A stretch of 64,000 bases of DNA from an uncultured Clostridia bacterium (GTDB taxonomy: Bacteria > Bacillota > Clostridia > TANB77 > CAG-465): NCBI GenBank assembly GCA_944388585.1, contig CALXJI010000002.1, positions 186,001 through 250,000 on the forward strand. The letters are read 5' to 3'. Below, one piece after another: positions 1 through 64,000 of the stretch. The notes below the pieces were generated by a model that ran no database searches, was not told the DNA's origin, and worked only from the letters and a program-made list of their open reading frames with translations. The stretch's first letter is position 1. Each line of letters starts with the position of its first letter. Position numbers and translations under genes: made by a program.

Positions 1-454
1 TCATAGCCTCTTTAGCTTTACTTATTTCAGATTTTATAAGTCCTACAGGATAAACTTTTTCATCTATATTAAGTTTTTTCATAACTTCTTTTATAACTTT
101 TTCTTTATCTATTTCATCAAATATATTAAAATCCCTTGTATATCCCAAAAGCTCAATTTCTCTTTTTAAAATTCTTACACAAACAGAATGAAATGTACCA
201 AGCCACATATCATTTGAAACTTGTCCTACTAAAGCTTCAACTCTTTCTTTCATTTCTTTTGCAGCCTTATTTGTAAATGTAATGGCAAGTATCTGCCATG
301 GTTTTACAATTTCCTTTTCAAGTAAATATGCAATTTTATATGTTAATACTCTAGTTTTTCCAGAGCCTGCACCTGCAAGAATTAATAGTGGGCCTGCCAT
401 ATATTCAACTGCTTCTTGTTGTTTATCGTTTAAATTTTCTAATAAATTGCTCAT
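1..454 (-). CDS. pcrA: UvrD/PcrA-type DNA helicase, N-terminal part (runs off window)
   Basis: The minus strand from ATG 454 reads MSNLLENLNDKQQEA, then GPLLILAGAGSGKTRVL (Walker A) and AITFTNKAAKEMKERV, the hallmark start of superfamily 1A helicases of the UvrD/PcrA/Rep group. These unwind DNA 3' to 5' in nucleotide-excision repair, mismatch repair and replication-fork rescue. About 151 codons are present; the rest lies before the window. The start follows AGGAGT at good spacing and lies 14 bases after the stop of the upstream gene, so the two are probably cotranscribed. The choice of PcrA over UvrD is by Gram-positive convention and is not proven by the fragment. Confidence 0.93.
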   Translation of the reverse strand, partial: MSNLLENLNDKQQEAVEYMAGPLLILAGAGSGKTRVLTYKIAYLLEKEIVKPWQILAITFTNKAAKEMKERVEALVGQVSNDMWLGTFHSVCVRILKREIELLGYTRDFNIFDEIDKEKVIKEVMKKLNIDEKVYPVGLIKSEISKAKEAM

Positions 455-468
455 TTTATATTACTCCT

Positions 469-1188
469 TTATAATTCTAAAATTCCACCATAATCTACAA
501 CATCTAATCCTTTAAAATCTATTATTTTCAATTTTCTATCTGTTATAAATTTCCTAATTTTATTATCTTTATCTATCTTATCTAAATCTCCAAACACTAT
601 TATACTATTTCCTATTTTTCCAATTGCTCCACCAATAAAACCAGTCATATTACTATAATTGTTATATTCATCTTTTAATTTTATATCTGGTATATAGTCT
701 AATAGTAAAACACTAAAATTATTTGCTCTTAATTTTTCCGCAATCTTTTTATCTGTAGTAATAACACTACTTTCATCAATTACTGCTATTGAACAATTAG
801 AATATCCTTGTTCAACATTTATTAACTCATAACCATTTTCTTTTAGACATTTTAACACCACTTTATCTGTATATTTAAAATTATGTATTGCATAATTTCC
901 TACAATACATATATTATACTTTATATCATCTGGATATTTAGTTCCGACTTCTTCCTTACCAGATATAATATTATATCCACTATTTTTAATTAAAAATAAC
1001 ATATCTTCATATTTACTTTTCTCTACAATTAAATTATCTCCAACTTTAACTGCAAATATATCTACATGTGATGCTATTTCTGGATATACATTTTGTGATC
1101 TATCAATACTTACAAGTCTATATCCCATATATTTTAACATATTCTTTTCAACATTTCTCATTCTACAATCTACTAAAATATACTGCAT
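469..1188 (-). CDS. DUF6873-type protein (GME-fold)
   Basis: This 239-residue protein resembles the clostridial family called DUF6873 (guanidino-group-modifying enzyme fold), whose members have no established reaction. It starts MQYILVDCRM and contains the segments SIAVIDESSVITTD and GGAIGKIGNSIIVFGDL, typical of that group. No signal peptide or membrane segment is visible, so it should be cytoplasmic. The ATG at 1188 follows GGAGGG with 8-base spacing. It lies directly upstream of the helicase gene in the same direction and may share its transcript. Family assignment is from memory of conserved segments and is moderately sure; function is unknown. Confidence 0.6.
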   Translation of the reverse strand: MQYILVDCRMRNVEKNMLKYMGYRLVSIDRSQNVYPEIASHVDIFAVKVGDNLIVEKSKYEDMLFLIKNSGYNIISGKEEVGTKYPDDIKYNICIVGNYAIHNFKYTDKVVLKCLKENGYELINVEQGYSNCSIAVIDESSVITTDKKIAEKLRANNFSVLLLDYIPDIKLKDEYNNYSNMTGFIGGAIGKIGNSIIVFGDLDKIDKDNKIRKFITDRKLKIIDFKGLDVVDYGGILEL

Positions 1189-1276
1189 ATATCTTTCCCT
1201 CCTTTTCTTTTTTAATTAAATTTCATACATATTATTTATATAATCATACCGAACATAAATTCTAATTTATTATATC

Positions 1277-1310
1277 AAAAAAAAAATAGTATTTCAATTA
1301 TGAAATACTA
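1277..1310 (-). terminator. rho-independent terminator after ypeB
   Basis: A perfect 10-bp stem (TAGTATTTCA/TGAAATACTA) with a 4-base loop is followed on the minus strand by a run of ten T. It lies just past the ypeB stop. Modest T runs on the other side could let it work both ways. Confidence 0.85.
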
Positions 1311-1322
1311 ATTTTTTGTGTC

Positions 1323-2696
1323 TTAAATTGCCATTGTACCTCCTGGTGTATTAAGCAATATATATATTTTTTCTTCTTGTAATGTATTAGCATTTATATA
1401 TACTAAAAATTCTTTATCATCTATATTTCCTTTAAATTCATATGCTAATACTTCATCTTTAGAATCTGTTGGAATTATACAAAGTCTTTGAGAATCAATA
1501 TTTAAATCTTTATATAATTTTTCTTTTGCTTGCTCTACAGAATTTTTAGGTGAAATTTCTCTTACTTTATGATTATATATATATCCATTTGCTTCAAAAT
1601 TCATTATTTCTCCGTTATCTAAAGCTACCTTTACTTTTATTAAATCTGAATAAATAATCACATTATCTTGCACAGCTGCAAAAGAAATAGTAACCATATT
1701 TTCACCTTTAAGATAATATGTCGGTTCTACATCATATATTCCAACACTGTTAATATAATTTAGAGCATATTCTTTTGCCTTCTCTATGTCAATTTTTTCT
1801 TCCTCTACTTTTCTATCTGAAATCATTTGATATAATCTTGCATCATTTTTTGTTACATATAATGTCTTTACTGTTTCTATTTCATATATCTTTGCCTCAT
1901 ACACATATAATGGAATTTTTCCGTCTTGCTCTTGTTTAAATGTTATACTCTCCAAATTTAATTCATCTTTTAATATATTTTGTGCTTCATCATTAGATAC
2001 AACATTTTGACTTAAAAAACTAGGCTCTCTTGTGAGTACATGTTCTGAAAAAGCACCATCATAGATTAATCCTTCATACTCTGTAAAAGTTTTACCTATC
2101 TTGTTAACACTAGATAATTCTTCCTCTGCTTGAGTATTTTTTATTTTCTCATTTCCTACTTTTTCTAGTTCATCCCACTTTATGTTTTTATTATTTAACT
2201 CTTTATATATTTCTTCTGTAACACTAGATAAATCATATATTTTAGAATATATAGTATCTATTTGCTCTTTATAATTTGAAATATCATCTCCATTTATTAT
2301 GTTTCTCATTAAAGAATATGAAAAATCACTGACTTGTGTCAAAAATTTAGATACATTTGATACACTCCCTTCTGAAAACGGCAATATATCTAAATTAGAT
2401 TTTGCACTATTAGACTTTGCAAAAATACTTGCAAGAGTAGTTAAAGTATACGTATCATTACCTGTAATTTTTAATTTAACTATTTCGTTTTCAACATTAT
2501 TTATATTCGCTACAAAATCATACATACTTCTATTATATTCATCTTGAACAGATTGCTTTTCTATTTTAAATTGCTTTAAAAGTACCATTGTTCCTAAAAT
2601 TATTAAAGAAAAAATACTAAAAAATAATATACCAAGTTTTTTGCTTCCAATCTTTTTTTTAAAACATATTATTTTCTTTTCAAACTTTTCAAACAT
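1323..2696 (-). CDS. ypeB: Germination protein YpeB
   Basis: This 457-residue protein matches YpeB in length, architecture and context. An N-terminal basic stretch precedes one membrane segment at about residues 22-40, followed by a large extracytoplasmic region whose C-terminal half has PepSY-like repeats (for example ARLYQMISDRKV and the ELKEKLYKDLN-type helices). In Bacillus, YpeB is needed for correct localisation and stability of the cortex-lytic enzyme SleB in the dormant spore. The gene lies 2 bases downstream of the sleB-like gene, the classic sleB-ypeB operon order, and ends at a strong terminator. The pairing supports function in cortex hydrolysis during germination. The C-terminal NTPGGTMAI is intact. 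Confidence 0.9.
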   Translation of the reverse strand: MFEKFEKKIICFKKKIGSKKLGILFFSIFSLIILGTMVLLKQFKIEKQSVQDEYNRSMYDFVANINNVENEIVKLKITGNDTYTLTTLASIFAKSNSAKSNLDILPFSEGSVSNVSKFLTQVSDFSYSLMRNIINGDDISNYKEQIDTIYSKIYDLSSVTEEIYKELNNKNIKWDELEKVGNEKIKNTQAEEELSSVNKIGKTFTEYEGLIYDGAFSEHVLTREPSFLSQNVVSNDEAQNILKDELNLESITFKQEQDGKIPLYVYEAKIYEIETVKTLYVTKNDARLYQMISDRKVEEEKIDIEKAKEYALNYINSVGIYDVEPTYYLKGENMVTISFAAVQDNVIIYSDLIKVKVALDNGEIMNFEANGYIYNHKVREISPKNSVEQAKEKLYKDLNIDSQRLCIIPTDSKDEVLAYEFKGNIDDKEFLVYINANTLQEEKIYILLNTPGGTMAI

Positions 2697-2698
2697 AG

Positions 2699-3181
2699 CT
2701 ATTCCTCCACAGCAAATACATGCTTACCAATTGTTGTTAAAGTCTTTAAAGAAAATAGCCATTTACTTTTGGTTTTTGATGGATTATAAAAATACAAAGC
2801 TCCATTTGTAGGATCAACACCATTCATTGCATCTTGAGCAGCTTTATATACTGTTGAATCTTCAGCAATAGGTACATCAAATTGACCATCTGTTACACAC
2901 GAAAATTGTCCCTTTTGATATATAACACCTGCTATAGTATTAGGAAAAGATGGATCTTTTACCCTATTCATTATAACTGCACCAACTGCTACTTGCCCAA
3001 TATATGGTTCACCACGTGCTTCACCATTTATAAGTCTAGCAAGAAGTTCTACCATATTGTCACCAGATACCTTATCCGTTGATATAGAACTTTCTACTTT
3101 TTGAGTTTGTGCATAAACTATTACAAAACTATATATTAAAAACATAATAAAAAAAAGACATGCTATATATTTTTTCTTCAT
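2699..3181 (-). CDS. sleB: Spore cortex-lytic enzyme SleB/CwlJ-type hydrolase
   Basis: A secreted or spore-targeted cell-wall hydrolase of the Hydrolase_2 (SleB/CwlJ) family. The N-terminal hydrophobic signal (about residues 4-24) is followed by the catalytic domain with LARLINGEARGEP, whose Glu is the expected catalytic residue, and GAVIMNRV, GQFSCV and ALYFYNP, all characteristic. At about 160 residues it lacks the N-terminal peptidoglycan-binding domain of Bacillus SleB and resembles compact CwlJ. The ATG at 3181 is preferred because AGGTGA lies 5 bases upstream; an in-frame GTG at 3190 overlaps that ribosome-binding site. It is cotranscribed with ypeB, which argues for SleB over CwlJ. Confidence 0.88.
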   Translation of the reverse strand: MKKKYIACLFFIMFLIYSFVIVYAQTQKVESSISTDKVSGDNMVELLARLINGEARGEPYIGQVAVGAVIMNRVKDPSFPNTIAGVIYQKGQFSCVTDGQFDVPIAEDSTVYKAAQDAMNGVDPTNGALYFYNPSKTKSKWLFSLKTLTTIGKHVFAVEE

Positions 3182-3253
3182 AATCCTCACCTTTTAATAG
3201 TTTGAGTTATGTTATAAAAAAATATACAACATGTTTTTTTATACTTTTATACT

Positions 3254-3508
3254 TTATATAAAAAACCCTATTATAATTAAAAGTATTACTCCTGGTACTC
3301 CAAATATTCCAGCTATAAGTGCTGTTACTATATTAAATGGAATTGTTATTCCTATTGCACCGCCAAATGTATTTACTAAATATATCATTAATACACCTAA
3401 TCCTACATTAATAGCTAGCTTTATAATCTTTTTGATAGGCCATGCAAGCAGCTTTGCTACTATAATTACTGCAATAGCTGCAAATATCAATACTATATAC
3501 TCAGTCAT
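3254..3508 (-). CDS. bofA: BofA-like integral membrane protein (pro-sigmaK processing inhibitor family)
   Basis: This 84-residue protein is almost wholly hydrophobic, with segments at about 3-24, 31-50 and 58-84. It carries the BofA-family pattern KLLAWPIKKIIKLAINVGLG followed by NTFGG, IPFN and GIFGVPGVI. In Bacillus, BofA holds the intramembrane protease SpoIVFB inactive until the forespore signal arrives, so timing sigmaK activation. Here it lies 17 bases downstream of rseP, itself an M50 intramembrane protease, and a sigK gene with a pro-sequence lies at about 32 kb. The family call is good; regulation of SpoIVFB by this copy is inference. Confidence 0.75.
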   Translation of the reverse strand: MTEYIVLIFAAIAVIIVAKLLAWPIKKIIKLAINVGLGVLMIYLVNTFGGAIGITIPFNIVTALIAGIFGVPGVILLIIIGFFI

Positions 3509-3525
3509 ATGTTTATCCCCCTAAA

Positions 3526-4788
3526 CTATATAATTCTTACTATATCCTTATATGTTACAAACACTGTTAGCAATAGTAAAAGTCCAAGTCCTATATATGA
3601 TACAGTAAGCTCTACCTTTTCAGATACTTTCTTTCTTGTTACACATTCTATAAGTACTAGTAATATTTTTCCTCCATCAAGTGGTGGAAATGGTAATATA
3701 TTTGCAACACCAACTGCCATGCTTATCATTGCCATTAGGAAGAAGAAGTTTAATACACCTTCACTTTTTGAAACAACTTCACCAATTCCCACAATTCCAG
3801 ACATATTATTTAAAGATACCTTACCTGTAAATAAATCTACATATGATCCTACTATGCTTTTAATATTTTCTACTGTTTCAATGAATGCATATGAAATATT
3901 AGACTTTGTTGTTGCAATACTTGCTATGCCTAAATCAAAAACCTCAGTTGCTTCCGGTATAATACTATAATCTATTACTTCTTCTCCTCTTTGTACTTTA
4001 ATTACTACTTCTTGATCTGGCTTTTTTTGGATCTCATTTACTACACTAGTTGCATCCGGTGTTGATACATTATCTACAGATAATATAATATCTCCTGCCT
4101 TTATTCCGACTTCTGTAGCACTTGTTCCAGCACCTGTAAGTTCTACAACATTTGTTTGATTACCATCATCATCTATTTTAAAACTAATACCAATTTTCCC
4201 TTCTATTCTTCTAGCATCTTTTACTGTAGTAGTATATATTTGCCCATCTCTTTCATACTCTAAAGTAATATCATTTGAATCACCATTTAATCTATAATTT
4301 GAAATTTGTGAATATAATTCAACTTCTTTTCCATTAATAGATTTTATTATATCTCCCGCTTGAAGTCCAGCTTGTGCGAGTACTGAATTTTCTGTAAAAG
4401 ATGTAACTTGCGTTGTAGCAACATTTCCTGGTAAATATACTGCTAAAAATACTACTGTTGCTAAAATAAAGTTAAATATTACACCCATTGAAAGGATAAT
4501 AATCTTCTCAAAAGCATTTTTCTTTTGATATGATGTTTCACTTTCTTTATTATCCTCTGTAGCCTCTTCACCTTCTATGGCACAATATCCACCAAGTGGG
4601 ATCCATCTTAGAGAATACATTGTACCTCTAAATTTCTTTTGAACAATTTTGGGTCCAAACCCTATTGAAAATTCATCTACTCCAACTTTTAATAATTTAC
4701 TTGCTAAAAAATGTCCAAATTCATGAACTGTAGCAACTGCAACAATTATAGCAAGTAATTTTACTATAGTTATTAAAAAAGTTATCAA
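3526..4788 (-). CDS. rseP: RIP metalloprotease RseP (site-2 protease, M50)
   Basis: A 420-residue intramembrane zinc metalloprotease. The first membrane segment carries HEFGH at residues 22-26 (zinc ligands and catalytic Glu), and the last part carries PFPPLDGGK at about 366-374, the third ligand. Two PDZ domains lie between (AGLQAGDIIKSINGKEV and GIKAGDIILSVDNV), although many Gram-positive homologues have only one. It cuts membrane-bound anti-sigma factors and signal peptides. The start is a TTG at 4788, preceded by GGGAGG at 8 bases. It is in the order frr-cdsA-rseP; uppS and dxr, often found between, are absent. The BofA-like gene follows directly. Confidence 0.92.
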   Translation of the reverse strand: MITFLITIVKLLAIIVAVATVHEFGHFLASKLLKVGVDEFSIGFGPKIVQKKFRGTMYSLRWIPLGGYCAIEGEEATEDNKESETSYQKKNAFEKIIILSMGVIFNFILATVVFLAVYLPGNVATTQVTSFTENSVLAQAGLQAGDIIKSINGKEVELYSQISNYRLNGDSNDITLEYERDGQIYTTTVKDARRIEGKIGISFKIDDDGNQTNVVELTGAGTSATEVGIKAGDIILSVDNVSTPDATSVVNEIQKKPDQEVVIKVQRGEEVIDYSIIPEATEVFDLGIASIATTKSNISYAFIETVENIKSIVGSYVDLFTGKVSLNNMSGIVGIGEVVSKSEGVLNFFFLMAMISMAVGVANILPFPPLDGGKILLVLIECVTRKKVSEKVELTVSYIGLGLLLLLTVFVTYKDIVRII

Positions 4789-4812
4789 ATTTGTTACCTC
4801 CCTTTATATTAT

Positions 4813-5640
4813 CTATATTAAATTAAATAAGTATATAAATGAATATAATATAGGTGCTATAAACATAACACTATCAAATCTATCTAAAATACCACCATGT
4901 CCTGGCATAATATTGCTAAAATCTTTTACTCCACAAAATCTTTTTATAGATGATGCTGCTAAATCACCGATCTGTCCAACTATGCTTAAAATAAATCCCA
5001 TAATTGCTATTAATATTATATTAAAATTTGTACCAAAATATGTATTTGTTATAACAGCAACTATACTACATATTATTATAGAACCAATAATACCAGCTAT
5101 TGATCCTTCTATACTTTTTTTAGGACTTACAACTTCTGACAATTTATGCTTACCCAAGCGTGAGCCTATTTCATAGGCAAAAGTATCTGTAGAAATTGAG
5201 CTTGCAAATGCAAGTATTACAAAAATTCTACCATGTGGCATTAAAAATAATAACTTAATAAAAGAAAATAAAAATGGAACATATATTATTGAAAAAAATG
5301 TTATAACAACATCAATAATATTTACCTTTAATTTCTTTATAACTATATAAGAAAACATTATAGTAAGTAAAATTGGAATTGAAATTGCAATAATATTAAT
5401 TTTAGTTAATACATCTATATTAGCACCCAGTAATAAAGTGCCAAAGCAACTAATATATCCTATAATTGAAATTGGATTATATCCTTTAGCTTTAAAGCAT
5501 TTATTATACTCATATACGCCCATAATAGATAGTAATAGAACAAAAGCTGAATCTACTATAGCATTATTTAAACACAAAACAAGTATTAAAACTGCCATAA
5601 AAATAAATCCAGATGTCAATCTTTTTACACTCTCTTTCAA
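4813..5640 (-). CDS. cdsA: Phosphatidate cytidylyltransferase
   Basis: A 275-residue multispanning membrane enzyme that makes CDP-diacylglycerol from phosphatidic acid and CTP, the branch point of phospholipid synthesis. The C-terminal CDS signature is intact: GDLAASSIKRFCGVKD followed by PGHGGILDRFDS, with the conserved Asp residues that bind metal and CTP. About eight membrane segments are visible. The start appears to be TTG at 5640 with AAGGGG upstream; the next ATG lies too far inside the first helix. It sits between frr and rseP as in most Firmicutes and is probably cotranscribed with both. Confidence 0.93.
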   Translation of the reverse strand: MKESVKRLTSGFIFMAVLILVLCLNNAIVDSAFVLLLSIMGVYEYNKCFKAKGYNPISIIGYISCFGTLLLGANIDVLTKINIIAISIPILLTIMFSYIVIKKLKVNIIDVVITFFSIIYVPFLFSFIKLLFLMPHGRIFVILAFASSISTDTFAYEIGSRLGKHKLSEVVSPKKSIEGSIAGIIGSIIICSIVAVITNTYFGTNFNIILIAIMGFILSIVGQIGDLAASSIKRFCGVKDFSNIMPGHGGILDRFDSVMFIAPILYSFIYLFNLI

Positions 5641-5660
5641 TTTAAAAACCCCTTACTCTT

Positions 5661-6209
5661 TTATACTTCCATTACCTCTTTTTCTTTATTTTCAATTACT
5701 TTTTCTACTTTGTCTGTATATTTGTCTGTTATTTTTTGAATTTTTTCTTCTGCTGATTTTAATTCATCTTCTGTCATTTCTCCACTATTTTTTAATGCTT
5801 TAGCATCATCTATTCCATCTCTTCTTAAATTTCTAATAGCGATTTTTGCATCTTCTCCTAAAGCCTTTACATCCTTTACAATTTGTCTTCTTCTTTCTTC
5901 ATTTAACTCTGGAAAAGTAAGTCTTACACTATTTCCATCATTTATAGGATTAACTCCAAGTTCAGCAACTTGAATAGCTTTTATTATTTGACCAAGTAAA
6001 GATCTATCCCATGGAGTTATTAAAATTTGTCTTGCTTCTGGTACAGAAATTGCACCTATTTGATTTAATGGAGTCTGTACCCCATAATACTCTACTGTTA
6101 CTTTATTTAATATTGCAGGATTTGCTCTTCCTGCTCTTATCGCTGCTAATTCTTCGCATAAATAATCTACAGCTTTTTGCATTTTTTCTTCTAACTCATT
6201 ATATTCCAT
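5661..6209 (-). CDS. frr: Ribosome recycling factor
   Basis: A 182-residue protein matching RRF end to end: AAIRAGRANPAILNKV near the N terminus, then VTVEYYGVQTPLNQIG and LTFPELNEERR, with the C-terminal helical arm EEKIQKITDKYTDKVEK. With EF-G it splits the post-termination ribosome so that subunits can be reused. The ATG at 6209 is preceded by AGGAGA at slightly long spacing. It is first in the frr-cdsA-rseP cluster. No pyrH lies directly upstream, which is unusual for Firmicutes; topB is there instead. Confidence 0.97.
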   Translation of the reverse strand: MEYNELEEKMQKAVDYLCEELAAIRAGRANPAILNKVTVEYYGVQTPLNQIGAISVPEARQILITPWDRSLLGQIIKAIQVAELGVNPINDGNSVRLTFPELNEERRRQIVKDVKALGEDAKIAIRNLRRDGIDDAKALKNSGEMTEDELKSAEEKIQKITDKYTDKVEKVIENKEKEVMEV

Positions 6210-6277
6210 AATCTTTCTAACTCTCCTTTAAAATACTCATAATATAATTATACATTAAAAATAGAAAAAAGCAATAA

Positions 6278-8251
6278 TTAATAGCCATACAAATACTGAT
6301 TTCTACTTTTTTTAAATTTTACTACTTTATTTCTAATATATTCTTCTAATTTCTTCATAAATTCATCTGCACTAATTTCTTTTTGTGCCACCATAGTAAG
6401 TCCTTTTTCCCAACTTGCTGTAAGCTCTGGATTAAGCAAATCTGGCATTGTATTTGAAACTATTTCATATACTGATTCTCCTCTTTTTGTTGGAGTTAAA
6501 ATTTGTGTCTTTTTATTAGTAGCTATATAATCTATTTTTTCTAATTTTTTTATAATCTCTGCCCTTGTAGCACTAGTTCCTATTCCGCTCCCCTTTATTT
6601 GCTCTCGTAGTTCTTCATCTTCAATTAATTTTCCAGCATTTTCCATTGCAAGTATCATAGAACCAGATGAATATCTCTTTGGTGGCGTAGTCTCTCCGGT
6701 TTTAATATTAAATCCTTTTATATTGATAACATCATTTTTTCTTAAGTTTGCTAAAATATCACTATTTGTTAATATCTGATCATCATCCTTATTATCTTTT
6801 TCTTCTGTATCTTCTTTTTCTACTTTTTTATCATTTTTATATATTTCCAAATACCCTAACTCTTCACATACTTTAGCATTTGTAAAAAACTTTTCACCAC
6901 TTATATCTATTGTAATTGAAATTCTATTATATATAGCAGGTGGATAAAATATTGCTAAGAATCTTTTAACAATTAAAAAATATACTTCTTTTTCAAGACT
7001 TGTAAGTTTATCTATATTCTCTTTTCCTTGTCCTGTTGGAATAATTGCATAGTGATCTGTTATTTTACTATCATCTACATATTTTGTCTTTTCAAGCTTA
7101 ATACTATACTTTTCTTTTACCATTTTATCTATTATTTTATCAATTTCATCGTTAATTTTCATTTTAGCAAGTCCATTAAGATTTTTACTAATAACCTTTG
7201 CTACTGCACTAGATAAAACTCTTGCATCTGTTCTTGGATATGTAACTAACTTCTTTTCATATAAATTTTGAATTATTTGTAATGTTTCATCTGGACTAAT
7301 TTTAAAATTTTTTGTGCATTCATTTTGTACTTCTGCAAGATTAAATAAAAGTGGTGGATTCTCTTTACTTTTCTTTTTAGTAATATTTTCTATTTTTCCT
7401 ATTTTATTTTTAGATAAATACTCTATAAAATCCTGTGCGTCTTGCTTTTCCTTAAATCCAGTATCATTATATAATTTTATAGAGTCATATACACTAGATG
7501 TATTTGTTACTTTAAAATCTCCTTTAAATACATTTTCCTCGCTTTTAAAAAAATCTCCCTGTATTTTATAAAAATTAACTTTCTTAAAATTTCTTATTTC
7601 ATTTTCTCTATTAACTATTAGTCCTAATACACATGTCATAACTCTACCAATTGATATTACTGCTCTTTCTTCCCCCATAGTCTTTGCTAATCTTTTTGCA
7701 TATAACAAAGATAATAATCTTGAAAAATTAATTCCTATTAAATAGTCTTCTTTTGCTCTTAAATATGCAGCATCAGATAAAGAATTATACTCATCTAATA
7801 ATTTTGCTTCTTTAATTCCATTTAATATTGCCTCCTCTGTTTGAGAATCAATCCAAACACGCCTTTTTTCCTTTTTGGGACTACCTGCCATTTCATCTAC
7901 TAGTCTATAAATATATTCTCCTTCTCTTCCTGAGTCAGTACATACATATATTAAATCTACATCTTCTCTATTTAAAATATTAGATACTATGTCAAATTGT
8001 TTTTTTACATTATCTATGACTTCATATTTAAATTCCTTTGGAATAAATGGTAATGTAGATAAATTCCAATATTTCATTTTTTCATCATATTTCTCTGGAT
8101 AAGACATTGTTACAAGATGTCCTACACACCACGTTACTATATAATCACTAGATTCCATATATCCATTTTTATTTACCGCATTTATTTTTAAAGCTTTTGC
8201 AAATTCTTTTGCCACACTTGGTTTTTCTGCTATTATTACTTTTTTTGCCAT
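6278..8251 (-). CDS. topB: DNA topoisomerase III
   Basis: A 657-residue type IA topoisomerase. The N-terminal TOPRIM domain starts KKVIIAEKPSVAKEFAKAL and includes CTDSGREGEYIYR (acidic metal-binding residues). The active-site Tyr lies in KLVTYPRTDARVLSS at about residue 337. The C terminus (KGSGIGTSATRAEIIKKL and LTASWEKGL) is typical of TopB from Firmicutes, and there are no zinc fingers, unlike TopA. It relaxes and decatenates single-stranded crossings. TopB is found both as a chromosomal gene and on conjugative elements; no mobile-element genes surround this copy, so I take it as chromosomal. Confidence 0.93.
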   Translation of the reverse strand: MAKKVIIAEKPSVAKEFAKALKINAVNKNGYMESSDYIVTWCVGHLVTMSYPEKYDEKMKYWNLSTLPFIPKEFKYEVIDNVKKQFDIVSNILNREDVDLIYVCTDSGREGEYIYRLVDEMAGSPKKEKRRVWIDSQTEEAILNGIKEAKLLDEYNSLSDAAYLRAKEDYLIGINFSRLLSLLYAKRLAKTMGEERAVISIGRVMTCVLGLIVNRENEIRNFKKVNFYKIQGDFFKSEENVFKGDFKVTNTSSVYDSIKLYNDTGFKEKQDAQDFIEYLSKNKIGKIENITKKKSKENPPLLFNLAEVQNECTKNFKISPDETLQIIQNLYEKKLVTYPRTDARVLSSAVAKVISKNLNGLAKMKINDEIDKIIDKMVKEKYSIKLEKTKYVDDSKITDHYAIIPTGQGKENIDKLTSLEKEVYFLIVKRFLAIFYPPAIYNRISITIDISGEKFFTNAKVCEELGYLEIYKNDKKVEKEDTEEKDNKDDDQILTNSDILANLRKNDVINIKGFNIKTGETTPPKRYSSGSMILAMENAGKLIEDEELREQIKGSGIGTSATRAEIIKKLEKIDYIATNKKTQILTPTKRGESVYEIVSNTMPDLLNPELTASWEKGLTMVAQKEISADEFMKKLEEYIRNKVVKFKKSRNQYLYGY

Positions 8252-8336
8252 TTATAAAACCTCTCAACTTAACTAATTATACACTAAAAATCCAAATAAA
8301 TCAAAAAAATAATTACTTAAAATAAAATTGGGCAAT

Positions 8337-8367
8337 ATAAAAAAGATAAGGAAAATTCCTTATCTTT
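8337..8367 (-). terminator. terminator after the broken deacetylase gene
   Basis: A perfect 12-bp stem (AAAGATAAGGAA/TTCCTTATCTTT) with a 2-base loop and T runs on either side. It lies just beyond the stop at 8371 and could also stop transcription the other way. Confidence 0.85.
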
Positions 8368-8370
8368 AAA

Positions 8371-9655
8371 TTACTGTCTAGCAGAATAAAAAATTCTTGT
8401 CTTACTTAAATCATAACCTTTAGCATTAAGCATTTGTGATACTGTTATTATTTGATAATCATTTTCTACTAAATATTTAAGTATTTCTTCCACAGCAGGT
8501 ACCGTAGTAGAATGTATATCATGAAGTAATACTATATCTCCATCTTGTACATCGTTTAGTACCAATGGTACAATTTTTTCTTTATTTCTGCTTTTCCAAT
8601 CTAATGAATCTATATTCCATAATATTAATGGATTATCTATTGCATTTCTTACTTTTTCATTTATAGAGCCATATGGAGGTCTTACAAGTGTTGGCTTTTT
8701 ACCTGTAATTTTTTCTATTTCACTTGCAGTATTATTTACTTCATTTTTTATCTCGTCACTAGATAATTTAGTAAGCTCTTTATGACTCCATGTATGTATT
8801 CCAATTTCATGCCCTGCATCATATACTCTTTTTACAACATCTGGATATTTAACTACATTTGACCCTAGCATAAAAAATGTTGCATGAGCATTATACTTAG
8901 AAAATATATTAACTATATCATCAGTATTTCTTGAATGAGGTCCATCATCAAAAGTTAGTGCTACCATTTTCTTATTTTTATCTATCAACCTAGGTATTAG
9001 ATTTTGATATTCTTCCTCTGATACACTTAAATTTTGTGCATTAAGTAATGTTGAATTTATGCATTCCTTTAGATTATTATATGTATAACTTTGCTCATCT
9101 TCACCGCTTTAAAAATACTATTGCATTTTGTGTAAGAAAATATTTTTCAGAATAAGCATCTGCTATTTTTTCTTGATATTCCTGCTTAAATAATTCATCT
9201 AATGATATTTCTTTGCTTTCAATTAAATTACAATTAAAAGTAGTAATTTCTGTATTATATTCATCTTTTTTCAAATCCTTTATTTTAGTGATAATTTTTG
9301 CACTTACAATATTATCATTTACTTTATATGTATCTATTGATTGTAAAAAAACTGCTTTATCTTTTTTAAATACTCTATCTTCAATATCGTTTTTTTCTAT
9401 AAAAGATTCAATTTTTGAAATTACAACTTCATTTACTTTAGAATTAAAAAATTCATTTTCACATTCAAAATTTTGATAATACATTTCATAGTTTTTGTCT
9501 ACCTTTTCTTCATTTTTAACACTACCATATTCCATATTTTTAGTTTCAAGTTTTACGATATTTAATGTATTATAATTCCTATAAATTGGAATAAAAGCAA
9601 TAACTATCATTGCAATAATTAAAATAACAAAAAATACAATAATTGATCTTTTCAT
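8371..9655 (-). pseudogene. PdaC-like polysaccharide deacetylase, split by a frameshift
   Basis: Two reading frames together give one PdaC-like protein. The first (9655 to 9101, 184 residues) has an N-terminal membrane anchor, a DUF4163-like region and the start of a DUF3298-like domain (ISLDELFKQEY, FLTQNAIVFL), then stops. The second continues as GEDEQSYTYNNLKECINS and runs into a NodB deacetylase with TFDDGP, HTWSHKELT, RPPYGS and LWNIDSLDW, ending at 8371. Dropping one base from the T5A3 run at 9104-9111 (read on the minus strand as TATTTTTAAAGC) restores one frame. The fold removes acetyl groups from wall glycans. It is either a real pseudogene or an assembly error. If the second frame is translated alone, the first candidate starts are near 8988. 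Confidence 0.8.
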
Positions 9656-9761
9656 AACAATTCCCCCTTTTAATAATTATTTTTTTCTATAGTGCAAATT
9701 ATTTACTATTATGTAAAATACATCTTATATAATTATATAATATTCTCATATTGAAGTCAAT

Positions 9762-9794
9762 AAAAAGTAACTATTATACTTATATAATAGTTAC
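9762..9794 (-). terminator. terminator overlapping the end of the second deacetylase gene
   Basis: The 11-bp perfect stem GTAACTATTAT/ATAATAGTTAC has a 6-base loop and is followed on the minus strand by a T run. The stem overlaps the stop codon at 9791. Confidence 0.8.
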
Positions 9795-10648
9795 ATACCA
9801 TAATATATTTTACCATTTTCTAAAGGTATTCCTTTAATTTTATATAGCTCAGTTACAGTTACAAAATTATATCCCTTTTCTTTTAATTTAATTATAATAG
9901 GTTCAACTGCATCTAATGTCGTTTTATATATCTCATGCATAAGTATTATATCTCCATCATCAACCTCTTTTAAGGTTTTAGAAATAATTTTTTCTGTATC
10001 TCTGCTTTCCCAATCTCTAGTGTCTACATTCCATAAAATACATGGTTTTTGTATCGTACTAAGTACTGTATCATTTTGATTTCCGCCAGGGGATCTATAA
10101 TATTTAGGCTTTTGTCCTGTTATTTCTTCTAACATATCATCTACACTGTTTATTTCATATTCTAATTCTTCTTTACTCAAATTCTTCAAATTTTTATGAT
10201 TTTGTGAATGATTGCATATTTCCATACCATTATCATATGCATACTTTACAGATGATTTATAATTTTTAATGTTTTGCCCCACCATAAAAAATGAAGCTTT
10301 TACATTATTTTTTATAAGTAAATCTACTAGTTCTTTTGTATATTTTCCTGGTCCATCATCAAAAGTTAGTGCAACATATTTTTTTCCATTATCTATAGGT
10401 TGGTAGACTTCTTCTACATATAATTCAGGCTTTACATTGCTAGCTTCTATTTTAACTTTTATATCACTTATTTTTATTCTATTATCTATTTTACTATAAT
10501 CTATTAAATTAAATATTGTATTTTCTAAAATAGGTATTAACATAAACATTGCTATAATTAATAATAAAATACTAATATATGATATTTTTATTTTCTTATT
10601 ATCTTTTTTATAAAATGTTATATAACCATATCTTAAATTTGGTTTCAT
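9791..10648 (-). CDS. Membrane-anchored polysaccharide deacetylase (NodB family)
   Basis: A 285-residue protein with an N-terminal membrane segment at about residues 24-46, then an extracellular NodB domain: ALTFDDGPGKYT (metal-binding Asp), CNHSQNHKNL (two His ligands), YRSPGG, LWNVDTRDW and ILMHEIYKTT. It should remove N- or O-acetyl groups from peptidoglycan or another wall glycan, giving lysozyme resistance or sporulation-specific wall changes. The start ATG 10648 follows GAGGT. It is related to the broken deacetylase immediately downstream but lacks that gene's DUF4163/DUF3298 region. Substrate cannot be told from sequence. Confidence 0.88.
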   Translation of the reverse strand: MKPNLRYGYITFYKKDNKKIKISYISILLLIIAMFMLIPILENTIFNLIDYSKIDNRIKISDIKVKIEASNVKPELYVEEVYQPIDNGKKYVALTFDDGPGKYTKELVDLLIKNNVKASFFMVGQNIKNYKSSVKYAYDNGMEICNHSQNHKNLKNLSKEELEYEINSVDDMLEEITGQKPKYYRSPGGNQNDTVLSTIQKPCILWNVDTRDWESRDTEKIISKTLKEVDDGDIILMHEIYKTTLDAVEPIIIKLKEKGYNFVTVTELYKIKGIPLENGKIYYGM

Positions 10649-10695
10649 ATATTATACCTCAATTTTATTATACATATAATAGCAAAATTAATCAA

Positions 10696-10728
10696 GAAAA
10701 AGAGTTTGAAATATACTTCAAACTCTTT
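10696..10728 (-). terminator. terminator after htrA
   Basis: A perfect 12-bp stem (AAAGAGTTTGAA/TTCAAACTCTTT) with a 6-base loop lies 13 bases past the htrA stop and is followed by T-rich sequence on the minus strand. Confidence 0.85.
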
Positions 10729-10740
10729 ATTTATATTATA

Positions 10741-11898
10741 TTAATTAGTTACTTCACTTGATACCCCATCATCACCGCCTAATGTGATTTCAAGTTCTTG
10801 GTAATTTCCTCCTCTATAAACTTTAAGTTTTACTTTATCGCCTATAGATTTTTGGTTTTTAGCATCATTTAATTCCTGCTTTGTTGTAACTTGTTGTCCA
10901 TCAAATTCAACAATTATATCTCCTCTAGAAAGTCCAGCTTGATCGGCAGGTGAACCACTAAATATTTGATATACATAAATTCCTTCAACTAGATTATTTC
11001 TTTTTGCAGTAGCTTCATCCATATCTATTCCATATATTCCAATATATGGTCTAACAATTTTTCCGGTTAATTTTAGCTCTTCAATTATTTTTAAAGCATC
11101 ATCACTTGGAATAGCAAAACCCAAACCTTCAACTGTAGTATCAGTAACTTTAACAGTATTTATACCAACCACTTCACCTTTCGAATTAACAAGAGCTCCA
11201 CCACTATTACCAGGATTTATAGCTGCATCTGTCTGAATTAATTTATATGTTCTACCATCAGTTGTTATAGTTCTGTTTAATGCTGAAATATAACCAACTG
11301 TAACACTCCCTGCAAACTCTTGACCTAATGGGTTACCAATAGCAACTGCAAGTTCACCAACTTGTAAATCTGATGATTTACCAAATGTTGCTGGTGTAAG
11401 TCCTGTAACATCTATTTTTAACAATGCAAGGTCTGTAACTGAATCTGTTCCTATGATTTCTGCTTCATATTCTTCTTGATTAGATAAAGTAACTGTAACC
11501 TGTGCACTGGTAGATGAAATTGCATCTTCTACTACGTGATAATTAGTTATTATATATCCATCTTCAGAATATATAATTCCTGAACCTTCCTCAGATGTTT
11601 CTTGTAGTTCTCCAAAAAATCCTTGCTCATAAAAATCTACTTTTACTCCAACAACAGATGGACCTGCTATTTGAGCAACAGCTACAACGGGATTTTCCAC
11701 ATTTTCAACATTATATGTTGTATTTCCTACACTTATTTGAGAATTATTACCTCTTACTAAAAAGTATGTTGTAAGAGAACTTATAACTGATACTAATATA
11801 ATACCAATTATAATAATTATTACTTTAGGCACACCTCTTTTTCTTTTTTCTGAGACAAAAGTTGTTTCAAAACTAGAATTTTTTTCATTCTCTTCCAT
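10741..11898 (-). CDS. htrA: HtrA/DegP-like serine protease
   Basis: A 385-residue membrane-anchored surface protease. A charged cytoplasmic tail and one membrane segment (about 25-49) precede the trypsin-like domain with the triad His121 (TNYHVVEDA), Asp156 (TDLALLKID) and Ser232 (NPGNSGGALVN). One PDZ domain follows (GSPADQAGLSRGDIIVEFDG). It degrades or refolds misfolded exported proteins. The start at ATG 11898 is chosen because AGGAGG lies 9 bases upstream; the in-frame GTG at 11904 is only 3 bases from it. All catalytic residues are present and length is normal for the Firmicutes family. Confidence 0.94.
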   Translation of the reverse strand: MEENEKNSSFETTFVSEKRKRGVPKVIIIIIGIILVSVISSLTTYFLVRGNNSQISVGNTTYNVENVENPVVAVAQIAGPSVVGVKVDFYEQGFFGELQETSEEGSGIIYSEDGYIITNYHVVEDAISSTSAQVTVTLSNQEEYEAEIIGTDSVTDLALLKIDVTGLTPATFGKSSDLQVGELAVAIGNPLGQEFAGSVTVGYISALNRTITTDGRTYKLIQTDAAINPGNSGGALVNSKGEVVGINTVKVTDTTVEGLGFAIPSDDALKIIEELKLTGKIVRPYIGIYGIDMDEATAKRNNLVEGIYVYQIFSGSPADQAGLSRGDIIVEFDGQQVTTKQELNDAKNQKSIGDKVKLKVYRGGNYQELEITLGGDDGVSSEVTN

Positions 11899-11913
11899 AA
11901 TCACATTCCTCCT

Positions 11914-13152
11914 TTATATATTTTTACCAGCTGCTACAGCTGTTGAAAAAGCTATTTGTAGATTAAATCCTCCTGTAAAAGCATCGACATCTAAAACCTC
12001 TCCTGCCAAAAATAAATTTTTAATAACTTTAGATTCCATAGTTTTAGGATTTACTTGCTTTACATCTACTCCACCACAAGTTATTATTGCAATATCTATT
12101 GGCATAAGATCAACAATTTGAATTTTTAGATTTTTTATTAAATATGCAAGTCTACCTCTTTCTTCTTTAGTTATTTGATGTACTTTTTTATCTGGATTTA
12201 TATTGCTTAACTCAACAATAACTGGTATCATTTTTTGAGGCAATAAATCAACAAGTGAATTTTTAAATTCTTTATTCGAATATTTATCGAAATCTCTTTT
12301 TATCCTCTTATCAAGTGTTTCGAGGCTTAGCGCTGGCTTTATGTCAATTATACCACAAATATCTTTTTTTGTAAACTTATCCCCTAGATTTTCCAGTCTA
12401 TTAAGCAAACTACTTCCACTTAGCACAATAGGACCTGTAAGTCCAAAATGTGCAAAAAGCATTTCACCAAATGAATTATATATAATTTTTTCTTTATCTA
12501 ATATTTTAAAATTTACATTTTTTAAAGTAAGACCTTGCAATTTATTACAAATCTCATCATTAGATTTTAAAGGAACAAGACCAGCTCTTAAATCAATTAT
12601 ATTATGTCCATACTTTTTTAGTATTTCAAAACATTCTCCACTACTTCCAGTAGCTTTATAGCTTTTTCCTCCAGTACATAATATAAACTTATCTGCAAAA
12701 TAGTCTTTTTTATTTGTTCTTATTCCAATTAAAGTATTGTCTTTTATAATAAAATCCCTTAACTCTGTTTCATAGTCTATTTTTACATTATATTTTCTTA
12801 ACTCATTTTTTAATGCAAGTACTATATCCTCTGCCTTATCACTTACAGGAAATATTCTTCCACCTCGTTCTACTTTAGTTTTAACACCAATACTATTAAA
12901 ATATTCTACTGCATCTTTATTTGTAAAATTTGAAAATGAGCTATACATAAATTTCGAATTTTTAACTATATTACTTTTAAAATCTTCTATATCTCCATCA
13001 AAAGTTAAGTTACATCTTCCTTTTCCTGTTATTTTTAATTTATTTCCAATACTTTTAGTTTTTTCAAGTAATATTACTTCATTTCCATATTTTGCACTAG
13101 TTATAGCTGCCATCATTCCTGCAGCACCTGCGCCTATAACTATAACTTTCAT
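11914..13152 (-). CDS. HI0933/YhiN-type FAD-dependent flavoprotein
   Basis: A 412-residue flavoprotein of the HI0933/BaiN-like family. The dinucleotide fold is at the N terminus (VIVIGAGAAGMMAAITSAKYG), followed by GKGRCNLTFDGD, a family signature. The C terminus has ITCGGVDVKQVNPKTMESK and LAGEVLDVDAFTGGFNLQIAFSTA, where FAD binding closes. Members are NAD(P)H-dependent reductases; some act on bile-acid intermediates, but most have unknown substrates. It lies between htrA and the PLP lyase gene (3 bases from the latter), so is probably cotranscribed with the lyase. Substrate is not inferred. Confidence 0.88.
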   Translation of the reverse strand: MKVIVIGAGAAGMMAAITSAKYGNEVILLEKTKSIGNKLKITGKGRCNLTFDGDIEDFKSNIVKNSKFMYSSFSNFTNKDAVEYFNSIGVKTKVERGGRIFPVSDKAEDIVLALKNELRKYNVKIDYETELRDFIIKDNTLIGIRTNKKDYFADKFILCTGGKSYKATGSSGECFEILKKYGHNIIDLRAGLVPLKSNDEICNKLQGLTLKNVNFKILDKEKIIYNSFGEMLFAHFGLTGPIVLSGSSLLNRLENLGDKFTKKDICGIIDIKPALSLETLDKRIKRDFDKYSNKEFKNSLVDLLPQKMIPVIVELSNINPDKKVHQITKEERGRLAYLIKNLKIQIVDLMPIDIAIITCGGVDVKQVNPKTMESKVIKNLFLAGEVLDVDAFTGGFNLQIAFSTAVAAGKNI

Positions 13153-13155
13153 AAA

Positions 13156-14418
13156 CTACTCTCCTAACATTTTATTTGTAGCAATAAGTATTGCAAGCTT
13201 TGCCGACTCATATGAAAGTCCTCCTTGCATATATGCTGCATATGGCTCTCTCATTGGAGAATCTGCTGAAAGTTCTATTGACGCACCTTCCATAAAAGTT
13301 CCAGCTGCCATGATAACTTCATCTGAATATCCTGGCATATTCCAAGGCATAGGAACTACATTACTATCCACTGGAGATGCATATTGTATACCTTGAATAA
13401 ATTTTATAAGCTTGTTTTTATCATGAAAATTAATAATTTGTACGATGTCACTACGTTTATCTTCAGCTTGAGGAAATACATCAAATCCTAAATTTTCAAG
13501 TAATTTTGCGGCAAATACCATTGCTTTTAAAGCTGATGCTACAACAGTTGGCGCCATAAAAAATCCTTGTATTATATTTTGATTTTGTCCAAGTGTTGCA
13601 CCATTTTCTTTTCCAAGTCCTGGGCAATATAATTCTTGTACAATATCTTCTATTAAATCTTTTCTACCACATATATATCCACCCATCTCACAAAGACCGC
13701 CACCAGCATTTTTTATTAAACTTCCACAACATATATCTGCTCCAACTGCTGTTGGTTCTTTTTCTTCAGTAAACTCTCCGTAACAATTATCTACAAAAAT
13801 AACTACATCATTATCTACTGATCTTATTTCTTTTATAACTTCTTCTATTTGAGATATAAGTAATGCTTTTCTTACTGCATATCCTCTAGATCTTTGTATG
13901 TGAACAAGTTTTACTTTATGATTTTTTAAATATTCTTTTATTTCTTCTATTTTAAAATTATCATTTTCATCTAAATCTATTTGTGAATATTTAATACCTT
14001 GATTTATTAAAGAATTTTTATTTTCTTCAAGTCCAATTACTGTACATAAAGTATCATATGGCATACCAGATATAGCAAGCATTTCATCTCCATATCTTAA
14101 AATTCCTTTTAATGCAGTTGCTATAGTATGAGTTCCACTTACAAATTGTACTCTTACTAAAGCATCCTGTGCATCAAATACTTCTGCATAAACCTTTTCA
14201 ATCGCTTCTCTTCCTATATCTCCATGTCCATATCCTGTTGTTTTTGTAAAATGTACCTGACCAATTGGAACATTTTGAAAAGCTTTTAATACTCTTGCTT
14301 GATTATATAATGCTGTTTCTTCAATTTGTTTAAAAATATCTTTTATTTCCTCTTCAGATTTTCTAGATATTTCTTCTAATTTTGGACTAATATTAAATAG
14401 TCTATATGCACTTTCCAT
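13156..14418 (-). CDS. PLP-dependent lyase, methionine gamma-lyase/aluminium-resistance family
   Basis: A 420-residue fold-type I PLP enzyme of the YnbB family (annotated 'methionine gamma-lyase family' or 'aluminium resistance protein'). Visible marks are TTGYGHGDIGREAIE, RVQFVSGTHTIATAL, FVDNCYGEFTE and the PLP lysine region GSLIKNAGGGLCEMGG. It starts at ATG 14418, with GGTGAT 6 bases upstream; a longer reading from 14448 has no good ribosome-binding site. It is cytoplasmic. The family's real substrate is unsettled, so methionine gamma-lyase activity should not be assumed. In many Firmicutes it sits near hfq/miaA/glnR; here it precedes the HI0933-type gene. Confidence 0.87.
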   Translation of the reverse strand: MESAYRLFNISPKLEEISRKSEEEIKDIFKQIEETALYNQARVLKAFQNVPIGQVHFTKTTGYGHGDIGREAIEKVYAEVFDAQDALVRVQFVSGTHTIATALKGILRYGDEMLAISGMPYDTLCTVIGLEENKNSLINQGIKYSQIDLDENDNFKIEEIKEYLKNHKVKLVHIQRSRGYAVRKALLISQIEEVIKEIRSVDNDVVIFVDNCYGEFTEEKEPTAVGADICCGSLIKNAGGGLCEMGGYICGRKDLIEDIVQELYCPGLGKENGATLGQNQNIIQGFFMAPTVVASALKAMVFAAKLLENLGFDVFPQAEDKRSDIVQIINFHDKNKLIKFIQGIQYASPVDSNVVPMPWNMPGYSDEVIMAAGTFMEGASIELSADSPMREPYAAYMQGGLSYESAKLAILIATNKMLGE

Positions 14419-14534
14419 TTCTTTATCACCGTACTTATTATACCACATACATAAGTCAAAATAAACATATTATGTCTATTTTCACCAAAAATTCATTACT
14501 TACATATAGTTTTCAAAAAAATCACAAACATATA

Positions 14535-14570
14535 AAAAAAGTAAAGAAATTTTTAATTTCTTTACTTTTT
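14535..14570 (-). terminator. terminator of the ireB-ruvX-DUF1292 operon
   Basis: An 11-bp stem (AAGTAAAGAAA/TTTCTTTACTT) with a T-rich flank lies directly after the DUF1292 stop. Confidence 0.8.
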
Positions 14571-14573
14571 TAC

Positions 14574-14927
14574 TTATTCTTCTTCGTCTTCTTCAATTCC
14601 CTGTTGTTTTAAAAATTGTGAATATACTTTCTTGGATAGTTCTTCATCTACTACTGTATCGTATACTTCTTCACCATTTTCTTCTTTGATTTCTAAAATA
14701 ACAACATCAATTTCATCACTTTCTTCTTCCTTTACTTCAGATAAAATTAAAAAAGATCTTTCATCTAGTACTACAACATCTAGTTTTTCAAAAGTAACAT
14801 CTTTTCCATTTTCATCTGTTAGAACGATTATTGGTAGAGAGCTGTCATCATGATCATGATCATGTCCACATCCACCGCAAGTTCCGCATGAACCACCACA
14901 TCCTAAAGATTCTTCTTGTTTATCCAT
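14574..14927 (-). CDS. DUF1292 protein with Cys/His-rich N terminus
   Basis: A 117-residue acidic protein of the DUF1292 (YrzB) family: LPIIVLTDENGKDVTFEKLDVV and FLILSEVKEEESDEIDVVIL are typical. The first 27 residues add a Cys/His cluster (GCGGSCGTCGGCGHDHDHDD) that could bind a metal; Bacillus YrzB lacks it. Function of the family is unknown. It is the last gene of the conserved ireB-ruvX-DUF1292 trio, which in Bacilli follows alaS; alaS is not here. It ends at a strong terminator. The extra cluster may be a metal store or sensor, but this is a guess. Confidence 0.88.
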   Translation of the reverse strand: MDKQEESLGCGGSCGTCGGCGHDHDHDDSSLPIIVLTDENGKDVTFEKLDVVVLDERSFLILSEVKEEESDEIDVVILEIKEENGEEVYDTVVDEELSKKVYSQFLKQQGIEEDEEE

Positions 14928-14968
14928 TTAATTTCCTCCTTTAAAGTATATTTATATATTTTTATACA

Positions 14969-15385
14969 CTATCTAGATAGCATATTCAAATATCCTTCTA
15001 ATATATAAGTAGCTGCCAATCTATCCGCCACTCTATTTTTTTCTTTTTGAGATATTTTCATCTCTTTCATAGTTTTATATGCAGAAACTGTAGTAAGTCT
15101 TTCATCCCATTTATGTACTGTAAGTCCAATCTCTTCTAGTTTAGGAATAAGACTGTCTATCTTTTCTGTCTTATCAGATTTGGTTCCATTCATATTTTTA
15201 GGATATCCAATAACTACCTCTTCAAAATCATATTTTTTCTGAAGCTCTCTTATACCACTAATAAATTTCTTATCACTTCCATTTATTACTAATGTATCAA
15301 GACCTTGAGCAGTTATTCTTAAAGAATCAGAGATAGCAAGACCAACTCTTACATCTCCATAATCTATTCCTAATATTCTTTTCAT
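14969..15385 (-). CDS. ruvX: RuvX/YqgF Holliday-junction resolvase-like nuclease
   Basis: A 138-residue RNase H-fold protein of the YqgF family: RILGIDYGDVRVGLAISD carries the first catalytic Asp, EEVVIGYPKNMNG the second element, and WDERLTTVSA with the late Asp (RVADRLAATYIL) completes the acidic site. Members process the 5' end of pre-16S rRNA and may resolve branched DNA. It lies 7 bases downstream of ireB and upstream of the DUF1292 gene, an arrangement conserved across Firmicutes. Length and motifs are normal. Confidence 0.95.
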   Translation of the reverse strand: MKRILGIDYGDVRVGLAISDSLRITAQGLDTLVINGSDKKFISGIRELQKKYDFEEVVIGYPKNMNGTKSDKTEKIDSLIPKLEEIGLTVHKWDERLTTVSAYKTMKEMKISQKEKNRVADRLAATYILEGYLNMLSR

Positions 15386-15392
15386 ATTTCAC

Positions 15393-15638
15393 CTATAAAT
15401 CTAAATATTTTTTTATCATTTCTTGCAATAAATCATCTCTTTCAATTTTACAAATTAAAGCTCTTGCATTTTGATGAGATGTTATATAAGTTGGGTCTCC
15501 AGATAAAATATATCCAATTATCTGACTAGTTGGCTCATATCCTTTGTCTTTTAAAGCTGCTACAACTTTCTCCATAATTTCCTTTACTCTTTTTGATTCA
15601 TCCCTTTGTGGTTTAAAAACTGTTGTATTTTGATCCAT
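15393..15638 (-). CDS. ireB: IreB family regulatory phosphoprotein
   Basis: This 81-residue protein matches the IreB/YrzL (DUF965) family along its whole length: TTVFKPQRDESKRVKEIM, then DKGYEPTSQIIGYILSGDPTYITSHQNAR. In Enterococcus, IreB is a substrate of the Ser/Thr kinase IreK and controls cephalosporin resistance; the N-terminal Thr pair phosphorylated there is present here (QNTTVF). It is cytoplasmic. The ATG at 15638 has AAGGAG upstream. It is the first gene of the ireB-ruvX-DUF1292 unit, 34 bases after the TadZ-like gene. Confidence 0.94.
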   Translation of the reverse strand: MDQNTTVFKPQRDESKRVKEIMEKVVAALKDKGYEPTSQIIGYILSGDPTYITSHQNARALICKIERDDLLQEMIKKYLDL

Positions 15639-15672
15639 AATATCACACTCCTTAAAAATATCTAATCAAAAT

Positions 15673-17409
15673 TTATTGTTTTTTTCTAAACAAACCAAAT
15701 CTTTTTTGTCCTTTACTACTTTCTTGCGTATAATGTTTTTCTTCAACACTTACTTTACCTTTTGTAGGATATATAGTATTTATTATCTGATTTAAATTAT
15801 CCTGAAATTCTTTAGTAAAGCTTGAAAATTTATTTGAATACTTATATACCATTTCTATATATTTTTTATAGTTTTCTACATCAAATGGCAATATAAAATA
15901 TTGTACTCTTTTAGGATTAAATAATTCATCAAACATTTTCAAATCATAACTTGTATATGTTGCAATACCATCAATTATATCTTTGGAAGATAAACTACAT
16001 TCAACATATTTATTTATTATTATTTTTATTTTTTCCATGCCTATACCACGTTGTTTTAATTCTCTTAAAAACATTGTTATTTGACTTATATTTAATACAT
16101 TCATGTCCTGTACTATATATATGTCTTGAGCTAATCTAAAATAATCAAGTGGTGTGCTAAAATCCGCATCTATTAATACAACATTATTATTTTTAGAAAC
16201 TGTATCTATTAATAAATTAGGATTATATGATTTTCTATCTTCTCCAGGTACAGCTGTATATATACTTAACTTTTCATATACTAATGGTTCATTTTTGCCG
16301 CTAGATGCATATCTAAGACTTTCTCCAGCAATATTTCTTTTTCCAGTATTATCATATGTATAAATTGTATACATATCCCTTTTTCTTGACATATCAACTA
16401 TTGCTGTTTTTACACCTTTTTTTGCTAAATATGTACCTATTGCATTTATACAAAACGTAGTGCCAGCTTTAGGTGCGCCAACGAAACATACTGTTTTTTT
16501 ATAATCCTCTGGAACGTCATAATATTTTTTTACTACTTCTACTTCCTTTACTTGTGTTATTACTTTTGGAACTTCTTTTTCTACTACTTTTTCTACTATT
16601 TTTTCTTTTGCAGGTTCTTTTACAACTATTTGTTTTACGATTTCTTTTCCATTTTGTATCTCATAATTTGAATTATTTTTGCTTTTGTCTACAATTGGTT
16701 TTTGTGGAGTTGCTTCAGCTTGCTGCACTGCAGAAATATTATTACTTTCTAAAATGCTTTTATATGAATCACTATTTTGTGATAAATAGTCTTTTACATC
16801 CTTTGGAAGCCAGTTAATAATAACTCCCATCTGCTCTGTTGTATATTGAGATACAATTCTATCAAATATTTCATTATATCTACTAGTATCACCATTTAGA
16901 TTTTTATAATATGCTATTATTCTTCTTAATTCTATTTCACTAACTTCTGAAGTATTATATACACTGTTAGGATCAAAATTATCATAATATTTTTTTGCAT
17001 CTCTTTTACTTGTAGGACTATTTATTGCTTCACAAACTTTTCTTATTGTTCTGTCAGAGCCTGTTAAAGTTGTATATACTCCTAAGAAAAATAATCTAGC
17101 TAAAAAACTATCTCCTAATTTTCTCCTATCAGATGCAACATAAATTAAATCTCTAGCTTCAAAATCATTAGTTACTTTATCTATATATTCAAATAATTGT
17201 TTATCTGCTTCCGCGTAACTTTTAGTAGGCAGTTTTTCTAATTCTTCACTTAGAACAGCTCTATCATATTGACCAGTAGATATTTCTTTACTAAACTGTC
17301 CAAAATAAAAAGCCATTTTATATTCTAATTTTTCCTTATATTTTTCCTCATAATGTCTTGCAATATCTTTAACTGTCTGCTCGTTACTCATTCCAAAAAG
17401 TACTTTCAT
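15673..17409 (-). CDS. TadZ/CpaE-like ATPase with receiver-like N terminus
   Basis: A 578-residue cytoplasmic protein that looks like a MinD/ParA-superfamily ATPase of the CpaE/TadZ type. Residues 1-150 form an atypical domain starting MKVLFGMSNEQTVKDIA, perhaps a receiver-like fold. A low-complexity linker rich in Lys, Glu and Val (about 235-310, KEPAKEKIVEKVVEKEV) follows. The ATPase domain from about 315 has a deviant Walker A, VCFVGAPKAGTTFC, an A'-like AIVDMSRKRD and a Walker B-like VVLIDADFST. CpaE/TadZ proteins place pilus or secretion machines at the cell pole. It lies 53 bases downstream of a small VirB2-like membrane protein. No other pilus or secretion genes surround it. Family call moderate. 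Confidence 0.6.
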   Translation of the reverse strand: MKVLFGMSNEQTVKDIARHYEEKYKEKLEYKMAFYFGQFSKEISTGQYDRAVLSEELEKLPTKSYAEADKQLFEYIDKVTNDFEARDLIYVASDRRKLGDSFLARLFFLGVYTTLTGSDRTIRKVCEAINSPTSKRDAKKYYDNFDPNSVYNTSEVSEIELRRIIAYYKNLNGDTSRYNEIFDRIVSQYTTEQMGVIINWLPKDVKDYLSQNSDSYKSILESNNISAVQQAEATPQKPIVDKSKNNSNYEIQNGKEIVKQIVVKEPAKEKIVEKVVEKEVPKVITQVKEVEVVKKYYDVPEDYKKTVCFVGAPKAGTTFCINAIGTYLAKKGVKTAIVDMSRKRDMYTIYTYDNTGKRNIAGESLRYASSGKNEPLVYEKLSIYTAVPGEDRKSYNPNLLIDTVSKNNNVVLIDADFSTPLDYFRLAQDIYIVQDMNVLNISQITMFLRELKQRGIGMEKIKIIINKYVECSLSSKDIIDGIATYTSYDLKMFDELFNPKRVQYFILPFDVENYKKYIEMVYKYSNKFSSFTKEFQDNLNQIINTIYPTKGKVSVEEKHYTQESSKGQKRFGLFRKKQ

Positions 17410-17462
17410 ATTCTCTTCCCTTCTAATTAATTTATTTTAAGGCTATATTAATATAATATTTA

Positions 17463-17783
17463 TTATATAATTATAAATGCATATACTAATGGTAAACATT
17501 GTACTACTACCATAAAGACAGCAATGCCCATTACCATATTTTGACCTTGTATCTTAGAAGCTAAAACTTCAGATCCAACTACATAATATTTATATAAAGC
17601 AAATATTAAAAATAGTATAACAAAAGGCCATGAGTATTTTTGTATCATTACTAAAATATTTAAAGCACCATCTAAAATTTGGTCATTTGTGACTGTGTTA
17701 CTTGCAGCGAACACAAATTCATTAACTATAGCTAAAAGTGCAGAAACAATTAATAATGAAATAATTGGTTTTTTATATGCCAT
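17463..17783 (-). CDS. Small membrane protein resembling VirB2/TrbC pilin
   Basis: A 106-residue protein with an N-terminal signal-like segment (about 6-26, ending VFAASNT), then two strong membrane helices near 42-63 and 82-105. This order (cleavable signal, short polar region, two helices) is that of VirB2/TrbC pilins of type IV secretion systems. The next gene downstream is a TadZ/CpaE-like ATPase in the same direction, probably cotranscribed. No VirB4, VirB6 or coupling protein lies in the window, so a complete secretion machine cannot be claimed. It could equally be a holin-like or unrelated membrane protein. Confidence 0.45.
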   Translation of the reverse strand: MAYKKPIISLLIVSALLAIVNEFVFAASNTVTNDQILDGALNILVMIQKYSWPFVILFLIFALYKYYVVGSEVLASKIQGQNMVMGIAVFMVVVQCLPLVYAFIII

Positions 17784-17821
17784 ATTGATTACCTCACTTA
17801 TTAAAATAATTAAACTTATAC

Positions 17822-17842
17822 ATTTATAATTATATTATAAAT
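17822..17842. repeat. inverted repeat upstream of the VirB2-like gene
   Basis: ATTTATAAT and ATTATAAAT form a perfect 9-bp inverted repeat around a 3-base loop, inside the presumed promoter or 5' leader of the small membrane protein gene. It may be an operator or leader hairpin. The region is very AT-rich, so chance is possible. Confidence 0.35.
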
Positions 17843-17898
17843 AAAGTTAAATATCAAGTAATAGATACTAAAAAGTAAGAAAATGATTTATTTTACAT

Positions 17899-17931
17899 AA
17901 AAAATTCAAAAGTAAATTTTTACTTTTGAAT
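17899..17931 (-). terminator. terminator of the split TSUP transporter operon
   Basis: A perfect 13-bp stem (ATTCAAAAGTAAA/TTTACTTTTGAAT) with a 2-base loop, followed by six T on the minus strand, lies just past the 45-residue gene. Confidence 0.88.
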
Positions 17932-17939
17932 CTAATATT

Positions 17940-18077
17940 CTAAAAACTTATCTTTTTCTGCATTTTTCTAAATTTTCTTTTGCCTTGTTTTATTATATCA
18001 CAAAACATTTCATTTTTAATTACACCTAAACATGTTCCAGCTACCATTCCTATTATTGTTCCTTTTATAAATTCCAT
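17940..18077 (-). CDS. 45-residue small protein of the TSUP operon
   Basis: A short reading frame beginning MEFIKGTIIGMVAGTCLGVI and ending in a basic tail (QGKRKFRKMQKKISF). It has one short hydrophobic glycine-containing segment and many Lys/Arg, like small single-pass or YtxH-like membrane proteins. The ATG at 18077 is preceded by AAAGGAG at 9 bases; that site overlaps the stop of the upstream TSUP half-gene, so translation is probably coupled. It is followed directly by a strong terminator. I do not recognise a family. It could be an accessory subunit of the transporter or an unrelated small protein. Confidence 0.6.
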   Translation of the reverse strand: MEFIKGTIIGMVAGTCLGVIKNEMFCDIIKQGKRKFRKMQKKISF

Positions 18078-18081
18078 TTTA

Positions 18082-18468
18082 TCATTCTCCTTTCTTATAA
18101 TTATTATTCTCATTTTTAATATTAATTAAACTAGTAATTATTTCATATATACCAATAATTAGCATAAACATATAAAAAAATTTTTTTATTTGTTCCGAAT
18201 TAATATATTTGTTTAAAATCATTCCTAAAATACATCCAATAATAATAAAAAATAACGATTTAAAATATTTTTTATCAAATATTTTCTTATTTTTTAAGTT
18301 TTTAAATATAATAAATATTCCAACTGAAATAAATAATATTAAATTATATGTTCTTGCTTGATCAATATTTAAAAGTTCAAATAATAATGAAAGAATTATA
18401 AAAGACGATCCTCCTCCAATACCCATTCCTGATAGAAAAGAAGAAAGACATGCTATAAAATATATCAT
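18082..18468 (-). CDS. TSUP (TauE/SafE) transporter, half-size subunit 2
   Basis: A 128-residue membrane protein with about four membrane segments, corresponding to one half of an eight-segment TauE/SafE sulfite/organosulfonate exporter-type permease. The N-terminal SGMGIGGGSSFIIL is the glycine motif found once per half in TSUP proteins. The ATG at 18468 overlaps the stop of the other half by four bases (ATGA) and has GGAGG 5 bases upstream, so this is a clean translationally coupled gene pair and not a frameshift. The two halves probably form a heterodimer. Substrate is not known. Confidence 0.78.
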   Translation of the reverse strand: MIYFIACLSSFLSGMGIGGGSSFIILSLLFELLNIDQARTYNLILFISVGIFIIFKNLKNKKIFDKKYFKSLFFIIIGCILGMILNKYINSEQIKKFFYMFMLIIGIYEIITSLINIKNENNNYKKGE

Positions 18469-18812
18469 TTTAACCTCCATAAGCTATAAAAGCTTAAAAT
18501 AAAAAGGAATAATCCAGATATTAAGTTTAAAATATTATTATTCATTTTTTTCATTACAACATTTCCTAGATATCCAAAAATTAATGATATAACCACAAAA
18601 ATTAAGCAAGTAATAAGATTAATATCTGATTTTGAAAAAAAATAAATAAACGTAGGAATTGAAATTATTGGCATTACACTTAGGGAAAATTCTCTTGATT
18701 TTTTAGTGTCTTGTTTTAAGATATAAATTAAATAAAATATTAATATTTGTCCTGCTCCTGAAGAGAAAAGTCCATTCAATATTCCTACAATAATGTATAC
18801 AATAACTTCCAT
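18465..18812 (-). CDS. TSUP (TauE/SafE) transporter, half-size subunit 1
   Basis: A 115-residue membrane protein with about four segments. It begins MEVIVYIIVGILNGLFSSGAGQILIFY, the first-half TSUP glycine motif. It is followed with a 4-base overlap by the second half and then by a 45-residue small protein, making a three-gene operon that ends at a terminator. Full-length TSUP proteins of about 250 residues are internal duplications, so separately coded halves preserve a likely ancestral form. Family members move sulfite, sulfoacetate and other small anions; the substrate here is unknown. Confidence 0.78.
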   Translation of the reverse strand: MEVIVYIIVGILNGLFSSGAGQILIFYLIYILKQDTKKSREFSLSVMPIISIPTFIYFFSKSDINLITCLIFVVISLIFGYLGNVVMKKMNNNILNLISGLFLFILSFYSLWRLK

Positions 18813-18847
18813 ATTTATATTATTTGTAAAAAAAATAAATTTATAAA

Positions 18848-18872
18848 AATAAAAAGCACATAAGTGCTTTTT
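18848..18872 (-). terminator. terminator after hflX
   Basis: The stem AAAAAGCAC/GTGCTTTTT with a 4-base loop begins inside the stop region of hflX and has a following T run on the minus strand. Confidence 0.8.
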
Positions 18873-20130
18873 ATTTTACATATTCTTTATATTTATTATA
18901 CTGAGAAAGTCTACATTCAATATCTATCAAAGTACCATTTTCTGTATATTCTGTATTAAGTACATTAGCATTATCCATTAAATACGATAAAACACTACCT
19001 TCAGAAAACGGAATAAGCATATTACATCTTTTATAATTTTTAAATAATCTATCGACTATCATATCTATAAGTTCATTCATTCCTCTTTTTTGTTTAATAG
19101 ATAAATATATCTCATTTTCATCTATTAAAGGAAGCTTATCTAACATAAGTTCAGATTTGTTATACACATATATAATTGGTATATCTATAACTCCCAATTT
19201 TTCTAACGTTTGCTTTGTAACTTGAATATGATCATAAAAATTAGGATCTGAATAGTCTATTACTTCTAAAAGTAAGTCTGCATTTTTTATTTCTTCAAGA
19301 GTTGATCTAAAAGCTTTTACCAAATCATGTGGTAAATCGCTTATAAATCCTACAGTATCAGATAGCAAAAATTTTCTATTATCTTCTAATTCTATTTTTC
19401 TAACTGATGTTTCTAGAGTTGCAAATAACATATCTTTTTCTAAGACTCTCTTTTCATCATCTTTTACAAACCTATCAATCATATAATTCATTAAACTAGA
19501 TTTTCCGGCATTAGTATATCCAACTAAAGATACTAAAGGAAGATCTGATTCTTCTCTTCTTTTTCTTTGTACTTCTCTATCTTTAGATAATTCTTCCAAT
19601 TCTTTTTTTAACTCTGTAAGTTTTGACTCTATTCTTCTTCTGTCTAATTCTAATTTTTTTTCTCCAGCACCTTTATTACTAAGCCCTGCGCCTGCTCCTT
19701 GTCTTCCAAGATTAGTACGCATTCCAACAAGTCTTGGTAACATATACTCAAGTCTTGCGACTTCTACCTGCAATTTTGCCTCTTTAGTTCTTGCTCTTTT
19801 GGAAAATATTTCAAGTATTAAAGATGTCTTGTCTAACACACTACAATTTATAATATCTTGTAAATTTCTAAGTTGTGTTGGAGATAATTCATTATTAAAA
19901 ATTACTAAATCTACATTTAAAGTATCTGCTATTTTAGATATTTCTTCTGCTTTTCCTTTACCTATATATAATGCTCTATTTATTTCAAATAAATTTTGTA
20001 TTTCTCTTGATACTACATCTATTTCACATGCATTTGCTAGTCTTTCAAGCTCATCCATTTTTTCATCAAAATCTTTTTCAAAATCTATATTAGCACCAAC
20101 TAACAAAGCTTTTTTTCTTTCCTGCTCCAT
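18871..20130 (-). CDS. hflX: GTPase HflX
   Basis: A 419-residue ribosome-associated GTPase. The N-terminal HflX domain includes VIFNNELSPTQLRNLQDI and DKTSLILEIFSKRARTKEAKLQVELA-like sequence, then the glycine-rich linker (MRTNLGRQGAGAGLSNKGAGEKKLELDRRRI), a coiled coil and the G domain with G1 SLVGYTNAGKSSL, G3 LSDTVGFISDLP and G4 YNKSEL. HflX splits stalled or heat-damaged 70S ribosomes and dimers. It is normal in length. The ATG at 20130 has AGGTGA upstream. It stands alone between two terminators. Confidence 0.95.
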   Translation of the reverse strand: MEQERKKALLVGANIDFEKDFDEKMDELERLANACEIDVVSREIQNLFEINRALYIGKGKAEEISKIADTLNVDLVIFNNELSPTQLRNLQDIINCSVLDKTSLILEIFSKRARTKEAKLQVEVARLEYMLPRLVGMRTNLGRQGAGAGLSNKGAGEKKLELDRRRIESKLTELKKELEELSKDREVQRKRREESDLPLVSLVGYTNAGKSSLMNYMIDRFVKDDEKRVLEKDMLFATLETSVRKIELEDNRKFLLSDTVGFISDLPHDLVKAFRSTLEEIKNADLLLEVIDYSDPNFYDHIQVTKQTLEKLGVIDIPIIYVYNKSELMLDKLPLIDENEIYLSIKQKRGMNELIDMIVDRLFKNYKRCNMLIPFSEGSVLSYLMDNANVLNTEYTENGTLIDIECRLSQYNKYKEYVK

Positions 20131-20162
20131 ATAATCACCTGAAAATATTATAACATATGAAG

Positions 20163-20196
20163 TAAAAAAAAGATAGGTAAAAAACTACCTATCTTA
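20163..20196 (-). terminator. bidirectional-looking terminator
   Basis: A 9-bp stem (AGATAGGTA/TACCTATCT) flanked by A and T runs lies just after the stop at 20205 and upstream of hflX. Confidence 0.8.
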
Positions 20197-20204
20197 AATA
20201 TTAT

Positions 20205-20879
20205 TTACCATATTCTTGTTATAGTATTATTATATATAGTACATATATCGTGGTTATTTCCATCAGTATCAACTCCAACAATTGTACGTAATTGACGTCC
20301 TTGTCCATCAGTTAAAGTTGTAACAAACAATCTACAAATGTTAGAAACAGAATCGATTTTAGTCATATTATCTCCATTATTTCCAAGTAAATTAATATAT
20401 ACATTTCCTGATTCACCTAAAATACATGTTGCTATATTTGAGCCATCACTTATCCAAGTTCTAACCACATCAACTATATTTTCATCAATAGTATATGTAT
20501 GTTTTTCATTGCTATTTGATGAAGAGCTTTGATAGTTTGCAGTATTTCCTTTTATATGACATGATCCTGTATCTGTGTAGCAAACATATCCGTCATAAGA
20601 TAATTTTTCGCCATTATAAGTTGAGCCTTTTTCGTAATCAAATTTTGGTATAATTAGTTTTTCAACAGTTTGAACCTCATTTTGAGTGCCATCTGCTTCT
20701 CCTCCTTGACCTAACTGAGTTTCAATTTCCTGTTTCTCATTAGTCAAAGATTCAACCTGAGCTATTAATTCATTTATCTTTTCATCAGAATTTAAAAACT
20801 TGTACCCAAAGAAGAAAGATAAAGCTCCTAAAAATACAATTACTACTATTAAAATTATCACGGTTACTTTACTTTTCAT
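20205..20879 (-). CDS. Membrane-anchored extracellular protein of unknown function
   Basis: A 224-residue protein with one N-terminal membrane helix (about 5-26), then a coiled-coil stretch (SDEKINELIAQVESLTNEK) and a soluble C-terminal domain of about 140 residues with YVCYTDTGSCHIKGN, WISDGSNIATCILGESG and VVGVDTDGN-like segments. Two pairs of Cys could form disulfides outside the cell. I do not recognise the C-terminal domain. The gene is single, with AGGAGG before the ATG and terminators on both sides. It may be a surface sensor or a lectin-like domain, but neither is supported. Confidence 0.6.
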   Translation of the reverse strand: MKSKVTVIILIVVIVFLGALSFFFGYKFLNSDEKINELIAQVESLTNEKQEIETQLGQGGEADGTQNEVQTVEKLIIPKFDYEKGSTYNGEKLSYDGYVCYTDTGSCHIKGNTANYQSSSSNSNEKHTYTIDENIVDVVRTWISDGSNIATCILGESGNVYINLLGNNGDNMTKIDSVSNICRLFVTTLTDGQGRQLRTIVGVDTDGNNHDICTIYNNTITRIW

Positions 20880-20941
20880 ATATAAAACCTCCTACATAAA
20901 TAGTAGCATAAATTATATAATAATAGCAATAAAAAAATAGC

Positions 20942-20976
20942 AAAAAAAATCTAGCAAATATTATTTACTAGATTTT
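20942..20976 (-). terminator. terminator after the PHP phosphatase gene
   Basis: A stem AAAATCTAG/CTAGATTTT lies across the end of the gene and is followed by a T run on the minus strand. Confidence 0.7.
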
Positions 20977-21710
20977 GGATACCATATATTAATTTCTTCA
21001 TTACTTAATACTTTTTGTGGGTTTTCATATATTATCTTTTCATATATATCATCATCATTTATTACTTTTTTTATCTTTTTTATTGCCTTATCATACACAT
21101 CATACACAGTGTTATTGTGTGAATCTGTTGCTAAAAAATGTACCATATTATTTTTTAACATCTTTTCTATATTCTTCTTTGCATCTTTTCCATACTTTCC
21201 AGTAATACTTCCAATATTACTTTGAAGTAATATACCAGATTCTATAAGATTTATTAATGATTTAAAATTTTTTGTAACAAAATCATATCTTTCTGGATGA
21301 GCTAAAATAGGTGTAAAACCTGCATCTTGTAATTTATTAAACTCATCGTATACATTCATTGGAATAATACTATTAAAAAGAGGTAATTCAACAAGTACAT
21401 ATCTTGAATTTGCAAGTGTACTTACTTTCTTTTCTTTTATTAACTTAACAATATCATTTGTAAAAAATATTTCATTTCCTTCATAAACTTTTACATTTAT
21501 ATTTTCAATCTCAAACATCTCATTTAATTTTTTTATGTTATTAATAAAAGTCTTGTTCTCAATTTCATTATCATGAATTATATAATGAGATGTTGTAAAA
21601 ATCCCGTCATAGCCTAATTTTTCTGCTTTTTTAGCCATATCTAACGATGCATTTATATCTGTTGCACCATCATCTGTATATGGTAATATATGACAATGTA
21701 TATCTAACAT
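20961..21710 (-). CDS. CpsB/CapC-type tyrosine phosphatase (PHP domain)
   Basis: A 249-residue manganese-dependent phosphatase of the PHP family (CpsB/YwqE). It starts MLDIHCHILPYTDDGA, where HxH and DD bind metal, and has TSHYI, YEGNEIFF, PILAHPERY and LATDSHN, all metal-site motifs. Such enzymes dephosphorylate bacterial tyrosine kinases such as the CpsD-like protein encoded just upstream. The ATG at 21710 has AAGGAG 5 bases upstream and is preferred over the in-frame ATG at 21725, which would include that site. A hairpin terminator separates it from the kinase gene. Confidence 0.88.
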   Translation of the reverse strand: MLDIHCHILPYTDDGATDINASLDMAKKAEKLGYDGIFTTSHYIIHDNEIENKTFINNIKKLNEMFEIENINVKVYEGNEIFFTNDIVKLIKEKKVSTLANSRYVLVELPLFNSIIPMNVYDEFNKLQDAGFTPILAHPERYDFVTKNFKSLINLIESGILLQSNIGSITGKYGKDAKKNIEKMLKNNMVHFLATDSHNNTVYDVYDKAIKKIKKVINDDDIYEKIIYENPQKVLSNEEINIWYPKSSK

Positions 21711-21731
21711 ATAATCTCCTTTCAAAAAAAT

Positions 21732-21755
21732 AAAGTAAGTAAAAATACTTACTTT
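21732..21755 (-). terminator. intra-operon hairpin between kinase and phosphatase genes
   Basis: A perfect 10-bp stem (AAAGTAAGTA/TACTTACTTT) with a 4-base loop, followed on the minus strand by seven T, has the form of an intrinsic terminator. It lies after the kinase stop and directly before the phosphatase ribosome-binding site, so it should lower phosphatase expression relative to the kinase unless read through. Confidence 0.7.
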
Positions 21756-21763
21756 ACTTATAA

Positions 21764-22486
21764 TTATTTTTCAAGAACATATTTTTGATAAGATTTTGAA
21801 TATTCTCTTCTTCTATCTGTTGCTATCTGATTTAATATAATTCCAGGTATTTTTCCGCCAACAGCTTCAATAGCTTTTTTAGTATTTAATAATAATTCTT
21901 TTTTAGTCTTTCTAGAACAAGCTACTAAAAACATATAATCTACTTTTTTTGCGTAAATTAAAGCATCTGTTATTATGGAAGCTGGCGGAGTATCTATAAT
22001 AATCAAATCAAACTCCTTCTTTAACAATTCAAGTAAAAAATCTATATTTGCTGTTCCTAATAGTTCAGAAGGATTAAAAGGTACTGGTCCTGAAGTTAAA
22101 AGATATACGTTATTTATTTGTGTATCTTGTATTTTTATTTTTAGATCTTCTTCTATTTTTTCAACTTTTTCTTTTTCCATTTTTCCTCTTAATTCTTTTA
22201 ATAAATCAGAAAAACCTGTTCTATTAGATTTTTTAAATATTCTATGTTGTCTACCTTTTCTTAAATCAGAATCAATTATTAATACTTTTTTTCCATATTG
22301 TGCACAAGAAATAGCTAAATTTGCACTAACCCAGCTTTTTCCCTCACCAGTATTTGTACTAGTTATACATATTACTTTACTACTATTATCTTCAAATAAA
22401 TATAATAAATTAGTTCTAAATAATCTAAAAGATTCTGATATAGGTGAACGTGGGAAATCATTTACAACTATTTCACTCTTTTCCAT
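21764..22486 (-). CDS. CpsD/CapB-type bacterial tyrosine kinase (BY-kinase)
   Basis: A 240-residue cytoplasmic BY-kinase. Walker A is ITSTNTGEGKSWVSANLA, Walker A' is VLIIDSDLRKGRQHRIF and Walker B is LIIIDTPPAS. The C-terminal tail holds a Tyr cluster (RREYSKSYQKYVLEK) of the kind that is autophosphorylated. It works with the membrane modulator encoded immediately upstream, with which it overlaps, and is reversed by the PHP phosphatase downstream. Such trios usually regulate capsule or exopolysaccharide assembly. No glycosyltransferase or Wzy/Wzx gene is in this window, so the targets may be elsewhere in the genome. Confidence 0.9.
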   Translation of the reverse strand: MEKSEIVVNDFPRSPISESFRLFRTNLLYLFEDNSSKVICITSTNTGEGKSWVSANLAISCAQYGKKVLIIDSDLRKGRQHRIFKKSNRTGFSDLLKELRGKMEKEKVEKIEEDLKIKIQDTQINNVYLLTSGPVPFNPSELLGTANIDFLLELLKKEFDLIIIDTPPASIITDALIYAKKVDYMFLVACSRKTKKELLLNTKKAIEAVGGKIPGIILNQIATDRRREYSKSYQKYVLEK

Positions 22487-23208
22487 TTTAATAGTCCTCC
22501 TTCTTCATTATCTTCTAATTTAGGAATTGATGCAATTACAGGTATATTTACTAATGCTTCAATGTCTTTTTCATCTTTTACTGTATCATCAAAATAAACA
22601 ATTAAAAATACAACACCACAAGATAATATCAAACCAACCATAGCAAATATTACTATATTTTTTACTGTTCCTATATTATAAGGTAAGCTACTTGGTTCTG
22701 CAATATCTATTATAGATAAGTTATCTATTTTATATATTTGATTTACTTTCTCTCTAAATACTTCTGCTAAAGAATTAGCTATATCTGCACTAAGTTTTGA
22801 ATCCTCATTAGATACAGTTATCTCTATTAACTCAGTATCATCTTTTGATGTTACTGTTACATTAGAAATAAATTCATCAACACTCATATTTAATCCTAGA
22901 GTATTTATTACTTCTTTTGCAATAGTCTTACTTTTAATTATTTCACTATATGTTGATACAAGTTTTGAGTTTAAAGTTACATCATTTTGTGTTATTGCTT
23001 CACTATCTATATTTCCATTTATTTGAGTATTTGTAGTATTATCTGTTGACTTTGAAAGAACAAATGTAGTACTTGCTCTATACATAGGCGTTACCAAAAA
23101 CTTAGAATAAATTAGACCTGCTACCGCAAATATTATTACAGTTGCTATTATATATTTTAATTTTTTCTTTAGAGCATATAATATCTCAATTATATCTAAC
23201 TCTTCCAT
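22468..23208 (-). CDS. Wzz/CapA-type chain-length modulator and BY-kinase activator
   Basis: A 246-residue membrane protein with two membrane segments at about 19-39 and 180-202 and an extracellular domain between, ending in a cytoplasmic tail that activates the partner kinase. It starts MEELDIIEILYALKKKLKYI, typical of the Wzz domain. SLPYNIGTVKNIVIFAMVG carries a Pro just before the second helix, a Wzz mark. The start at ATG 23208 has GGGAGG 5 bases upstream; upstream in-frame codons lack a site. It overlaps the kinase gene by 19 bases, so the two are translationally linked. Confidence 0.88.
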   Translation of the reverse strand: MEELDIIEILYALKKKLKYIIATVIIFAVAGLIYSKFLVTPMYRASTTFVLSKSTDNTTNTQINGNIDSEAITQNDVTLNSKLVSTYSEIIKSKTIAKEVINTLGLNMSVDEFISNVTVTSKDDTELIEITVSNEDSKLSADIANSLAEVFREKVNQIYKIDNLSIIDIAEPSSLPYNIGTVKNIVIFAMVGLILSCGVVFLIVYFDDTVKDEKDIEALVNIPVIASIPKLEDNEEGGLLKWKRVK

Positions 23209-23283
23209 TTTTTCCTCCCTTAAAACACGTAAAAATATTATATCATACATTACATAAAAATGCAATCTTTATTATATATTTTA

Positions 23284-23315
23284 TAAAAAAATATCTTAAG
23301 TTTTACCTTAAGATA
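23284..23315 (-). terminator. terminator after the phosphoesterase gene
   Basis: The 9-bp stem TATCTTAAG/CTTAAGATA with a 6-base loop is followed by seven T on the minus strand and lies 5 bases past the stop at 23320. Confidence 0.85.
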
Positions 23316-23319
23316 CATT

Positions 23320-24165
23320 TTATTTGTTTAAAATAACTTCTACAATTTCTGGTCTATTAAACATTCTAATTGGAATTGACGCATTTCCCATACCTGAACT
23401 TGTAACTATTGTAGTGCTATCTTCTTCTACTTTTCCATAAGAATATTTAGGAAAAAATTTTCTCCTTGGAGATAAAAGACACATCTTTCCAAAACGTATA
23501 AGACCTCCATGAACATGACCAGAAAATACTAAATCAACTCCTAATTCTTTATATAACTTAAAATTTTCGGGATCATGAGCTATTAAAATATTAAATTTTG
23601 TACTATCTATATTTTTTAATTTATCATACATATAGCTAATATACTTATTTTTTCTATCTAATGTTAATTTTTTTGGTTGCATGTTTTCTCTAAATTTTAA
23701 TGCATTAATTACTATTTCATCTTTATTTTTAACTAGTTTCTCTTTTCCATTTATAATTACATGAACACCTAATTTTTTTAATTTTTCTAAATACTCTTTA
23801 TATTTAACATACCCTAATTTTCTCTCATGATTTCCTATAGAATAGTATACAGGATAATTTAGATATATATCTTTATACATATTAATAAATCTATCAATAT
23901 TTTTTTCTCTTTTATCTACTATATCTCCACTCATTAATACCACATCTGGATTTATTTTATTTATTTTTTGTATAACTTTTTCGTTATTTTTTCCAAATAT
24001 TTTACTATGTACATCACTTATATGAACTATCTTAAATCCGTCAAATTCATTAGGTATTTTTTTATTTTTAATATTATACTTTTTTATAATTAGACAATTA
24101 TTACTAATATATACTAAAGTATATATTAGTAATATAACTATTAGTAATAAACTAATATATATCAT
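23320..24165 (-). CDS. Membrane-anchored metallophosphoesterase (YkuE-like)
   Basis: A 281-residue calcineurin-type phosphoesterase with one N-terminal membrane helix (about 1-20). Metal-binding motifs are in order: KIVHISDVHSKIFG (DxH), VLMSGDIVDKRE (GDxxD), YYSIGNHERKLG (GNHE), ILIAHDPENF and LVFSGHVHGGLIRFG (GHxH). The residue pattern and anchor match YkuE/YaeI-like phosphoesterases acting at the membrane. The usual twin-arginine signal is not visible. The ATG at 24165 has AGGTGA upstream. Substrate unknown; phospholipid or nucleotide diesters are possible. Confidence 0.88.
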   Translation of the reverse strand: MIYISLLLIVILLIYTLVYISNNCLIIKKYNIKNKKIPNEFDGFKIVHISDVHSKIFGKNNEKVIQKINKINPDVVLMSGDIVDKREKNIDRFINMYKDIYLNYPVYYSIGNHERKLGYVKYKEYLEKLKKLGVHVIINGKEKLVKNKDEIVINALKFRENMQPKKLTLDRKNKYISYMYDKLKNIDSTKFNILIAHDPENFKLYKELGVDLVFSGHVHGGLIRFGKMCLLSPRRKFFPKYSYGKVEEDSTTIVTSSGMGNASIPIRMFNRPEIVEVILNK

Positions 24166-24208
24166 TTTATCACCTACTAAAATTATAAACTATTTTTCTT
24201 ATTAAAAC

Positions 24209-24248
24209 AATAAAATAGATAAATGATGTTAAGTCATTTATCTATTTT
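24209..24248 (-). terminator. terminator after fprA
   Basis: A perfect 15-bp stem (AAAATAGATAAATGA/TCATTTATCTATTTT) with a 7-base loop lies at the end of the gene. T-rich flanks on both sides. Confidence 0.85.
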
Positions 24249-24251
24249 ATA

Positions 24252-25457
24252 TCAAACATCCATAACTTTTTTAGCAAATTTTTCCCCAATATCTTTTAAT
24301 TGTTCAATATCGAATTCAGAAGGATTAAGCTTTATTCTAATAGGTTCAAAAGGTACATTAAATTTTAGCATTTTAAAGCATGTCATTATATTAAGTGGCG
24401 CTTCGCCACTCCAAGCATACGACCCGAAAGATAAAGCATACATTCCTTTATTTATTACTGGGTTTAATATTGTCATAGCTTCATATATTTGAGGCAAAGT
24501 ATCAGATAATATTGTAGGAGAACCAAACATAATACCATTAGATGTAGAAATATCATATTGTGCTTGTTTCATATCTGCTACTTGTAAATCGTATTCTTTT
24601 ACTTCGACATTACATCTTCTTGCTCCATCTGCAAGAGCTTGTGCCATTTTCTTAGTATATCCATATGAAGAAACATAGCATATTGTAATTTTCATTTTTT
24701 CTGGCTCTTCTACATTACACCACTGTTTATACATTTGAATATACTTATCTATATCTTTTCGTATAATAAGACCATGCCCTGGACATATGTATTCTAAAGG
24801 TATAAGAGAAATTTTATTTAATGCATTCATCAGAAAAGGATTTTTAAAAGGTCCAAGTATATTATCAAAATAATATTTATATTGTTCCACTATTACATTA
24901 TTTGTTAATACTTCATCTGGCTCTTCTAAATCATTGTATAATTTTTCACTTGCATAGTGTAACCCAAAAGAATCACATGTAAATAGCATTTTATCTTCTT
25001 TTAAATATGTATACATTGAATCAGGCCAATGTAACATTGGAAAAGCAAAAAATTTTAATTCTTTATCTCCAAGTTCTATACTATCATTTGCAGTTAAAAC
25101 ATTAGATTTAAAATCAAAATTAATTATATTTCTTACAAAGTCAATTGCCATCTTTGTACCACACACTTCAATATTAGGATTTATTTTTAACAATCTTTCT
25201 ATTGATCCTGAATGATCTGGTTCACTATGATTTACAATCAAATAGTCTACATTTTCTATTTTTACATATTTTTCTATATTATTTATATATTCATCCACAA
25301 ATTGATTTTTAACAGTATCAATTAAAGCAACCTTTTGACTACCTTTCACAAGATATGCATTGTATGATGTTCCATAATCTGCTCTCATAATAACGTCAAA
25401 CACCTTAATTTCTTTATCTAATACGCCAACATAATATACATTATTCTTTATTTCCAT
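24252..25457 (-). CDS. fprA: Flavodiiron protein (A-type flavoprotein FprA)
   Basis: A 401-residue soluble enzyme that reduces O2 to water (or NO to N2O), protecting anaerobes. The N-terminal metallo-beta-lactamase-like domain holds the diiron ligands in NHSEPDHSGSIE, PMLHWPDSM, CDSFGLHYA and CPGHGLI. The C-terminal flavodoxin domain (from about 255) has ICYVSSYGYTKKMAQALADG for FMN phosphate binding and LSFGSYAWSGEAP. It is normal in size, with no rubredoxin or NADH domain fused, so a separate rubredoxin or F420/NADH partner must supply electrons; none is adjacent. Confidence 0.94.
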   Translation of the reverse strand: MEIKNNVYYVGVLDKEIKVFDVIMRADYGTSYNAYLVKGSQKVALIDTVKNQFVDEYINNIEKYVKIENVDYLIVNHSEPDHSGSIERLLKINPNIEVCGTKMAIDFVRNIINFDFKSNVLTANDSIELGDKELKFFAFPMLHWPDSMYTYLKEDKMLFTCDSFGLHYASEKLYNDLEEPDEVLTNNVIVEQYKYYFDNILGPFKNPFLMNALNKISLIPLEYICPGHGLIIRKDIDKYIQMYKQWCNVEEPEKMKITICYVSSYGYTKKMAQALADGARRCNVEVKEYDLQVADMKQAQYDISTSNGIMFGSPTILSDTLPQIYEAMTILNPVINKGMYALSFGSYAWSGEAPLNIMTCFKMLKFNVPFEPIRIKLNPSEFDIEQLKDIGEKFAKKVMDV

Positions 25458-25471
25458 TTTAACTTTCCTTT

Positions 25472-26536
25472 CTATACTAATTTAATACTTAGTTTTACTG
25501 GATGATGATCACTATACGAAAAATTGTTTTCTATAGTTTCAACACTTTCACATTCAACATTAGGACTTAATATATATCCATCAATTATATATAATTGCGT
25601 ATTTTCATAAGTTCCACTATATTCCTCATTTAACAATCTAGCAGTAGGTCTTTCATAATCTACAGCATATTTCCATCCATCTGGCAAATAATTATCTTGT
25701 ATTTGTATAGGTACATAATTATCATCATCTATGATAGGAAATTTTTCTAGATCAACTCCTGGAAAAGTTTGATTAAAATCTCCTCCCGCAATAACATAGT
25801 TGCCTTTTTGATATTCTTCTGTCATGAGATTTATCAATACATCTAGTTGTTCTGTTTTTCCATCTTCTGCTCCATATGCATCCAAATGAACATTATATAT
25901 TACAAGCTCTTTATCACTTCCATCTATAATTATTCTTTGTTCAAGTAAACAATTTTTATACATAACTGCTCTTTTAGGCCAACTATATGCACTTGGAAGA
26001 GAAATTCTTGTTGATTCTTTAACGTTATATTTATTCAAAGTTGCCACGCCACTTTCGACATGACCGACAGTATTAAATATTGGATATGGTATATATAATG
26101 AATTAAACATATATGCAAAACTAGAAGTTCCAGAAAAATCTTCCTTAATTCCATTATACTCATTTATATTATATGATCTTTTTGCTTTTGTATCTACTTC
26201 TTGAAATAAATATATATCTGCATCTTGAATTTGCATAAAATTCTTAATTGCAGCTAAATTTTTAGTAACATTAGTAGCATTCTGAGGTCTTACACTTTTT
26301 CCTCCATCCATAAAGAAATCTTGAGTATTATCTAATGATAAATATCCTAAATTATATGTTATAATCTTAGCTGTTTCACCTATTTTTAATGTCTTTGTAG
26401 ATTCTCCTTCGATTTGCAAACTTTCTCTATCTTCTGGAAAATATTCTGAAAAAGCTAATATTAGAAAACCTATTAAAAATATAATTATTATTACAATAAT
26501 AATGCCTATTAAAACTTTAGACCATGTCCTTGGCAT
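25472..26536 (-). CDS. Endonuclease/exonuclease/phosphatase-family protein, membrane-anchored
   Basis: A 354-residue DNase I-fold phosphodiesterase outside the membrane, anchored by an N-terminal helix (about 8-30). Catalytic motifs are visible: IYLFQEVDTKA (metal-binding Glu), YNVHLDAYG (His/Asp), IAGGDFNQ (Asp/Asn) and YSDHHPVKL (Asp/His at the end). The fold covers extracellular nucleases, sphingomyelinases and inositol phosphatases; substrate cannot be picked. ATG 26536 is used because GGAGG is 10 bases upstream of it; the in-frame start at 26557 has no site. It may be read together with fprA, 14 bases downstream. Confidence 0.85.
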   Translation of the reverse strand: MPRTWSKVLIGIIIVIIIIFLIGFLILAFSEYFPEDRESLQIEGESTKTLKIGETAKIITYNLGYLSLDNTQDFFMDGGKSVRPQNATNVTKNLAAIKNFMQIQDADIYLFQEVDTKAKRSYNINEYNGIKEDFSGTSSFAYMFNSLYIPYPIFNTVGHVESGVATLNKYNVKESTRISLPSAYSWPKRAVMYKNCLLEQRIIIDGSDKELVIYNVHLDAYGAEDGKTEQLDVLINLMTEEYQKGNYVIAGGDFNQTFPGVDLEKFPIIDDDNYVPIQIQDNYLPDGWKYAVDYERPTARLLNEEYSGTYENTQLYIIDGYILSPNVECESVETIENNFSYSDHHPVKLSIKLV

Positions 26537-26609
26537 AAAATCATCCTCCAAGTCCAATTATATAATATAAATCCCCTAAAAACAACATTTTTTTACTAAA
26601 TTCTAAATA

Positions 26610-28163
26610 TTATATACCAGTCACTGGTAAAGTATTATTTATATCTATATTGTCATTTAATATTTCTACTAACACAACTTCATTATCTTTTCCAATATTT
26701 ACTTCAACAAGCTCATCTAGTACTTTATATCCCTCTTTAGTTTTATATTCTTTTATATAATATTTTCCTAAAGGAATATCATCAGTACACACAACACCTT
26801 TTTCATCTGTAGTTAATTCATCTACTACATTCATATTTTGATCATAAATATAAAAAGATACATCACTAAGTGGCATATTTTCATCTATTTTTGTAATTTC
26901 ATTATACTCTTTACTTTTCTTTACAATTCTTATTTTTCCCTTTTTCTCTTCATTTAAAATTTCTATCTTTTTGTAGTCATTAGTGTTTATCTCAAATTCA
27001 TATATTTTAGTACTTTCTCTATAATTTTCTAAACTCTTTTTCTCTTTTACATAAATTTTTTGTTTTGAATTATTATATAACTTATATATAATTTCACCAT
27101 TTTCATCTGTATAGTAATCTTCATAATTTTCACCATCAAGACTTATACCAAACATTACATTTTTTAAAGGTTGATTGGTATCTTTATCTTTTTTTATTAT
27201 AATTACTTGACTTTCTGTATTATTAAACTTAATATTTTTATTAATACTAGTTAAAAATTCACTTTTTAATGTTAATGCTATATTTTGATAATCTTTCAAT
27301 GTGGATACCCCAAATAGTGCAGCATTTTCTTTAGCTTTTATATCAATTTTAAGATTTACTTCATACTCATTTTCCACTTCTTCTACTGGTATACATATAT
27401 TATACTTTCCATTATTATTTACTATTTTTACTTTTTTATCATTACACAGCACATTTAATTCTAATATATTATTAGTTTTAGTTAAATCTAATGTTTTTAT
27501 ATAGTACTTTTTATTATCTATACTACTTACAAATTGTTCTGATATCTCTTCATTTAATTCAATGTTACTGTTTTTTTGTGAAATTCCATTATTATATATT
27601 TTACTAATAGCATTAACAACACATTCATATTCTTTATTAAATGGTTCTATATATTGCAGTTCTAATCCATATATATATGACCATATTGCAAATTGAGATG
27701 CAAATCTTGCTTGACTCTGGTTTTTAACACCCAATTCTTCTATTGATTTATACGGGTAGCAATTTAAAATTATATTATTTAATACCTCATCATTTATTTT
27801 TTCTTTAACATTTACTGTGTATCCATTTTCACTTGCCTCTGCTCCTTTTTTACCTAATTCTAAGCAATAAGCAGAATATTCGACACCATCTTTTATATAA
27901 TAATATTCATAATTTGCCTGAGGTTTACCCATATATGATATATATCTATCAGGATCTTTAAAACATAAAATTGTATAATCTCCATAAGTAATACTTTCAT
28001 TTTGTATCGCAAAAACATTACTAAAGCTATTAATTGTGCATAAAAAAATTAGTACAAATACCTTTATTCTACGAATTTGATTTTGCCTTATTAGAGCATT
28101 TATTTTTCTATTACACTTTTGTATTTTTGAAAAAATTTCACTCTTATATTTATATATTCTCAT
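26610..28163 (-). CDS. Thioester-domain/SpaA-like surface protein ending in LPVTG
   Basis: A 517-residue exported surface protein. After a basic head and a signal segment (about 32-52) comes a thioester-domain-like region: the Cys in YSAYCLELG and the Gln in ARFASQFAIWSYIYG are the residues that form the internal Cys-Gln thioester in adhesins. Two CnaB/SpaA-like domains follow (about 320-400, VIIIKKDKDTNQPLKNVMFGI; and 405-500, ending PLGKYYIKEYKTKEGYKV). The protein ends NNTLPVTGI, an LPXTG sortase motif with just one residue after it and no membrane helix or basic tail. The ATG overlaps the end of the sortase gene and has GAGGAGG upstream. Likely the dedicated substrate of that sortase. Confidence 0.82.
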   Translation of the reverse strand: MRIYKYKSEIFSKIQKCNRKINALIRQNQIRRIKVFVLIFLCTINSFSNVFAIQNESITYGDYTILCFKDPDRYISYMGKPQANYEYYYIKDGVEYSAYCLELGKKGAEASENGYTVNVKEKINDEVLNNIILNCYPYKSIEELGVKNQSQARFASQFAIWSYIYGLELQYIEPFNKEYECVVNAISKIYNNGISQKNSNIELNEEISEQFVSSIDNKKYYIKTLDLTKTNNILELNVLCNDKKVKIVNNNGKYNICIPVEEVENEYEVNLKIDIKAKENAALFGVSTLKDYQNIALTLKSEFLTSINKNIKFNNTESQVIIIKKDKDTNQPLKNVMFGISLDGENYEDYYTDENGEIIYKLYNNSKQKIYVKEKKSLENYRESTKIYEFEINTNDYKKIEILNEEKKGKIRIVKKSKEYNEITKIDENMPLSDVSFYIYDQNMNVVDELTTDEKGVVCTDDIPLGKYYIKEYKTKEGYKVLDELVEVNIGKDNEVVLVEILNDNIDINNTLPVTGI

Positions 28164-28689
28164 TAAATTCCTCCTCACATACTGCCTGTATACAAAGCCT
28201 AAAATTTGGAGATGAATTTATACATGTTATTAAAGTTAAAGTATCATTATCTGTAAAATCTAAATATGAGAAATCATTATAATTTATAATTTTCTTTTTT
28301 GCTACGGAATACACCTTATTATTACCATTGTATGAATAGTATATTTTATCCCCCACATCTAAAAGATTAATATCTTTAAAATAATTATTTGAATACCCAT
28401 TATTGTGTGCTGCTAAACACACATTTCCTTCCAATATAGAAGAATTAGGAAAATGACCGATATAATTTTCTAATACACTAGTACTTACACTTTCTTTTAT
28501 TTTTACTTTTTCTAAATTTATTTTGGGAATTGTTATAGACCAAAAATTTTCATGAATAAAAACTGTTTCATTTTGACATAAGTTTAAATTATTAAGATTA
28601 AGTTCGGAATCAACTCTTACGTTTATTTTAGGTTTATATATTAAACTCATATATGTTATTACAAATAAAGTTATTAACTTTAAGCACAA
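28150..28689 (-). CDS. Sortase (class D-like)
   Basis: A 179-residue sortase with an N-terminal membrane helix and the full catalytic set: His in LAAHNNGYSN, Cys in TLTLITCINSS and Arg in PNFRLCIQA. Compact size with an N-terminal anchor fits class D/E-type housekeeping or accessory sortases. The start is probably the TTG at 28689, 6 bases after GGAGGTG; the TTG at 28704 would contain that site. It overlaps the downstream LPVTG surface protein gene by 14 bases, so the two should be expressed together and act as enzyme and substrate. Class is a judgement from size and motif. Confidence 0.87.
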   Translation of the reverse strand: MCLKLITLFVITYMSLIYKPKINVRVDSELNLNNLNLCQNETVFIHENFWSITIPKINLEKVKIKESVSTSVLENYIGHFPNSSILEGNVCLAAHNNGYSNNYFKDINLLDVGDKIYYSYNGNNKVYSVAKKKIINYNDFSYLDFTDNDTLTLITCINSSPNFRLCIQAVCEEEFNENI

Positions 28690-28785
28690 AATTTTCACCT
28701 CCAACTTTTTAGGTAACTAAATTATATAACTCATCACTTTAAATGTCAAAACATTTTGATCTAAAAATTACGACAAAAAAAAGAA

Positions 28786-28811
28786 AAGATGATAAAAAAA
28801 TTTATCATCTT
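28786..28811 (-). terminator. terminator after the small membrane protein gene
   Basis: A perfect 11-bp stem (AAGATGATAAA/TTTATCATCTT) with a 4-base loop covers the end of the gene and is followed by T-rich sequence on the minus strand. Confidence 0.85.
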
Positions 28812-29112
28812 AAAATATTAAAAATATAAGTCCAAAAAACATAATTCCAATAATTATTGCAACTACAACAGAACCAATTGCTCCTAATATGCTTATTATT
28901 CCTAAAAATAACATAGCAATAACATATCCTACAGCACCCGTTATTATACCACCTATAAAGCCAGATAAAAGTCCAAAAATAGAACCTGTAGCTATTAAAT
29001 TAATTACTGCACATATACCTGCATAAATTAATACGGATTTTACAAATCCTATCTCTTGTGCTATTTTTAGTAAAACAACTACGAAAATTAACATTAAAAT
29101 TAAATTTAACAT
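28810..29112 (-). CDS. Small hydrophobic membrane protein, unknown
   Basis: A 100-residue, almost fully hydrophobic protein with about four membrane segments and several Gly-rich turns (GFIGGIITGAVGYVIAM, SILGAIGSVV). GAGGTGGTGGTG precedes the ATG at 29112. It is flanked by a terminator on one side and AT-rich noncoding DNA on the other, so it is monocistronic. I do not recognise a family; Gly-rich four-helix proteins of this size are common in Clostridia and some are sporulation membrane proteins. No function is proposed. Confidence 0.6.
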   Translation of the reverse strand: MLNLILMLIFVVVLLKIAQEIGFVKSVLIYAGICAVINLIATGSIFGLLSGFIGGIITGAVGYVIAMLFLGIISILGAIGSVVVAIIIGIMFFGLIFLIF

Positions 29113-29213
29113 AACACCACCACCTCAAAAAATTTTTTTAAGTTTATATTATATAGTATATTATTATTATATCATGATATTTAAAATTTAGCTATACTTT
29201 AACTTATATTTAC

Positions 29214-29257
29214 ATAAAAATAGTAGTGCATTAATCTAAACTTAATTTGCACTACTA
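29214..29257 (-). terminator. terminator overlapping the TPR gene end
   Basis: The stem AGTAGTGCA/TGCACTACT with a 17-base loop is followed on the minus strand by TTTTTATG. Part of the stem is inside the last codons. Confidence 0.65.
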
Positions 29258-29682
29258 TCTTCCGTTTTTACCAAATCCTTTATTACATTATAATATTTTT
29301 CATCTTCATCCCAAAAAATATCATCGCCAACTAACATATATGCTCTTAGCAAAAATTCTCTTGCCTGATTATTGTCTTGTGTTTCTACCAATGACTGTCC
29401 AAGTCTAAATAACACATATGGATTGCTAACTCCATTAGGACAATTTTTTGCTTCAAAAAAATAATCCCTTGCCATTTCATATTGTTTATTCTTAAAAAAT
29501 AAATCACCTATAGATACAAATATCCATGTCGCTGTTTCATACGAAGTCTTAGGATTAGGAATAATATCTAATGCCTCTTTATATTTTCTGTATGCATCTT
29601 TAATATTTCCTTCTTCTAAGAAATCATCAGCAGCTCTACAGATTCTTTCTATATCTTCTGTATAGCTTTTATTAAGCTGCAT
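29242..29682 (-). CDS. Tetratricopeptide-repeat protein
   Basis: A 146-residue cytoplasmic protein built of helical TPR units: AADDFLEEGNIKDAYRKYKEALDI, IFVSIGDLFFKNKQYEMARDYFFEA and FRLGQSLVETQDNNQAREFLLRA show the Gly/Ala and Tyr/Phe spacing of the repeat. Related proteins occur as immunity or regulatory partners, or as stand-alone scaffolds. It starts at ATG 29682, preceded by GGAGGGAG. It is single and read away from the convergent side. No partner toxin or effector is visible next to it, so a scaffold role is all that can be said. Confidence 0.75.
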   Translation of the reverse strand: MQLNKSYTEDIERICRAADDFLEEGNIKDAYRKYKEALDIIPNPKTSYETATWIFVSIGDLFFKNKQYEMARDYFFEAKNCPNGVSNPYVLFRLGQSLVETQDNNQAREFLLRAYMLVGDDIFWDEDEKYYNVIKDLVKTEDSSAN

Positions 29683-29776
29683 AATCTCCCTCCACAAAAT
29701 ATGAATTCAAATAAAATTATAACAAAAAAAATTTTATATGTATACATTTTTTTACAAATTTTTAAAAATATTTTTT

Positions 29777-29805
29777 TTGACTTTAATATTTGTATATGTT
29801 ATAAT
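29777..29805 (+). promoter_or_regulatory. near-consensus promoter for the plus-strand gene at 29831
   Basis: TTGACT (29777-29782) and a perfect TATAAT (29800-29805) are separated by 17 bases. The start codon lies 26 bases after the -10 box. This is a strong vegetative promoter. Confidence 0.8.
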
Positions 29806-29830
29806 TCTTGTATTGAGGAAGGGTAGTATT

Positions 29831-30283
29831 ATGGAAGAAGAAAAATTAGTAAGAAACTTAAGTTTAACAAAAAAAGGAAAATACACTGCTTGGACAAATA
29901 CTGGTATGTCTACATCAAAGAAAAACATATTTGGATATGGTGAGACAATATGTGATGCATCAGGTAAACCTACAAAAATCATTAGAACTATTAAGACATA
30001 TAGCTGTTATAGACGACTTGCAAGAATATCTCCAAAAAGTATGCTTATACGTGCCATGGCAGATGAAAGTGGAACAACTGTTAAACTTTTTAAAGTTATA
30101 AATATTGATGAAAATAATCACAAAATATTTTTTAAATTAGTAGCAATATTAAAAGATAAAAAATGGAATGACAATTCTTATGTTGAAAAATATAAAACAG
30201 GTATATATTCAGCTTCAAAAAGAGCTAGAAAGTATTACAAAATAAGGCTTAATAAACAAAATAATATCTCAAAACATAATTAG
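29831..30283 (+). CDS. Basic cytoplasmic protein of unknown function
   Basis: A 150-residue Lys/Arg-rich protein (start MEEEKLVRNLSLTKKGKYTAW) with no membrane segment. The ATG at 29831 follows GAGGAAGGG and a near-consensus promoter, so expression should be high; the upstream in-frame Met at 29738 lies before the promoter and is excluded. The tail RARKYYKIRLNKQNN is strongly basic, which suggests nucleic-acid binding, but no known fold is recognised. It is an isolated plus-strand gene in a minus-strand block and converges on the next gene across a shared terminator. Confidence 0.6.
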   Translation: MEEEKLVRNLSLTKKGKYTAWTNTGMSTSKKNIFGYGETICDASGKPTKIIRTIKTYSCYRRLARISPKSMLIRAMADESGTTVKLFKVINIDENNHKIFFKLVAILKDKKWNDNSYVEKYKTGIYSASKRARKYYKIRLNKQNNISKHN

Positions 30284-30298
30284 TTTTGAGATATTATT
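30260..30298. terminator. bidirectional terminator between convergent genes
   Basis: A perfect 16-bp stem beginning AATAATATCTC with a 7-base loop covers the ends of both convergent genes, with T-rich flanks on each side. Confidence 0.85.
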
Positions 30299-30902
30299 TT
30301 ACATTAATTGTTAAATAGTTTGAAACCTCATCAGAAGTATCAAATTTTATCGATATATTATTATATTCTAACTCATTATATTGTGCATTGCCTCTTAAAG
30401 TATAATATCTGTATCTATATCCTGTATCTGTTCTTGTACTAGAAGATCTTGTCCTTAAAAATACAAAATATTCTCCTTTTTCCAATTCATTTAAATCTAT
30501 ATTGCTAATCTCATCATCTTCAATAATAGTAGAAAAATCTATTCCTTCCATAGAAATTAAATAATCTGTATCAAATTCATATTTATCTCCATCTTTATCT
30601 TTTAGTACTATTTGTATGTTTTGTAAATTACTGATCATAGAATCAGTTACACTTTCTTTTAATTCTCCTTCTATTATCAATCTATTTTCATCTAACTCAA
30701 ATCTATTAATATCACATATCTGCCTTTCAATAGAAGTAGCCATTTTTTCTATAGAGCTTGCTCCTTGTTCTTCTTTTCTTTTATTATGATTATTTGTAAA
30801 TAAAACACCACATATAATTACAATAAAAACACTAAGTACTAAAAAAAATAATATAATTCCTCTGTTTTGATCCTGTCTTCCTAAGTAATTATTAGTTTTC
30901 AA
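30294..30902 (-). CDS. Single-pass membrane protein of unknown function
   Basis: A 202-residue protein with a short cytoplasmic head, one membrane helix (about 15-36) and an extracellular beta-rich domain (FELDENRLIIEGELKE, VFLRTRSSSTRTDTGYRYRYYTLR). The TTG start at 30902 has GGAGG 9 bases upstream and overlaps no better ATG. It follows the adenosine deaminase gene by 4 bases and is probably cotranscribed. The domain resembles immunoglobulin-like bacterial lipoprotein or FxLYD folds only in general character; I do not recognise it. Confidence 0.6.
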   Translation of the reverse strand: MKTNNYLGRQDQNRGIILFFLVLSVFIVIICGVLFTNNHNKRKEEQGASSIEKMATSIERQICDINRFELDENRLIIEGELKESVTDSMISNLQNIQIVLKDKDGDKYEFDTDYLISMEGIDFSTIIEDDEISNIDLNELEKGEYFVFLRTRSSSTRTDTGYRYRYYTLRGNAQYNELEYNNISIKFDTSDEVSNYLTINVK

Positions 30903-30906
30903 ATTA

Positions 30907-31905
30907 TTATTCCTCCTCCATATTATAATCTTTTACTTTTTTTATCAGCTCTTTTTTTTCACTTTCAGATATAAATGCTGCATTTATAGAATTTATATTC
31001 ATTTTTATTATATCTTCAATAGTTAATTTAGTATTTTCAATTAAATTCTCATATTCCTTTTCAAGAGTTGTATTAGAAACAGTCATATTATCTGTATTAA
31101 TTGTAGTTTTTACACCATTAAAATATAATCTAGATATTGGATGAGATTCATAACTATTACATATACAAGTTTGTATATTACTAGTTGGGCAAACCTCCAA
31201 TGTAATTTCATTGTCTTTTATATTTTCTATTACATTTTCATCTTCAATAGCTCTTACACCATGTCCCAATCTTTTAGCTCCAAAATCTATTGCACTTTTT
31301 ATACTCTCTATTCCATCTGCTTCTCCAGCATGTATTGTAAATGGTATATCATTATCTTTTATATATTTAAACATTTTTTCATATGTACAAGTTTTAAAAA
31401 CAGCTTCTGCTCCAGCTAAATCTAAAGCACATACTCCTTTATTTAAGTATTTTTTTGCTAATTTAATTGTTTCCATATTTGCATTCTCATTATCTTTTCC
31501 ACGCATTATACATAAAATAACATTAGATTTTATATCTACTTTATTTTTAGCTTCTATTACTGTTTGTACAACTTCATCTTGAGTAAGTCCACCTTTAGTG
31601 TGAAACTGCGGCGCAAATCTTATTTCAACATATATAACATTTTGCTTTTTTAGTTGCTCTAAAAGATTATATACCGCACTTTCTAACTCTTGTTTAGTTT
31701 GCATAATACTTATTGGAAAATCAAATTTAGTAAGATAGTCATTTAAATTATGACATTTTTCATCAGCTACCATTTTATTTTTTATTTCTTCATCAGATAA
31801 ATTATATTTATTTTTTATATAATCTACATTTAAAGAACCGTCCAAATGTAGATGTAGCTCTACTTTTGGCATTTTTTTTATAAATTTTAATACTTTTTTC
31901 TCCAT
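30907..31905 (-). CDS. add: Adenosine deaminase
   Basis: A 332-residue TIM-barrel zinc enzyme that turns adenosine into inosine. Metal and catalytic residues are in KVELHLHLDGSL (two His), FTIHAGEADG (His, Glu), AKRLGHGVRAI (His) and TINTDNMTVSN (Asp). In canonical enzymes the last motif is often TDDP; here it reads TDNM, a change at the residue after the zinc-binding Asp which may affect substrate choice. ATG 31905 is used because GAGGGG lies just upstream. Cytoplasmic purine salvage role; adenine or 6-aminodeoxyfutalosine deaminase are alternatives. Confidence 0.87.
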   Translation of the reverse strand: MEKKVLKFIKKMPKVELHLHLDGSLNVDYIKNKYNLSDEEIKNKMVADEKCHNLNDYLTKFDFPISIMQTKQELESAVYNLLEQLKKQNVIYVEIRFAPQFHTKGGLTQDEVVQTVIEAKNKVDIKSNVILCIMRGKDNENANMETIKLAKKYLNKGVCALDLAGAEAVFKTCTYEKMFKYIKDNDIPFTIHAGEADGIESIKSAIDFGAKRLGHGVRAIEDENVIENIKDNEITLEVCPTSNIQTCICNSYESHPISRLYFNGVKTTINTDNMTVSNTTLEKEYENLIENTKLTIEDIIKMNINSINAAFISESEKKELIKKVKDYNMEEE

Positions 31906-32033
31906 TTTACCCCTCTTTTTTCTAGTATATTTTAGCATACACTTAGATATATTACAATTACTTTTATTAAATTTTCACAATTTTAATATAACAAGCTTAT
32001 TTTAATTATTATCAAACATAAATATGTAATCTT

Positions 32034-32723
32034 TTATCTTTTAATATTCTTTTTTAAAAGCTTTTGAACTTTAGTTTCTATTCTAGATACATAAGAACGA
32101 GATATTCCTAATTCATCTGCTAGCTCTTGCTGTGTCATAGAGTTTGAGCCATCTAAACCGTATCTTTTATTCATAATATATTTTTCCCTTTTACTAAGTT
32201 TTTTATCTATAAATTCTAAAACTTGCTTTAAAACAGATTTATCATGAATATCATCTACTGCATCCTTTTCTTTTAAAATAAGTGTATCTATAAGCTCCAT
32301 GTCATTTCCATCTTTATCTGTTCCTATAACTTGATTCATAGATACTTCTGCTTTTTGTTTTTTAGAAGTTCTTATATACATTAAAATCTCATTTTCTATG
32401 CATCTTGATGCATATGTACTGATTTTAAATCCTTTATTATCTTTAAAACTATCAATAGCCTTTATTAATCCTATTGTGCCTATTGATGTAAAATCTTCTA
32501 ATTCTTGCTCATTTGTGGTGTATTTTTTAGCTATATGTACTACAAGTCTTAAGTTATGTTCTATCAATTTATCTCTTGCCTCTTTATCTCCTTTAAAATA
32601 TCTTCTTAAATAATATTCTTCTTCTGTTTTACTCAGTGGTTCTGGATAAAGTTTATCATTAGATATATATCCAAATAGTCCAAAAAACTTAGATATTATC
32701 TCTAATATAAAAGAAAAAAACAT
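32034..32723 (-). CDS. sigK: Sporulation sigma factor sigmaK (with pro-sequence)
   Basis: A 229-residue sigma-70 family protein matching SigK: PLSKTEEEYYLRRYFKGD, then region 2 (HNLRLVVHIAKKYTTNEQELEDFTSIGTIGLIKAIDSF) and region 4 with TQQELADELGISRSYVSRIE. The first 20 or so residues (MFFSFILEIISKFFGLFG) are hydrophobic, as in the pro-sequence that SpoIVFB removes. It directs late mother-cell genes (coat, cortex). No skin-type element interrupts it. ATG 32723 follows GGGAGG. A BofA-like gene at 3.3 kb is a possible controller of its processing. Confidence 0.93.
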   Translation of the reverse strand: MFFSFILEIISKFFGLFGYISNDKLYPEPLSKTEEEYYLRRYFKGDKEARDKLIEHNLRLVVHIAKKYTTNEQELEDFTSIGTIGLIKAIDSFKDNKGFKISTYASRCIENEILMYIRTSKKQKAEVSMNQVIGTDKDGNDMELIDTLILKEKDAVDDIHDKSVLKQVLEFIDKKLSKREKYIMNKRYGLDGSNSMTQQELADELGISRSYVSRIETKVQKLLKKNIKR

Positions 32724-32771
32724 AAATATACCTCCCAATATATATTTATGTTTTTATTTAATTTTTATTTA

Positions 32772-32996
32772 TTAATTCCACATATCTTTTGTCAAATTAA
32801 CTATATACTCTTTTCTTTTTTGGGTTTCTCGTAAATTTTTCTTTATTGATACAATACTTTTATTTTTGATTTCTAAATTTACAACATCACCTTCTTGAAG
32901 ATTTTCTTTTGAAATATCTTTTTTTACGCTATAAATTTTATCTTCTGATTCAACTACTATATATTCACCCTCGAATCTATCTATTATACCTAACAT
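32772..32996 (-). CDS. DUF3006 protein
   Basis: A 74-residue protein of the DUF3006 family: MLGIIDRFEGEYIVVESEDK, ISKENLQEGDVVNLEI and the Lys-rich tail. Members are small beta-rich proteins often coded next to ComEC-like metallo-hydrolases, exactly as here: the start lies 1 base after the upstream gene's stop, with GGAGG inside its last codons. Function unknown; the pairing suggests a binding or stabilising partner of the hydrolase. Confidence 0.82.
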   Translation of the reverse strand: MLGIIDRFEGEYIVVESEDKIYSVKKDISKENLQEGDVVNLEIKNKSIVSIKKNLRETQKRKEYIVNLTKDMWN

Positions 32997-32997
32997 A

Positions 32998-33975
32998 CTA
33001 GTCCTCCATATATGCATAACTTCCTGGATTTACATTAAAAGTTATATTTGTACCATCACTTATACATTCTATTGTTCCTTGTTCGTCAGTTCTATATACA
33101 GGAATATTTTTTTCTTGTAATTTTTCCATTGTTGTCTTAGTTGGTAAATTATATGAATTATTTTCTCCCACTGAAATAACTGCAAATTTAGGTGATACTT
33201 TATCTAAAAATTCTTTAGACGTTGATGTAGTAGATCCATGATGTCCAATTTTTAGAACATCTGCATTTACATCAAAACCTGTGTCTAATATTTCTTGCTC
33301 AGATAATGATTCTGCATCCCCTGTAAATAAAAATGTATTACTTCCATATGTAAGCTTTATAACAATTGAATAATTATTAGCAGATGAATACTCATCACTA
33401 TTGGGAGCTAAAATTTGAAATCTCGCTTCACCCAAACTATATTCTTGTCCTACCTGTGGCACAGTAAATTTCTTATTCTTTTGTTGAACTGCTAATACTA
33501 AGTTTTCAAAAGTTTTTGTTGTAGCTGTTGTATTTGGAAATAAAAAGGTATCAAAGTCATAACTATTTACAACATCATCTAAGCTTCCTATATGATCTTC
33601 ATGTGTGTGTGTACCAATAATATATTCAAATTTATCTATATTTTTATCACTTAAAAATGTAAGTAAATCATCTCTACACTCACTAGTTCCACCATCTATT
33701 AACATTGCAGCATCTCCTTGACGGATAAGAATACTATCTGCTTGTCCTACATCTATATAATCTATTATTAAATCACCATCTACATTTGTGACAACTGTAC
33801 TATTGTTATCGCTATTATCTACATTTTCTAATGAATCTGTTTCAACTACATCAGATAAAGAATCTAATAAATTAGTATCATGTAGATTTCCCAAAAAAAC
33901 TATAGCAATAAATACTACTATTCCTACTAATATTTGCACTCCAGCATTATTTTTAAACTTCTTTTTTCTTGCCAT
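32998..33975 (-). CDS. ComEC-like metallo-beta-lactamase-fold hydrolase, membrane-anchored
   Basis: A 325-residue protein with an N-terminal anchor (about 12-29), an Asp/Ser/Asn-rich linker and the MBL domain of the ComEC/Rec2 C-terminal type: DVGQADSILIRQGDAAMLIDGG, THTHEDHIGSL (metal ligands), FLFTGDAES and LKIGHHGSTTSTS. Free-standing forms are secreted nucleases or phosphodiesterases in many Firmicutes. It forms an operon with the DUF3006 gene. In ComEC this domain degrades the non-transported DNA strand; here DNA substrate is inferred from family only. Confidence 0.87.
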   Translation of the reverse strand: MARKKKFKNNAGVQILVGIVVFIAIVFLGNLHDTNLLDSLSDVVETDSLENVDNSDNNSTVVTNVDGDLIIDYIDVGQADSILIRQGDAAMLIDGGTSECRDDLLTFLSDKNIDKFEYIIGTHTHEDHIGSLDDVVNSYDFDTFLFPNTTATTKTFENLVLAVQQKNKKFTVPQVGQEYSLGEARFQILAPNSDEYSSANNYSIVIKLTYGSNTFLFTGDAESLSEQEILDTGFDVNADVLKIGHHGSTTSTSKEFLDKVSPKFAVISVGENNSYNLPTKTTMEKLQEKNIPVYRTDEQGTIECISDGTNITFNVNPGSYAYMED

Positions 33976-34040
33976 ATAACCACCTCTAATTAATTTAAAT
34001 TATACCACAAAATTCCAAATTTCAATAACTTTTTTTATCA

Positions 34041-34079
34041 AAAAAACTATATACTAAAATAATATTAGCATATAGTTTT
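34041..34079 (-). terminator. terminator after the DUF3137 gene
   Basis: Stem AAACTATAT/ATATAGTTT with a 17-base loop containing further pairing, followed by seven T on the minus strand, directly past the stop. Confidence 0.7.
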
Positions 34080-34997
34080 CTAAACATTATTTAAAGAATC
34101 AGTAATATTAATAATATATCTTACAAAATATTCTAAGCTTTCTAACATATCTAAATTCTGCCTTGCTAAATCTTCATCTACATATAATTTCCCTTTACCT
34201 TTAAATTCCATATAATCATTATACTCAATAGCTACATATAGTACATTATTATATATAGAAAAACTAATTATGTTTCCAATTTTTTTATTTATTTCTAAAA
34301 CTCTTGCCATTACTCCTGGAGATAATACCTTTTTTATAGATACTTGATTCATAGAATATACATCGTATATTCTATCAAACTCAATATTATTCATTCTAAC
34401 AAGTTGAGTTTCAGCTTTATTTACATTATTAATCTGTTCTTTTTCCTTTATATTTTTTACTACGCGAAACTCATTGTCAAATTTAGTAGGGATATTTACA
34501 ATCGCAAATATTCCACAAAAATTTTCATCTAGACTTTTATCTACTACGCCATCATTTTCTTCAATATTCATTTTTTTAGTAATTATCTTACATACTTCTA
34601 TATCATATTTTCCAGATAATATTTTAAAATAATTGCTACAAAATATTTTATCATAATCTAAAAAAATCTTAGAATCCCCTATTTTTTCTAATAGTATTTT
34701 ATTATTGTTGTTATATTCTATATTTTGAAATTTTTCTTTTAGAACATATGGCACTATAACATTTTCATAAGTCTTGCCCTTTTTATTAATTGAAAATATA
34801 TTTAACGTTAAAAGTAAAATTATACATAAAATACATATTGTAACTATTAAGATCGATTCAAGATATATACCAACTATTCCCGCAATAATTGGTAAAATTA
34901 TTATATTTTTCAACAATTTAAATCTACCATTATCACGTTCAAACTTAACCTTTTGCTCTGGTGTAAGTTTCCTTTCTAACATATCATTAAGTTCCAT
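34080..34997 (-). CDS. DUF3137-like membrane protein
   Basis: A 305-residue protein with a soluble head, two membrane helices close together (about 30-49 and 52-71), and a cytoplasmic C-terminal domain with FCGIFAIVNIPTKFDNEFRV, typical of the DUF3137 family. Members resemble Galanin-like bacterial proteins of unknown job, sometimes tied to LemA. No lemA is visible nearby. The ATG at 34997 has GGGGGAG upstream. It is read away from the plus-strand pentapeptide gene, with divergent promoters between. Confidence 0.65.
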   Translation of the reverse strand: MELNDMLERKLTPEQKVKFERDNGRFKLLKNIIILPIIAGIVGIYLESILIVTICILCIILLLTLNIFSINKKGKTYENVIVPYVLKEKFQNIEYNNNNKILLEKIGDSKIFLDYDKIFCSNYFKILSGKYDIEVCKIITKKMNIEENDGVVDKSLDENFCGIFAIVNIPTKFDNEFRVVKNIKEKEQINNVNKAETQLVRMNNIEFDRIYDVYSMNQVSIKKVLSPGVMARVLEINKKIGNIISFSIYNNVLYVAIEYNDYMEFKGKGKLYVDEDLARQNLDMLESLEYFVRYIINITDSLNNV

Positions 34998-35089
34998 ATT
35001 TCTCCCCCAAAAAATATAGTATACTTTTTTTATGATTATACTATAAAAATTATCTAAATTCTACTTTTTTTATAATTATTTTATAAAAT

Positions 35090-35118
35090 TTGACAAACAG
35101 GTAAAAAATATATATACT
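35090..35118 (+). promoter_or_regulatory. promoter for the pentapeptide/M23 operon
   Basis: TTGACA (35090-35095) is followed after 17 bases by TATACT (35113-35118). The first start codon lies 24 bases downstream, with GGAGTGG between. Confidence 0.78.
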
Positions 35119-35142
35119 TATACTATTAAAGGAGTGGTTTTA

Positions 35143-35775
35143 ATGATTTCTCAACCTAAAATTCCGGATTCTTTAGATATAATTTATGGAATGGAAGAAT
35201 TTTTAGAATTTAATGATACAATAAAGGAATGTAATATACAAGACGATGTATTAAAAGACTTTTCATTAGATGAATTAATAATATCGTACTCTAAGGTCAA
35301 AAACGTCAATTTTTCAAATTCAAATTTACCAAAAGCTTATTTTAACGATGTAATATTTGAAAATTGTGATTTTTCTTTAGTAAACTTAGAAAAATCTACT
35401 TTTAAAAGAGTTGTATTTATAAACTGTAAATTTACTGGAACAGTACTTACAGGAACTTATTTTGATAATGTAAGTTTTAAAAATTCATATATGTTGGGAA
35501 TTATATTAAATGATAGTAATTTTATTAATGCTGAATTCATAGATTGTAATATGAAAGAAGCACAAATATCTAACATAACATTTAAAAATATTGATTTTAA
35601 TAAATGTGATCTTACTGAATCTAATTTTTCTAAAACTTCTATGAATGGTTTGGATTTAAGAAGCTGTGATATTTCTGGCATTGTATCATATCTTGAAGAT
35701 ATAAAAGGTGTTATTCTTACAAGTGAACAGAGTCTAACCTTCATTAAACTCTTAGGAATAACAATTATTGATTAA
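35143..35775 (+). CDS. Pentapeptide-repeat protein
   Basis: A 210-residue protein with about 20 tandem pentapeptide repeats (A/S)(D/N)(L/F)xx from residue 55 on: VNFSNSNLPKAYF, CDFSLVNLEKSTF, CKFTGTVLTGTYF, SNFINAEF, CDLTESNFSKTS. These fold into a right-handed quadrilateral beta-helix. Some members (Qnr, MfpA) mimic DNA and protect gyrase; most have no known job. The ATG at 35143 follows GGAGTGG. Its stop overlaps the start of an M23 peptidase gene (TAATG), so both are made together, an uncommon pairing. Confidence 0.87.
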   Translation: MISQPKIPDSLDIIYGMEEFLEFNDTIKECNIQDDVLKDFSLDELIISYSKVKNVNFSNSNLPKAYFNDVIFENCDFSLVNLEKSTFKRVVFINCKFTGTVLTGTYFDNVSFKNSYMLGIILNDSNFINAEFIDCNMKEAQISNITFKNIDFNKCDLTESNFSKTSMNGLDLRSCDISGIVSYLEDIKGVILTSEQSLTFIKLLGITIID

Positions 35776-36512
35776 TGGAAAATGATATTACTTATATAGG
35801 AATAGAACCAGAAAAAGAGCCAAATAAAAATTCAAACAAAGAAGTAGAAAAAGAAAAATTTAAAGCAAAAAAACATGGTATATCACTATCCAGATTTATA
35901 TCTAAAACTAAAAAAAGTATTATAAATAAAAAAGTATTAATTCTTCTATTAATTATATTAGTATTATATTTTTTTAATCCTGTAACTTTTTTACAAGAAA
36001 AGCTTGAACAAAAAAAAGAGTTTTATGCAAATTCAGAATCTCTAGAACTTTCTGCTGATGGCTTATGGGATTCAGTAGTATATGCTAGTGGGTATGATTA
36101 TTACAAAAACTGTAAAAACACAATGGTGGCACCTGCTGATGGACTTATAACATGTCAATATGACTTTGGGCACCAAGGAATTGACATAGCTTGTGAAAAA
36201 TATCAAGATAATATATACGCTACAGCAAATGGCTATGTTTGCTATGTTGGACATAATGAAAAATATGGTAATGATTTAATGATAGAGCATCAAATAAATG
36301 GAATAACAATTTATACATATTATGCTAATCTTTCAATTATACATGTTAATAATGGTGACTATGTTTATCAAAATCAAGTAATTGCTCAAGAAGGTGGTAA
36401 CCCAAATAAGCAAGCTGGTATATTAGATACTGACGGTCATCACTTACATTTTGAAATAAGAAAAGACAAGAATTCTGGTGGATTAAATCCTAATGTATTT
36501 ATAGTTAATTAA
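35775..36512 (+). CDS. M23-family peptidase, membrane-anchored
   Basis: A 245-residue protein with a charged cytoplasmic tail, one membrane helix (about 55-73) and an extracellular LytM/M23 domain with DFGHQGIDIACEK (His, Asp ligands), NLSIIHVNNGDYVYQNQVIA and HHLHFEIRK (HxH). The full zinc site is present, so it should cut peptidoglycan cross-bridges. The arrangement recalls SpoIIQ or its active homologues, but no SpoIIIAH-like partner is near. It is translationally coupled to the pentapeptide-repeat gene upstream, and a strong terminator follows. Confidence 0.87.
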   Translation: MENDITYIGIEPEKEPNKNSNKEVEKEKFKAKKHGISLSRFISKTKKSIINKKVLILLLIILVLYFFNPVTFLQEKLEQKKEFYANSESLELSADGLWDSVVYASGYDYYKNCKNTMVAPADGLITCQYDFGHQGIDIACEKYQDNIYATANGYVCYVGHNEKYGNDLMIEHQINGITIYTYYANLSIIHVNNGDYVYQNQVIAQEGGNPNKQAGILDTDGHHLHFEIRKDKNSGGLNPNVFIVN

Positions 36513-36517
36513 AAATA

Positions 36518-36546
36518 AAAAGATGCATTTAAAATGCATCTTTTTT
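36518..36546 (+). terminator. terminator after the M23 peptidase gene
   Basis: A perfect 13-bp stem (AAAAGATGCATTT/AAATGCATCTTTT) with a 1-base gap, followed by T, lies 6 bases past the stop. Confidence 0.88.
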
Positions 36547-36663
36547 CGTAGAGGTTGTTTATTCTTTAAATTTATGTCGTTCTTATATACATTTGTATTA
36601 TACTATAATTTTAATTAAAAAGCAAGTAAAAATAAAAATTTTATTACATTTAAATATAAAATA

Positions 36664-36718
36664 TTGTTTTTTTTAATAACATATATTATAATTGTTATTT
36701 ATTTGAATATATGTTATT
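36664..36718 (+). promoter_or_regulatory. promoter with 13-bp inverted repeat before the CNNM gene
   Basis: TTGTTT (36664-36669) and TATAAT (36687-36692) with 17-base spacing form the promoter. AATAACATATATT (36675-36687) and its exact reverse complement at 36706-36718 bracket the -10 box and likely start point, as an operator would. What binds is unknown. Confidence 0.5.
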
Positions 36719-36745
36719 ATATAAATTATAAAGGATGTTGATTAT

Positions 36746-37768
36746 ATGTTATTTAAAATTTTTATTCTTATAATTCTAATTTTATTAAATGGACTTTTTG
36801 CATCAACTGAGATGGCATTTGTATCATTAAATAAAATGGATTTATCCGAACAAATAAAAAAAGGAAACAAAAAATCTAAAAAAATAAAAAAATTATTAGA
36901 CAATTCAAGTGGATTCTTAGCAACAATACAAATATGTATTACACTTGCTGGTTTCCTTGCAAGTGCATTTGCTGCTGAAACTTTTGCAGAAGATATAGTT
37001 GCTGCTATAGCACCACATTTAAGTATATCTGTTTCTATACTTGAAACTGTTACAATTATACTTGTAACAATAATACTTTCATATTTTACTTTAATTTTTG
37101 GAGAGCTTGTTCCTAAAAAAATTGCTCTTGCTTATCCAAATAAAGTATCATACATGGTAGTAAATCTAATATATGCTTTAGAAAAAATACTATACCCTTT
37201 TGTAGCTTTCTTAACTTTTTCTACAAATTCAGTGTGTAAATTATTACATATAAAGCAGGAAAAAGAAGAAAAACTTACAGAAAAAGAAATAATAGCTATA
37301 ATATCTAAGGGACGAGAAGATGGAATTATAGATAATGAAGAGCAAAATTTATTATTAAATATATTCAAATTTGATGATACTACAGCAAAAGAAGTAATGA
37401 CACCAAGAGAGAAAATGGTTGCAGTTGACTGCTATACAAGTCAAAAAGTATTATTAAATGTTATAAAAAATAGTAAGTATTCAAGAATTCCTGTATACGA
37501 AGAAGATTTAGATGATATTATTGGTATTTTAGTAGTAAAAGATTTAATAATGCAATTTAGTAAAGAATCTAAATTTAATATAAAAAATCTAATACGCAAA
37601 CCTTTATTTGTAAATGCTGATGATAAAGTAGATGATATCTTTAGGACAATGCAAAAGGAAAAATATTCTATGGCTATTGTAAAGAGTGAAAACAAAACAG
37701 TAGGTCTTATAACACTTGAAGATGCCATAGAAGAAGTACTTGGAAACATATCAGATGAATATAACTAA
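36746..37768 (+). CDS. CNNM/HlyC-CorC family membrane protein with CBS pair
   Basis: A 340-residue protein of the CNNM/CorB group. The N-terminal DUF21 membrane domain starts ILILLNGLFASTEMAFVSLNK and has the signature TLIFGELVPKKIALAYP. A cytoplasmic CBS pair follows (about 205-335: MTPREKMVAVD, SRIPVYEEDLDDIIGILVVKDL, KTVGLITLEDAIEEVLGNI). The usual C-terminal CorC_HlyC domain is absent. Members take part in Mg2+/Co2+ or Na+-coupled metal export. It is monocistronic behind an inverted-repeat operator. Metal identity is inference. Confidence 0.88.
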   Translation: MLFKIFILIILILLNGLFASTEMAFVSLNKMDLSEQIKKGNKKSKKIKKLLDNSSGFLATIQICITLAGFLASAFAAETFAEDIVAAIAPHLSISVSILETVTIILVTIILSYFTLIFGELVPKKIALAYPNKVSYMVVNLIYALEKILYPFVAFLTFSTNSVCKLLHIKQEKEEKLTEKEIIAIISKGREDGIIDNEEQNLLLNIFKFDDTTAKEVMTPREKMVAVDCYTSQKVLLNVIKNSKYSRIPVYEEDLDDIIGILVVKDLIMQFSKESKFNIKNLIRKPLFVNADDKVDDIFRTMQKEKYSMAIVKSENKTVGLITLEDAIEEVLGNISDEYN

Positions 37769-37799
37769 AAAATAACCCAAATAATTGGGTTATTTTTAG
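37768..37799. terminator. bidirectional terminator
   Basis: A perfect 11-bp stem (AAATAACCCAA/TTGGGTTATTT) with a 4-base loop lies between the convergent CNNM and U32 genes, with A and T runs on either side. Confidence 0.88.
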
Positions 37800-37812
37800 T
37801 ATTTTGTTATTT

Positions 37813-39060
37813 TTATCTTTTTCTTCTTATTATTGTACCTGGAACTAATTCATATGGTATTTTTATTTTTACCTGTTGTCCTTTTATTCCAGGATTTATA
37901 GTTTCAATTTCTTTGTCATTTTTTACATCATATAACTTTTCTATTGTAAATTTACATTCATCTATAGTATTTGGCAGCAATATTTCAAGCTTATCTCCCA
38001 AAGATAATTTGTTTTTTATTTCAACAATATAAATATCATCTTTATCTTTTCTTATAACTCTTGCTCCATATTCATAATCTAAATTTTCACTTTTCCCATC
38101 AAAGTCATGTATATCTTGATTATTACTATCTGAAAAATAAAATTCAGATAATCCTCTAGTTTTTACTTTTTCAAGCTCTTTTAAATATTTTGTATAATCA
38201 TAATTTTCCTGCTTGCCCTTACTTTTTAGCATTTCATATTCATCAATAGCATTTCTATATGCTCTTACAACAGTGGCAAGATAATAATCTGTTTTTAATC
38301 TTCCCTCTATTTTTAAACTATCTACTCCCATATCAATAATTGTAGGAATTTGTTTTATTAAGCACATATCTTTAGATGAAAACAAATATGTTCCTTTTTC
38401 ATCATAATCTACATTTATTTTACTATCTGGATTATTTACTTCTTGTGCTGTAATTTTATATTGCCATCTACAAGGTTGTGCACAATCTCCTTGATTTGCA
38501 CATCTATTTGCAAGATACTTACTTAAATAACATCTTCCAGAATACGCATAGCAAATTGCACCATGTATAAACATTTCAACTTCTAAATCTTCAGGCTTAT
38601 TTTCCATTATATACTCTATTTGCTCTTTACTTAACTCACGAGAAAGAATTACTCTTTTTGCGCCAAATTCTCTCCAAAACATAGCAGAATGAAGACTTAC
38701 TGTATTTGCTTGTGTACTTATATGTATATCAATTTCAGGAGCTAGTTTTCTAATTTGCATAATTACTCCAGGATCACTTGCTATTATAGCATCCGCTTTA
38801 ACTTCTTTTAATCTTAAAATTTGCTCTTCTATCTCACCATAATCCTTATCATTAGCATATATATTTAATGCTACATATACCTTTTTACCTATGCTATGTG
38901 CATATTTAATAGTTTCTTCTAAAGAATCATCATTTAGCTCTGCTCTAGATCTTAATGATAGTTTCGCTGTTCCAGCATATACTGCATCTGCTCCATACAT
39001 AAAAGCAATCTTTGCTTTTTCTAAACTTCCTGCTGGAGCTAATAATTCTACTTTACTCAT
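37813..39060 (-). CDS. U32-family peptidase-like protein (RlhA/YrrO type)
   Basis: A 415-residue protein of the U32 family. KVELLAPAGSLEKAKIAFMYGADAVYAG opens the TIM-barrel, and GRCYLSKYLANRCANQGDCAQPCRW holds the conserved Cys cluster that binds an iron-sulfur centre in RlhA/TrhP-type enzymes. Those hydroxylate rRNA or tRNA at C2501 or U34; true peptidase activity is doubtful. VDSLKIEGRLKTDYYLATVV is also conserved. It overlaps the endonuclease IV gene by 8 bases, so the two are linked in translation. Confidence 0.87.
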   Translation of the reverse strand: MSKVELLAPAGSLEKAKIAFMYGADAVYAGTAKLSLRSRAELNDDSLEETIKYAHSIGKKVYVALNIYANDKDYGEIEEQILRLKEVKADAIIASDPGVIMQIRKLAPEIDIHISTQANTVSLHSAMFWREFGAKRVILSRELSKEQIEYIMENKPEDLEVEMFIHGAICYAYSGRCYLSKYLANRCANQGDCAQPCRWQYKITAQEVNNPDSKINVDYDEKGTYLFSSKDMCLIKQIPTIIDMGVDSLKIEGRLKTDYYLATVVRAYRNAIDEYEMLKSKGKQENYDYTKYLKELEKVKTRGLSEFYFSDSNNQDIHDFDGKSENLDYEYGARVIRKDKDDIYIVEIKNKLSLGDKLEILLPNTIDECKFTIEKLYDVKNDKEIETINPGIKGQQVKIKIPYELVPGTIIRRKR

Positions 39061-39916
39061 ATAAACTTCCTTTCATATTTAAATATATTTCTTTCATTTT
39101 CATAGCATCAATATCTTGACTCCCTGCAGATTCACAAATTATACGAGGCTCTAGATTCAAGGCTATTAATGCTTTACAAACATTTATATAATCTGGCCCA
39201 AATCCTTCATCTTCAAATCTTACATGACATTTTTCTCCACCATTTTTTGTATATTCCATATGTGAAAAATGTGCATGAAAATTTTTCATTCTATCAAATC
39301 CAAGCTCATCTATATACATTTTAAGCTCTTTTTTCCATAATTCATATGTATTAAGTATACCTATACTTCTTGCATACAAATGTCCAAAATCTATAGTTGG
39401 TATTAATCTTTTATCTACTTTACATAGCTTTATTATCTCTTTACTATCACCTAGTTGATTTATTTTTCCCATTGTTTCAGGGCAAACTGTTATATCTCCT
39501 AAATTTAAAGAATCTGCTCTATCTAGTGCTTTTTTTAATAATTCACATGCACTTTTTATAGCATACTTTCTATCAAGTCCAAGTAATGCACCAGCATGTA
39601 CAACTATTCTATCTGCACCCATAATTTTAGCTACCTTCATTGTATCAATTATATAATTTATTGTTTTTTCTTTTTTTACTTCATCTTGTGTAGATAGAGA
39701 AATATAATATGGTGCATGTACACTTAGAAGTATATTGTTCTTTTGAGCTTCTTCTTTTATTTTTTCTGCAAGCTTTTGAGACACTCTCACTCCTCTTGAA
39801 CATTGATATTCATATGCATCCAAATTCATATTTTTTAAATACTCAGGCATTTCATACGAATTTTTATGCTCAACATAAAAAGTATCTGTTCCGCCTGCAA
39901 CTCCAAATTTTACCAT
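39053..39916 (-). CDS. Endonuclease IV-like AP endonuclease (TIM barrel)
   Basis: A 287-residue xylose-isomerase-like TIM barrel close to Nfo/endonuclease IV: LSVHAPYYISL, DRIVVHAGAL, ICVCPETMGK-like TVCPETMGK, IPTIDFGHLYA, NFHAHFSHMEY and PRIICESAGS supply the His/Glu/Asp zinc ligands. It would cut the backbone 5' of abasic sites. Several ligands differ slightly from classic Nfo, so the name is given as endonuclease IV-like. ATG 39916 follows AGGTGA. It overlaps the U32 gene downstream. Confidence 0.85.
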   Translation of the reverse strand: MVKFGVAGGTDTFYVEHKNSYEMPEYLKNMNLDAYEYQCSRGVRVSQKLAEKIKEEAQKNNILLSVHAPYYISLSTQDEVKKEKTINYIIDTMKVAKIMGADRIVVHAGALLGLDRKYAIKSACELLKKALDRADSLNLGDITVCPETMGKINQLGDSKEIIKLCKVDKRLIPTIDFGHLYARSIGILNTYELWKKELKMYIDELGFDRMKNFHAHFSHMEYTKNGGEKCHVRFEDEGFGPDYINVCKALIALNLEPRIICESAGSQDIDAMKMKEIYLNMKGSLYE

Positions 39917-39969
39917 ATTTTCACCTATATTATTATACACTAGTTTACTTAAAAAGTAAATGTTAAACT

Positions 39970-40002
39970 AAAAATACACCTAAATGATTAATTTAGATGT
40001 AT
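39970..40002 (-). terminator. terminator at the end of the prepilin peptidase gene
   Basis: A 12-bp stem with one G-U pair (ATACATCTAAAT/ATTTAGGTGTAT on the minus strand) and a T run overlaps the stop codon. Confidence 0.75.
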
Positions 40003-40704
40003 GATTAATTTATCTATTATATTAAAATACATATCAATTATTTGATTTGCAGGTATTATCATAATAATTAAAGTACTTAATACAATAAAAGGTCCAAATG
40101 GTAAATATTCTTCTTTTTTCTTTGTTATAAAATTATATAATAAAAATAACAGACTAAATATTGCAGACATAAATATACTCATTATAATTACTACAATAAT
40201 AGCTTTAAATCCTATTAAAAAACCAATTGAAGCAAGTAATTTTATATCTCCCATTCCAAAGCCAGTTTTTTTACTAAATAATCCAAAAATTAAATTTACT
40301 AAATAGAAGAACATTCCTCCAGCTATAAGCCCTAAAATTGAAGATATAATATCCTCTTTTGAAAACAGCAAAACATTTTTAATTATCCCCATAAAAAGTA
40401 TAACAAAACATGAAGTATGCGGAATAATCATATACTTTATATCCATGCAAAAAGCAAGTAATAAAGCAAATATAGAAGGAACAAATATTATTAACTCTTT
40501 TACACCCACAAACTTTGAAACAATTTCAAAAATAATAAAAAATATAAATATAAAACTTATGTCTATATTTTTTATACTAAATCTATTTTTAAATTCACTA
40601 AAAGTAAAATCATTACCTTTATGAATAGCTGCACATTTTAAAAAATTAGATAAAATTACAGAAAATAATATAGCAATTAAAAAGAATATAATTATACTTT
40701 GCAT
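39988..40704 (-). CDS. A24-family prepilin peptidase
   Basis: A 238-residue membrane aspartyl peptidase with about seven helices. The catalytic Asp residues are in AFCMDIKYMIIP and GFGMGDIKLLASIGF (the GxGD signature). The N-terminal Cys-rich methyltransferase domain of PilD is absent, so this is a peptidase-only form as in TadV/ComC relatives. It should cut class III signal peptides of type IV pilins or Com pseudopilins, none of which is visible near. The start overlaps the end of yqeG by 13 bases. Confidence 0.83.
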   Translation of the reverse strand: MQSIIIFFLIAILFSVILSNFLKCAAIHKGNDFTFSEFKNRFSIKNIDISFIFIFFIIFEIVSKFVGVKELIIFVPSIFALLLAFCMDIKYMIIPHTSCFVILFMGIIKNVLLFSKEDIISSILGLIAGGMFFYLVNLIFGLFSKKTGFGMGDIKLLASIGFLIGFKAIIVVIIMSIFMSAIFSLLFLLYNFITKKKEEYLPFGPFIVLSTLIIMIIPANQIIDMYFNIIDKLIIHLN

Positions 40705-41264
40705 TTTGATAATTTTTCCTCTTTTTTATAATAATGATTAAGAATAATTTTTTCTATTGGTCTTTTTAACCTACTAACAAATATTTCTTTTTTATTTATT
40801 CGTTTTACTAAAATAGTTTTTATATTAAATCTATTTCCTCCCCAAATATCTGTAAATAGTTGATCTCCTATCATTAATATCTCATCTTTACTTATATCTG
40901 GAAATTCTAAACATACCTTTTTAAAAGCTTTAGTAGAAGGTTTAGATGCTTTATAAAAATATCTAACCCCTAACTCTTTTGCAATTCTTTTAACTACTTT
41001 TTGTGAAAAAGAATTACTGACAATATATAACTTTATATTTTTAGATTTCATAAACTTTATCCATTTTTTTATATCTTTTGAATATTTTCCCTTTGAATCT
41101 ATAATAGTATTATCCATATCCATTAGTATTAATTTTATACCTTCTTTTGAAATTAATTCATATGGAATATTTTCAACTTTTTCAAACACATAATTTGGAT
41201 AAAAATTTTTTAACATTGATTTTTTACTTTTTGTTTTTTGACCAATTACTACTTCTTTTTCCAT
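40692..41264 (-). CDS. yqeG: YqeG-family HAD IIIA phosphatase
   Basis: A 190-residue HAD-superfamily phosphatase: LILMDMDNTIIDSKG holds the nucleophile and acid Asp pair, LYIVSNSFSQKV motif II, KPSTKAFKK the Lys of motif III, and MIGDQLFTDIWGGNR motif IV. YqeG hydrolyses phosphatidylglycerophosphate in some bacteria. The ATG at 41264 has GTGAGG upstream. It overlaps the prepilin peptidase gene downstream. Often yqeG is followed by yqeH and aroE; not here. Confidence 0.9.
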   Translation of the reverse strand: MEKEVVIGQKTKSKKSMLKNFYPNYVFEKVENIPYELISKEGIKLILMDMDNTIIDSKGKYSKDIKKWIKFMKSKNIKLYIVSNSFSQKVVKRIAKELGVRYFYKASKPSTKAFKKVCLEFPDISKDEILMIGDQLFTDIWGGNRFNIKTILVKRINKKEIFVSRLKRPIEKIILNHYYKKEEKLSKCKV

Positions 41265-41374
41265 ATCTCAAGCCTCACTTTATACGTATATATTACTATA
41301 TTTATACCATTTTTGCAATAAATTTACTATTTTTATATAAAAAATGACTTATATGTTAAAATTTCACAAAGGAG

Positions 41375-41405
41375 CAAAAAAAAGAAACACAAAATTGTGC
41401 TTCTT
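41375..41405 (-). terminator. orphan minus-strand terminator
   Basis: AAGAAGCACAA/TTGTGTTTCTT (one mismatch) followed by eight T on the minus strand has the shape of an intrinsic terminator, but no minus-strand gene lies upstream of it before the plus-strand ATPase at 41552. It may be left from a lost gene. Confidence 0.6.
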
Positions 41406-41462
41406 AAACCATATTAAAAATTTTAATTTAATTCCACATAAAATTTATATATATATTCTTTG

Positions 41463-41507
41463 TTATTGACCATTTTTATGCAAAATAGTGTTAAAATTGG
41501 TCAATAA
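41463..41507. promoter_or_regulatory. 10-bp inverted repeat upstream of the broken ATPase gene
   Basis: TTATTGACCA (41463-41472) and TGGTCAATAA (41498-41507) are perfect inverted copies 25 bases apart. A TATAAT (41534-41539) follows, 13 bases before the start codon. The repeat may be an operator. Confidence 0.45.
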
Positions 41508-41551
41508 CTTGATTTTTTTAAAATATATAATACTATAATTATGGTGGTAAT

Positions 41552-42789
41552 ATGGAAAAAATATATAAAAGAGAAAATTATTTAAATAAAATTAGAGGAT
41601 TTTATAAAGATGATATGATTAAAGTTATATCTGGAATAAGGAGATGTGGTAAATCATTCTTTTTAAAATCAATTATTCAAGAACTATTAGAAAATGGTAT
41701 AAACAAAAAAGATATAATTTATATCGAATTAGATAAAAAGGAATATAAAGATATAAAAACATCAAAACAATTGGAAAAATTAATAGATAAAAAAATGATT
41801 GACGACGATTTTAAATATTTGTTTATTGACGAGATACAAAATGTTAAAGATTTTGAATCTTTAATTAACTCATATAGAGAAGAAGGAAATATATCTATTT
41901 TTATAACAGGTTCAAATTCTTACCTTTTGAGCGGCGAATTAGTAACAAAACTAACTGGTAGATATATTGAAATTGAAATAATGACACTTTCTTTTTATGA
42001 ATATGTAGATATGAAAAGATTTTTAAACAAGAGTGTCAATAAAAATATTTATCTTGAATTTGAAGAATATATTAGAAACGGTGGTTTTCCAAAATCCTTA
42101 TATTACGACAATTATGAGGAAAAAATAACTTATACATCTAGTGTTATAAATCAAATATTTAATAAAGATATAAAAGTAAGCAATAAAATTAAAGATAAGG
42201 CTTTGTTTGAAAGGATAGAAAAATTTATTATCAATAATTTTGGAGTAGTTATATCTATAAAAAATATATATAACTATTTAAAAAATGAAGTAAAGATAAA
42301 TGTAGATAGAAGAACTATAAAAAGATATTTAGATATTTAGATATTTTAGAAAAGGCTAAAATTATCTATTCTTGTGATTTATTTGATATAAAATCAAAAT
42401 CTGTTTTAAAAGGTAAAAAGAAATACTATTTAGCAGATTTAAGTATTTATTACTCACAAAATACTGACAATAGAATAAATTACGGACCAGTTCTTGAAAA
42501 TATAATGTATTCTTATTTAAAAAGCAAAAATTATAAACTTTCTGTAGGTTATATCAGAAAACTAGAATGTGACTTTATTGCTAGAGCAAATTATGATGAT
42601 TATTACTATATTCAAATTTCCAAAGATATTAGTAATAAAGATACTGAAGAACGAGAGTATAGACCATTTTATATGATTAAAGAATTATATCCAAGATATT
42701 TATTTACCATGGATTTATTACTTCAAAAAAGAGATGGTATAAAACATGAAAATATTGTTGATTTTATTTATAATAATAAGGTTTTATAA
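41552..42789 (+). pseudogene. AAA ATPase with DUF4143 domain, disrupted by an 8-bp duplication
   Basis: The first frame (41552-42340) reads as an AAA ATPase: GIRRCGKSFFLKSI (Walker A), FLFIDEIQNVKDFE-like YLFIDEIQNV (Walker B), FITGSNSYLLSGE and LTGRYIEIEI. It stops at DRRTIKRYLDI. Downstream, another frame goes on as LEKAKIIYSCDLFDIKSK and ends at 42789 with a DUF4143/nuclease-like C terminus (ECDFIARANYDDY). At 42326-42341 the 8-mer TATTTAGA is present twice in tandem; removing one copy gives KRYLDILEKAK in one open frame of about 410 codons. The family often sits in variable islands; its job is uncertain. A related intact gene is at 47.3-48.6 kb. Confidence 0.88.
42326..42341. repeat. 8-bp tandem duplication causing the frameshift
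   Basis: TATTTAGA is repeated directly (42326-42333 and 42334-42341), followed by the partial copy TATTTTAGA. Slipped-strand replication is the simplest source, and loss of one unit would restore the reading frame. Confidence 0.9.
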
Positions 42790-42857
42790 AAAATATTAAT
42801 CCACTAATTATTTTTTACAGCATTATCTTATTTGGCTGATTTTATATTGTTTTTTAA

Positions 42858-42893
42858 CAAAAAAACCAGCCAAGTTCTATTTCTTAGCTGATT
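42858..42893 (-). terminator. terminator downstream of tRNA-Leu
   Basis: On the minus strand AATCAGCTAAG pairs with CTTGGCTGGTT (two G-U pairs) around an 8-base loop and is followed by T. It lies 10 bases past the tRNA. Confidence 0.82.
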
Positions 42894-42902
42894 TAATTAT
42901 AT

Positions 42903-42991
42903 TGGTGGGAATGACCGGAATCGAACCGGTACGAGGTTTGACCCTCGCAGGATTTTAAGTCCTGTGCGTCTGCCAGTTCCGCCACACTCCC
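42903..42991 (-). tRNA. tRNA-Leu (anticodon UAA)
   Basis: The minus strand folds as a class II tRNA of 89 nt with encoded CCA. The acceptor stem GGGAGTG pairs with CATTCCC (one G-U). The D arm (GCGGAACTGGCAGACGC), an anticodon loop with TAA (GACTTAAAATCC), a long variable arm and the T arm (GGTTCGATTCC) are present. The long variable arm with UAA fits Leu. Confidence 0.96.
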
Positions 42992-43006
42992 GCTTGAACA
43001 GTTTTT

Positions 43007-43035
43007 ATTTTAACACTTTTGTTTTTAATTGTCAA
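43007..43035 (-). promoter_or_regulatory. promoter of tRNA-Leu
   Basis: On the minus strand a perfect TTGACA (43030-43035) is followed after 17 bases by TAAAAT (43007-43012), 15 bases before the mature 5' end. Confidence 0.82.
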
Positions 43036-43043
43036 TACTTTTT

Positions 43044-43595
43044 TTACAAATATTGTTTTCTTGTGATAAAATTTAATTTTTTTATTTTTTCCACTAATGG
43101 AGAAAATGTTTCTTTTGTTGAACAATACTTATCCACCATTGTAACAACTACACTTTCTTTATATTTAGGTACTTTTCTTAAAGTAAGAGGCCACATATGC
43201 TTTTCAATAATATCTTTTTCTATTTCGTTTAAATTGAAATATTTACAAGCATTTTCTAAAGCCGTTCTTGGATGAGTAAATCCATGTTTTTGAAAAAGTG
43301 GTTTTTTCTCTAACACTTTATGCCAATCATATAAAAATAAATCGTGTAATAATCCTGCTCTTGCTGCAGATTTTGCATCTAAATTAAATTTCTTAGCTAT
43401 CTTATAACTATAATATGATACACTTAAACAATGATCATAGCATGTAGTTGAACCATGTTGTATAAAATTTTTCATAGATAATACAACTTCATTTTCTATT
43501 AAATCTGATACATAATACATATATCTTTTATCTTCTATTGGCGATATAGACTCAGATAAGATATCTCTAATTTGTTTATTTTCAACCTTATTCAT
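43044..43595 (-). CDS. HD-domain phosphohydrolase-like protein
   Basis: A 183-residue cytoplasmic protein with an HD metal-dependent domain: STTCYDHCLSVSYYSYKIAKKF, then RAGLLHDLFLYDWH (the HD pair) and EKDIIEKHMWPLT. It resembles the small 'HD domain-containing' hydrolases of Firmicutes (YedJ/uncharacterised). Typical substrates are nucleotides or phosphate esters. ATG 43595 is supported by GAGGGG upstream; the reading from 43607 is not. It lies between tRNA-Leu and the divergent ldhA gene. Substrate unknown. Confidence 0.8.
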   Translation of the reverse strand: MNKVENKQIRDILSESISPIEDKRYMYYVSDLIENEVVLSMKNFIQHGSTTCYDHCLSVSYYSYKIAKKFNLDAKSAARAGLLHDLFLYDWHKVLEKKPLFQKHGFTHPRTALENACKYFNLNEIEKDIIEKHMWPLTLRKVPKYKESVVVTMVDKYCSTKETFSPLVEKIKKLNFITRKQYL

Positions 43596-43755
43596 ATAAC
43601 CCCTCACTATTTAAATTATATCATAATATACACACTATATTCAATTTGTTTATTAAAATATTTTTGAAATTAACATATAAATTACTTAATAAAACTAAAA
43701 AACATAATTATATATGTAAATTTTTGATTTTTTGCTTTTTAAATGCTAAAAATAA

Positions 43756-43784
43756 TTGTATAGCAAAGAAAAAAATGATATAAT
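43756..43784 (+). promoter_or_regulatory. promoter of the D-lactate dehydrogenase gene
   Basis: TTGTAT (43756-43761) and TATAAT (43779-43784) are 17 bases apart, with TG before the -10 box (TGATATAAT). Start codon 32 bases downstream. No Rex-type operator was seen. Confidence 0.75.
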
Positions 43785-43816
43785 ATAGTTTGGCTATAAT
43801 ACAGGAGGGAATAATT

Positions 43817-44809
43817 ATGGTAAAAATTTTATTTTATGACACAAAAGAATATGATAAGAAATTATTTGAAAGGTACAATAAAGACTATGGATTTGAAATA
43901 AAATATCTAGAATCTAAATTAAATAATGAAACAGCTCCACTTGCTAACGGATATGATGCTGTTTGTATATTTGTAAATGATAGAGCAGAAAAAGAAACAT
44001 TAGATATTTTAAAAGAATGTGGTGTAAAATTAATTGTTTTACGTTGTGCTGGATATAACAATGTAGATATTAAAAATCTACCAGAAGGCATGAGTGTTGT
44101 AAGAGTACCTAGATACTCACCTTATGCAGTTGCAGAACACGCAGTAGCACTTCTATTAAGTGTTGATAGAAAAATATATAAATCTTATCAAAGAACAAAA
44201 AAATATAACTTTACATTAAACGGACTACTTGGCTTTGATATACATGGAAAAACTGTAGGTGTTATTGGAACAGGTAAAATTGGTAAAGTATTTATTAACA
44301 TTATGAAAGGATTTGGAACTGAAGTTTTAGCTTATGATGTATATCCAGATGAAAAGGCAGCTCAAGAAATGGGATTTAAATATACTACACTAGATGAATT
44401 ATATGAAAAGTCTGATATAATTTCTCTACATTGTCCACTAACAGATGAAAATACAAACATGATTAATAAAGATTCTATTAAAAAAATGAAAAAAGGCGTT
44501 GTAATTATTAATACAAGTAGAGGAAAATTAATAAACAGTGACGATCTAATAGACGCATTAGGTAAAGGAAAAATAGGAGGACTTGGTCTTGATGTATTTG
44601 ATGAAGAAGAAGATTTCTTCTTAAATGATATGTCTAACTCTTATTATAGAAATACAGAACTTTCTGTACTACTTACAATGCCAAATGTTGTTATCACTTC
44701 ACACCAAGCTTTCTTCACAAAAGAAGCTTTGGATAAAATTGGTAAAGTATCTATGGATAATATAAAAGAATTTTTTGAGACAGGAAATTGCGAAAACTTT
44801 GTTAAATAA
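43817..44809 (+). CDS. ldhA: D-lactate dehydrogenase (2-hydroxyacid dehydrogenase family)
   Basis: A 330-residue NAD-dependent dehydrogenase of the LdhA type. LIVLRCAGYNNVDIKNLP leads the substrate domain, TVGVIGTGKIGKVFINIMKGFG is the Rossmann motif, and DIISLHCPLTDENTNMINKDSIKKMK with VITSHQAFFTKEAL holds the catalytic Glu/His region; the HQAFFT string is typical of fermentative D-LDH. It reduces pyruvate to D-lactate to reoxidise NADH. ATG 43817 follows AGGAGGG. It is monocistronic with its own promoter and terminator. Confidence 0.92.
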   Translation: MVKILFYDTKEYDKKLFERYNKDYGFEIKYLESKLNNETAPLANGYDAVCIFVNDRAEKETLDILKECGVKLIVLRCAGYNNVDIKNLPEGMSVVRVPRYSPYAVAEHAVALLLSVDRKIYKSYQRTKKYNFTLNGLLGFDIHGKTVGVIGTGKIGKVFINIMKGFGTEVLAYDVYPDEKAAQEMGFKYTTLDELYEKSDIISLHCPLTDENTNMINKDSIKKMKKGVVIINTSRGKLINSDDLIDALGKGKIGGLGLDVFDEEEDFFLNDMSNSYYRNTELSVLLTMPNVVITSHQAFFTKEALDKIGKVSMDNIKEFFETGNCENFVK

Positions 44810-44812
44810 CAG

Positions 44813-44847
44813 AAAAAATCACTCTAGCTTTTACTAGAGTGGTTTTT
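44813..44847. terminator. bidirectional terminator after ldhA
   Basis: A 12-bp stem (AAATCACTCTAG/CTAGAGTGGTTT, one G-T) lies between two convergent genes and has A/T runs on both sides. Confidence 0.85.
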
Positions 44848-44848
44848 A

Positions 44849-45103
44849 TCATTTGGTCGCTAATAAGTTTGTAAGTGCTACACTTCCTATAACAATTCCA
44901 TTTACTATTAGCATAACTGTTGAATTGTTAACATTTGAAAATTTATTTTGAACATATTCACGTATTTTGCCAACAGTATTTACAGCATTTTTTCTTATGG
45001 TGTCAAAGTCTACTGCAAACTCATATTCTACAGGAGTATAAGCATATATAACAATTTGTGGTATTCCATCACGCATTTCATATCTATGTGTTATCTGTAT
45101 CAT
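44849..45103 (-). CDS. Small protein of unknown function
   Basis: An 84-residue protein, MIQITHRYEMRDGIPQIVIYAY at the start and a hydrophobic stretch at the end (NSTVMLIVNGIVIGSVALTNLL) that could be one membrane helix. The centre (AVDFDTIRKNAVNTVGKIREYV) is helical. The ATG at 45103 follows AGGTGA. It converges on ldhA and diverges from the carboxypeptidase gene. I do not recognise a family. Confidence 0.6.
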   Translation of the reverse strand: MIQITHRYEMRDGIPQIVIYAYTPVEYEFAVDFDTIRKNAVNTVGKIREYVQNKFSNVNNSTVMLIVNGIVIGSVALTNLLATK

Positions 45104-45154
45104 ATTATCACCTAAGAATATTTTCTGTTATAAAAAAAATAATATACTTTTTTA

Positions 45155-45182
45155 TTGAAATTTTTATTTTATATGATACAAT
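45155..45182 (+). promoter_or_regulatory. promoter placing the start site at the dacF start codon
   Basis: TTGAAA (45155-45160), 16-base spacer and TGATACAAT (-10 TACAAT at 45177-45182). The ATG at 45190 begins 7 bases after the -10 box, so the transcript should start at or next to it. Confidence 0.6.
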
Positions 45183-45189
45183 TTTAATT

Positions 45190-46446
45190 ATGAAAACTAA
45201 AATTTTAATTATATTTATATTTTCTAATCTAATTTTAAATACCATTTTAGGTGTCGAAAATTTAGACGATATAATATCATCAAATTACGGTGTATATCAA
45301 GCTAGTGATTTAAAATTACTATACGGTCAAAATACACAAGAAAAAATATCTATTGCAAGTATTACAAAACTTATGAGTGCTGTTGTAGCAATAGAAAATA
45401 TTAATGATTTAAATGAACAAATAATAATAGATTATTCTCTTATATCAAATAATCTAGATCCAGAACTAGCTGTAGCTGGCATATATGATGGCCAAACACT
45501 TACATATTACGATTTACTTGCAACAATGCTTGTGCCATCAGGTGCTGATAGTGCAATATATCTTAGTGAAATTACATTTAATGATAGTGATAAGTTTATA
45601 GCTGAAATGAATAAAAAAGCTCATGAACTTCAAATGAATAATACAAACTTTAGTAATGTTACAGGTTTAGATGATCAAGACAACTATTCTACTATAGAAG
45701 ATTTAGCAAAACTTTTAAAATATGTGCTTGAAAATAACACTCTAAAAGAAATAATAAGTTTAAAAGAGTATACAACTACAGATGGAGAGCTGACTGTATC
45801 TAGCACTATATCAAGATCTGCCAAAAGATATGGTATTGATTTAAATTACATATTAGGTGGAAAAACTGGAACTACAGAAGATGCTGGTATATGTCTTGCA
45901 AGTTATTTTAATGATGAAAATGTTGAATTAATTACAATAGTAACAGGAGCTAATATGTATTCTACAGAACCATATAATATTATAGATACAGAAAGCTTAG
46001 ATAAATATATATCAGATACTTATTCAATGCAAAATATAATATCTCAAGGAGAAGAAATTTTAAAACTTGATACTTTAAATTGCAAACAAGATAATGTTAC
46101 ATTTTATAGTGATACAAATATAACTAAATATTTAGATAGCGTAGATAAAAGTAAAATAAAAATAGAATATAGCGGTACTCAAACTCTTACTTCAAATATA
46201 CAAGTAGGTCAAAAAATCGGAGAAATAAGCATATATTATGATAATGAGTTATTACAAACAAGTGACATAACACTAAATAAAAAATTAGATTTTAGTTTAA
46301 ATAAATGGATTAATAATAATAGATATCCTATCATTATTACAATATCATGTATATTAATATTATCTATATTGTTTTATATAAAATTTAAGAAAAAATCCAA
46401 AAAATTAAAATCAGTAAAAAAGAATATCAAAAATAGCAAGATTTAA
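45190..46446 (+). CDS. D-alanyl-D-alanine carboxypeptidase (DacF-like)
   Basis: A 418-residue penicillin-binding protein of the S11 family. A signal peptide (about 1-21) leads the enzyme domain with SxxK in IASITKLMSAVV, SGAD in LVPSGADSAIYLSE at the place of SxN, and KTG in LGGKTGTTEDAG. The last part has a membrane helix (about 380-400) and a very Lys-rich tail. It trims the terminal D-Ala from wall stem peptides. The Asn of SxN is shifted to Asp/Ala, seen in some clostridial S11 enzymes. ATG 45190 has no ribosome-binding site and lies right after a promoter, suggesting a leaderless mRNA. Confidence 0.85.
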   Translation: MKTKILIIFIFSNLILNTILGVENLDDIISSNYGVYQASDLKLLYGQNTQEKISIASITKLMSAVVAIENINDLNEQIIIDYSLISNNLDPELAVAGIYDGQTLTYYDLLATMLVPSGADSAIYLSEITFNDSDKFIAEMNKKAHELQMNNTNFSNVTGLDDQDNYSTIEDLAKLLKYVLENNTLKEIISLKEYTTTDGELTVSSTISRSAKRYGIDLNYILGGKTGTTEDAGICLASYFNDENVELITIVTGANMYSTEPYNIIDTESLDKYISDTYSMQNIISQGEEILKLDTLNCKQDNVTFYSDTNITKYLDSVDKSKIKIEYSGTQTLTSNIQVGQKIGEISIYYDNELLQTSDITLNKKLDFSLNKWINNNRYPIIITISCILILSILFYIKFKKKSKKLKSVKKNIKNSKI

Positions 46447-46463
46447 ATTCTTGCTATTTTATT
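46430..46463. terminator. bidirectional terminator
   Basis: A perfect 11-bp stem (AAAATAGCAAG/CTTGCTATTTT) covers the ends of two convergent genes. Confidence 0.82.
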
Positions 46464-47187
46464 CTTTACTAAAAATTACTACACCATTTAATATATTTTT
46501 TTCTTTATTATACATATATACAATATGTTTTTCATCTTTAAATTCGTAATAACATGAAATCATATCTTTATATAGCATCTCTTTTTTATATATAATAGAT
46601 ATATTATTAAACTCCTTATCCATAATAGTTTCTGGCAAAGATTCTATTGCTATATCTAAGAAGCATAAATTATTTACATGATGATTTGCATCTAAATCTC
46701 TTTTCATTATGGTGTATGTATATGTTTCTTCTAAATTTTCTGGAAGCTTTACTCTTTCATTTAATTCAGTATCAAATAAACGTCTTTCTAATGGTTTATA
46801 TATTTTAATCATATCATCTGTAATCTTATGAATCATATGATTTTTAGCATCTACAAATACCCATTTAGAAGATGCTTTAGCAATTAGTTCACTGTTACAA
46901 TACACTTCAAATTCTCTTAAAGAATATATCTTATTATAAAAATTTGCCCATGTTTTTACTTCAAGAGTATCATTATATCCTGCTCTTTTATATACCTTAA
47001 GTCTCCAATATAAAATTACCCATGTAGTTCCTGTTCTTTCAATATCTGCTATACCATGTCCTACCTGACTACTAGCAAGATTTGCTGTTTCTTGAAGAAT
47101 ACGTATATATCCTTTATCTGTTATCTTATAGTTTTGTCCTACATCAAGTACTGTAACTTTTTCTCTACATTTAAAAATTCCATCCAT
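46459..47187 (-). CDS. Acyl-ACP thioesterase
   Basis: A 242-residue double hotdog-fold thioesterase of the FatA/FatB-like bacterial group: LQETANLASSQVGHGIADIERTGTTWVILYWRL in the first half and VKTWANFYNKIYSLREFEVY, with DLDANHHVNNLCFLDIAIES in the second, which carries the catalytic Asn/His. It hydrolyses acyl-ACP, releasing fatty acids for lipid recycling or storage. ATG 47187 follows AAGGAG. It is single and convergent with the carboxypeptidase gene. Chain-length choice is not predictable. Confidence 0.88.
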   Translation of the reverse strand: MDGIFKCREKVTVLDVGQNYKITDKGYIRILQETANLASSQVGHGIADIERTGTTWVILYWRLKVYKRAGYNDTLEVKTWANFYNKIYSLREFEVYCNSELIAKASSKWVFVDAKNHMIHKITDDMIKIYKPLERRLFDTELNERVKLPENLEETYTYTIMKRDLDANHHVNNLCFLDIAIESLPETIMDKEFNNISIIYKKEMLYKDMISCYYEFKDEKHIVYMYNKEKNILNGVVIFSKE

Positions 47188-47337
47188 TATATGTCTCCTT
47201 TTATATTTAATATCTTATTAAATTATTTATATTAAATTTTATAATGAAAATAAACAACTTTTGTATCTATTTTCTAATTCCTTTTAAAGCGAAACTAATT
47301 TTGAAACAATCATAGTAAATACATATTATAGCAATGT

Positions 47338-48591
47338 CTATAAATCTAAACTATTTGGATTTAACAAAAATTCTTCTAAACTTATTATTAAAATCCCCTC
47401 TTCATTTCTCCAAAGATTTATATCATCTTTAACAATAATTATTTTTTTAAAACTATCATCTATATTAATTAAAGATTTCTGTTCTTGTTCCATTTTTTCC
47501 TTATTTGGTATTGCAAAAGCAGATTGAATATAATATCTTTTACTTGATTGATTACAAACAAAATCCACTTCTAATTGTTTCCTTATCGTTTTATCTGTAC
47601 TATCTTTTTCAAATCGTTCTATTACTCCTACATCAACATTATATCCTCTGACTAACAATTCATTATAAATTATATTTTCCATTAAATGATCTTCTTCTTG
47701 TTGTCTAAAATTTAATCTTGCATTTCTCAAACCAACATCGGTAAAATAATATTTAGAAGGTGTTGTAATATATTTTTTTCCTTTTATATCATATCTTTCT
47801 ACTTTGTTTATTAAAAATGCATCTTGTAAATAGTTCATATAAGAGTTTATTGTATTTCTATTTATATCATTATATCCCTTACTTATAAAAGTATCACACA
47901 ATTTTTTTGGATTTGTTAAAGAACCTACTGAAGAAGATAACATATTAATAATAATTTCTAATATATCTTCTCTTTGTATTTTATTTCTTTCAATAATATC
48001 ATTTATGTAAGTATTTTTAAATAAATCATTTAAATATTGACTTTTTTCTTCTGAATCTTTTAAATACACTGTATATGGCATTCCTCCATAAGTCATATAG
48101 TCTTTTAATGCTCTCCTTTTGTCCTCATATGCATTATAAAATTCAGAAAACGAAAGTGGATAAACTCTAATTTCATCTCCTCTACCTCTAAATTCTGTAA
48201 TAATATCTGTAGAAAGAAATTTAGAATTACTTCCTGTCACATATACATCTAAATTATTTTTTCTTAAAAAACTATTTAACACACTCTCAAAATCTTTTAC
48301 TTTTTGAATTTCATCAAGAAGAATGTAGTACATTTCATTATCTTTAATTTTATTCATTATATAATTATACAAATTTAATCCATCCGTTGTTAAATCTCTA
48401 TTTTCAATAGAATCTAAATCAACTTTTATAATATGATCTTCTCTTACTCCATCAGCTATCAATGAATTTTTAAATATCGGATCAAGTAAATATGACTTTC
48501 CACATCTTCTAAGTCCTGTAATAATTTTGATTAGTTTATTATGCTTTTTATTTTTTAATTTTGTTAAATATAAATCTCTAGCTATCTCCAT
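47338..48591 (-). CDS. AAA ATPase with DUF4143 domain (intact)
   Basis: A 417-residue protein with IKIITGLRRCGKSYLLDPIF (Walker A), YILLDEIQKVKDFE (Walker B), VYVTGSNSKFLSTDI (sensor 1), FRGRGDEIRVYPLSFSEF and, from about 210, the DUF4143 region with a nuclease-like EVDFVCNQSSKRYYIQSAF. The family is abundant in gut Firmicutes and Bacteroidetes but has no agreed job. ATG 48591 follows GGAGGTG. Its promoter carries a palindromic operator and an upstream copy. The broken plus-strand gene at 41.5 kb is a paralogue. Confidence 0.88.
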   Translation of the reverse strand: MEIARDLYLTKLKNKKHNKLIKIITGLRRCGKSYLLDPIFKNSLIADGVREDHIIKVDLDSIENRDLTTDGLNLYNYIMNKIKDNEMYYILLDEIQKVKDFESVLNSFLRKNNLDVYVTGSNSKFLSTDIITEFRGRGDEIRVYPLSFSEFYNAYEDKRRALKDYMTYGGMPYTVYLKDSEEKSQYLNDLFKNTYINDIIERNKIQREDILEIIINMLSSSVGSLTNPKKLCDTFISKGYNDINRNTINSYMNYLQDAFLINKVERYDIKGKKYITTPSKYYFTDVGLRNARLNFRQQEEDHLMENIIYNELLVRGYNVDVGVIERFEKDSTDKTIRKQLEVDFVCNQSSKRYYIQSAFAIPNKEKMEQEQKSLINIDDSFKKIIIVKDDINLWRNEEGILIISLEEFLLNPNSLDL

Positions 48592-48613
48592 TTTACACCT
48601 CCATTTATTTTTT

Positions 48614-48669
48614 CTGTGTATATACACAGTTTTCATTAATAGTATAACTTAAAAGATGAAATAAATCAA
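48614..48669 (-). promoter_or_regulatory. promoter and palindromic operator of the DUF4143 ATPase
   Basis: On the minus strand TTGATT (48664-48669), 17-base spacer, TATACT (48641-48646), then after 11 bases the perfect 16-bp palindrome CTGTGTATATACACAG (48614-48629), which overlays the expected first transcribed bases. This position suits a repressor. Confidence 0.65.
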
Positions 48670-48687
48670 TCGCAAATTTACTTTTTT

Positions 48688-48719
48688 TGTGTATATACAC
48701 AGTTTTTGTTAATAGTATG
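48688..48719 (-). repeat. second copy of the operator module
   Basis: TGTGTATATACACA (48688-48701) and following AATAGTAT recur 74 bases upstream of the first copy with the same order (palindrome, then TTAATAGTAT), so the promoter-operator unit has been duplicated. The distal copy has no good -35 box. Confidence 0.6.
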
Positions 48720-48888
48720 TTTACAATTTATAAAAATTATTCCTATGAATTAAAAATAAATATTATACAATATCTACTCTTAATTTTGTAATAACAATCC
48801 AACAGCTAACTCAATGTCAGCAACTTAAGAAAAAAGCGATGTAATTATTTTTTAAGTTGTTTACATTAGACACAGACGGAAATTTATT
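48720..48888. other. noncoding stretch between the ATPase operator and tRNA-Glu
   Basis: The whole gap from 48592 to 48927 is over 300 bases and holds the operators, this stretch and the tRNA terminator. I find no supported gene here. A short plus-strand run (LFTLDTDGNLLKKK) ending in the terminator stem looks like possible gene debris but is not convincing. Confidence 0.4.
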
Positions 48889-48922
48889 AAAAAAAAAGAT
48901 GAAAAAGTTAATCTTTTTCATC
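48889..48922 (-). terminator. terminator downstream of tRNA-Glu
   Basis: A perfect 10-bp stem (GATGAAAAAG/CTTTTTCATC) with a 5-base loop is followed by nine T on the minus strand. Confidence 0.9.
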
Positions 48923-48927
48923 TAAAA

Positions 48928-49002
48928 TGGTGACCCCTACGGGAATCGAACCCATGATTCGACCTTGAGAGGGTCGCGTCTTAACCGCTTGACCAAGGGG
49001 CC
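48928..49002 (-). tRNA. tRNA-Glu (anticodon CUC)
   Basis: The minus strand gives a 75-nt cloverleaf with encoded CCA: acceptor GGCCCCT/AGGGGTC, D arm TGGTCAAGCGGTTAAGAC, anticodon stem CGACC/GGTCG with loop CTCTCAA (anticodon CTC), and T arm GGGTTCGATTCCC. GGCCCC start and loop sequence fit Glu. CUC is the less common isoacceptor in AT-rich Clostridia. Confidence 0.94.
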
Positions 49003-49013
49003 ATCACAGTAGT

Positions 49014-49078
49014 ATTATAGCATAAATTATTTTTAGAGTAAAGTTTTTTATCTAAAAAAATTTAATTTATGCTATAAT
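49014..49078. repeat. 16-bp perfect inverted repeat carrying two outward extended -10 boxes
   Basis: ATTATAGCATAAATTA (49014-49029) and its exact reverse complement (49063-49078) bracket 33 bases. Each arm reads outward as TATGCTATAAT, an extended -10 promoter. The left arm, with TTTACT 17 bases behind, is the likely promoter of tRNA-Glu; the right arm points into the end of the hemolysin III gene. Confidence 0.7.
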
Positions 49079-49084
49079 CTACTT

Positions 49085-49750
49085 TTAAAGTACAAATAAT
49101 GTTACAGATAAGAAATGACATATTGATCCACTCAAAACAAATAAATGCCATATGGTATGAAAATATCTCAAATTTTTCTTCTGTAATGCATAAAATATAA
49201 CTCCTAATGTATAAGATAATCCCCCTGCTAGTAGTAAATAAAATCCTGCCATAGCATTATTTACTTTAAAAAATTGTATTATCTCAGGAAGTGCTATTAA
49301 TACTACCCATCCCATAACAATATATGATACTATATTTAATACCTTAAACCTATTTTTAAAAAATGCATACATTACTATTCCAAAAACAGCTATTGCCCAA
49401 ACTATTGAAAAAATAACCCATGCTTTTGCAGAATTTATACTTCTTAATGCAACAAGTGTAAAAGGAGTATAAGATCCAGCAATAAGTAAATATATAGTAC
49501 AATGATCAAAAACTTTTAATACCTTTTTTGCCTTTTCATTACTAATAGCATGATATAATGTGGACATTGTGTATAAAATTATTAAACTTGCTCCAAATAT
49601 AGCAGAGGTTACTACACCAATAGTATTATGATGTATTGCAGCTACAACAACCATTATAACAAGGGCAGCTATAGAAAGTAATGAGCCTATACCATGAGTT
49701 ATAGAATTAGAGATTTCTTCTCCTAAAGTATATAACTTTTTACTACTCAT
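49085..49750 (-). CDS. Hemolysin III/YqfA-family membrane protein
   Basis: A 221-residue protein of seven membrane segments, PAQR/hemolysin III family: LGEEISNSITHGIGSLLSI at the start, TMSTLYHAISNEKAKKVLKVFDH, and FHTIWHLFVLSGSICHF at the end, which hold the conserved Ser, His and Asp that bind zinc in PAQR receptors. Despite the name, hemolysis is not its established role; ceramidase-like hydrolysis or membrane stress sensing are suggested. It overlaps the end of tyrS by 8 bases. Confidence 0.9.
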   Translation of the reverse strand: MSSKKLYTLGEEISNSITHGIGSLLSIAALVIMVVVAAIHHNTIGVVTSAIFGASLIILYTMSTLYHAISNEKAKKVLKVFDHCTIYLLIAGSYTPFTLVALRSINSAKAWVIFSIVWAIAVFGIVMYAFFKNRFKVLNIVSYIVMGWVVLIALPEIIQFFKVNNAMAGFYLLLAGGLSYTLGVIFYALQKKNLRYFHTIWHLFVLSGSICHFLSVTLFVL

Positions 49751-50987
49751 CTATAAATTCACCCAAGAAATATTTTTTCTTTCCTTTACGTATAACTACG
49801 TATTTATTATCTAAAGCATTTTCTCTACCAACATTATATTCTAAAGAGTCTACTTTATCTCCATTTACATATATACTTCCAGAGTTAATAAATTCTCTTG
49901 CCTCTCTTTTACTTGAACATATTTTACCATTCACAAGAAAATCTACAATATTTTCTTCCTCTTTAATGTCAACATGATCAACTTTTGAAAATATTTTTCC
50001 TATTTGATCAGCAGGCAATTTTTTAATATCACCACTAAATAAAGCTCTACTAATTTCAACCGCTTTTTGATATTCTTCTTCTCCGTGAATATCACGTACA
50101 ACTTCATGAGCAAGTGTCTCTTGTGCAATTCTTTTTTCAGGAGCTTCTAAGTGTTTTTTCATTATTTCTTCTATTTCACTTTTACCAAGAAAAGTAAATC
50201 TTTTTAAATATGCCTCCATCATGCTATCTTCTAAATTATATAAATATTGATATAATTCATAAGCAGATGTTTTATTTATATCTAGCCATACCGCATTTCC
50301 TTCAGATTTTCCCATTTTCTTTCCTTGAGAATCAACTGCTAAAGGAATTGAAAAAGCATATACTTCTTCACCAGTTAGCTTACGTATTATTTCTATACCT
50401 GTTGTCAAATTTCCCCATTGATCTGAACCACCAATTTGTAATGTAACTCCATAATTATCATGTAAATGTTTAAAATCCACACCTTGAATTAGCATGTATG
50501 AAAATTCAGCATATGATATACCTATTTCAAGCTGTCTTTTTACTAAATCTTTATTTATCATATAATTTACATTAATATATTTACCATAGTCTCTTAAAAA
50601 GTCTATATAATTAACATCTTTAAACCAATCATAATTATTAACACATTTAATTCCAAATAATCTTTCTACTTGTGCTTTTAATTTTTCAAAGTTACTTTGA
50701 ATAACTTTTGCATCAGCCTTTTCTCTTTCACCTGTTCCTCTTGGATCACCAACAAGTCCTGTTGCACCTCCAACAAGAAGTATAGGGTTATGTCCTGCCT
50801 TTTGTAGTCTTTTTGCTACAAGAAATGTAGAGTAATGGCCAATATGTAAACTATCTGCTGTAGGATCAGTTCCTAGATAAAAAGTTAATTTTTCATTATT
50901 TAATTTATCTATTAAATCCTCACTACTTAAATCTTTTATAAGTCCTCTCCATTGTAAATCCTCGTATAAAGTCATTTCTTTATCCAT
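49743..50987 (-). CDS. tyrS: Tyrosyl-tRNA synthetase
   Basis: A 414-residue class I synthetase. FYLGTDPTADSLHIGHYSTF holds the HIGH motif, GVDFKHLHDNYGVTLQIGGSDQWGN the tyrosine site, and GKKMGKSEGNAVWLD the KMSKS loop (here KMGKS). The C-terminal S4 RNA-binding domain is FLVNGKICSSKREAREFINSGSIYVNGDKV. It charges tRNA-Tyr. ATG 50987 has GGTGGGAG upstream. No T-box leader is visible in the 130-base gap upstream, which is unusual for Firmicutes tyrS. Confidence 0.96.
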   Translation of the reverse strand: MDKEMTLYEDLQWRGLIKDLSSEDLIDKLNNEKLTFYLGTDPTADSLHIGHYSTFLVAKRLQKAGHNPILLVGGATGLVGDPRGTGEREKADAKVIQSNFEKLKAQVERLFGIKCVNNYDWFKDVNYIDFLRDYGKYINVNYMINKDLVKRQLEIGISYAEFSYMLIQGVDFKHLHDNYGVTLQIGGSDQWGNLTTGIEIIRKLTGEEVYAFSIPLAVDSQGKKMGKSEGNAVWLDINKTSAYELYQYLYNLEDSMMEAYLKRFTFLGKSEIEEIMKKHLEAPEKRIAQETLAHEVVRDIHGEEEYQKAVEISRALFSGDIKKLPADQIGKIFSKVDHVDIKEEENIVDFLVNGKICSSKREAREFINSGSIYVNGDKVDSLEYNVGRENALDNKYVVIRKGKKKYFLGEFIDE

Positions 50988-51120
50988 TTATCTCCCACCT
51001 TCACTCTAAATATGATATTTAGTATATCATATTTATTTTTAAAGTACAATACTCATAAAATATTATGCAAAACTTTTATTTTTCTTTTATAAATGTTATA
51101 ATATTTTAGGAGGAAATTTT

Positions 51121-51792
51121 ATGGACTATATTAAATTAATTGATAAAAATTTATATAATTATTTACAAGAAAATATCTTACCTAAATACGAAAAAAATAT
51201 TGGTGGTCATGATGTATCTCACATTAACTATGTTATAAATAGATCTTTTGAAATAATACAAGAATTTAACTTAGATGTAAATTATAATATAGTATATACA
51301 ACTGCTATGTATCATGATATTGGATATAAAAAAGATCCAGATAATCATGAAATTGTGTCTTCTCAAATTTTTGATAGTGATAATAATATAAAAAGTTTTT
51401 TCAGCAAAGATGATCAAAAAATTATACATGAAGCAATAGTAGATCATAGGGCAAGTCTTGAATATGAGCCAAGAAGCATATATGGAAAAATAGTATCTTC
51501 TGCTGATAGAGAAATATCTGTAGAAAATATGCTAATACGTTCATTAAGATACCAAAGAGATAAACACAAAGCTGAAAATCCAACTCTTGATGATATAATT
51601 GAATATTCATATAAAAAACTATCTAGTAAATATGGAAAAACTAATGGATACGCTAAAATGTATTACAAAGATAAAAAATATAACGACTATATAAAAGAAA
51701 TTAATATTTTATTAGATTCAAAGGAGTTATTTAAAGAAAAGGAAAAAGAAATTGCTAATAAAATAGGGTTATTAAAAGAAGATAATAGCTAG
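51121..51792 (+). CDS. HD-domain hydrolase
   Basis: A 223-residue cytoplasmic HD protein: HDVSHINYVINRSFEII, TTAMYHDIGYKKDPDNHE (HD pair) and AIVDHRASLEYEPRSIYGKIVSSADRE with a late Asp, a full HD set. ATG 51121 follows AGGAGG. Closest in look to the uridine-monophosphate or ppGpp-like small HD hydrolases; substrate unknown. It is single and divergent from tyrS, with a terminator behind. Confidence 0.82.
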   Translation: MDYIKLIDKNLYNYLQENILPKYEKNIGGHDVSHINYVINRSFEIIQEFNLDVNYNIVYTTAMYHDIGYKKDPDNHEIVSSQIFDSDNNIKSFFSKDDQKIIHEAIVDHRASLEYEPRSIYGKIVSSADREISVENMLIRSLRYQRDKHKAENPTLDDIIEYSYKKLSSKYGKTNGYAKMYYKDKKYNDYIKEINILLDSKELFKEKEKEIANKIGLLKEDNS

Positions 51793-51816
51793 GTTTACTA
51801 ACTATTATCTTTTTTT
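51779..51816. terminator. bidirectional terminator
   Basis: A stem GATAATAG/CTATTATC with inner TAG/CTA pairing lies between two convergent genes and ends in seven T on the plus strand. Confidence 0.85.
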
Positions 51817-51818
51817 AA

Positions 51819-53045
51819 TTATATTCTTATTTTTTCTCCAACATATATTAAATTTGGATTTTGTATATCATTAATTCTTACAAGTTCATTTACTGTTGTT
51901 CCATATGTTTGTGCTATTTGAGACAATGTATCTCCTGGTTTTACTAAGTAAATTACTTTTCCTGTTGCATGTACATTATATCTTACTGTTTCTATTTTTA
52001 ATACTTGCCCTACATATATTACATTTGGATTAGATATACTATTTTCTCTTGCAATACTTTCAACAGTAACATTATACTCATCTGCTATTTTAGATAATGT
52101 ATCTCCAGCTTTTACAGTATAGTATATTGTGCTATTTTCTGAATTTTGAAAAGCATTTTGTGTAGTAGGTATTATTAATGTTTGACCAACATATATAAGA
52201 TTAGGATTTTGTATGCTGTTAAGACTTACTATGCTATCTACAGTTGTACCATATTTATTTGCAATAGCTGCTAATGTATCCCCTGCTTGAACAGTTATAG
52301 TAATTTGAGCATTGTCATTTTGTGGTAAAACCGTGTTTCCTGTATTATTTATAGCATCCGTATTATCAAGTAATACCCCATCAGTAAATCTATCTAAATC
52401 AACTTGTGCATTTATTCCACTAACTCTTCCAGTATCTGAATATTGAAATCCAACCCAAGTACTCCAATTTCTATAAAGCTGAGGCTCTGACACACCATAT
52501 TCAGCTATCCATAATGGATAAGAAGACAAAGATGAATCAAATACATTTCCAGCATTATATGCATCACTATAAACCATAGCTCTTTTTCCTGTAACCTGCT
52601 CTAATCTTTGAAGAAAAGTTCTTGAAATACTATTCACTTCACTGTTACTTAATCCTCCAAAATATTCAAAGTCCATAGCAAGTAAACAATCTGGTGATGT
52701 TCCATTTATAACTGAAGCAAAAAAATCTGCTTCTTGAATTGCTTGCTGTGTACTTCTTGCAGTAACATAGTGATAAAATCCAACTTTAAGTCCTGCCTCT
52801 TTAGCTCTATTATAATTCTGTCTAAAATATGGATCAACAAAATTTGTTCCCTCACTACTTCTAATATATACTATATCTATTCCAGCATTTCTTACACTTT
52901 GAAAATTAATATTTCCTTGATATTCACTAACATCAATACCATTATATATAACATTACTAGATGGAGATATTGCATAACAAGTAGTAAATATCATTTGTAT
53001 TACTAATGTAAATACAAGTAATATACTTATTTTATATTTTTTCAA
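51819..53045 (-). CDS. GH25 lysozyme with three LysM domains
   Basis: A 408-residue exported wall hydrolase. After a signal peptide (about 1-25), the GH25 domain starts [23 protein letters not shown] and has the catalytic acid pair in [11 protein letters not shown], closing near 240. Three LysM modules follow (about 250-293, 305-350, 362-408), each with AGDTL/PGDTL and NPNLIYVGQ. LysM binds GlcNAc-containing wall glycan. It cuts peptidoglycan as an N-acetylmuramidase. The start is TTG 53045 with GGGAGG upstream. It may serve autolysis or germination. Confidence 0.93.
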
Positions 53046-53220
53046 ATTTTACCTCCCTGATAGCATTTACTATCTTTATATACTATGTCATCTTACTACT
53101 TTGTGTGATCTTATAATACCTATAACAATGCAGAATATTTTACTTTTTATGTAAATTATGTTATAATATTAATTGTATTATATTAGTAATCCATAAAAAA
53201 TTTTTAAGGAGGTTGATGTT

Positions 53221-53608
53221 ATGGAAAAATATAACGAAATTGCTGCTAAATGGTGGACTGATCTGATTACAAATATAAGTATAGCAGATTATGATATTGG
53301 AGAAAAAGATGAAAACACAATGCTTGCTTCTCTTTTATGGGCAGATTTAGCATTACATTCTAAACCATCAAATGAAAATGCTCAAAAATTTGAAAAAAAT
53401 TTAGCTAAAGCTATAGAGAAAGAAGTAGAAAAAAATCGGAAAAATGACTTTAAGTGTAGACTATCATCCAGATGATATACTTAGTAGAATTATACAAAAA
53501 ACTGGAATTAGTACAAATTGTTTTTCACCAAAAACTATTATGTGGATTTCAAAAGAAAAAGTATCTGTAAGAAAAGGATATAGTGGAAAAATTATCCAAC
53601 TTCTTTAG
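53221..53608 (+). pseudogene. Small conserved protein gene with a single-base frameshift
   Basis: The frame from ATG 53221 reads MEKYNEIAAKWWTDLI to VEKNRKNDFKCRLSSR and stops at 53475. In the next frame the protein goes on as MTLSVDYHPDDILSRIIQKTGI, then SPKTIMWISKEKVSVRKGY and stops at 53608. Deleting one A in CGGAAAAATGAC (near 53437-53442) gives NRKMTLSVDY and a joined product of about 128 residues. Together the parts resemble a known clostridial small-protein family (KWW near the start, MWIS..KVSV near the end) of unknown role. Homopolymer position makes a sequencing or assembly error possible. Confidence 0.78.
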
Positions 53609-53619
53609 AGAAAACATTT

Positions 53620-53648
53620 CTCACATGATAATTTCATGTGAGTTTTTA
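53620..53648 (+). terminator. terminator after the frameshifted small gene
   Basis: A perfect 8-bp stem (CTCACATG/CATGTGAG) with a 7-base loop followed by five T. Confidence 0.85.
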
Positions 53649-53707
53649 ATTGTATAAATTATAATTTTCTGATATACTGATTTTATAATTATAAAGGAGA
53701 ATCTATT

Positions 53708-54862
53708 ATGGATAACGATAAAAATAAATCAAATATATTTTTTCCATCTTTTAAATTTGAAAGAAAAACTAAAGCATTTAACAAATATATCTGGTGGTTT
53801 GTAGCTCTAATATCTATGTTTAGTGTCTCTTTAGTACTACTATGTATGTTTCATACATTTTTATGCTGGTTTTTAAATATAGTAAGTAGTTTTATACATG
53901 ACAATTTTATATTTGTAACATTTATACCAGTAATACTATACATTTTACTTAGCTATCAATTTTTGAAATTTCTCTCATCACTTATGGCTTCATATAAATT
54001 TGAAGATGGACAAATTACTAAAGGAATAATACAAAAATCTAATAAAGTAAAAGGAACAGATTTAATCATAGATACCGCTTTAGTTACCAACATGCTAAAA
54101 AATGTAAGTAATTCTTCAAGTGTTGTCGCTAGTAATACAGCATTAAACATGAACAAAATAATAACCTTAATTAGACTAAATACTAAGAAAGAATTTGTTC
54201 AAAAATACTTTGATACTGAATTATACAAAAAAGAAGTATATAAAAATCCAAAATTAATTAAAGAAAATAAATATTCTTTAATATATACATGTGATAATAA
54301 AAAGAAATTGGTAATACCTAAAATATATGACGGAATATGTGATGTAGATAATAAAAAAGAAACCTCTTTTTTGTTTCGTATAGCTATACGAAGTGTTATT
54401 GTATTTGTTATAGCCTTATTTATATCAATAGCAGATCTAGTAATTGGATATAGTAATAACACACAAAATATAACTACTATTTCAAATGAAGTACATATAC
54501 TACAAGAAAATCTTACCTCATATGGTTATACTTGTGAAAAAGTAAATGAAAAAATGTATACTTTTTCAAAAAGTGTTGGAGAAAAGACATCTAAAATTAG
54601 CTATTATCTAGATAAAAATGGAAATATTGATAATGTAAATATTCAGCTGTACTACAATTCTAATTATCCAAATATTGAAAAAGAATTAATTTATATTATA
54701 AGTACTATAAATGATGAATTTAATAGTAGTGATATATCCGAATTTGTAAGTTTAGTACATCAAAATATACAAGGTAATTTAGAATATGGATCTCTAAGAG
54801 GAAGAAATTATAAATTAACATTAGGTACAAGTCAAGGATATATAGACATCCATAGCTATTAA
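53708..54862 (+). CDS. Membrane protein of unknown function
   Basis: A 384-residue protein with membrane helices at about 28-50, 63-84 and 222-243, a cytoplasmic-sized loop between (about 90-215) and an extracytoplasmic C-terminal domain of about 135 residues (VHILQENLTSYGYTCEKVNEKMY to SQGYIDIHSY). AAGGAG lies upstream of the ATG at 53708. I do not recognise it. It is single, with terminators on both sides. Nothing in context gives a job. Confidence 0.65.
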   Translation: MDNDKNKSNIFFPSFKFERKTKAFNKYIWWFVALISMFSVSLVLLCMFHTFLCWFLNIVSSFIHDNFIFVTFIPVILYILLSYQFLKFLSSLMASYKFEDGQITKGIIQKSNKVKGTDLIIDTALVTNMLKNVSNSSSVVASNTALNMNKIITLIRLNTKKEFVQKYFDTELYKKEVYKNPKLIKENKYSLIYTCDNKKKLVIPKIYDGICDVDNKKETSFLFRIAIRSVIVFVIALFISIADLVIGYSNNTQNITTISNEVHILQENLTSYGYTCEKVNEKMYTFSKSVGEKTSKISYYLDKNGNIDNVNIQLYYNSNYPNIEKELIYIISTINDEFNSSDISEFVSLVHQNIQGNLEYGSLRGRNYKLTLGTSQGYIDIHSY

Positions 54863-54876
54863 ACATTTATTATTAA

Positions 54877-54916
54877 AAAAGGACAATTATTAAAAATCTA
54901 ATTGTCCTTTTATTTT
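54877..54916. terminator. bidirectional terminator
   Basis: A perfect 13-bp stem (AAAAGGACAATTA/TAATTGTCCTTTT) lies between the membrane protein gene and convergent adhE. Confidence 0.9.
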
Positions 54917-54920
54917 TATA

Positions 54921-57512
54921 TTATTTCTTTTCTCCATAATATGCATCTATCAATATTTGTTTTAAATCTTCAATTAAAGGTAGTTTTGGATTAGCTGTTG
55001 TACATTGATCCTCGAATGCTTTATATGCTAGCTCATCAACTTTTTTCATATATTCTTCTTCATCTATTCCTTCTTCTTTAAATGATTTTGACATATTTAA
55101 ATTACTCATTAATCCACGTATTGCTTTAATTAAAGAATCCACTCCCTCTTGTGTTGTAGAAGCAGGTAATCCTTGACGTTTTGCAATGTCTGCATATCTT
55201 TTATCTGCTACAAAATACTCATATTTTGGGAATGATACAAATTTATCTGGCATTATAGAGTTATATTTTATAACATATGGAAGTAATATTGCATTTGCTC
55301 TACCATGTGGTACATGATATTCTGCACCTATTTTATGTGCAAGTGAATGATTAATTCCCAAAAATGCATTTGAAAATGCCATACCAGCTATAGTACTTGC
55401 ATTATGCATTTTTTCTCTTGCCTCTTTATCTGATGAATCATTATATGATCTTACTAAATATTTAAATACAAGTTCTGCTGCTTTTTCAGCAAGGCCATCT
55501 GTATAATCACTTGCCATTGTAGAAACATATGCTTCAAGTGCATGTGTAAGTACATCCATCCCTGTATCTGCAACACTTTTTGCTGGTAATGAATATACAA
55601 GCTCTGGATCAACAATTGCAACTGTTGGAACTAAAGCATAATCTGCAAGTGGATATTTCATATTATTTACTTTATCTGATATAACAGCAAATGAAGTTGT
55701 CTCTGATCCTGTTCCACTAGTTGTAGGGATAGCTACCATTTTAGCCTTTTTACCTAAATCCTCTATTTTATATACTCTTTTTCTTATATCCATAAATTTA
55801 TTTTTCATTGCATCTAAGTCTACATCTGGTTGCTCATAAAGTAGCCACATTCCTTTAGCTGCATCTATTGCACTACCACCACCTAAAGCTATAATGCAAT
55901 CAGGCTCAAATTTATTCATCATCTCAACACCACTTTTTACAGTATCAAAAGATGGATCTGGCTCTACTTGACTATAGATGTATGAATGCACTTTATTTCT
56001 TCTTTCTCTTAAATAATATAATATTTTATCTACATATCCAAGTTTTACCATTGCAGGATCAGTTACAATAAATACTCTAGAAATATCTCTCATAACCTGT
56101 AAATATTTTATAGAACCCTTTTCAAAGAAAATTTTATTAGGTACTTTAAACCACTGCATATTAACCCTCCTTCTTGCCATTCTTTTTACATTAATTAAAT
56201 TAACAGCTGATACATTAGATGTTGTAGAATTTCCACCAAATGTTCCACATCCTAGAGTAAGTGATGGTAAATTTGTATTATATATATCACCTATAGCACC
56301 ATGTGTAGAAGGAGAGTTTACTATAATTCTACCAGCTTTCATTGTATTACCAAACATTTGAATAACGTCTTTATCCTCTGCATGTATTACTGCAGAATGA
56401 CCAAGTCCACCATATTCTAAAAGTTTAGATGCAATGGAAAATGCTTCGTTATAATCTTTTACAACATAATATGCAAGTATAGGACTAAGTTTTTCTTTAG
56501 ATAAAGGATACTCATCTCCTACCCCATCAATTTTTGCTATTAAAATTTTTGTTTTAGGATCTACTTTAATTCCTGCATCTGTAGCAATTTTATATGCACT
56601 TTGACCTACTATTGAAGAATTAATTGCAAATGTCCCATTTTTTTCAACTATTATATAATCTTGTAATTTTTGTTTTTCTTTTTCACTTAGAAAATGACAT
56701 CCATATTCTTTCATTAAATTTTCAAATTCATTCTTAATATCCTTATCTACAATTACAGATTGCTCTGATGCACAAATCATACCATTATCAAAAGTCTTAG
56801 ACATAATTAAATCTGTAACTGATGTTCTAAGTTTAGCACTCTTATGTATATAACATGGTACATTTCCAGGTCCTACACCTAAAGCTGGTTTTCCACATGA
56901 ATAAGCAGATTTTACCATTCCAGATCCACCTGTTGCAAGTATAATTTTTACATCTTTATGATGCATTAATGCGTTAGTAGCATCTATTGATGGTTTTTCT
57001 ATCCATTGTATACAATACTTTGGTGCACCTGCTTTTATAGCTGCATCTAGTACTACCTTGGCTGCTTCTACACTACACTTTTGTGCTGATGGATGGAATC
57101 CAAATATTATAGGATTTCTTGTTTTTACAGCAATTAATGATTTAAATATTGTAGTTGCAGTAGGATTAGTTACTGGTGTAACACCTGCAATTATTCCAAC
57201 AGGTTCTGCAACAAGTTCATAATCTTCAAGCTCGTTATAATCTATTACCCCAACAGTCTTATCATATTTTATATTATGATAAATATACTCAGAAGCAAAT
57301 ATATTTTTTGTTACTTTATCTTCTACCACTCCTCTTTTAGTTTCTTCAACTGCAAGACATGCAAGCTCCATATGTTTAGCATTTGCTGCAATTGACATTT
57401 GCTTTACAATATTATCTATTGTATCTTGATCAAGCTTCATATACTCCTTTTCAGCTTCTTTTGCTTTTTTTACTAGTTCATCAATCATATTAGATACATT
57501 ATTTTCTTCCAT
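54921..57512 (-). CDS. adhE: Bifunctional acetaldehyde-CoA/alcohol dehydrogenase AdhE
   Basis: An 863-residue fusion enzyme that turns acetyl-CoA into ethanol and spends two NADH. The N-terminal aldehyde dehydrogenase domain (1 to about 440) has the catalytic Cys in NGMICASEQS (about residue 247) and GVGPGNVPCYIHKSA. The iron-dependent alcohol dehydrogenase domain has GGGSAIDAAKGMW, IPTTSGTGSE and the iron ligands in GINHSLAHKIGAEYHVPHGRANA. It forms spirosomes in other species. Full length. No clear Rex operator was seen upstream. Key enzyme of redox balance with the D-LDH. Confidence 0.97.
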   Translation of the reverse strand: MEENNVSNMIDELVKKAKEAEKEYMKLDQDTIDNIVKQMSIAANAKHMELACLAVEETKRGVVEDKVTKNIFASEYIYHNIKYDKTVGVIDYNELEDYELVAEPVGIIAGVTPVTNPTATTIFKSLIAVKTRNPIIFGFHPSAQKCSVEAAKVVLDAAIKAGAPKYCIQWIEKPSIDATNALMHHKDVKIILATGGSGMVKSAYSCGKPALGVGPGNVPCYIHKSAKLRTSVTDLIMSKTFDNGMICASEQSVIVDKDIKNEFENLMKEYGCHFLSEKEKQKLQDYIIVEKNGTFAINSSIVGQSAYKIATDAGIKVDPKTKILIAKIDGVGDEYPLSKEKLSPILAYYVVKDYNEAFSIASKLLEYGGLGHSAVIHAEDKDVIQMFGNTMKAGRIIVNSPSTHGAIGDIYNTNLPSLTLGCGTFGGNSTTSNVSAVNLINVKRMARRRVNMQWFKVPNKIFFEKGSIKYLQVMRDISRVFIVTDPAMVKLGYVDKILYYLRERRNKVHSYIYSQVEPDPSFDTVKSGVEMMNKFEPDCIIALGGGSAIDAAKGMWLLYEQPDVDLDAMKNKFMDIRKRVYKIEDLGKKAKMVAIPTTSGTGSETTSFAVISDKVNNMKYPLADYALVPTVAIVDPELVYSLPAKSVADTGMDVLTHALEAYVSTMASDYTDGLAEKAAELVFKYLVRSYNDSSDKEAREKMHNASTIAGMAFSNAFLGINHSLAHKIGAEYHVPHGRANAILLPYVIKYNSIMPDKFVSFPKYEYFVADKRYADIAKRQGLPASTTQEGVDSLIKAIRGLMSNLNMSKSFKEEGIDEEEYMKKVDELAYKAFEDQCTTANPKLPLIEDLKQILIDAYYGEKK

Positions 57513-57718
57513 AAAAATCCCCCATTCTATGTTCCATATTAGATTTTAACATGAACATTTTAGTTTATCAATCAATAAAAATAAATTTATATAATTTATT
57601 TATTTTTAAGAATTAATAATATGCAATCATTCTATAATATAAGTAATATTTATATTTTAAATTACAAAATATTGCACTTTTTGCAAATATACAATAAAAT
57701 ATATTGTAGGTGTTAATT

Positions 57719-58402
57719 ATGAAAAATAATATAGAAAAAAATACAAACACACAAAATACCTCATTTGCAAAAGGACTTAATTTTTACAAACTATTTTGGA
57801 TTTTCTATATAGGTTGTTTTGCAGGTGTAGTTGTAGAGTGTGTTTGGTGTATATTTAAAAATGGATTTTTTGAATATAGAACTGCTTTAATATTAGAGCC
57901 ATTAAATCCAGTATATGGCGTAGGGGCAGTTTTAATTTCACTTTGTTTTGTTAGGATGACAGGATGGAAAAACATTTATATTTATATAGGATCCTTTATA
58001 GTAGGAGGTCTCTTTGAATGGTTATGTAGTGTCTTTCAAGAACTAGTATTTGGAACTATATCTTGGAACTATACACCAAGCACACTAGGAATACTAGGTA
58101 ATAGAACAAGTTTAATATATTGCTTTTTTTGGGGCTTTTTAGGTGTAATATGGGTACGACTTATATATCCATTTTTATCTAGAACAATAGAGAGTATCCC
58201 TAATAAAACTGGTAAAATACTTACATGGATATTTGTCTTTATAGTAAGTTTTGACATTTTATTTTCTGCGGGTGCTTCACTTAGACAAAAAGATAGAAGG
58301 AATAACATTCCTCCTAAAAATTCAATTGATGTATTTTACGACACTTATTTTAACGATGAAGTCTTAAAACATTTTTACCATAACATAACCGTTAAAGATT
58401 AA
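57719..58402 (+). CDS. CmpB-like putative ABC transporter membrane protein (DUF1113 type)
   Basis: A 227-residue membrane protein of the ABC_trans_CmpB family: FWIFYIGCFAGVVVECVWCIFKNGFFEYRTALILEPLNPVYG and LGNRTSLIYCFFWGFLGVIWV are typical. About six membrane helices. Despite the family name, no ATPase partner lies near and transport is unproven. ATG 57719 follows AGGTG. It is single, divergent from adhE, with a terminator behind. Confidence 0.82.
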   Translation: MKNNIEKNTNTQNTSFAKGLNFYKLFWIFYIGCFAGVVVECVWCIFKNGFFEYRTALILEPLNPVYGVGAVLISLCFVRMTGWKNIYIYIGSFIVGGLFEWLCSVFQELVFGTISWNYTPSTLGILGNRTSLIYCFFWGFLGVIWVRLIYPFLSRTIESIPNKTGKILTWIFVFIVSFDILFSAGASLRQKDRRNNIPPKNSIDVFYDTYFNDEVLKHFYHNITVKD

Positions 58403-58432
58403 CTGACATTATTTTTATCCGTTTTCATTTAA

Positions 58433-58464
58433 AAAGAATATAGCTAACTCTATATTCTTTTTTT
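58433..58464 (+). terminator. terminator after the CmpB-like gene
   Basis: A perfect 11-bp stem (AAAGAATATAG/CTATATTCTTT) with a 6-base loop and a T run. Confidence 0.88.
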
Positions 58465-58782
58465 AGCTTTATTAATTATCATATATTTAAATTACCTACC
58501 CCCTTTTTCAGCCACAATTTATTATAGATCTAAAAATTAACTTGCTTTATAGAATAGACTTATGAATTAGTTTTCATATCTACATTTTTAGATCCTTATT
58601 AACTGTTAGCCCTATTATACATCTATTTTTAAGATTTTTTTAAGAATCGATGTAATTAGTCCATTTTCATGCTTATTTTATTATTTTTTACAATTAACCA
58701 CGATTTTTCCAAATTTTACCACATTTTTTTATTTAAATATTTAATTTTATTATTATTTTATATAATAAGTACATGGTAAATA
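58465..58782. other. noncoding AT-rich stretch with an 11-bp inverted repeat
   Basis: No supported gene lies here on either strand. GATCTAAAAAT (58527-58537) and ATTTTTAGATC (58584-58594) are perfect inverted copies 46 bases apart. I looked for a tracrRNA anti-repeat to the CRISPR array that follows and did not find a convincing one. Confidence 0.5.
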
Positions 58783-59015
58783 ATTACATTTTTCTCCCAA
58801 CTTTATTTATGATATAATAATCTAACATGGGATTTGGTTGAATGTATGTTATACTTCTCTTCTAATTTTATTTATGATATAATAAATGGGGGGTTTTCTC
58901 GTCCATGTGTACTGTTATACTTCTCTGCTAATTTTATTTATGATATAATACAAAAAAAGAAGACAACGAGGTTGCTGAAGTTATACTTCTCTTCTAATTT
59001 TATTTATGATATAAT
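58783..59015 (+). CRISPR. Small type II-like CRISPR array, 4 repeats and 3 spacers
   Basis: Four 36-bp repeats lie at 58783-58818, 58848-58883, 58914-58949 and 58980-59015, with spacers of 29, 30 and 30 bp that differ fully from one another. The repeat starts GTTATACTTCTC and ends TTTATGATATAAT. Copies 2 and 4 are identical, copy 3 has one change and copy 1 has seven. Near-complementary ends (GTTATA/TATAAT), 36-bp repeats and 30-bp spacers fit type II (Cas9) arrays. Each repeat ends in TATGATATAAT, a perfect extended -10 box (TRTGnTATAAT), so each spacer may be transcribed from its own promoter as in type II-C arrays of Neisseria. A terminator follows the last repeat. No cas gene is in the window. 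Confidence 0.9.
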
Positions 59016-59023
59016 TGTATTAC

Positions 59024-59062
59024 AAAAAAGCTTGAAAAATAAACATATTCAAGCTTTTTTAT
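59024..59062. terminator. terminator after the CRISPR array
   Basis: A perfect 13-bp stem (AAAAAAGCTTGAA/TTCAAGCTTTTTT) with an 11-base loop begins 9 bases after the last repeat. It should stop transcription from the array and also transcripts coming from the other side. Confidence 0.9.
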
Positions 59063-59199
59063 TTTATTTTTTTATAAAATTTATATTGATTTTTATAATT
59101 ATTTTTTTTTTTAAATAAAAAGTTTATATAATAAAAATTTAAATACTTTTATTTAAAGAATATTAATGATATAATATTTATCATTAAAGGAGAATTAAA
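59063..59199 (+). promoter_or_regulatory. AT-rich upstream region with extended -10 box for the phosphatase gene
   Basis: TGATATAAT at 59167-59175 is an extended -10 box 24 bases before the ATG. No clear -35 box. The rest is almost pure A/T; it may also act as the array's leader if spacers are added at this end. Confidence 0.5.
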
Positions 59200-59733
59200 A
59201 TGGAAACTAAAATCATATACTTTGTTCATGGTACTACATCAGACAATATTGAGGGAAAATGTAGTGGCTGGAATCAAGTTGAGCTTACAGATTTAGGAAA
59301 AGAAAGAGCAATAAAACTTGGTCAGATAAGAAAGGATACTCATTTTGATGTAATATTTACATCAGATTTAATACGAGCAATAGATTCTGCAAATTTAGCT
59401 TTTCCTAACGTTAATCACATTCAAGATAAAAGATTAAGAGAATGTAATTATGGTGATTTAGATGGAAAAGATAAGAAACTAGTAGTTTATGAAGACCATA
59501 TAGATATACCATTTCCAAACGGTGAATCATTAAAAGATGTAGAAAAAAGAATCATAAACTTTATTGAATTTATAAAAGAAAATTATTCTGGTAAAACAAT
59601 AGGTATAGTTGCACATCGCGCACCTCAACTCGCCTTTGAAGTATTAACAAAAAACCTTACTTGGAATGAAGCAATTAAAAATGACTGGAGAAATACAAAG
59701 TCTTGGCAACCAGGATGGGAATATATAATATAA
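59200..59733 (+). CDS. Histidine-phosphatase-family protein with altered RHG motif
   Basis: A 177-residue protein of the phosphoglycerate mutase/histidine phosphatase fold. The N terminus reads IIYFVHGTTSDN where the usual motif is RHGET; the Arg before the phospho-accepting His is Val. Other active-site parts are present: FTSDLIRAIDSANLAF (second Arg), LRECNYGDLDGKD (Glu) and GIVAHRAPQLAFE (second His). The GWNQVELTDLGKERA stretch is standard. ATG 59200 follows AAAGGAG. Missing Arg should weaken phosphate binding; activity or substrate may have changed. Confidence 0.82.
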   Translation: METKIIYFVHGTTSDNIEGKCSGWNQVELTDLGKERAIKLGQIRKDTHFDVIFTSDLIRAIDSANLAFPNVNHIQDKRLRECNYGDLDGKDKKLVVYEDHIDIPFPNGESLKDVEKRIINFIEFIKENYSGKTIGIVAHRAPQLAFEVLTKNLTWNEAIKNDWRNTKSWQPGWEYII

Positions 59734-59741
59734 ATTTATTT

Positions 59742-59774
59742 AAGTTGTTGGGTTTAAACCAACAACTTTTTTAT
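59742..59774 (+). terminator. terminator after the phosphatase gene
   Basis: A perfect 10-bp stem (AAGTTGTTGG/CCAACAACTT) followed by T. Confidence 0.88.
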
Positions 59775-59829
59775 TTTTTCTATCACAAAAAATCTATATT
59801 TTCATAACATATAGCAAGGAGGAGTAAAA

Positions 59830-60498
59830 ATGGAAGAAAAAAGAAATAATATGCCTATGCTGGGTCAAAAAGCTCCTAGATTTATAGCTGACTCAACATT
59901 TGGTCCTTTAAAACTTACTGATTATATGGGAAAATGGCTTATATTTTTCTCTCACCCAAATGATTTTACACCAGTTTGTACAACTGAAATAATATCATTT
60001 GCTAAATATAATGATGAATTTGAAAAAAGAAACTGTAGTTTACTAGGATTATCTGTAGATAGTTGTCCTTCACATCTTGCATGGATTAAAAACATAGAAG
60101 AAAATACTGGAATTTCTATTCCATTTCCAATAATTTCTGATATAAATAAAGAAATTGCTAAAATGTATGGAATGTTATTTGATGTAAATAATAATACATC
60201 TACTGTTAGAAATGTATTTTTCATAGATCCATCTCAAACAATAAGATGTATACTTATCTATCCAGCAGAAAATGGTAGAAATATGTCTGAAATTTTAAGA
60301 ATAATAGATGCACTACAAATGACAGACTCAGATAATGTAGCTACGCCTGCAAACTGGATGCCTGGACTTTCTACAATAATTCCTTCCCCTAATAATTACA
60401 TAGATTTAATGAATAATATGAAGAAAAATAATACTAAAAATTGTATGGACTGGTATCTTTGTTTTAACAAAGAAAATGATGATTTAAGGAGATGGTAG
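59830..60498 (+). CDS. Peroxiredoxin (Prx6/AhpC-TSA type)
   Basis: A 222-residue thiol peroxidase. PNDFTPVCTTEIISFAKY holds the peroxidatic Cys with Pro and Thr; LGLSVDSCPSHLAWIKNI and PIISDINKEIAKMYGM are Prx6-subfamily segments, and ATPANWMPG marks the long C-terminal domain. Extra Cys occur in FSVDSC-like SVDSCPS and near the end (NCMDWYLCF), which may act as resolving residues. It reduces H2O2 and organic peroxides. ATG 59830 follows AAGGAGGAG. A cysteine-rich micropeptide gene starts 3 bases after its stop. Confidence 0.93.
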   Translation: MEEKRNNMPMLGQKAPRFIADSTFGPLKLTDYMGKWLIFFSHPNDFTPVCTTEIISFAKYNDEFEKRNCSLLGLSVDSCPSHLAWIKNIEENTGISIPFPIISDINKEIAKMYGMLFDVNNNTSTVRNVFFIDPSQTIRCILIYPAENGRNMSEILRIIDALQMTDSDNVATPANWMPGLSTIIPSPNNYIDLMNNMKKNNTKNCMDWYLCFNKENDDLRRW

Positions 60499-60501
60499 TA
60501 T

Positions 60502-60627
60502 ATGAATAATTGTTGCTGTAGCGAACAGAACAATTCTAGTAATTGTATAAGTAATTTATTTTGTAATGGTAATTTTATATTAATACTACTTCTACTATTA
60601 CTATTTTTCTGTTTTTGTTGTAATTAA
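60502..60627 (+). CDS. 41-residue cysteine-rich membrane micropeptide
   Basis: The short frame MNNCCCSEQNNSSNCISNLF, CNGNF, then a run of Ile/Leu/Phe (ILILLLLLLFFCFCCN) gives one membrane helix flanked by Cys-rich ends: eight Cys in 41 residues. GGAG lies 10 bases upstream within the last codons of the peroxiredoxin gene, so translation may be coupled. A terminator follows at once. It has the general make-up of small clostridial spore or envelope proteins (YjcZ-like), but I cannot name a family. Coding is inferred from frame, ribosome-binding site and position. Confidence 0.6.
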   Translation: MNNCCCSEQNNSSNCISNLFCNGNFILILLLLLLFFCFCCN

Positions 60628-60662
60628 AAAAGAATATAGAATTTATCTATATTCTTTATTTT
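60627..60662. terminator. bidirectional terminator
   Basis: A perfect 12-bp stem (AAAGAATATAGA/TCTATATTCTTT) with a 5-base loop lies between the micropeptide and the convergent GrpB-like gene. Confidence 0.88.
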
Positions 60663-61203
60663 TGTAATATTGTTCTGCTTTTTTTATTACGCTTGATATA
60701 TAATCTTCTTTACCAAGTGTATATTTTCTTCTATCATTTTTATATTTTTCATATAAAGATTTTTTTAGCTTTTCATATTTTTTTGCTTCTTCTTCATTTT
60801 CATTTAAATAATCTCTAAATAAAATATAATCTTTGACTCTTTTAGAAGTTGCTGGTACTACATGTATAAAAACTTTTACTTTACCATTTTCCTCTTTTCT
60901 AATCAAAAAATCATCTTCTCTTACCATTTCTTCTTTTATAGTATAAGTGTCATTTTGTATTTTTTCTTTTGCAAATTTTATAAATTCATCTAAATCATTA
61001 CATACAACAAGTATATCTATTATTGGTTTAGATACAATATTTTTTATAGCTGTGCTTCCAACATGTTCAATTTTTATATACATTCCTTTTAATATTTTCT
61101 CTAATTCTCTCTTCTCTTCTTGATATATTTTTTCGTAATTTTCATTATAAGAAAAAAGCTCTAAATATCCTCTTTTAAGTCCTATATTATCCACATTTTG
61201 CAC
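60643..61203 (-). CDS. GrpB-family nucleotidyltransferase-like protein
   Basis: A 186-residue protein of the GrpB/UPF0157 group: KIEHVGSTAIKNIVSKPIIDILVV holds the GSTA and DxD-like residues of the nucleotidyltransferase fold, and VIHVVPATSKRVKDYILFRDYLNENEE is the family C-terminal part. Some fused GrpB domains occur with CoaE kinase, but free forms have unknown role. GTG 61203 is the first start, directly after the upstream stop; a GTG at 61194 has better spacing to AGGTG and is equally likely. It follows the exonuclease gene in the same transcript. Confidence 0.85.
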   Translation of the reverse strand: MQNVDNIGLKRGYLELFSYNENYEKIYQEEKRELEKILKGMYIKIEHVGSTAIKNIVSKPIIDILVVCNDLDEFIKFAKEKIQNDTYTIKEEMVREDDFLIRKEENGKVKVFIHVVPATSKRVKDYILFRDYLNENEEEAKKYEKLKKSLYEKYKNDRRKYTLGKEDYISSVIKKAEQYYKNKEYR

Positions 61204-61722
61204 CTATCTTCCTTCATATATTTTTCTTATTTCATTATACACTCCAAGTGTTATTTCACAATCTCTAAGTGATCTATGTGCACCACTATAGTCTATATTA
61301 AAATAATTTGCAAGAGTTCCAAGTTTATGATTTGGCACATCTTTTACAAATATTCTAGACAATGCAAGTGTATCTAATGCATTATTAGGTGCACCAGTTC
61401 CAAATACTTTTTTCATATAAGTATCTAAAAACCCCATATCAAATTTAGCATTATGTGCCATAAGCCTCATACCATCAGAGAATTCAACAAATACATTTAA
61501 AGCTTCTTTTAAAGATAAGCCTTCATCTACCATTTCATTTGTTATACCTGTAAGCTTAGTTGTAAAATATGAAAGTGGTCTTGATGGTCTCACAAACACA
61601 TCCATCTTATCTACCACTTTATTGTTTTTTACTTTTATTGCTCCTATTTCTATAATCTCACTATTTTGTGGACTAAGTCCTGTTGTTTCTAAATCCACTA
61701 TTACAAAATTATCATCAAACAT
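61204..61722 (-). CDS. DnaQ-like 3'-5' exonuclease (PolC-type)
   Basis: A 172-residue DEDDh exonuclease: FVIVDLETTGLSPQNSEIIEIGA (motif I, Asp/Glu), LMAHNAKFDMGFL (motif II, Asp) and HRSLRDCEITLGVY (motif III, His/Asp). It is a stand-alone relative of the PolC or DnaQ proofreading domain and could act on DNA or RNA ends. The ATG at 61722 has AGAGGTAG upstream. It is cotranscribed with the GrpB-like gene and diverges from metK. Confidence 0.9.
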   Translation of the reverse strand: MFDDNFVIVDLETTGLSPQNSEIIEIGAIKVKNNKVVDKMDVFVRPSRPLSYFTTKLTGITNEMVDEGLSLKEALNVFVEFSDGMRLMAHNAKFDMGFLDTYMKKVFGTGAPNNALDTLALSRIFVKDVPNHKLGTLANYFNIDYSGAHRSLRDCEITLGVYNEIRKIYEGR

Positions 61723-61786
61723 AATTTACTACCTCTTTAACGACAAAATAAATTATACAATATACATAATATTTTTTCAAGTGATA

Positions 61787-61815
61787 TTGACTTATATAAA
61801 ATATTATGTTAGAAT
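61787..61815 (+). promoter_or_regulatory. promoter of the metK riboswitch transcript
   Basis: TTGACT (61787-61792) is followed after 17 bases by TAGAAT (61810-61815), about 19 bases before the first riboswitch stem. Confidence 0.7.
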
Positions 61816-61833
61816 TAGTCTACAATTTATATA

Positions 61834-61927
61834 TCTTATCCAGAGTGACTGAGGGACAGGCCCTATGAAGTCCAGCAACCTGCTTTTTTGTAAGGTGCTA
61901 ATTCCTGCGGTTTAGCCGAAAGATAAG
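61834..61927 (+). ncRNA. SAM-I riboswitch (S box)
   Basis: The leader holds the full S-box core: CTTATC pairs with GATAAG as stem P1, then GAGGGACAGGCCC, ATGAAGTCC, AGCAACCT, AAGGTGCTAATTCCTGC and GCCGAAAGATAAG. These form the four-way junction and kink-turn that bind S-adenosylmethionine. A terminator lies directly after it and the downstream gene is metK, so SAM should shut its own synthesis off by early termination. Confidence 0.96.
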
Positions 61928-61934
61928 TTTTTTT

Positions 61935-61964
61935 GACTAGCAAAACCGTTGCTAGTCTTTTTTT
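61935..61964 (+). terminator. riboswitch-controlled terminator
   Basis: GACTAGCAA pairs with TTGCTAGTC, followed by seven T. It is the expression platform of the SAM riboswitch; the antiterminator would use part of its 5' arm with the P1 region. Confidence 0.9.
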
Positions 61965-62004
61965 ATATCAAACATAATAATATTAATATAAGGAGGATTA
62001 TACT

Positions 62005-63165
62005 ATGTCAAAATATTTATTTACTTCAGAATCAGTTACAAGCGGACACCCAGACAAGGTATGCGATTACATTTCTGATTCTATATTAGATGAAGCTCTT
62101 ACACAAGATAAAAACTCTAGAGTTGCATGTGAGGTATCTATATCCAAAGATACAATATTCATATTTGGTGAAATAACAACAAAAGCAATACTTGATTATA
62201 AAGAAATAGCAAAAAAAGCATTAAGAGAAATTGGGTATTCTACAAAAGGAAGTGGATTTGATGTTGAAAATTGTAAAATAATACTTGGTATTCAAGAACA
62301 ATCTGGAGATATTGCTATGGGAGTAAATTCTTCTCTAGACGATAATTCTACTTTAGGTGCTGGCGATCAAGGAATTATGTTTGGATTTGCATGTGATGAA
62401 ACAGAAGAACTAATGCCTCTTGCAATATCTCTTGCACATAAACTTGCTAAAAGATTAGAATTTACAAGAAAAAATAATATATTAGATTATTTGATGCCTG
62501 ATGGAAAAACACAAGTTACAGTTGAATATGAAAATGATATTCCAAAAAGAATTGACACGGTTGTCGTTTCTACTCAGCACAAAAATAATGTAACTATAGA
62601 AGATTTAAGAAAAGATGTATATGATAACATTATTAAACCTGTAATTCCAAACAATCTATTAGACAAAGACACTAAAATATATATTAATCCTACAGGTAGA
62701 TTTGTTATAGGTGGGCCTGAAAGTGATAGTGGTCTTACTGGAAGAAAAATAATTGTAGATACTTATGGTGGATATGCAAGACATGGTGGTGGTGCTTTTA
62801 GCGGAAAAGATCCTACTAAAGTAGATAGAAGTGCTGCATACATGGCAAGATATGTAGCTAAAAATATAGTAAAAGCAGGACTTGCCAAAAAATGTGAAAT
62901 TCAACTTTCATATGCAATAGGAGTATCTAAACCTGTATCAATATACATAAATACTTATAATACAAATACCGTACCAGAAGAAAAGATACTAAAAGCAATA
63001 AACACTACTTTTGACTTTACACCTGAAGGAATAATAACTACTTTAAATTTACAATCACCAATATATAAAGAATTAGCACATTATGGACACTTTGGTAGAG
63101 AAGAACTTAATTTATCTTTTGAAAAAACAGATAAATTAAATGAATTATTAGCTAAAATTAATTAA
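62005..63165 (+). CDS. metK: S-adenosylmethionine synthetase
   Basis: A 386-residue cytoplasmic enzyme making SAM from methionine and [23 protein letters not shown] (His and Asp at the active site), [32 protein letters not shown] and [20 protein letters not shown] are all intact. Length is normal. AAGGAGG precedes the ATG. It is under a SAM-I riboswitch and stands alone. Confidence 0.97.
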
Positions 63166-63247
63166 ATAGGTATATTTATTTGTTTATCTACTTATAATAC
63201 CTTTAGATTCACTTTCAAAAAAAAGAATTGTGAAAATTTTGTGTTTT

Positions 63248-63289
63248 TTAGCACTCACATATTGACAGTGCTAAAATTAGTGATATAAT
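63248..63289 (+). promoter_or_regulatory. CIRCE operator and promoter of hsp20
   Basis: TTAGCACTC (63248-63256), nine bases, then CAGTGCTAA (63266-63274) is the HrcA-binding CIRCE element with a single change (consensus GAGTGCTAA). It overlays TTGACA (63262-63267), which with TATAAT (63284-63289) and 16-base spacing is the promoter. HrcA bound here would block RNA polymerase. Confidence 0.9.
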
Positions 63290-63363
63290 ATAAGTGTAAG
63301 TAAGAAAAGAAACTTACTATGTGCTTAGGTTATCAACACATAATTTAAAAGGGAGTGGTTTTT

Positions 63364-63780
63364 ATGATGATGATACCTAGAAGAAGAAATGATTTTGATT
63401 TATTTGACGAGATCTTTGACGATCCATTTTTCTCAAGAGTTGATACAAAACTTATGAGAACAGACATTAAAGAGAAAAAAGATAGTTACGTTGTAAACGT
63501 AGATTTACCTGGATATGAAAAAGAAGATATAAAAATCGAAATCAACAATGGTTACCTAACAGTAACTGCAGAAAGAACAAATTCTGATGAAGAAAAAGAA
63601 GAAGGAAGATATATTCGTAAAGAAAGATATTCTGGACAATGCTCTAGAAGCTTTTATGTAGGAGATAATGTTAAAGATACTGATGTTAAAGCATCATTTA
63701 AAAACGGTATTTTAACTCTAGAATTTCCTAAAGAAAAACATGAAGAAATCGAAGAAAAGAAATATATCCCTATTGAATAG
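63364..63780 (+). CDS. Hsp20-family small heat-shock protein
   Basis: A 138-residue alpha-crystallin-type chaperone. The N-terminal tail MMMIPRRRNDFDLFDEIFDD precedes the crystallin domain (about 35-125: KEKKDSYVVNVDLPGYEKEDIKIEINNGYLTV, RSFYVGDNVKDTDVKASFKNGILTLEFPK), which ends with the I-x-I-like YIPIE. It holds unfolding proteins in a refoldable state. ATG 63364 follows GGGAGTGG. It is controlled by CIRCE, which is usual for groE and dnaK operons and less so for hsp20. Confidence 0.94.
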   Translation: MMMIPRRRNDFDLFDEIFDDPFFSRVDTKLMRTDIKEKKDSYVVNVDLPGYEKEDIKIEINNGYLTVTAERTNSDEEKEEGRYIRKERYSGQCSRSFYVGDNVKDTDVKASFKNGILTLEFPKEKHEEIEEKKYIPIE

Positions 63781-63807
63781 AAAAGTGCCACTTTTAGTGG
63801 CATTTTT
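63781..63807 (+). terminator. terminator after hsp20
   Basis: TGCCAC/GTGGCA with a 5-base loop and T run, directly after the stop. Confidence 0.8.
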
Positions 63808-63838
63808 CATCAACTATTTTTATAAACAACCCTCATTT

Positions 63839-63874
63839 AAATGTACCATAAAAAAATATGGTACATTTTTTATA
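63839..63874. terminator. second hairpin terminator
   Basis: A perfect 12-bp stem (AAATGTACCATA/TATGGTACATTT) with a 6-base loop and six T lies 30 bases further on. Confidence 0.75.
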
Positions 63875-63912
63875 CAAAAAATAAGCCTTTCGTTTTAATT
63901 ACAATAAAGGCC
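63875..63912 (-). terminator. terminator of the minus-strand gene at the window end
   Basis: On the minus strand GCCTTT pairs with AAAGGC around a 15-base loop and is followed by TTATTTTTT. It lies 8 bases past the stop of the partial gene. Confidence 0.55.
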
Positions 63913-63919
63913 TATCTTA

Positions 63920-64000
63920 TTACTTAAATATTATAGAATAACTGCATTTATATTCCCCATTTACTTCTAACTTTATATTATCCTTTTTTAAAATAAAATC
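63920..64000 (-). CDS. C-terminal end of an unidentified gene
   Basis: The last 81 bases on the minus strand are open in one frame (DFILKKDNIKLEVNGEYKC and on to SYSIIFK) and end in TAA at 63920, followed by a terminator-like hairpin. It is probably the end of a minus-strand gene starting outside the window. Too short to identify. Confidence 0.4.
   Translation of the reverse strand, partial: DFILKKDNIKLEVNGEYKCSYSIIFK

What the first reader, a model, noticed from the sequence alone, without database searches (positions are those of the whole stretch)
58783..59062. Orphan CRISPR array whose repeats each end in a perfect extended -10 promoter
Seen: four 36-bp repeats with three unrelated 29-30-bp spacers; each repeat ends TATGATATAAT, matching TRTGnTATAAT exactly, and a strong terminator follows the array. 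Known: in Neisseria and Campylobacter type II-C systems a -10 box at the repeat's end drives one crRNA per spacer without a leader promoter. Inference: this clostridial array would make each guide by independent transcription, starting inside the spacer about 7 bases after the box and giving guides of about 22-24 nt. No cas9, cas1 or cas2 lies within 58 kb upstream or 5 kb downstream, so Cas9 must act in trans or be lost.
Basis: partly seen in the sequence, partly recalled or inferred. Interest (0 to 1): 0.78.

Follow-up and report, generated by a model that had tools for sequence, protein, structure and literature searches.

The report
Secondary CRISPR array, one promoter per repeat
This is an ordinary small CRISPR memory array whose every repeat ends in its own promoter; it is not an orphan, because the same genome carries the matching Cas9, tracrRNA, Cas1 and Cas2 on another contig, and one of its three memories matches the mobilisation gene of small plasmids.

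Summary
In detail: four 36-nt repeats (the first degenerate) and three spacers of 29, 30 and 30 nt, each repeat ending TATGATATAAT, then an intrinsic terminator. The reading that each repeat carries its own promoter is well supported. It is also the known design of type II-C CRISPR, already reported for Campylobacter and noted for Clostridium cellulolyticum. The "orphan" part is wrong. Contig C7 of the same genome holds a complete II-C locus: tracrRNA, a 1128-aa Cas9, cas1, cas2 and an array with nearly the same repeat. Repeats 2-4 of the window pair with that tracrRNA (-32 to -37 kcal/mol); the degenerate first repeat does so poorly (-17) but keeps its promoter box intact. A sister species without a detectable cas9 has the same array site, first and last repeats kept, interior replaced. 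The terminator hairpin is conserved with compensatory changes across nine arrays. Spacer 2 encodes, antisense, the VHMDEKTPH motif of MobV plasmid relaxases. No transcript data exist here, so start sites and guide lengths are predictions. Verdict: a new member of a known kind, a satellite II-C array served in trans. Gene-sized segments joined exactly at repeat edges in several of these draft genomes are probably assembly chimeras but unresolved.

The parts
58436..58465 (+). intrinsic terminator-like hairpin with T tail of the upstream gene, about 320 nt before the array; would insulate it from read-through
   Evidence: fold -6.5 kcal/mol, z -2.1; sequence
58783..58818 (+). repeat 1 (oldest, 'extra' repeat): degenerate in its tracrRNA-pairing half, extended -10 box intact
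   Evidence: duplex energy -17.3 vs -32 to -37 kcal/mol for repeats 2-4
58808..58818 (+). extended -10 box TATGATATAAT of repeat 1; predicted start near 58825
   Evidence: sequence; identical in the orthologous first repeat of sister genome G010
58819..58847 (+). spacer 1, 29 nt, target unknown
58848..58883 (+). repeat 2; extended -10 at 58873-58883; predicted start near 58890
58884..58913 (+). spacer 2, 30 nt; antisense to the VHMDEKTPH motif of MobV (Mob_Pre) plasmid relaxase genes
   Evidence: 167 plasmid records, 160 mobilizable; flanking translations; Pfam Mob_Pre 4e-52 for the best target gene
58914..58949 (+). repeat 3; extended -10 at 58939-58949; predicted start near 58956
58950..58979 (+). 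spacer 3, 30 nt, target unknown
58980..59015 (+). repeat 4 (last, leader-proximal in II-C); extended -10 at 59005-59015
59016..59066 (+). downstream flank: terminator hairpin (59024-59036 with 59048-59060) plus T-rich tail, homologous to the flank of the cas-linked array; probable leader as well
   Evidence: fold -12.4 kcal/mol z -4.0; 9 of 15 pairs with compensatory changes across 9 arrays

Best explanation
This is a small secondary (satellite) array of the genome's own type II-C CRISPR-Cas9 system. RNA polymerase with the housekeeping sigma factor binds the extended -10 box at the end of each repeat and starts about 7 nt into the following spacer. Each short RNA therefore carries about 23-24 nt of spacer plus the next repeat. 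That repeat pairs with the tracrRNA made upstream of cas9 on contig C7, the duplex is loaded into the C7-encoded Cas9 and trimmed in the repeat (RNase III in relatives), and Cas9 then cuts invading DNA such as MobV-type mobilizable plasmids. Repeat 1 serves only as the promoter of spacer 1, so its pairing half has decayed. Transcripts end at the hairpin terminator just after the array, which is probably also the leader where new spacers enter. Shown here: array, box, tracrRNA pairing (computed), Cas9/Cas1/Cas2 in the genome, conserved terminator, plasmid-like spacer 2. Inferred: start sites, processing, action in trans, interference.
For: The same box recurs at repeat spacing at C6:78-682, C7:158-234 and C7:73479-73621. 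One Cas9 in the genome, C7:68715-72098, 1128 aa, no stops. PADLOC: Cas9 7e-177, Cas1_II 1e-103, Cas2_II 4e-44. tracrRNA locus just upstream of cas9 with a full-length anti-repeat (L010:8511-8546), further hairpins and terminator. Pairing energies -32.5, -37.2, -32.5 for repeats 2-4 and -34.9 for the cas-linked repeat, vs -9.1 +/- 2.8 for shuffled repeats. Degenerate first repeats change at 1 of 44 positions in the last 11 nt (at the N) but at 42 of 100 in the first 25; for window and G010 alone 0/22 vs 15/50, Fisher p 0.003. Relatives' repeats with other sequence still end TATGATATAAT or TATGGTATAAT. Terminator covariation. Spacer 2 matches MobV relaxase genes. Same design in the literature: C. 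jejuni dRNA-seq (PMC3656092), C. cellulolyticum (PMC7038990), survey of over 650 II-C systems (PMC12080349).
Against: No transcript data. The array is short, its repeats differ from the cas-linked repeat at two internal positions, and the corresponding array in sister G010, with no cas9 detected, has lost its spacers; the window array could be a decaying relic that no longer acquires spacers. Spacers 1 and 3 have no known target. The selection test pools first repeats, two of which (C6, G009) were found by a rule that favours an intact box. The genome is a 12-contig draft, so the distance from array to cas9 is unknown.
Confidence: 0.87

Rival explanations
1. A dead relic array: once part of the same II-C system but no longer transcribed or used.
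For: Only three spacers; first repeat degenerate; sister G010 has the same site with no cas9 detected, a decayed tracrRNA-like relic and no spacers.
Against: Repeats 2-4 keep full tracrRNA pairing and perfect boxes, the terminator is intact, and a complete cas9-cas1-cas2-tracrRNA locus is present in the same genome.
Confidence: 0.08
2. A single-promoter array: transcription starts only upstream of repeat 1 and the TATAAT ending of the repeat is incidental in a 26% GC genome.
For: AT-rich genome; promoter-like sites in the region are no more common than in shuffles when a -35 hexamer is required.
Against: The exact 11-mer TATGATATAAT occurs 79 times vs 19 (reversed control) in the genome, about 22 of the 79 in CRISPR elements; boxes are kept in degenerate first repeats; relatives and distant II-C systems share the ending.
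Confidence: 0.04
3. A regulatory or non-CRISPR tandem promoter element.
For: Solo repeats sit just upstream of ribosome-binding sites and ORFs in relatives.
Against: Unrelated spacers of 29-30 nt, pairing with a tracrRNA, a plasmid-relaxase-matching spacer and an array terminator all fit CRISPR.
Confidence: 0.01

Closest known systems
Campylobacter jejuni type II-C CRISPR-Cas9 (Dugar et al. 2013, PMC3656092)
   Same: cas9-cas1-cas2, tracrRNA, a -10 box in the 3' part of each repeat that drives each crRNA; one RNase III step
   Different: here a second array lies away from the cas genes; transcription not measured
Clostridium cellulolyticum H10 type II-C (PMC7038990)
   Same: II-C repeats ending like an extended -10; array transcribed opposite to the cas genes; guides carry 23-26 nt of spacer
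   Different: different Cas9 and repeat sequence; that study concerns the array at the cas locus, this one a satellite array
Type II-C 'extra repeat' with decayed pairing half (PMC12080349)
   Same: first, oldest repeat is mutated mainly in its first 15 nt while it must keep promoter function; spacers enter at the last repeat
   Different: here shown on an orthologous pair of arrays in two sister species, with a conserved terminator on the downstream side

Membership tests
type II-C CRISPR-Cas | Cas9 with RuvC and HNH, compact size | tested here: met
   1128 aa, RuvC_III Pfam 4.6e-15, PADLOC Cas9 7e-177, best PDB relatives are Cas9 proteins aligned over nearly the full length
type II-C CRISPR-Cas | only cas9, cas1, cas2; no csn2 or cas4 in the operon | tested here: met
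   ORFs of 80 aa or more between tracrRNA and array are cas9, cas1, cas2 only
type II-C CRISPR-Cas | tracrRNA with an anti-repeat to the array's repeat | tested here: met
   L010:8511-8546 anti-repeat; window repeats 2-4 pair at -32 to -37 kcal/mol
type II-C CRISPR-Cas | 36-nt repeats, about 30-nt spacers, -10 box at the repeat end | tested here: met
type II-C CRISPR-Cas | one transcription start per spacer | not testable with these tools
   needs RNA 5' end mapping
type II-C CRISPR-Cas | interference by Cas9 with guides from this array | not testable with these tools
   needs plasmid interference or Cas9 pull-down
orphan CRISPR array (no cognate cas genes in the genome) | no matching effector in the genome | tested here: not met
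   complete II-C locus on contig C7
solitary repeat units / RNA anti-CRISPRs (considered for solo repeats on C6, G024, G016; PMC10651486) | single repeat carried by a mobile element and transcribed as a decoy | tested here: inconclusive
   solo repeats adjoin mobile-element-like genes but the junctions look like possible assembly chimeras

The most novel reading that the evidence does not exclude
In this genus, promoter-bearing II-C repeats flank and drive gene-sized segments as well as spacers: repeat - gene - repeat units (410-bp ORF segment at the orthologous site in G010, 252-bp and 1.5-kb segments on C6 of this genome, a CopG-like gene in G024), joined exactly at repeat edges. If real and not assembly chimerism, CRISPR arrays here would act as sites for gene cassettes expressed from repeat promoters.
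Probability: 0.1. Interest if true: 0.6.

Novelty: new member of a known kind. Interest (0 to 1): 0.27.

Why it matters
It removes an apparent puzzle (an array without Cas9) and adds an AT-rich lineage, whose relatives are recorded as uncultured Bacilli or Clostridia, to the II-C systems with one promoter per repeat. The pair of orthologous arrays in two sister species gives a clean natural test of what the first repeat is for: its guide-pairing half decays while its promoter box does not.

Tried and rejected
Spacer targets: spacers 2 and 3 with up to 3 mismatches hit only themselves in 385 genomes of the order, own genome included (spacer 1 was not run there). The 3' 20 nt of all three spacers and the exact repeat gave nothing in IMG/VR. 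Spacers 1 and 3 gave only chance-level or no hits in phages and plasmids. Phage and plasmid collections gave no relative of the C6 array region and no phage hit for the small protein next to it. No short-period exact repeats were found next to cas9 in G018, G004 or G008. Rejected: 'orphan array'. Considered and not pursued: PAM inference from junction flanks (C at +5 in 4 of 7, weak).

Full report
Observation. Four 36-nt repeats start at 58783, 58848, 58914 and 58980, with spacers of 29, 30 and 30 nt. Repeats 2 and 4 are identical, repeat 3 differs by one base, and repeat 1 differs at seven of its first 25 positions and at none of the last 11. Nothing else in the 64 kb matches the repeat with fewer than nine mismatches. 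All four repeats end TATGATATAAT. Outside the array the pattern TRTGNTATAAT occurs 12 times in the window against once for the reversed pattern, and across the genome the exact 11-mer occurs 79 times against 19 (about 22 of the 79 are in CRISPR elements). That is what a real promoter signal in this 26% GC genome should look like.

The array is not an orphan. A pattern search of the window's own assembly (G000, 1.57 Mb, 12 contigs) found the same box at repeat spacing at C6:78-682, C7:158-234 and C7:73479-73621. A Cas9 RuvC domain lies at C7:70779-71165, and the whole protein, 1128 aa without stops, at C7:68715-72098. It is followed by cas1 and cas2 (PADLOC E-values 7e-177, 1e-103 and 4e-44 for the three), a hairpin terminator, and an array on the opposite strand. 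No csn2 or cas4 is in the operon. Upstream of cas9 is a tracrRNA locus with a promoter-like sequence, an anti-repeat over the full 36 nt (L010:8511-8546), further hairpins and a terminator. This is a complete type II-C locus. Contig C2 (this window) and C7 are not joined in the assembly, so their distance is unknown.

Pairing. Against this tracrRNA, repeats 2, 3 and 4 of the window pair at -32.5, -37.2 and -32.5 kcal/mol, and the cas-linked repeat at -34.9. Shuffled repeats average -9.1 (sd 2.8, best -17.9). Repeat 1 reaches only -17.3, and its first 14 nt pair at -1.6 against about -8 for the others. Guides followed by repeats 2-4 should therefore load on the C7 Cas9, whereas an RNA ending in repeat 1 should not. 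This matches the published pattern that the first, oldest 'extra' repeat of II-C arrays is mutated mainly in its first 15 nt and must still serve as the promoter of spacer 1 (PMC12080349).

The first repeat in a sister species. Genome G010 (same genus, no Cas9 match) has the same array site. DNA identity is 96.9% from the upstream genes to window 58819, the end of repeat 1, and 93.3% from window 58979, the start of repeat 4, onward. The two first repeats differ in their first 20 nt but share TATGATATAAT. Over four degenerate first repeats, 42 of 100 positions changed in the first 25 nt and 1 of 44 in the last 11, that one at the free position of the box. Two of the four were found by a rule that favours an intact box. 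The pair not chosen that way, window and G010, gives 15 of 50 against 0 of 22 (Fisher p 0.003).

Terminator and leader. The 51 nt after repeat 4 fold into a 13-bp hairpin with a T tail (-12.4 kcal/mol, z -4.0). The same position after the last repeat is a hairpin in nine arrays of this and related genomes, and 9 of 15 pairs carry changes on both sides that keep the pair. So the terminator is under selection. Because II-C spacers enter at the last repeat (PMC12080349), this flank is probably also the leader. A start from repeat 4 would run straight into the hairpin.

Guides. By analogy with C. jejuni, where each crRNA starts from a -10 box in the repeat before it (PMC3656092), and with C. cellulolyticum, whose guides carry 23-26 nt of spacer (PMC7038990), starts 7 nt after the box would give guides of 23, 24 and 24 nt. 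This is inference; no RNA data were available.

Targets. Spacer 2, read antisense, encodes VHMDEKTPH. It matches 167 plasmid records at an E-value limit of 3, 160 of them classed as mobilizable, most of the listed ones in mobV where a gene is annotated. The best are 25 of 26 nt (E 3e-3) in Campylobacter jejuni pGMI16-002 and a Subdoligranulum plasmid. The translations around the match in six records all contain VHMDE(K/R)TPH, and the C. jejuni gene is Pfam Mob_Pre at 4e-52. Several mismatches fall in spacer positions 1-3, which the predicted guide leaves out. This spacer was most likely taken from a mobilizable plasmid or related element. Spacers 1 and 3 have no credible match.

What it is. 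Anatomy, repeat, tracrRNA and neighbours all say type II-C. The window array is a satellite of the genome's own system, likely inherited vertically (shared site with G010), probably old, and still equipped to make usable guides. Novelty is low: promoters in II-C repeats have been reported since 2013.

Side observation, unresolved. In several of these draft genomes arrays or single repeats join mobile-element-like sequence exactly at a repeat edge. The C7 end matches a Tn916-like regulator region of phage record MN270261.1 at 95% up to the last base before a repeat and departs there. The DpnD/PcfM region on C6 matches G052 and G053 up to the base before a repeat, and a gene fragment on C6 begins right after a solo repeat. 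G024 and G016 show similar cuts, and G010 has a 410-bp segment with a 120-aa hydrophobic ORF between its first and last repeats. The simplest account is assembly chimerism through 30-nt spacers identical to protospacers in co-sampled elements. Real repeat-gene-repeat cassettes are not excluded and long reads would decide.

Noticed in passing
L010:13647 (-), C7 end; L122: Array repeat joined to a Tn916-like regulator region (95% identical to phage record MN270261.1) exactly at the repeat edge; probable assembly chimera via a spacer, or a real junction.
   Followed up: partly
L012 (C6) 113-2592, minus strand: Ten-repeat array plus two solo repeats separated by 252-bp and 1.5-kb mobile-element-like segments, each cut exactly at a repeat edge; oldest unit has a degenerate repeat with TATGCTATAAT.
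   Followed up: partly
L076:3677-4158 (G010:C12): At the site orthologous to the window array, a 410-bp segment with a 120-aa hydrophobic ORF lies between the first and last repeats; a 53% identical relative in G016 is not next to a repeat.
   Followed up: partly
L142 (G010:C2:127200-128400): Decayed tracrRNA-like sequence in a genome without a detectable cas9, next to a region homologous to the left flank of the C6 array.
   Followed up: no
L010:8511-8546, minus strand: The complement of the tracrRNA anti-repeat contains a perfect extended -10 box, so antisense transcription across the tracrRNA promoter region is possible.
   Followed up: no
L078:2945, 3593, 3979 (G020); L077:1305 (G025); L079:1 (G006); L080:4372 (G009): Single or degenerate copies of the repeat in relatives without a Cas9 match; in G020 one lies just before a ribosome-binding site and ORF.
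   Followed up: partly
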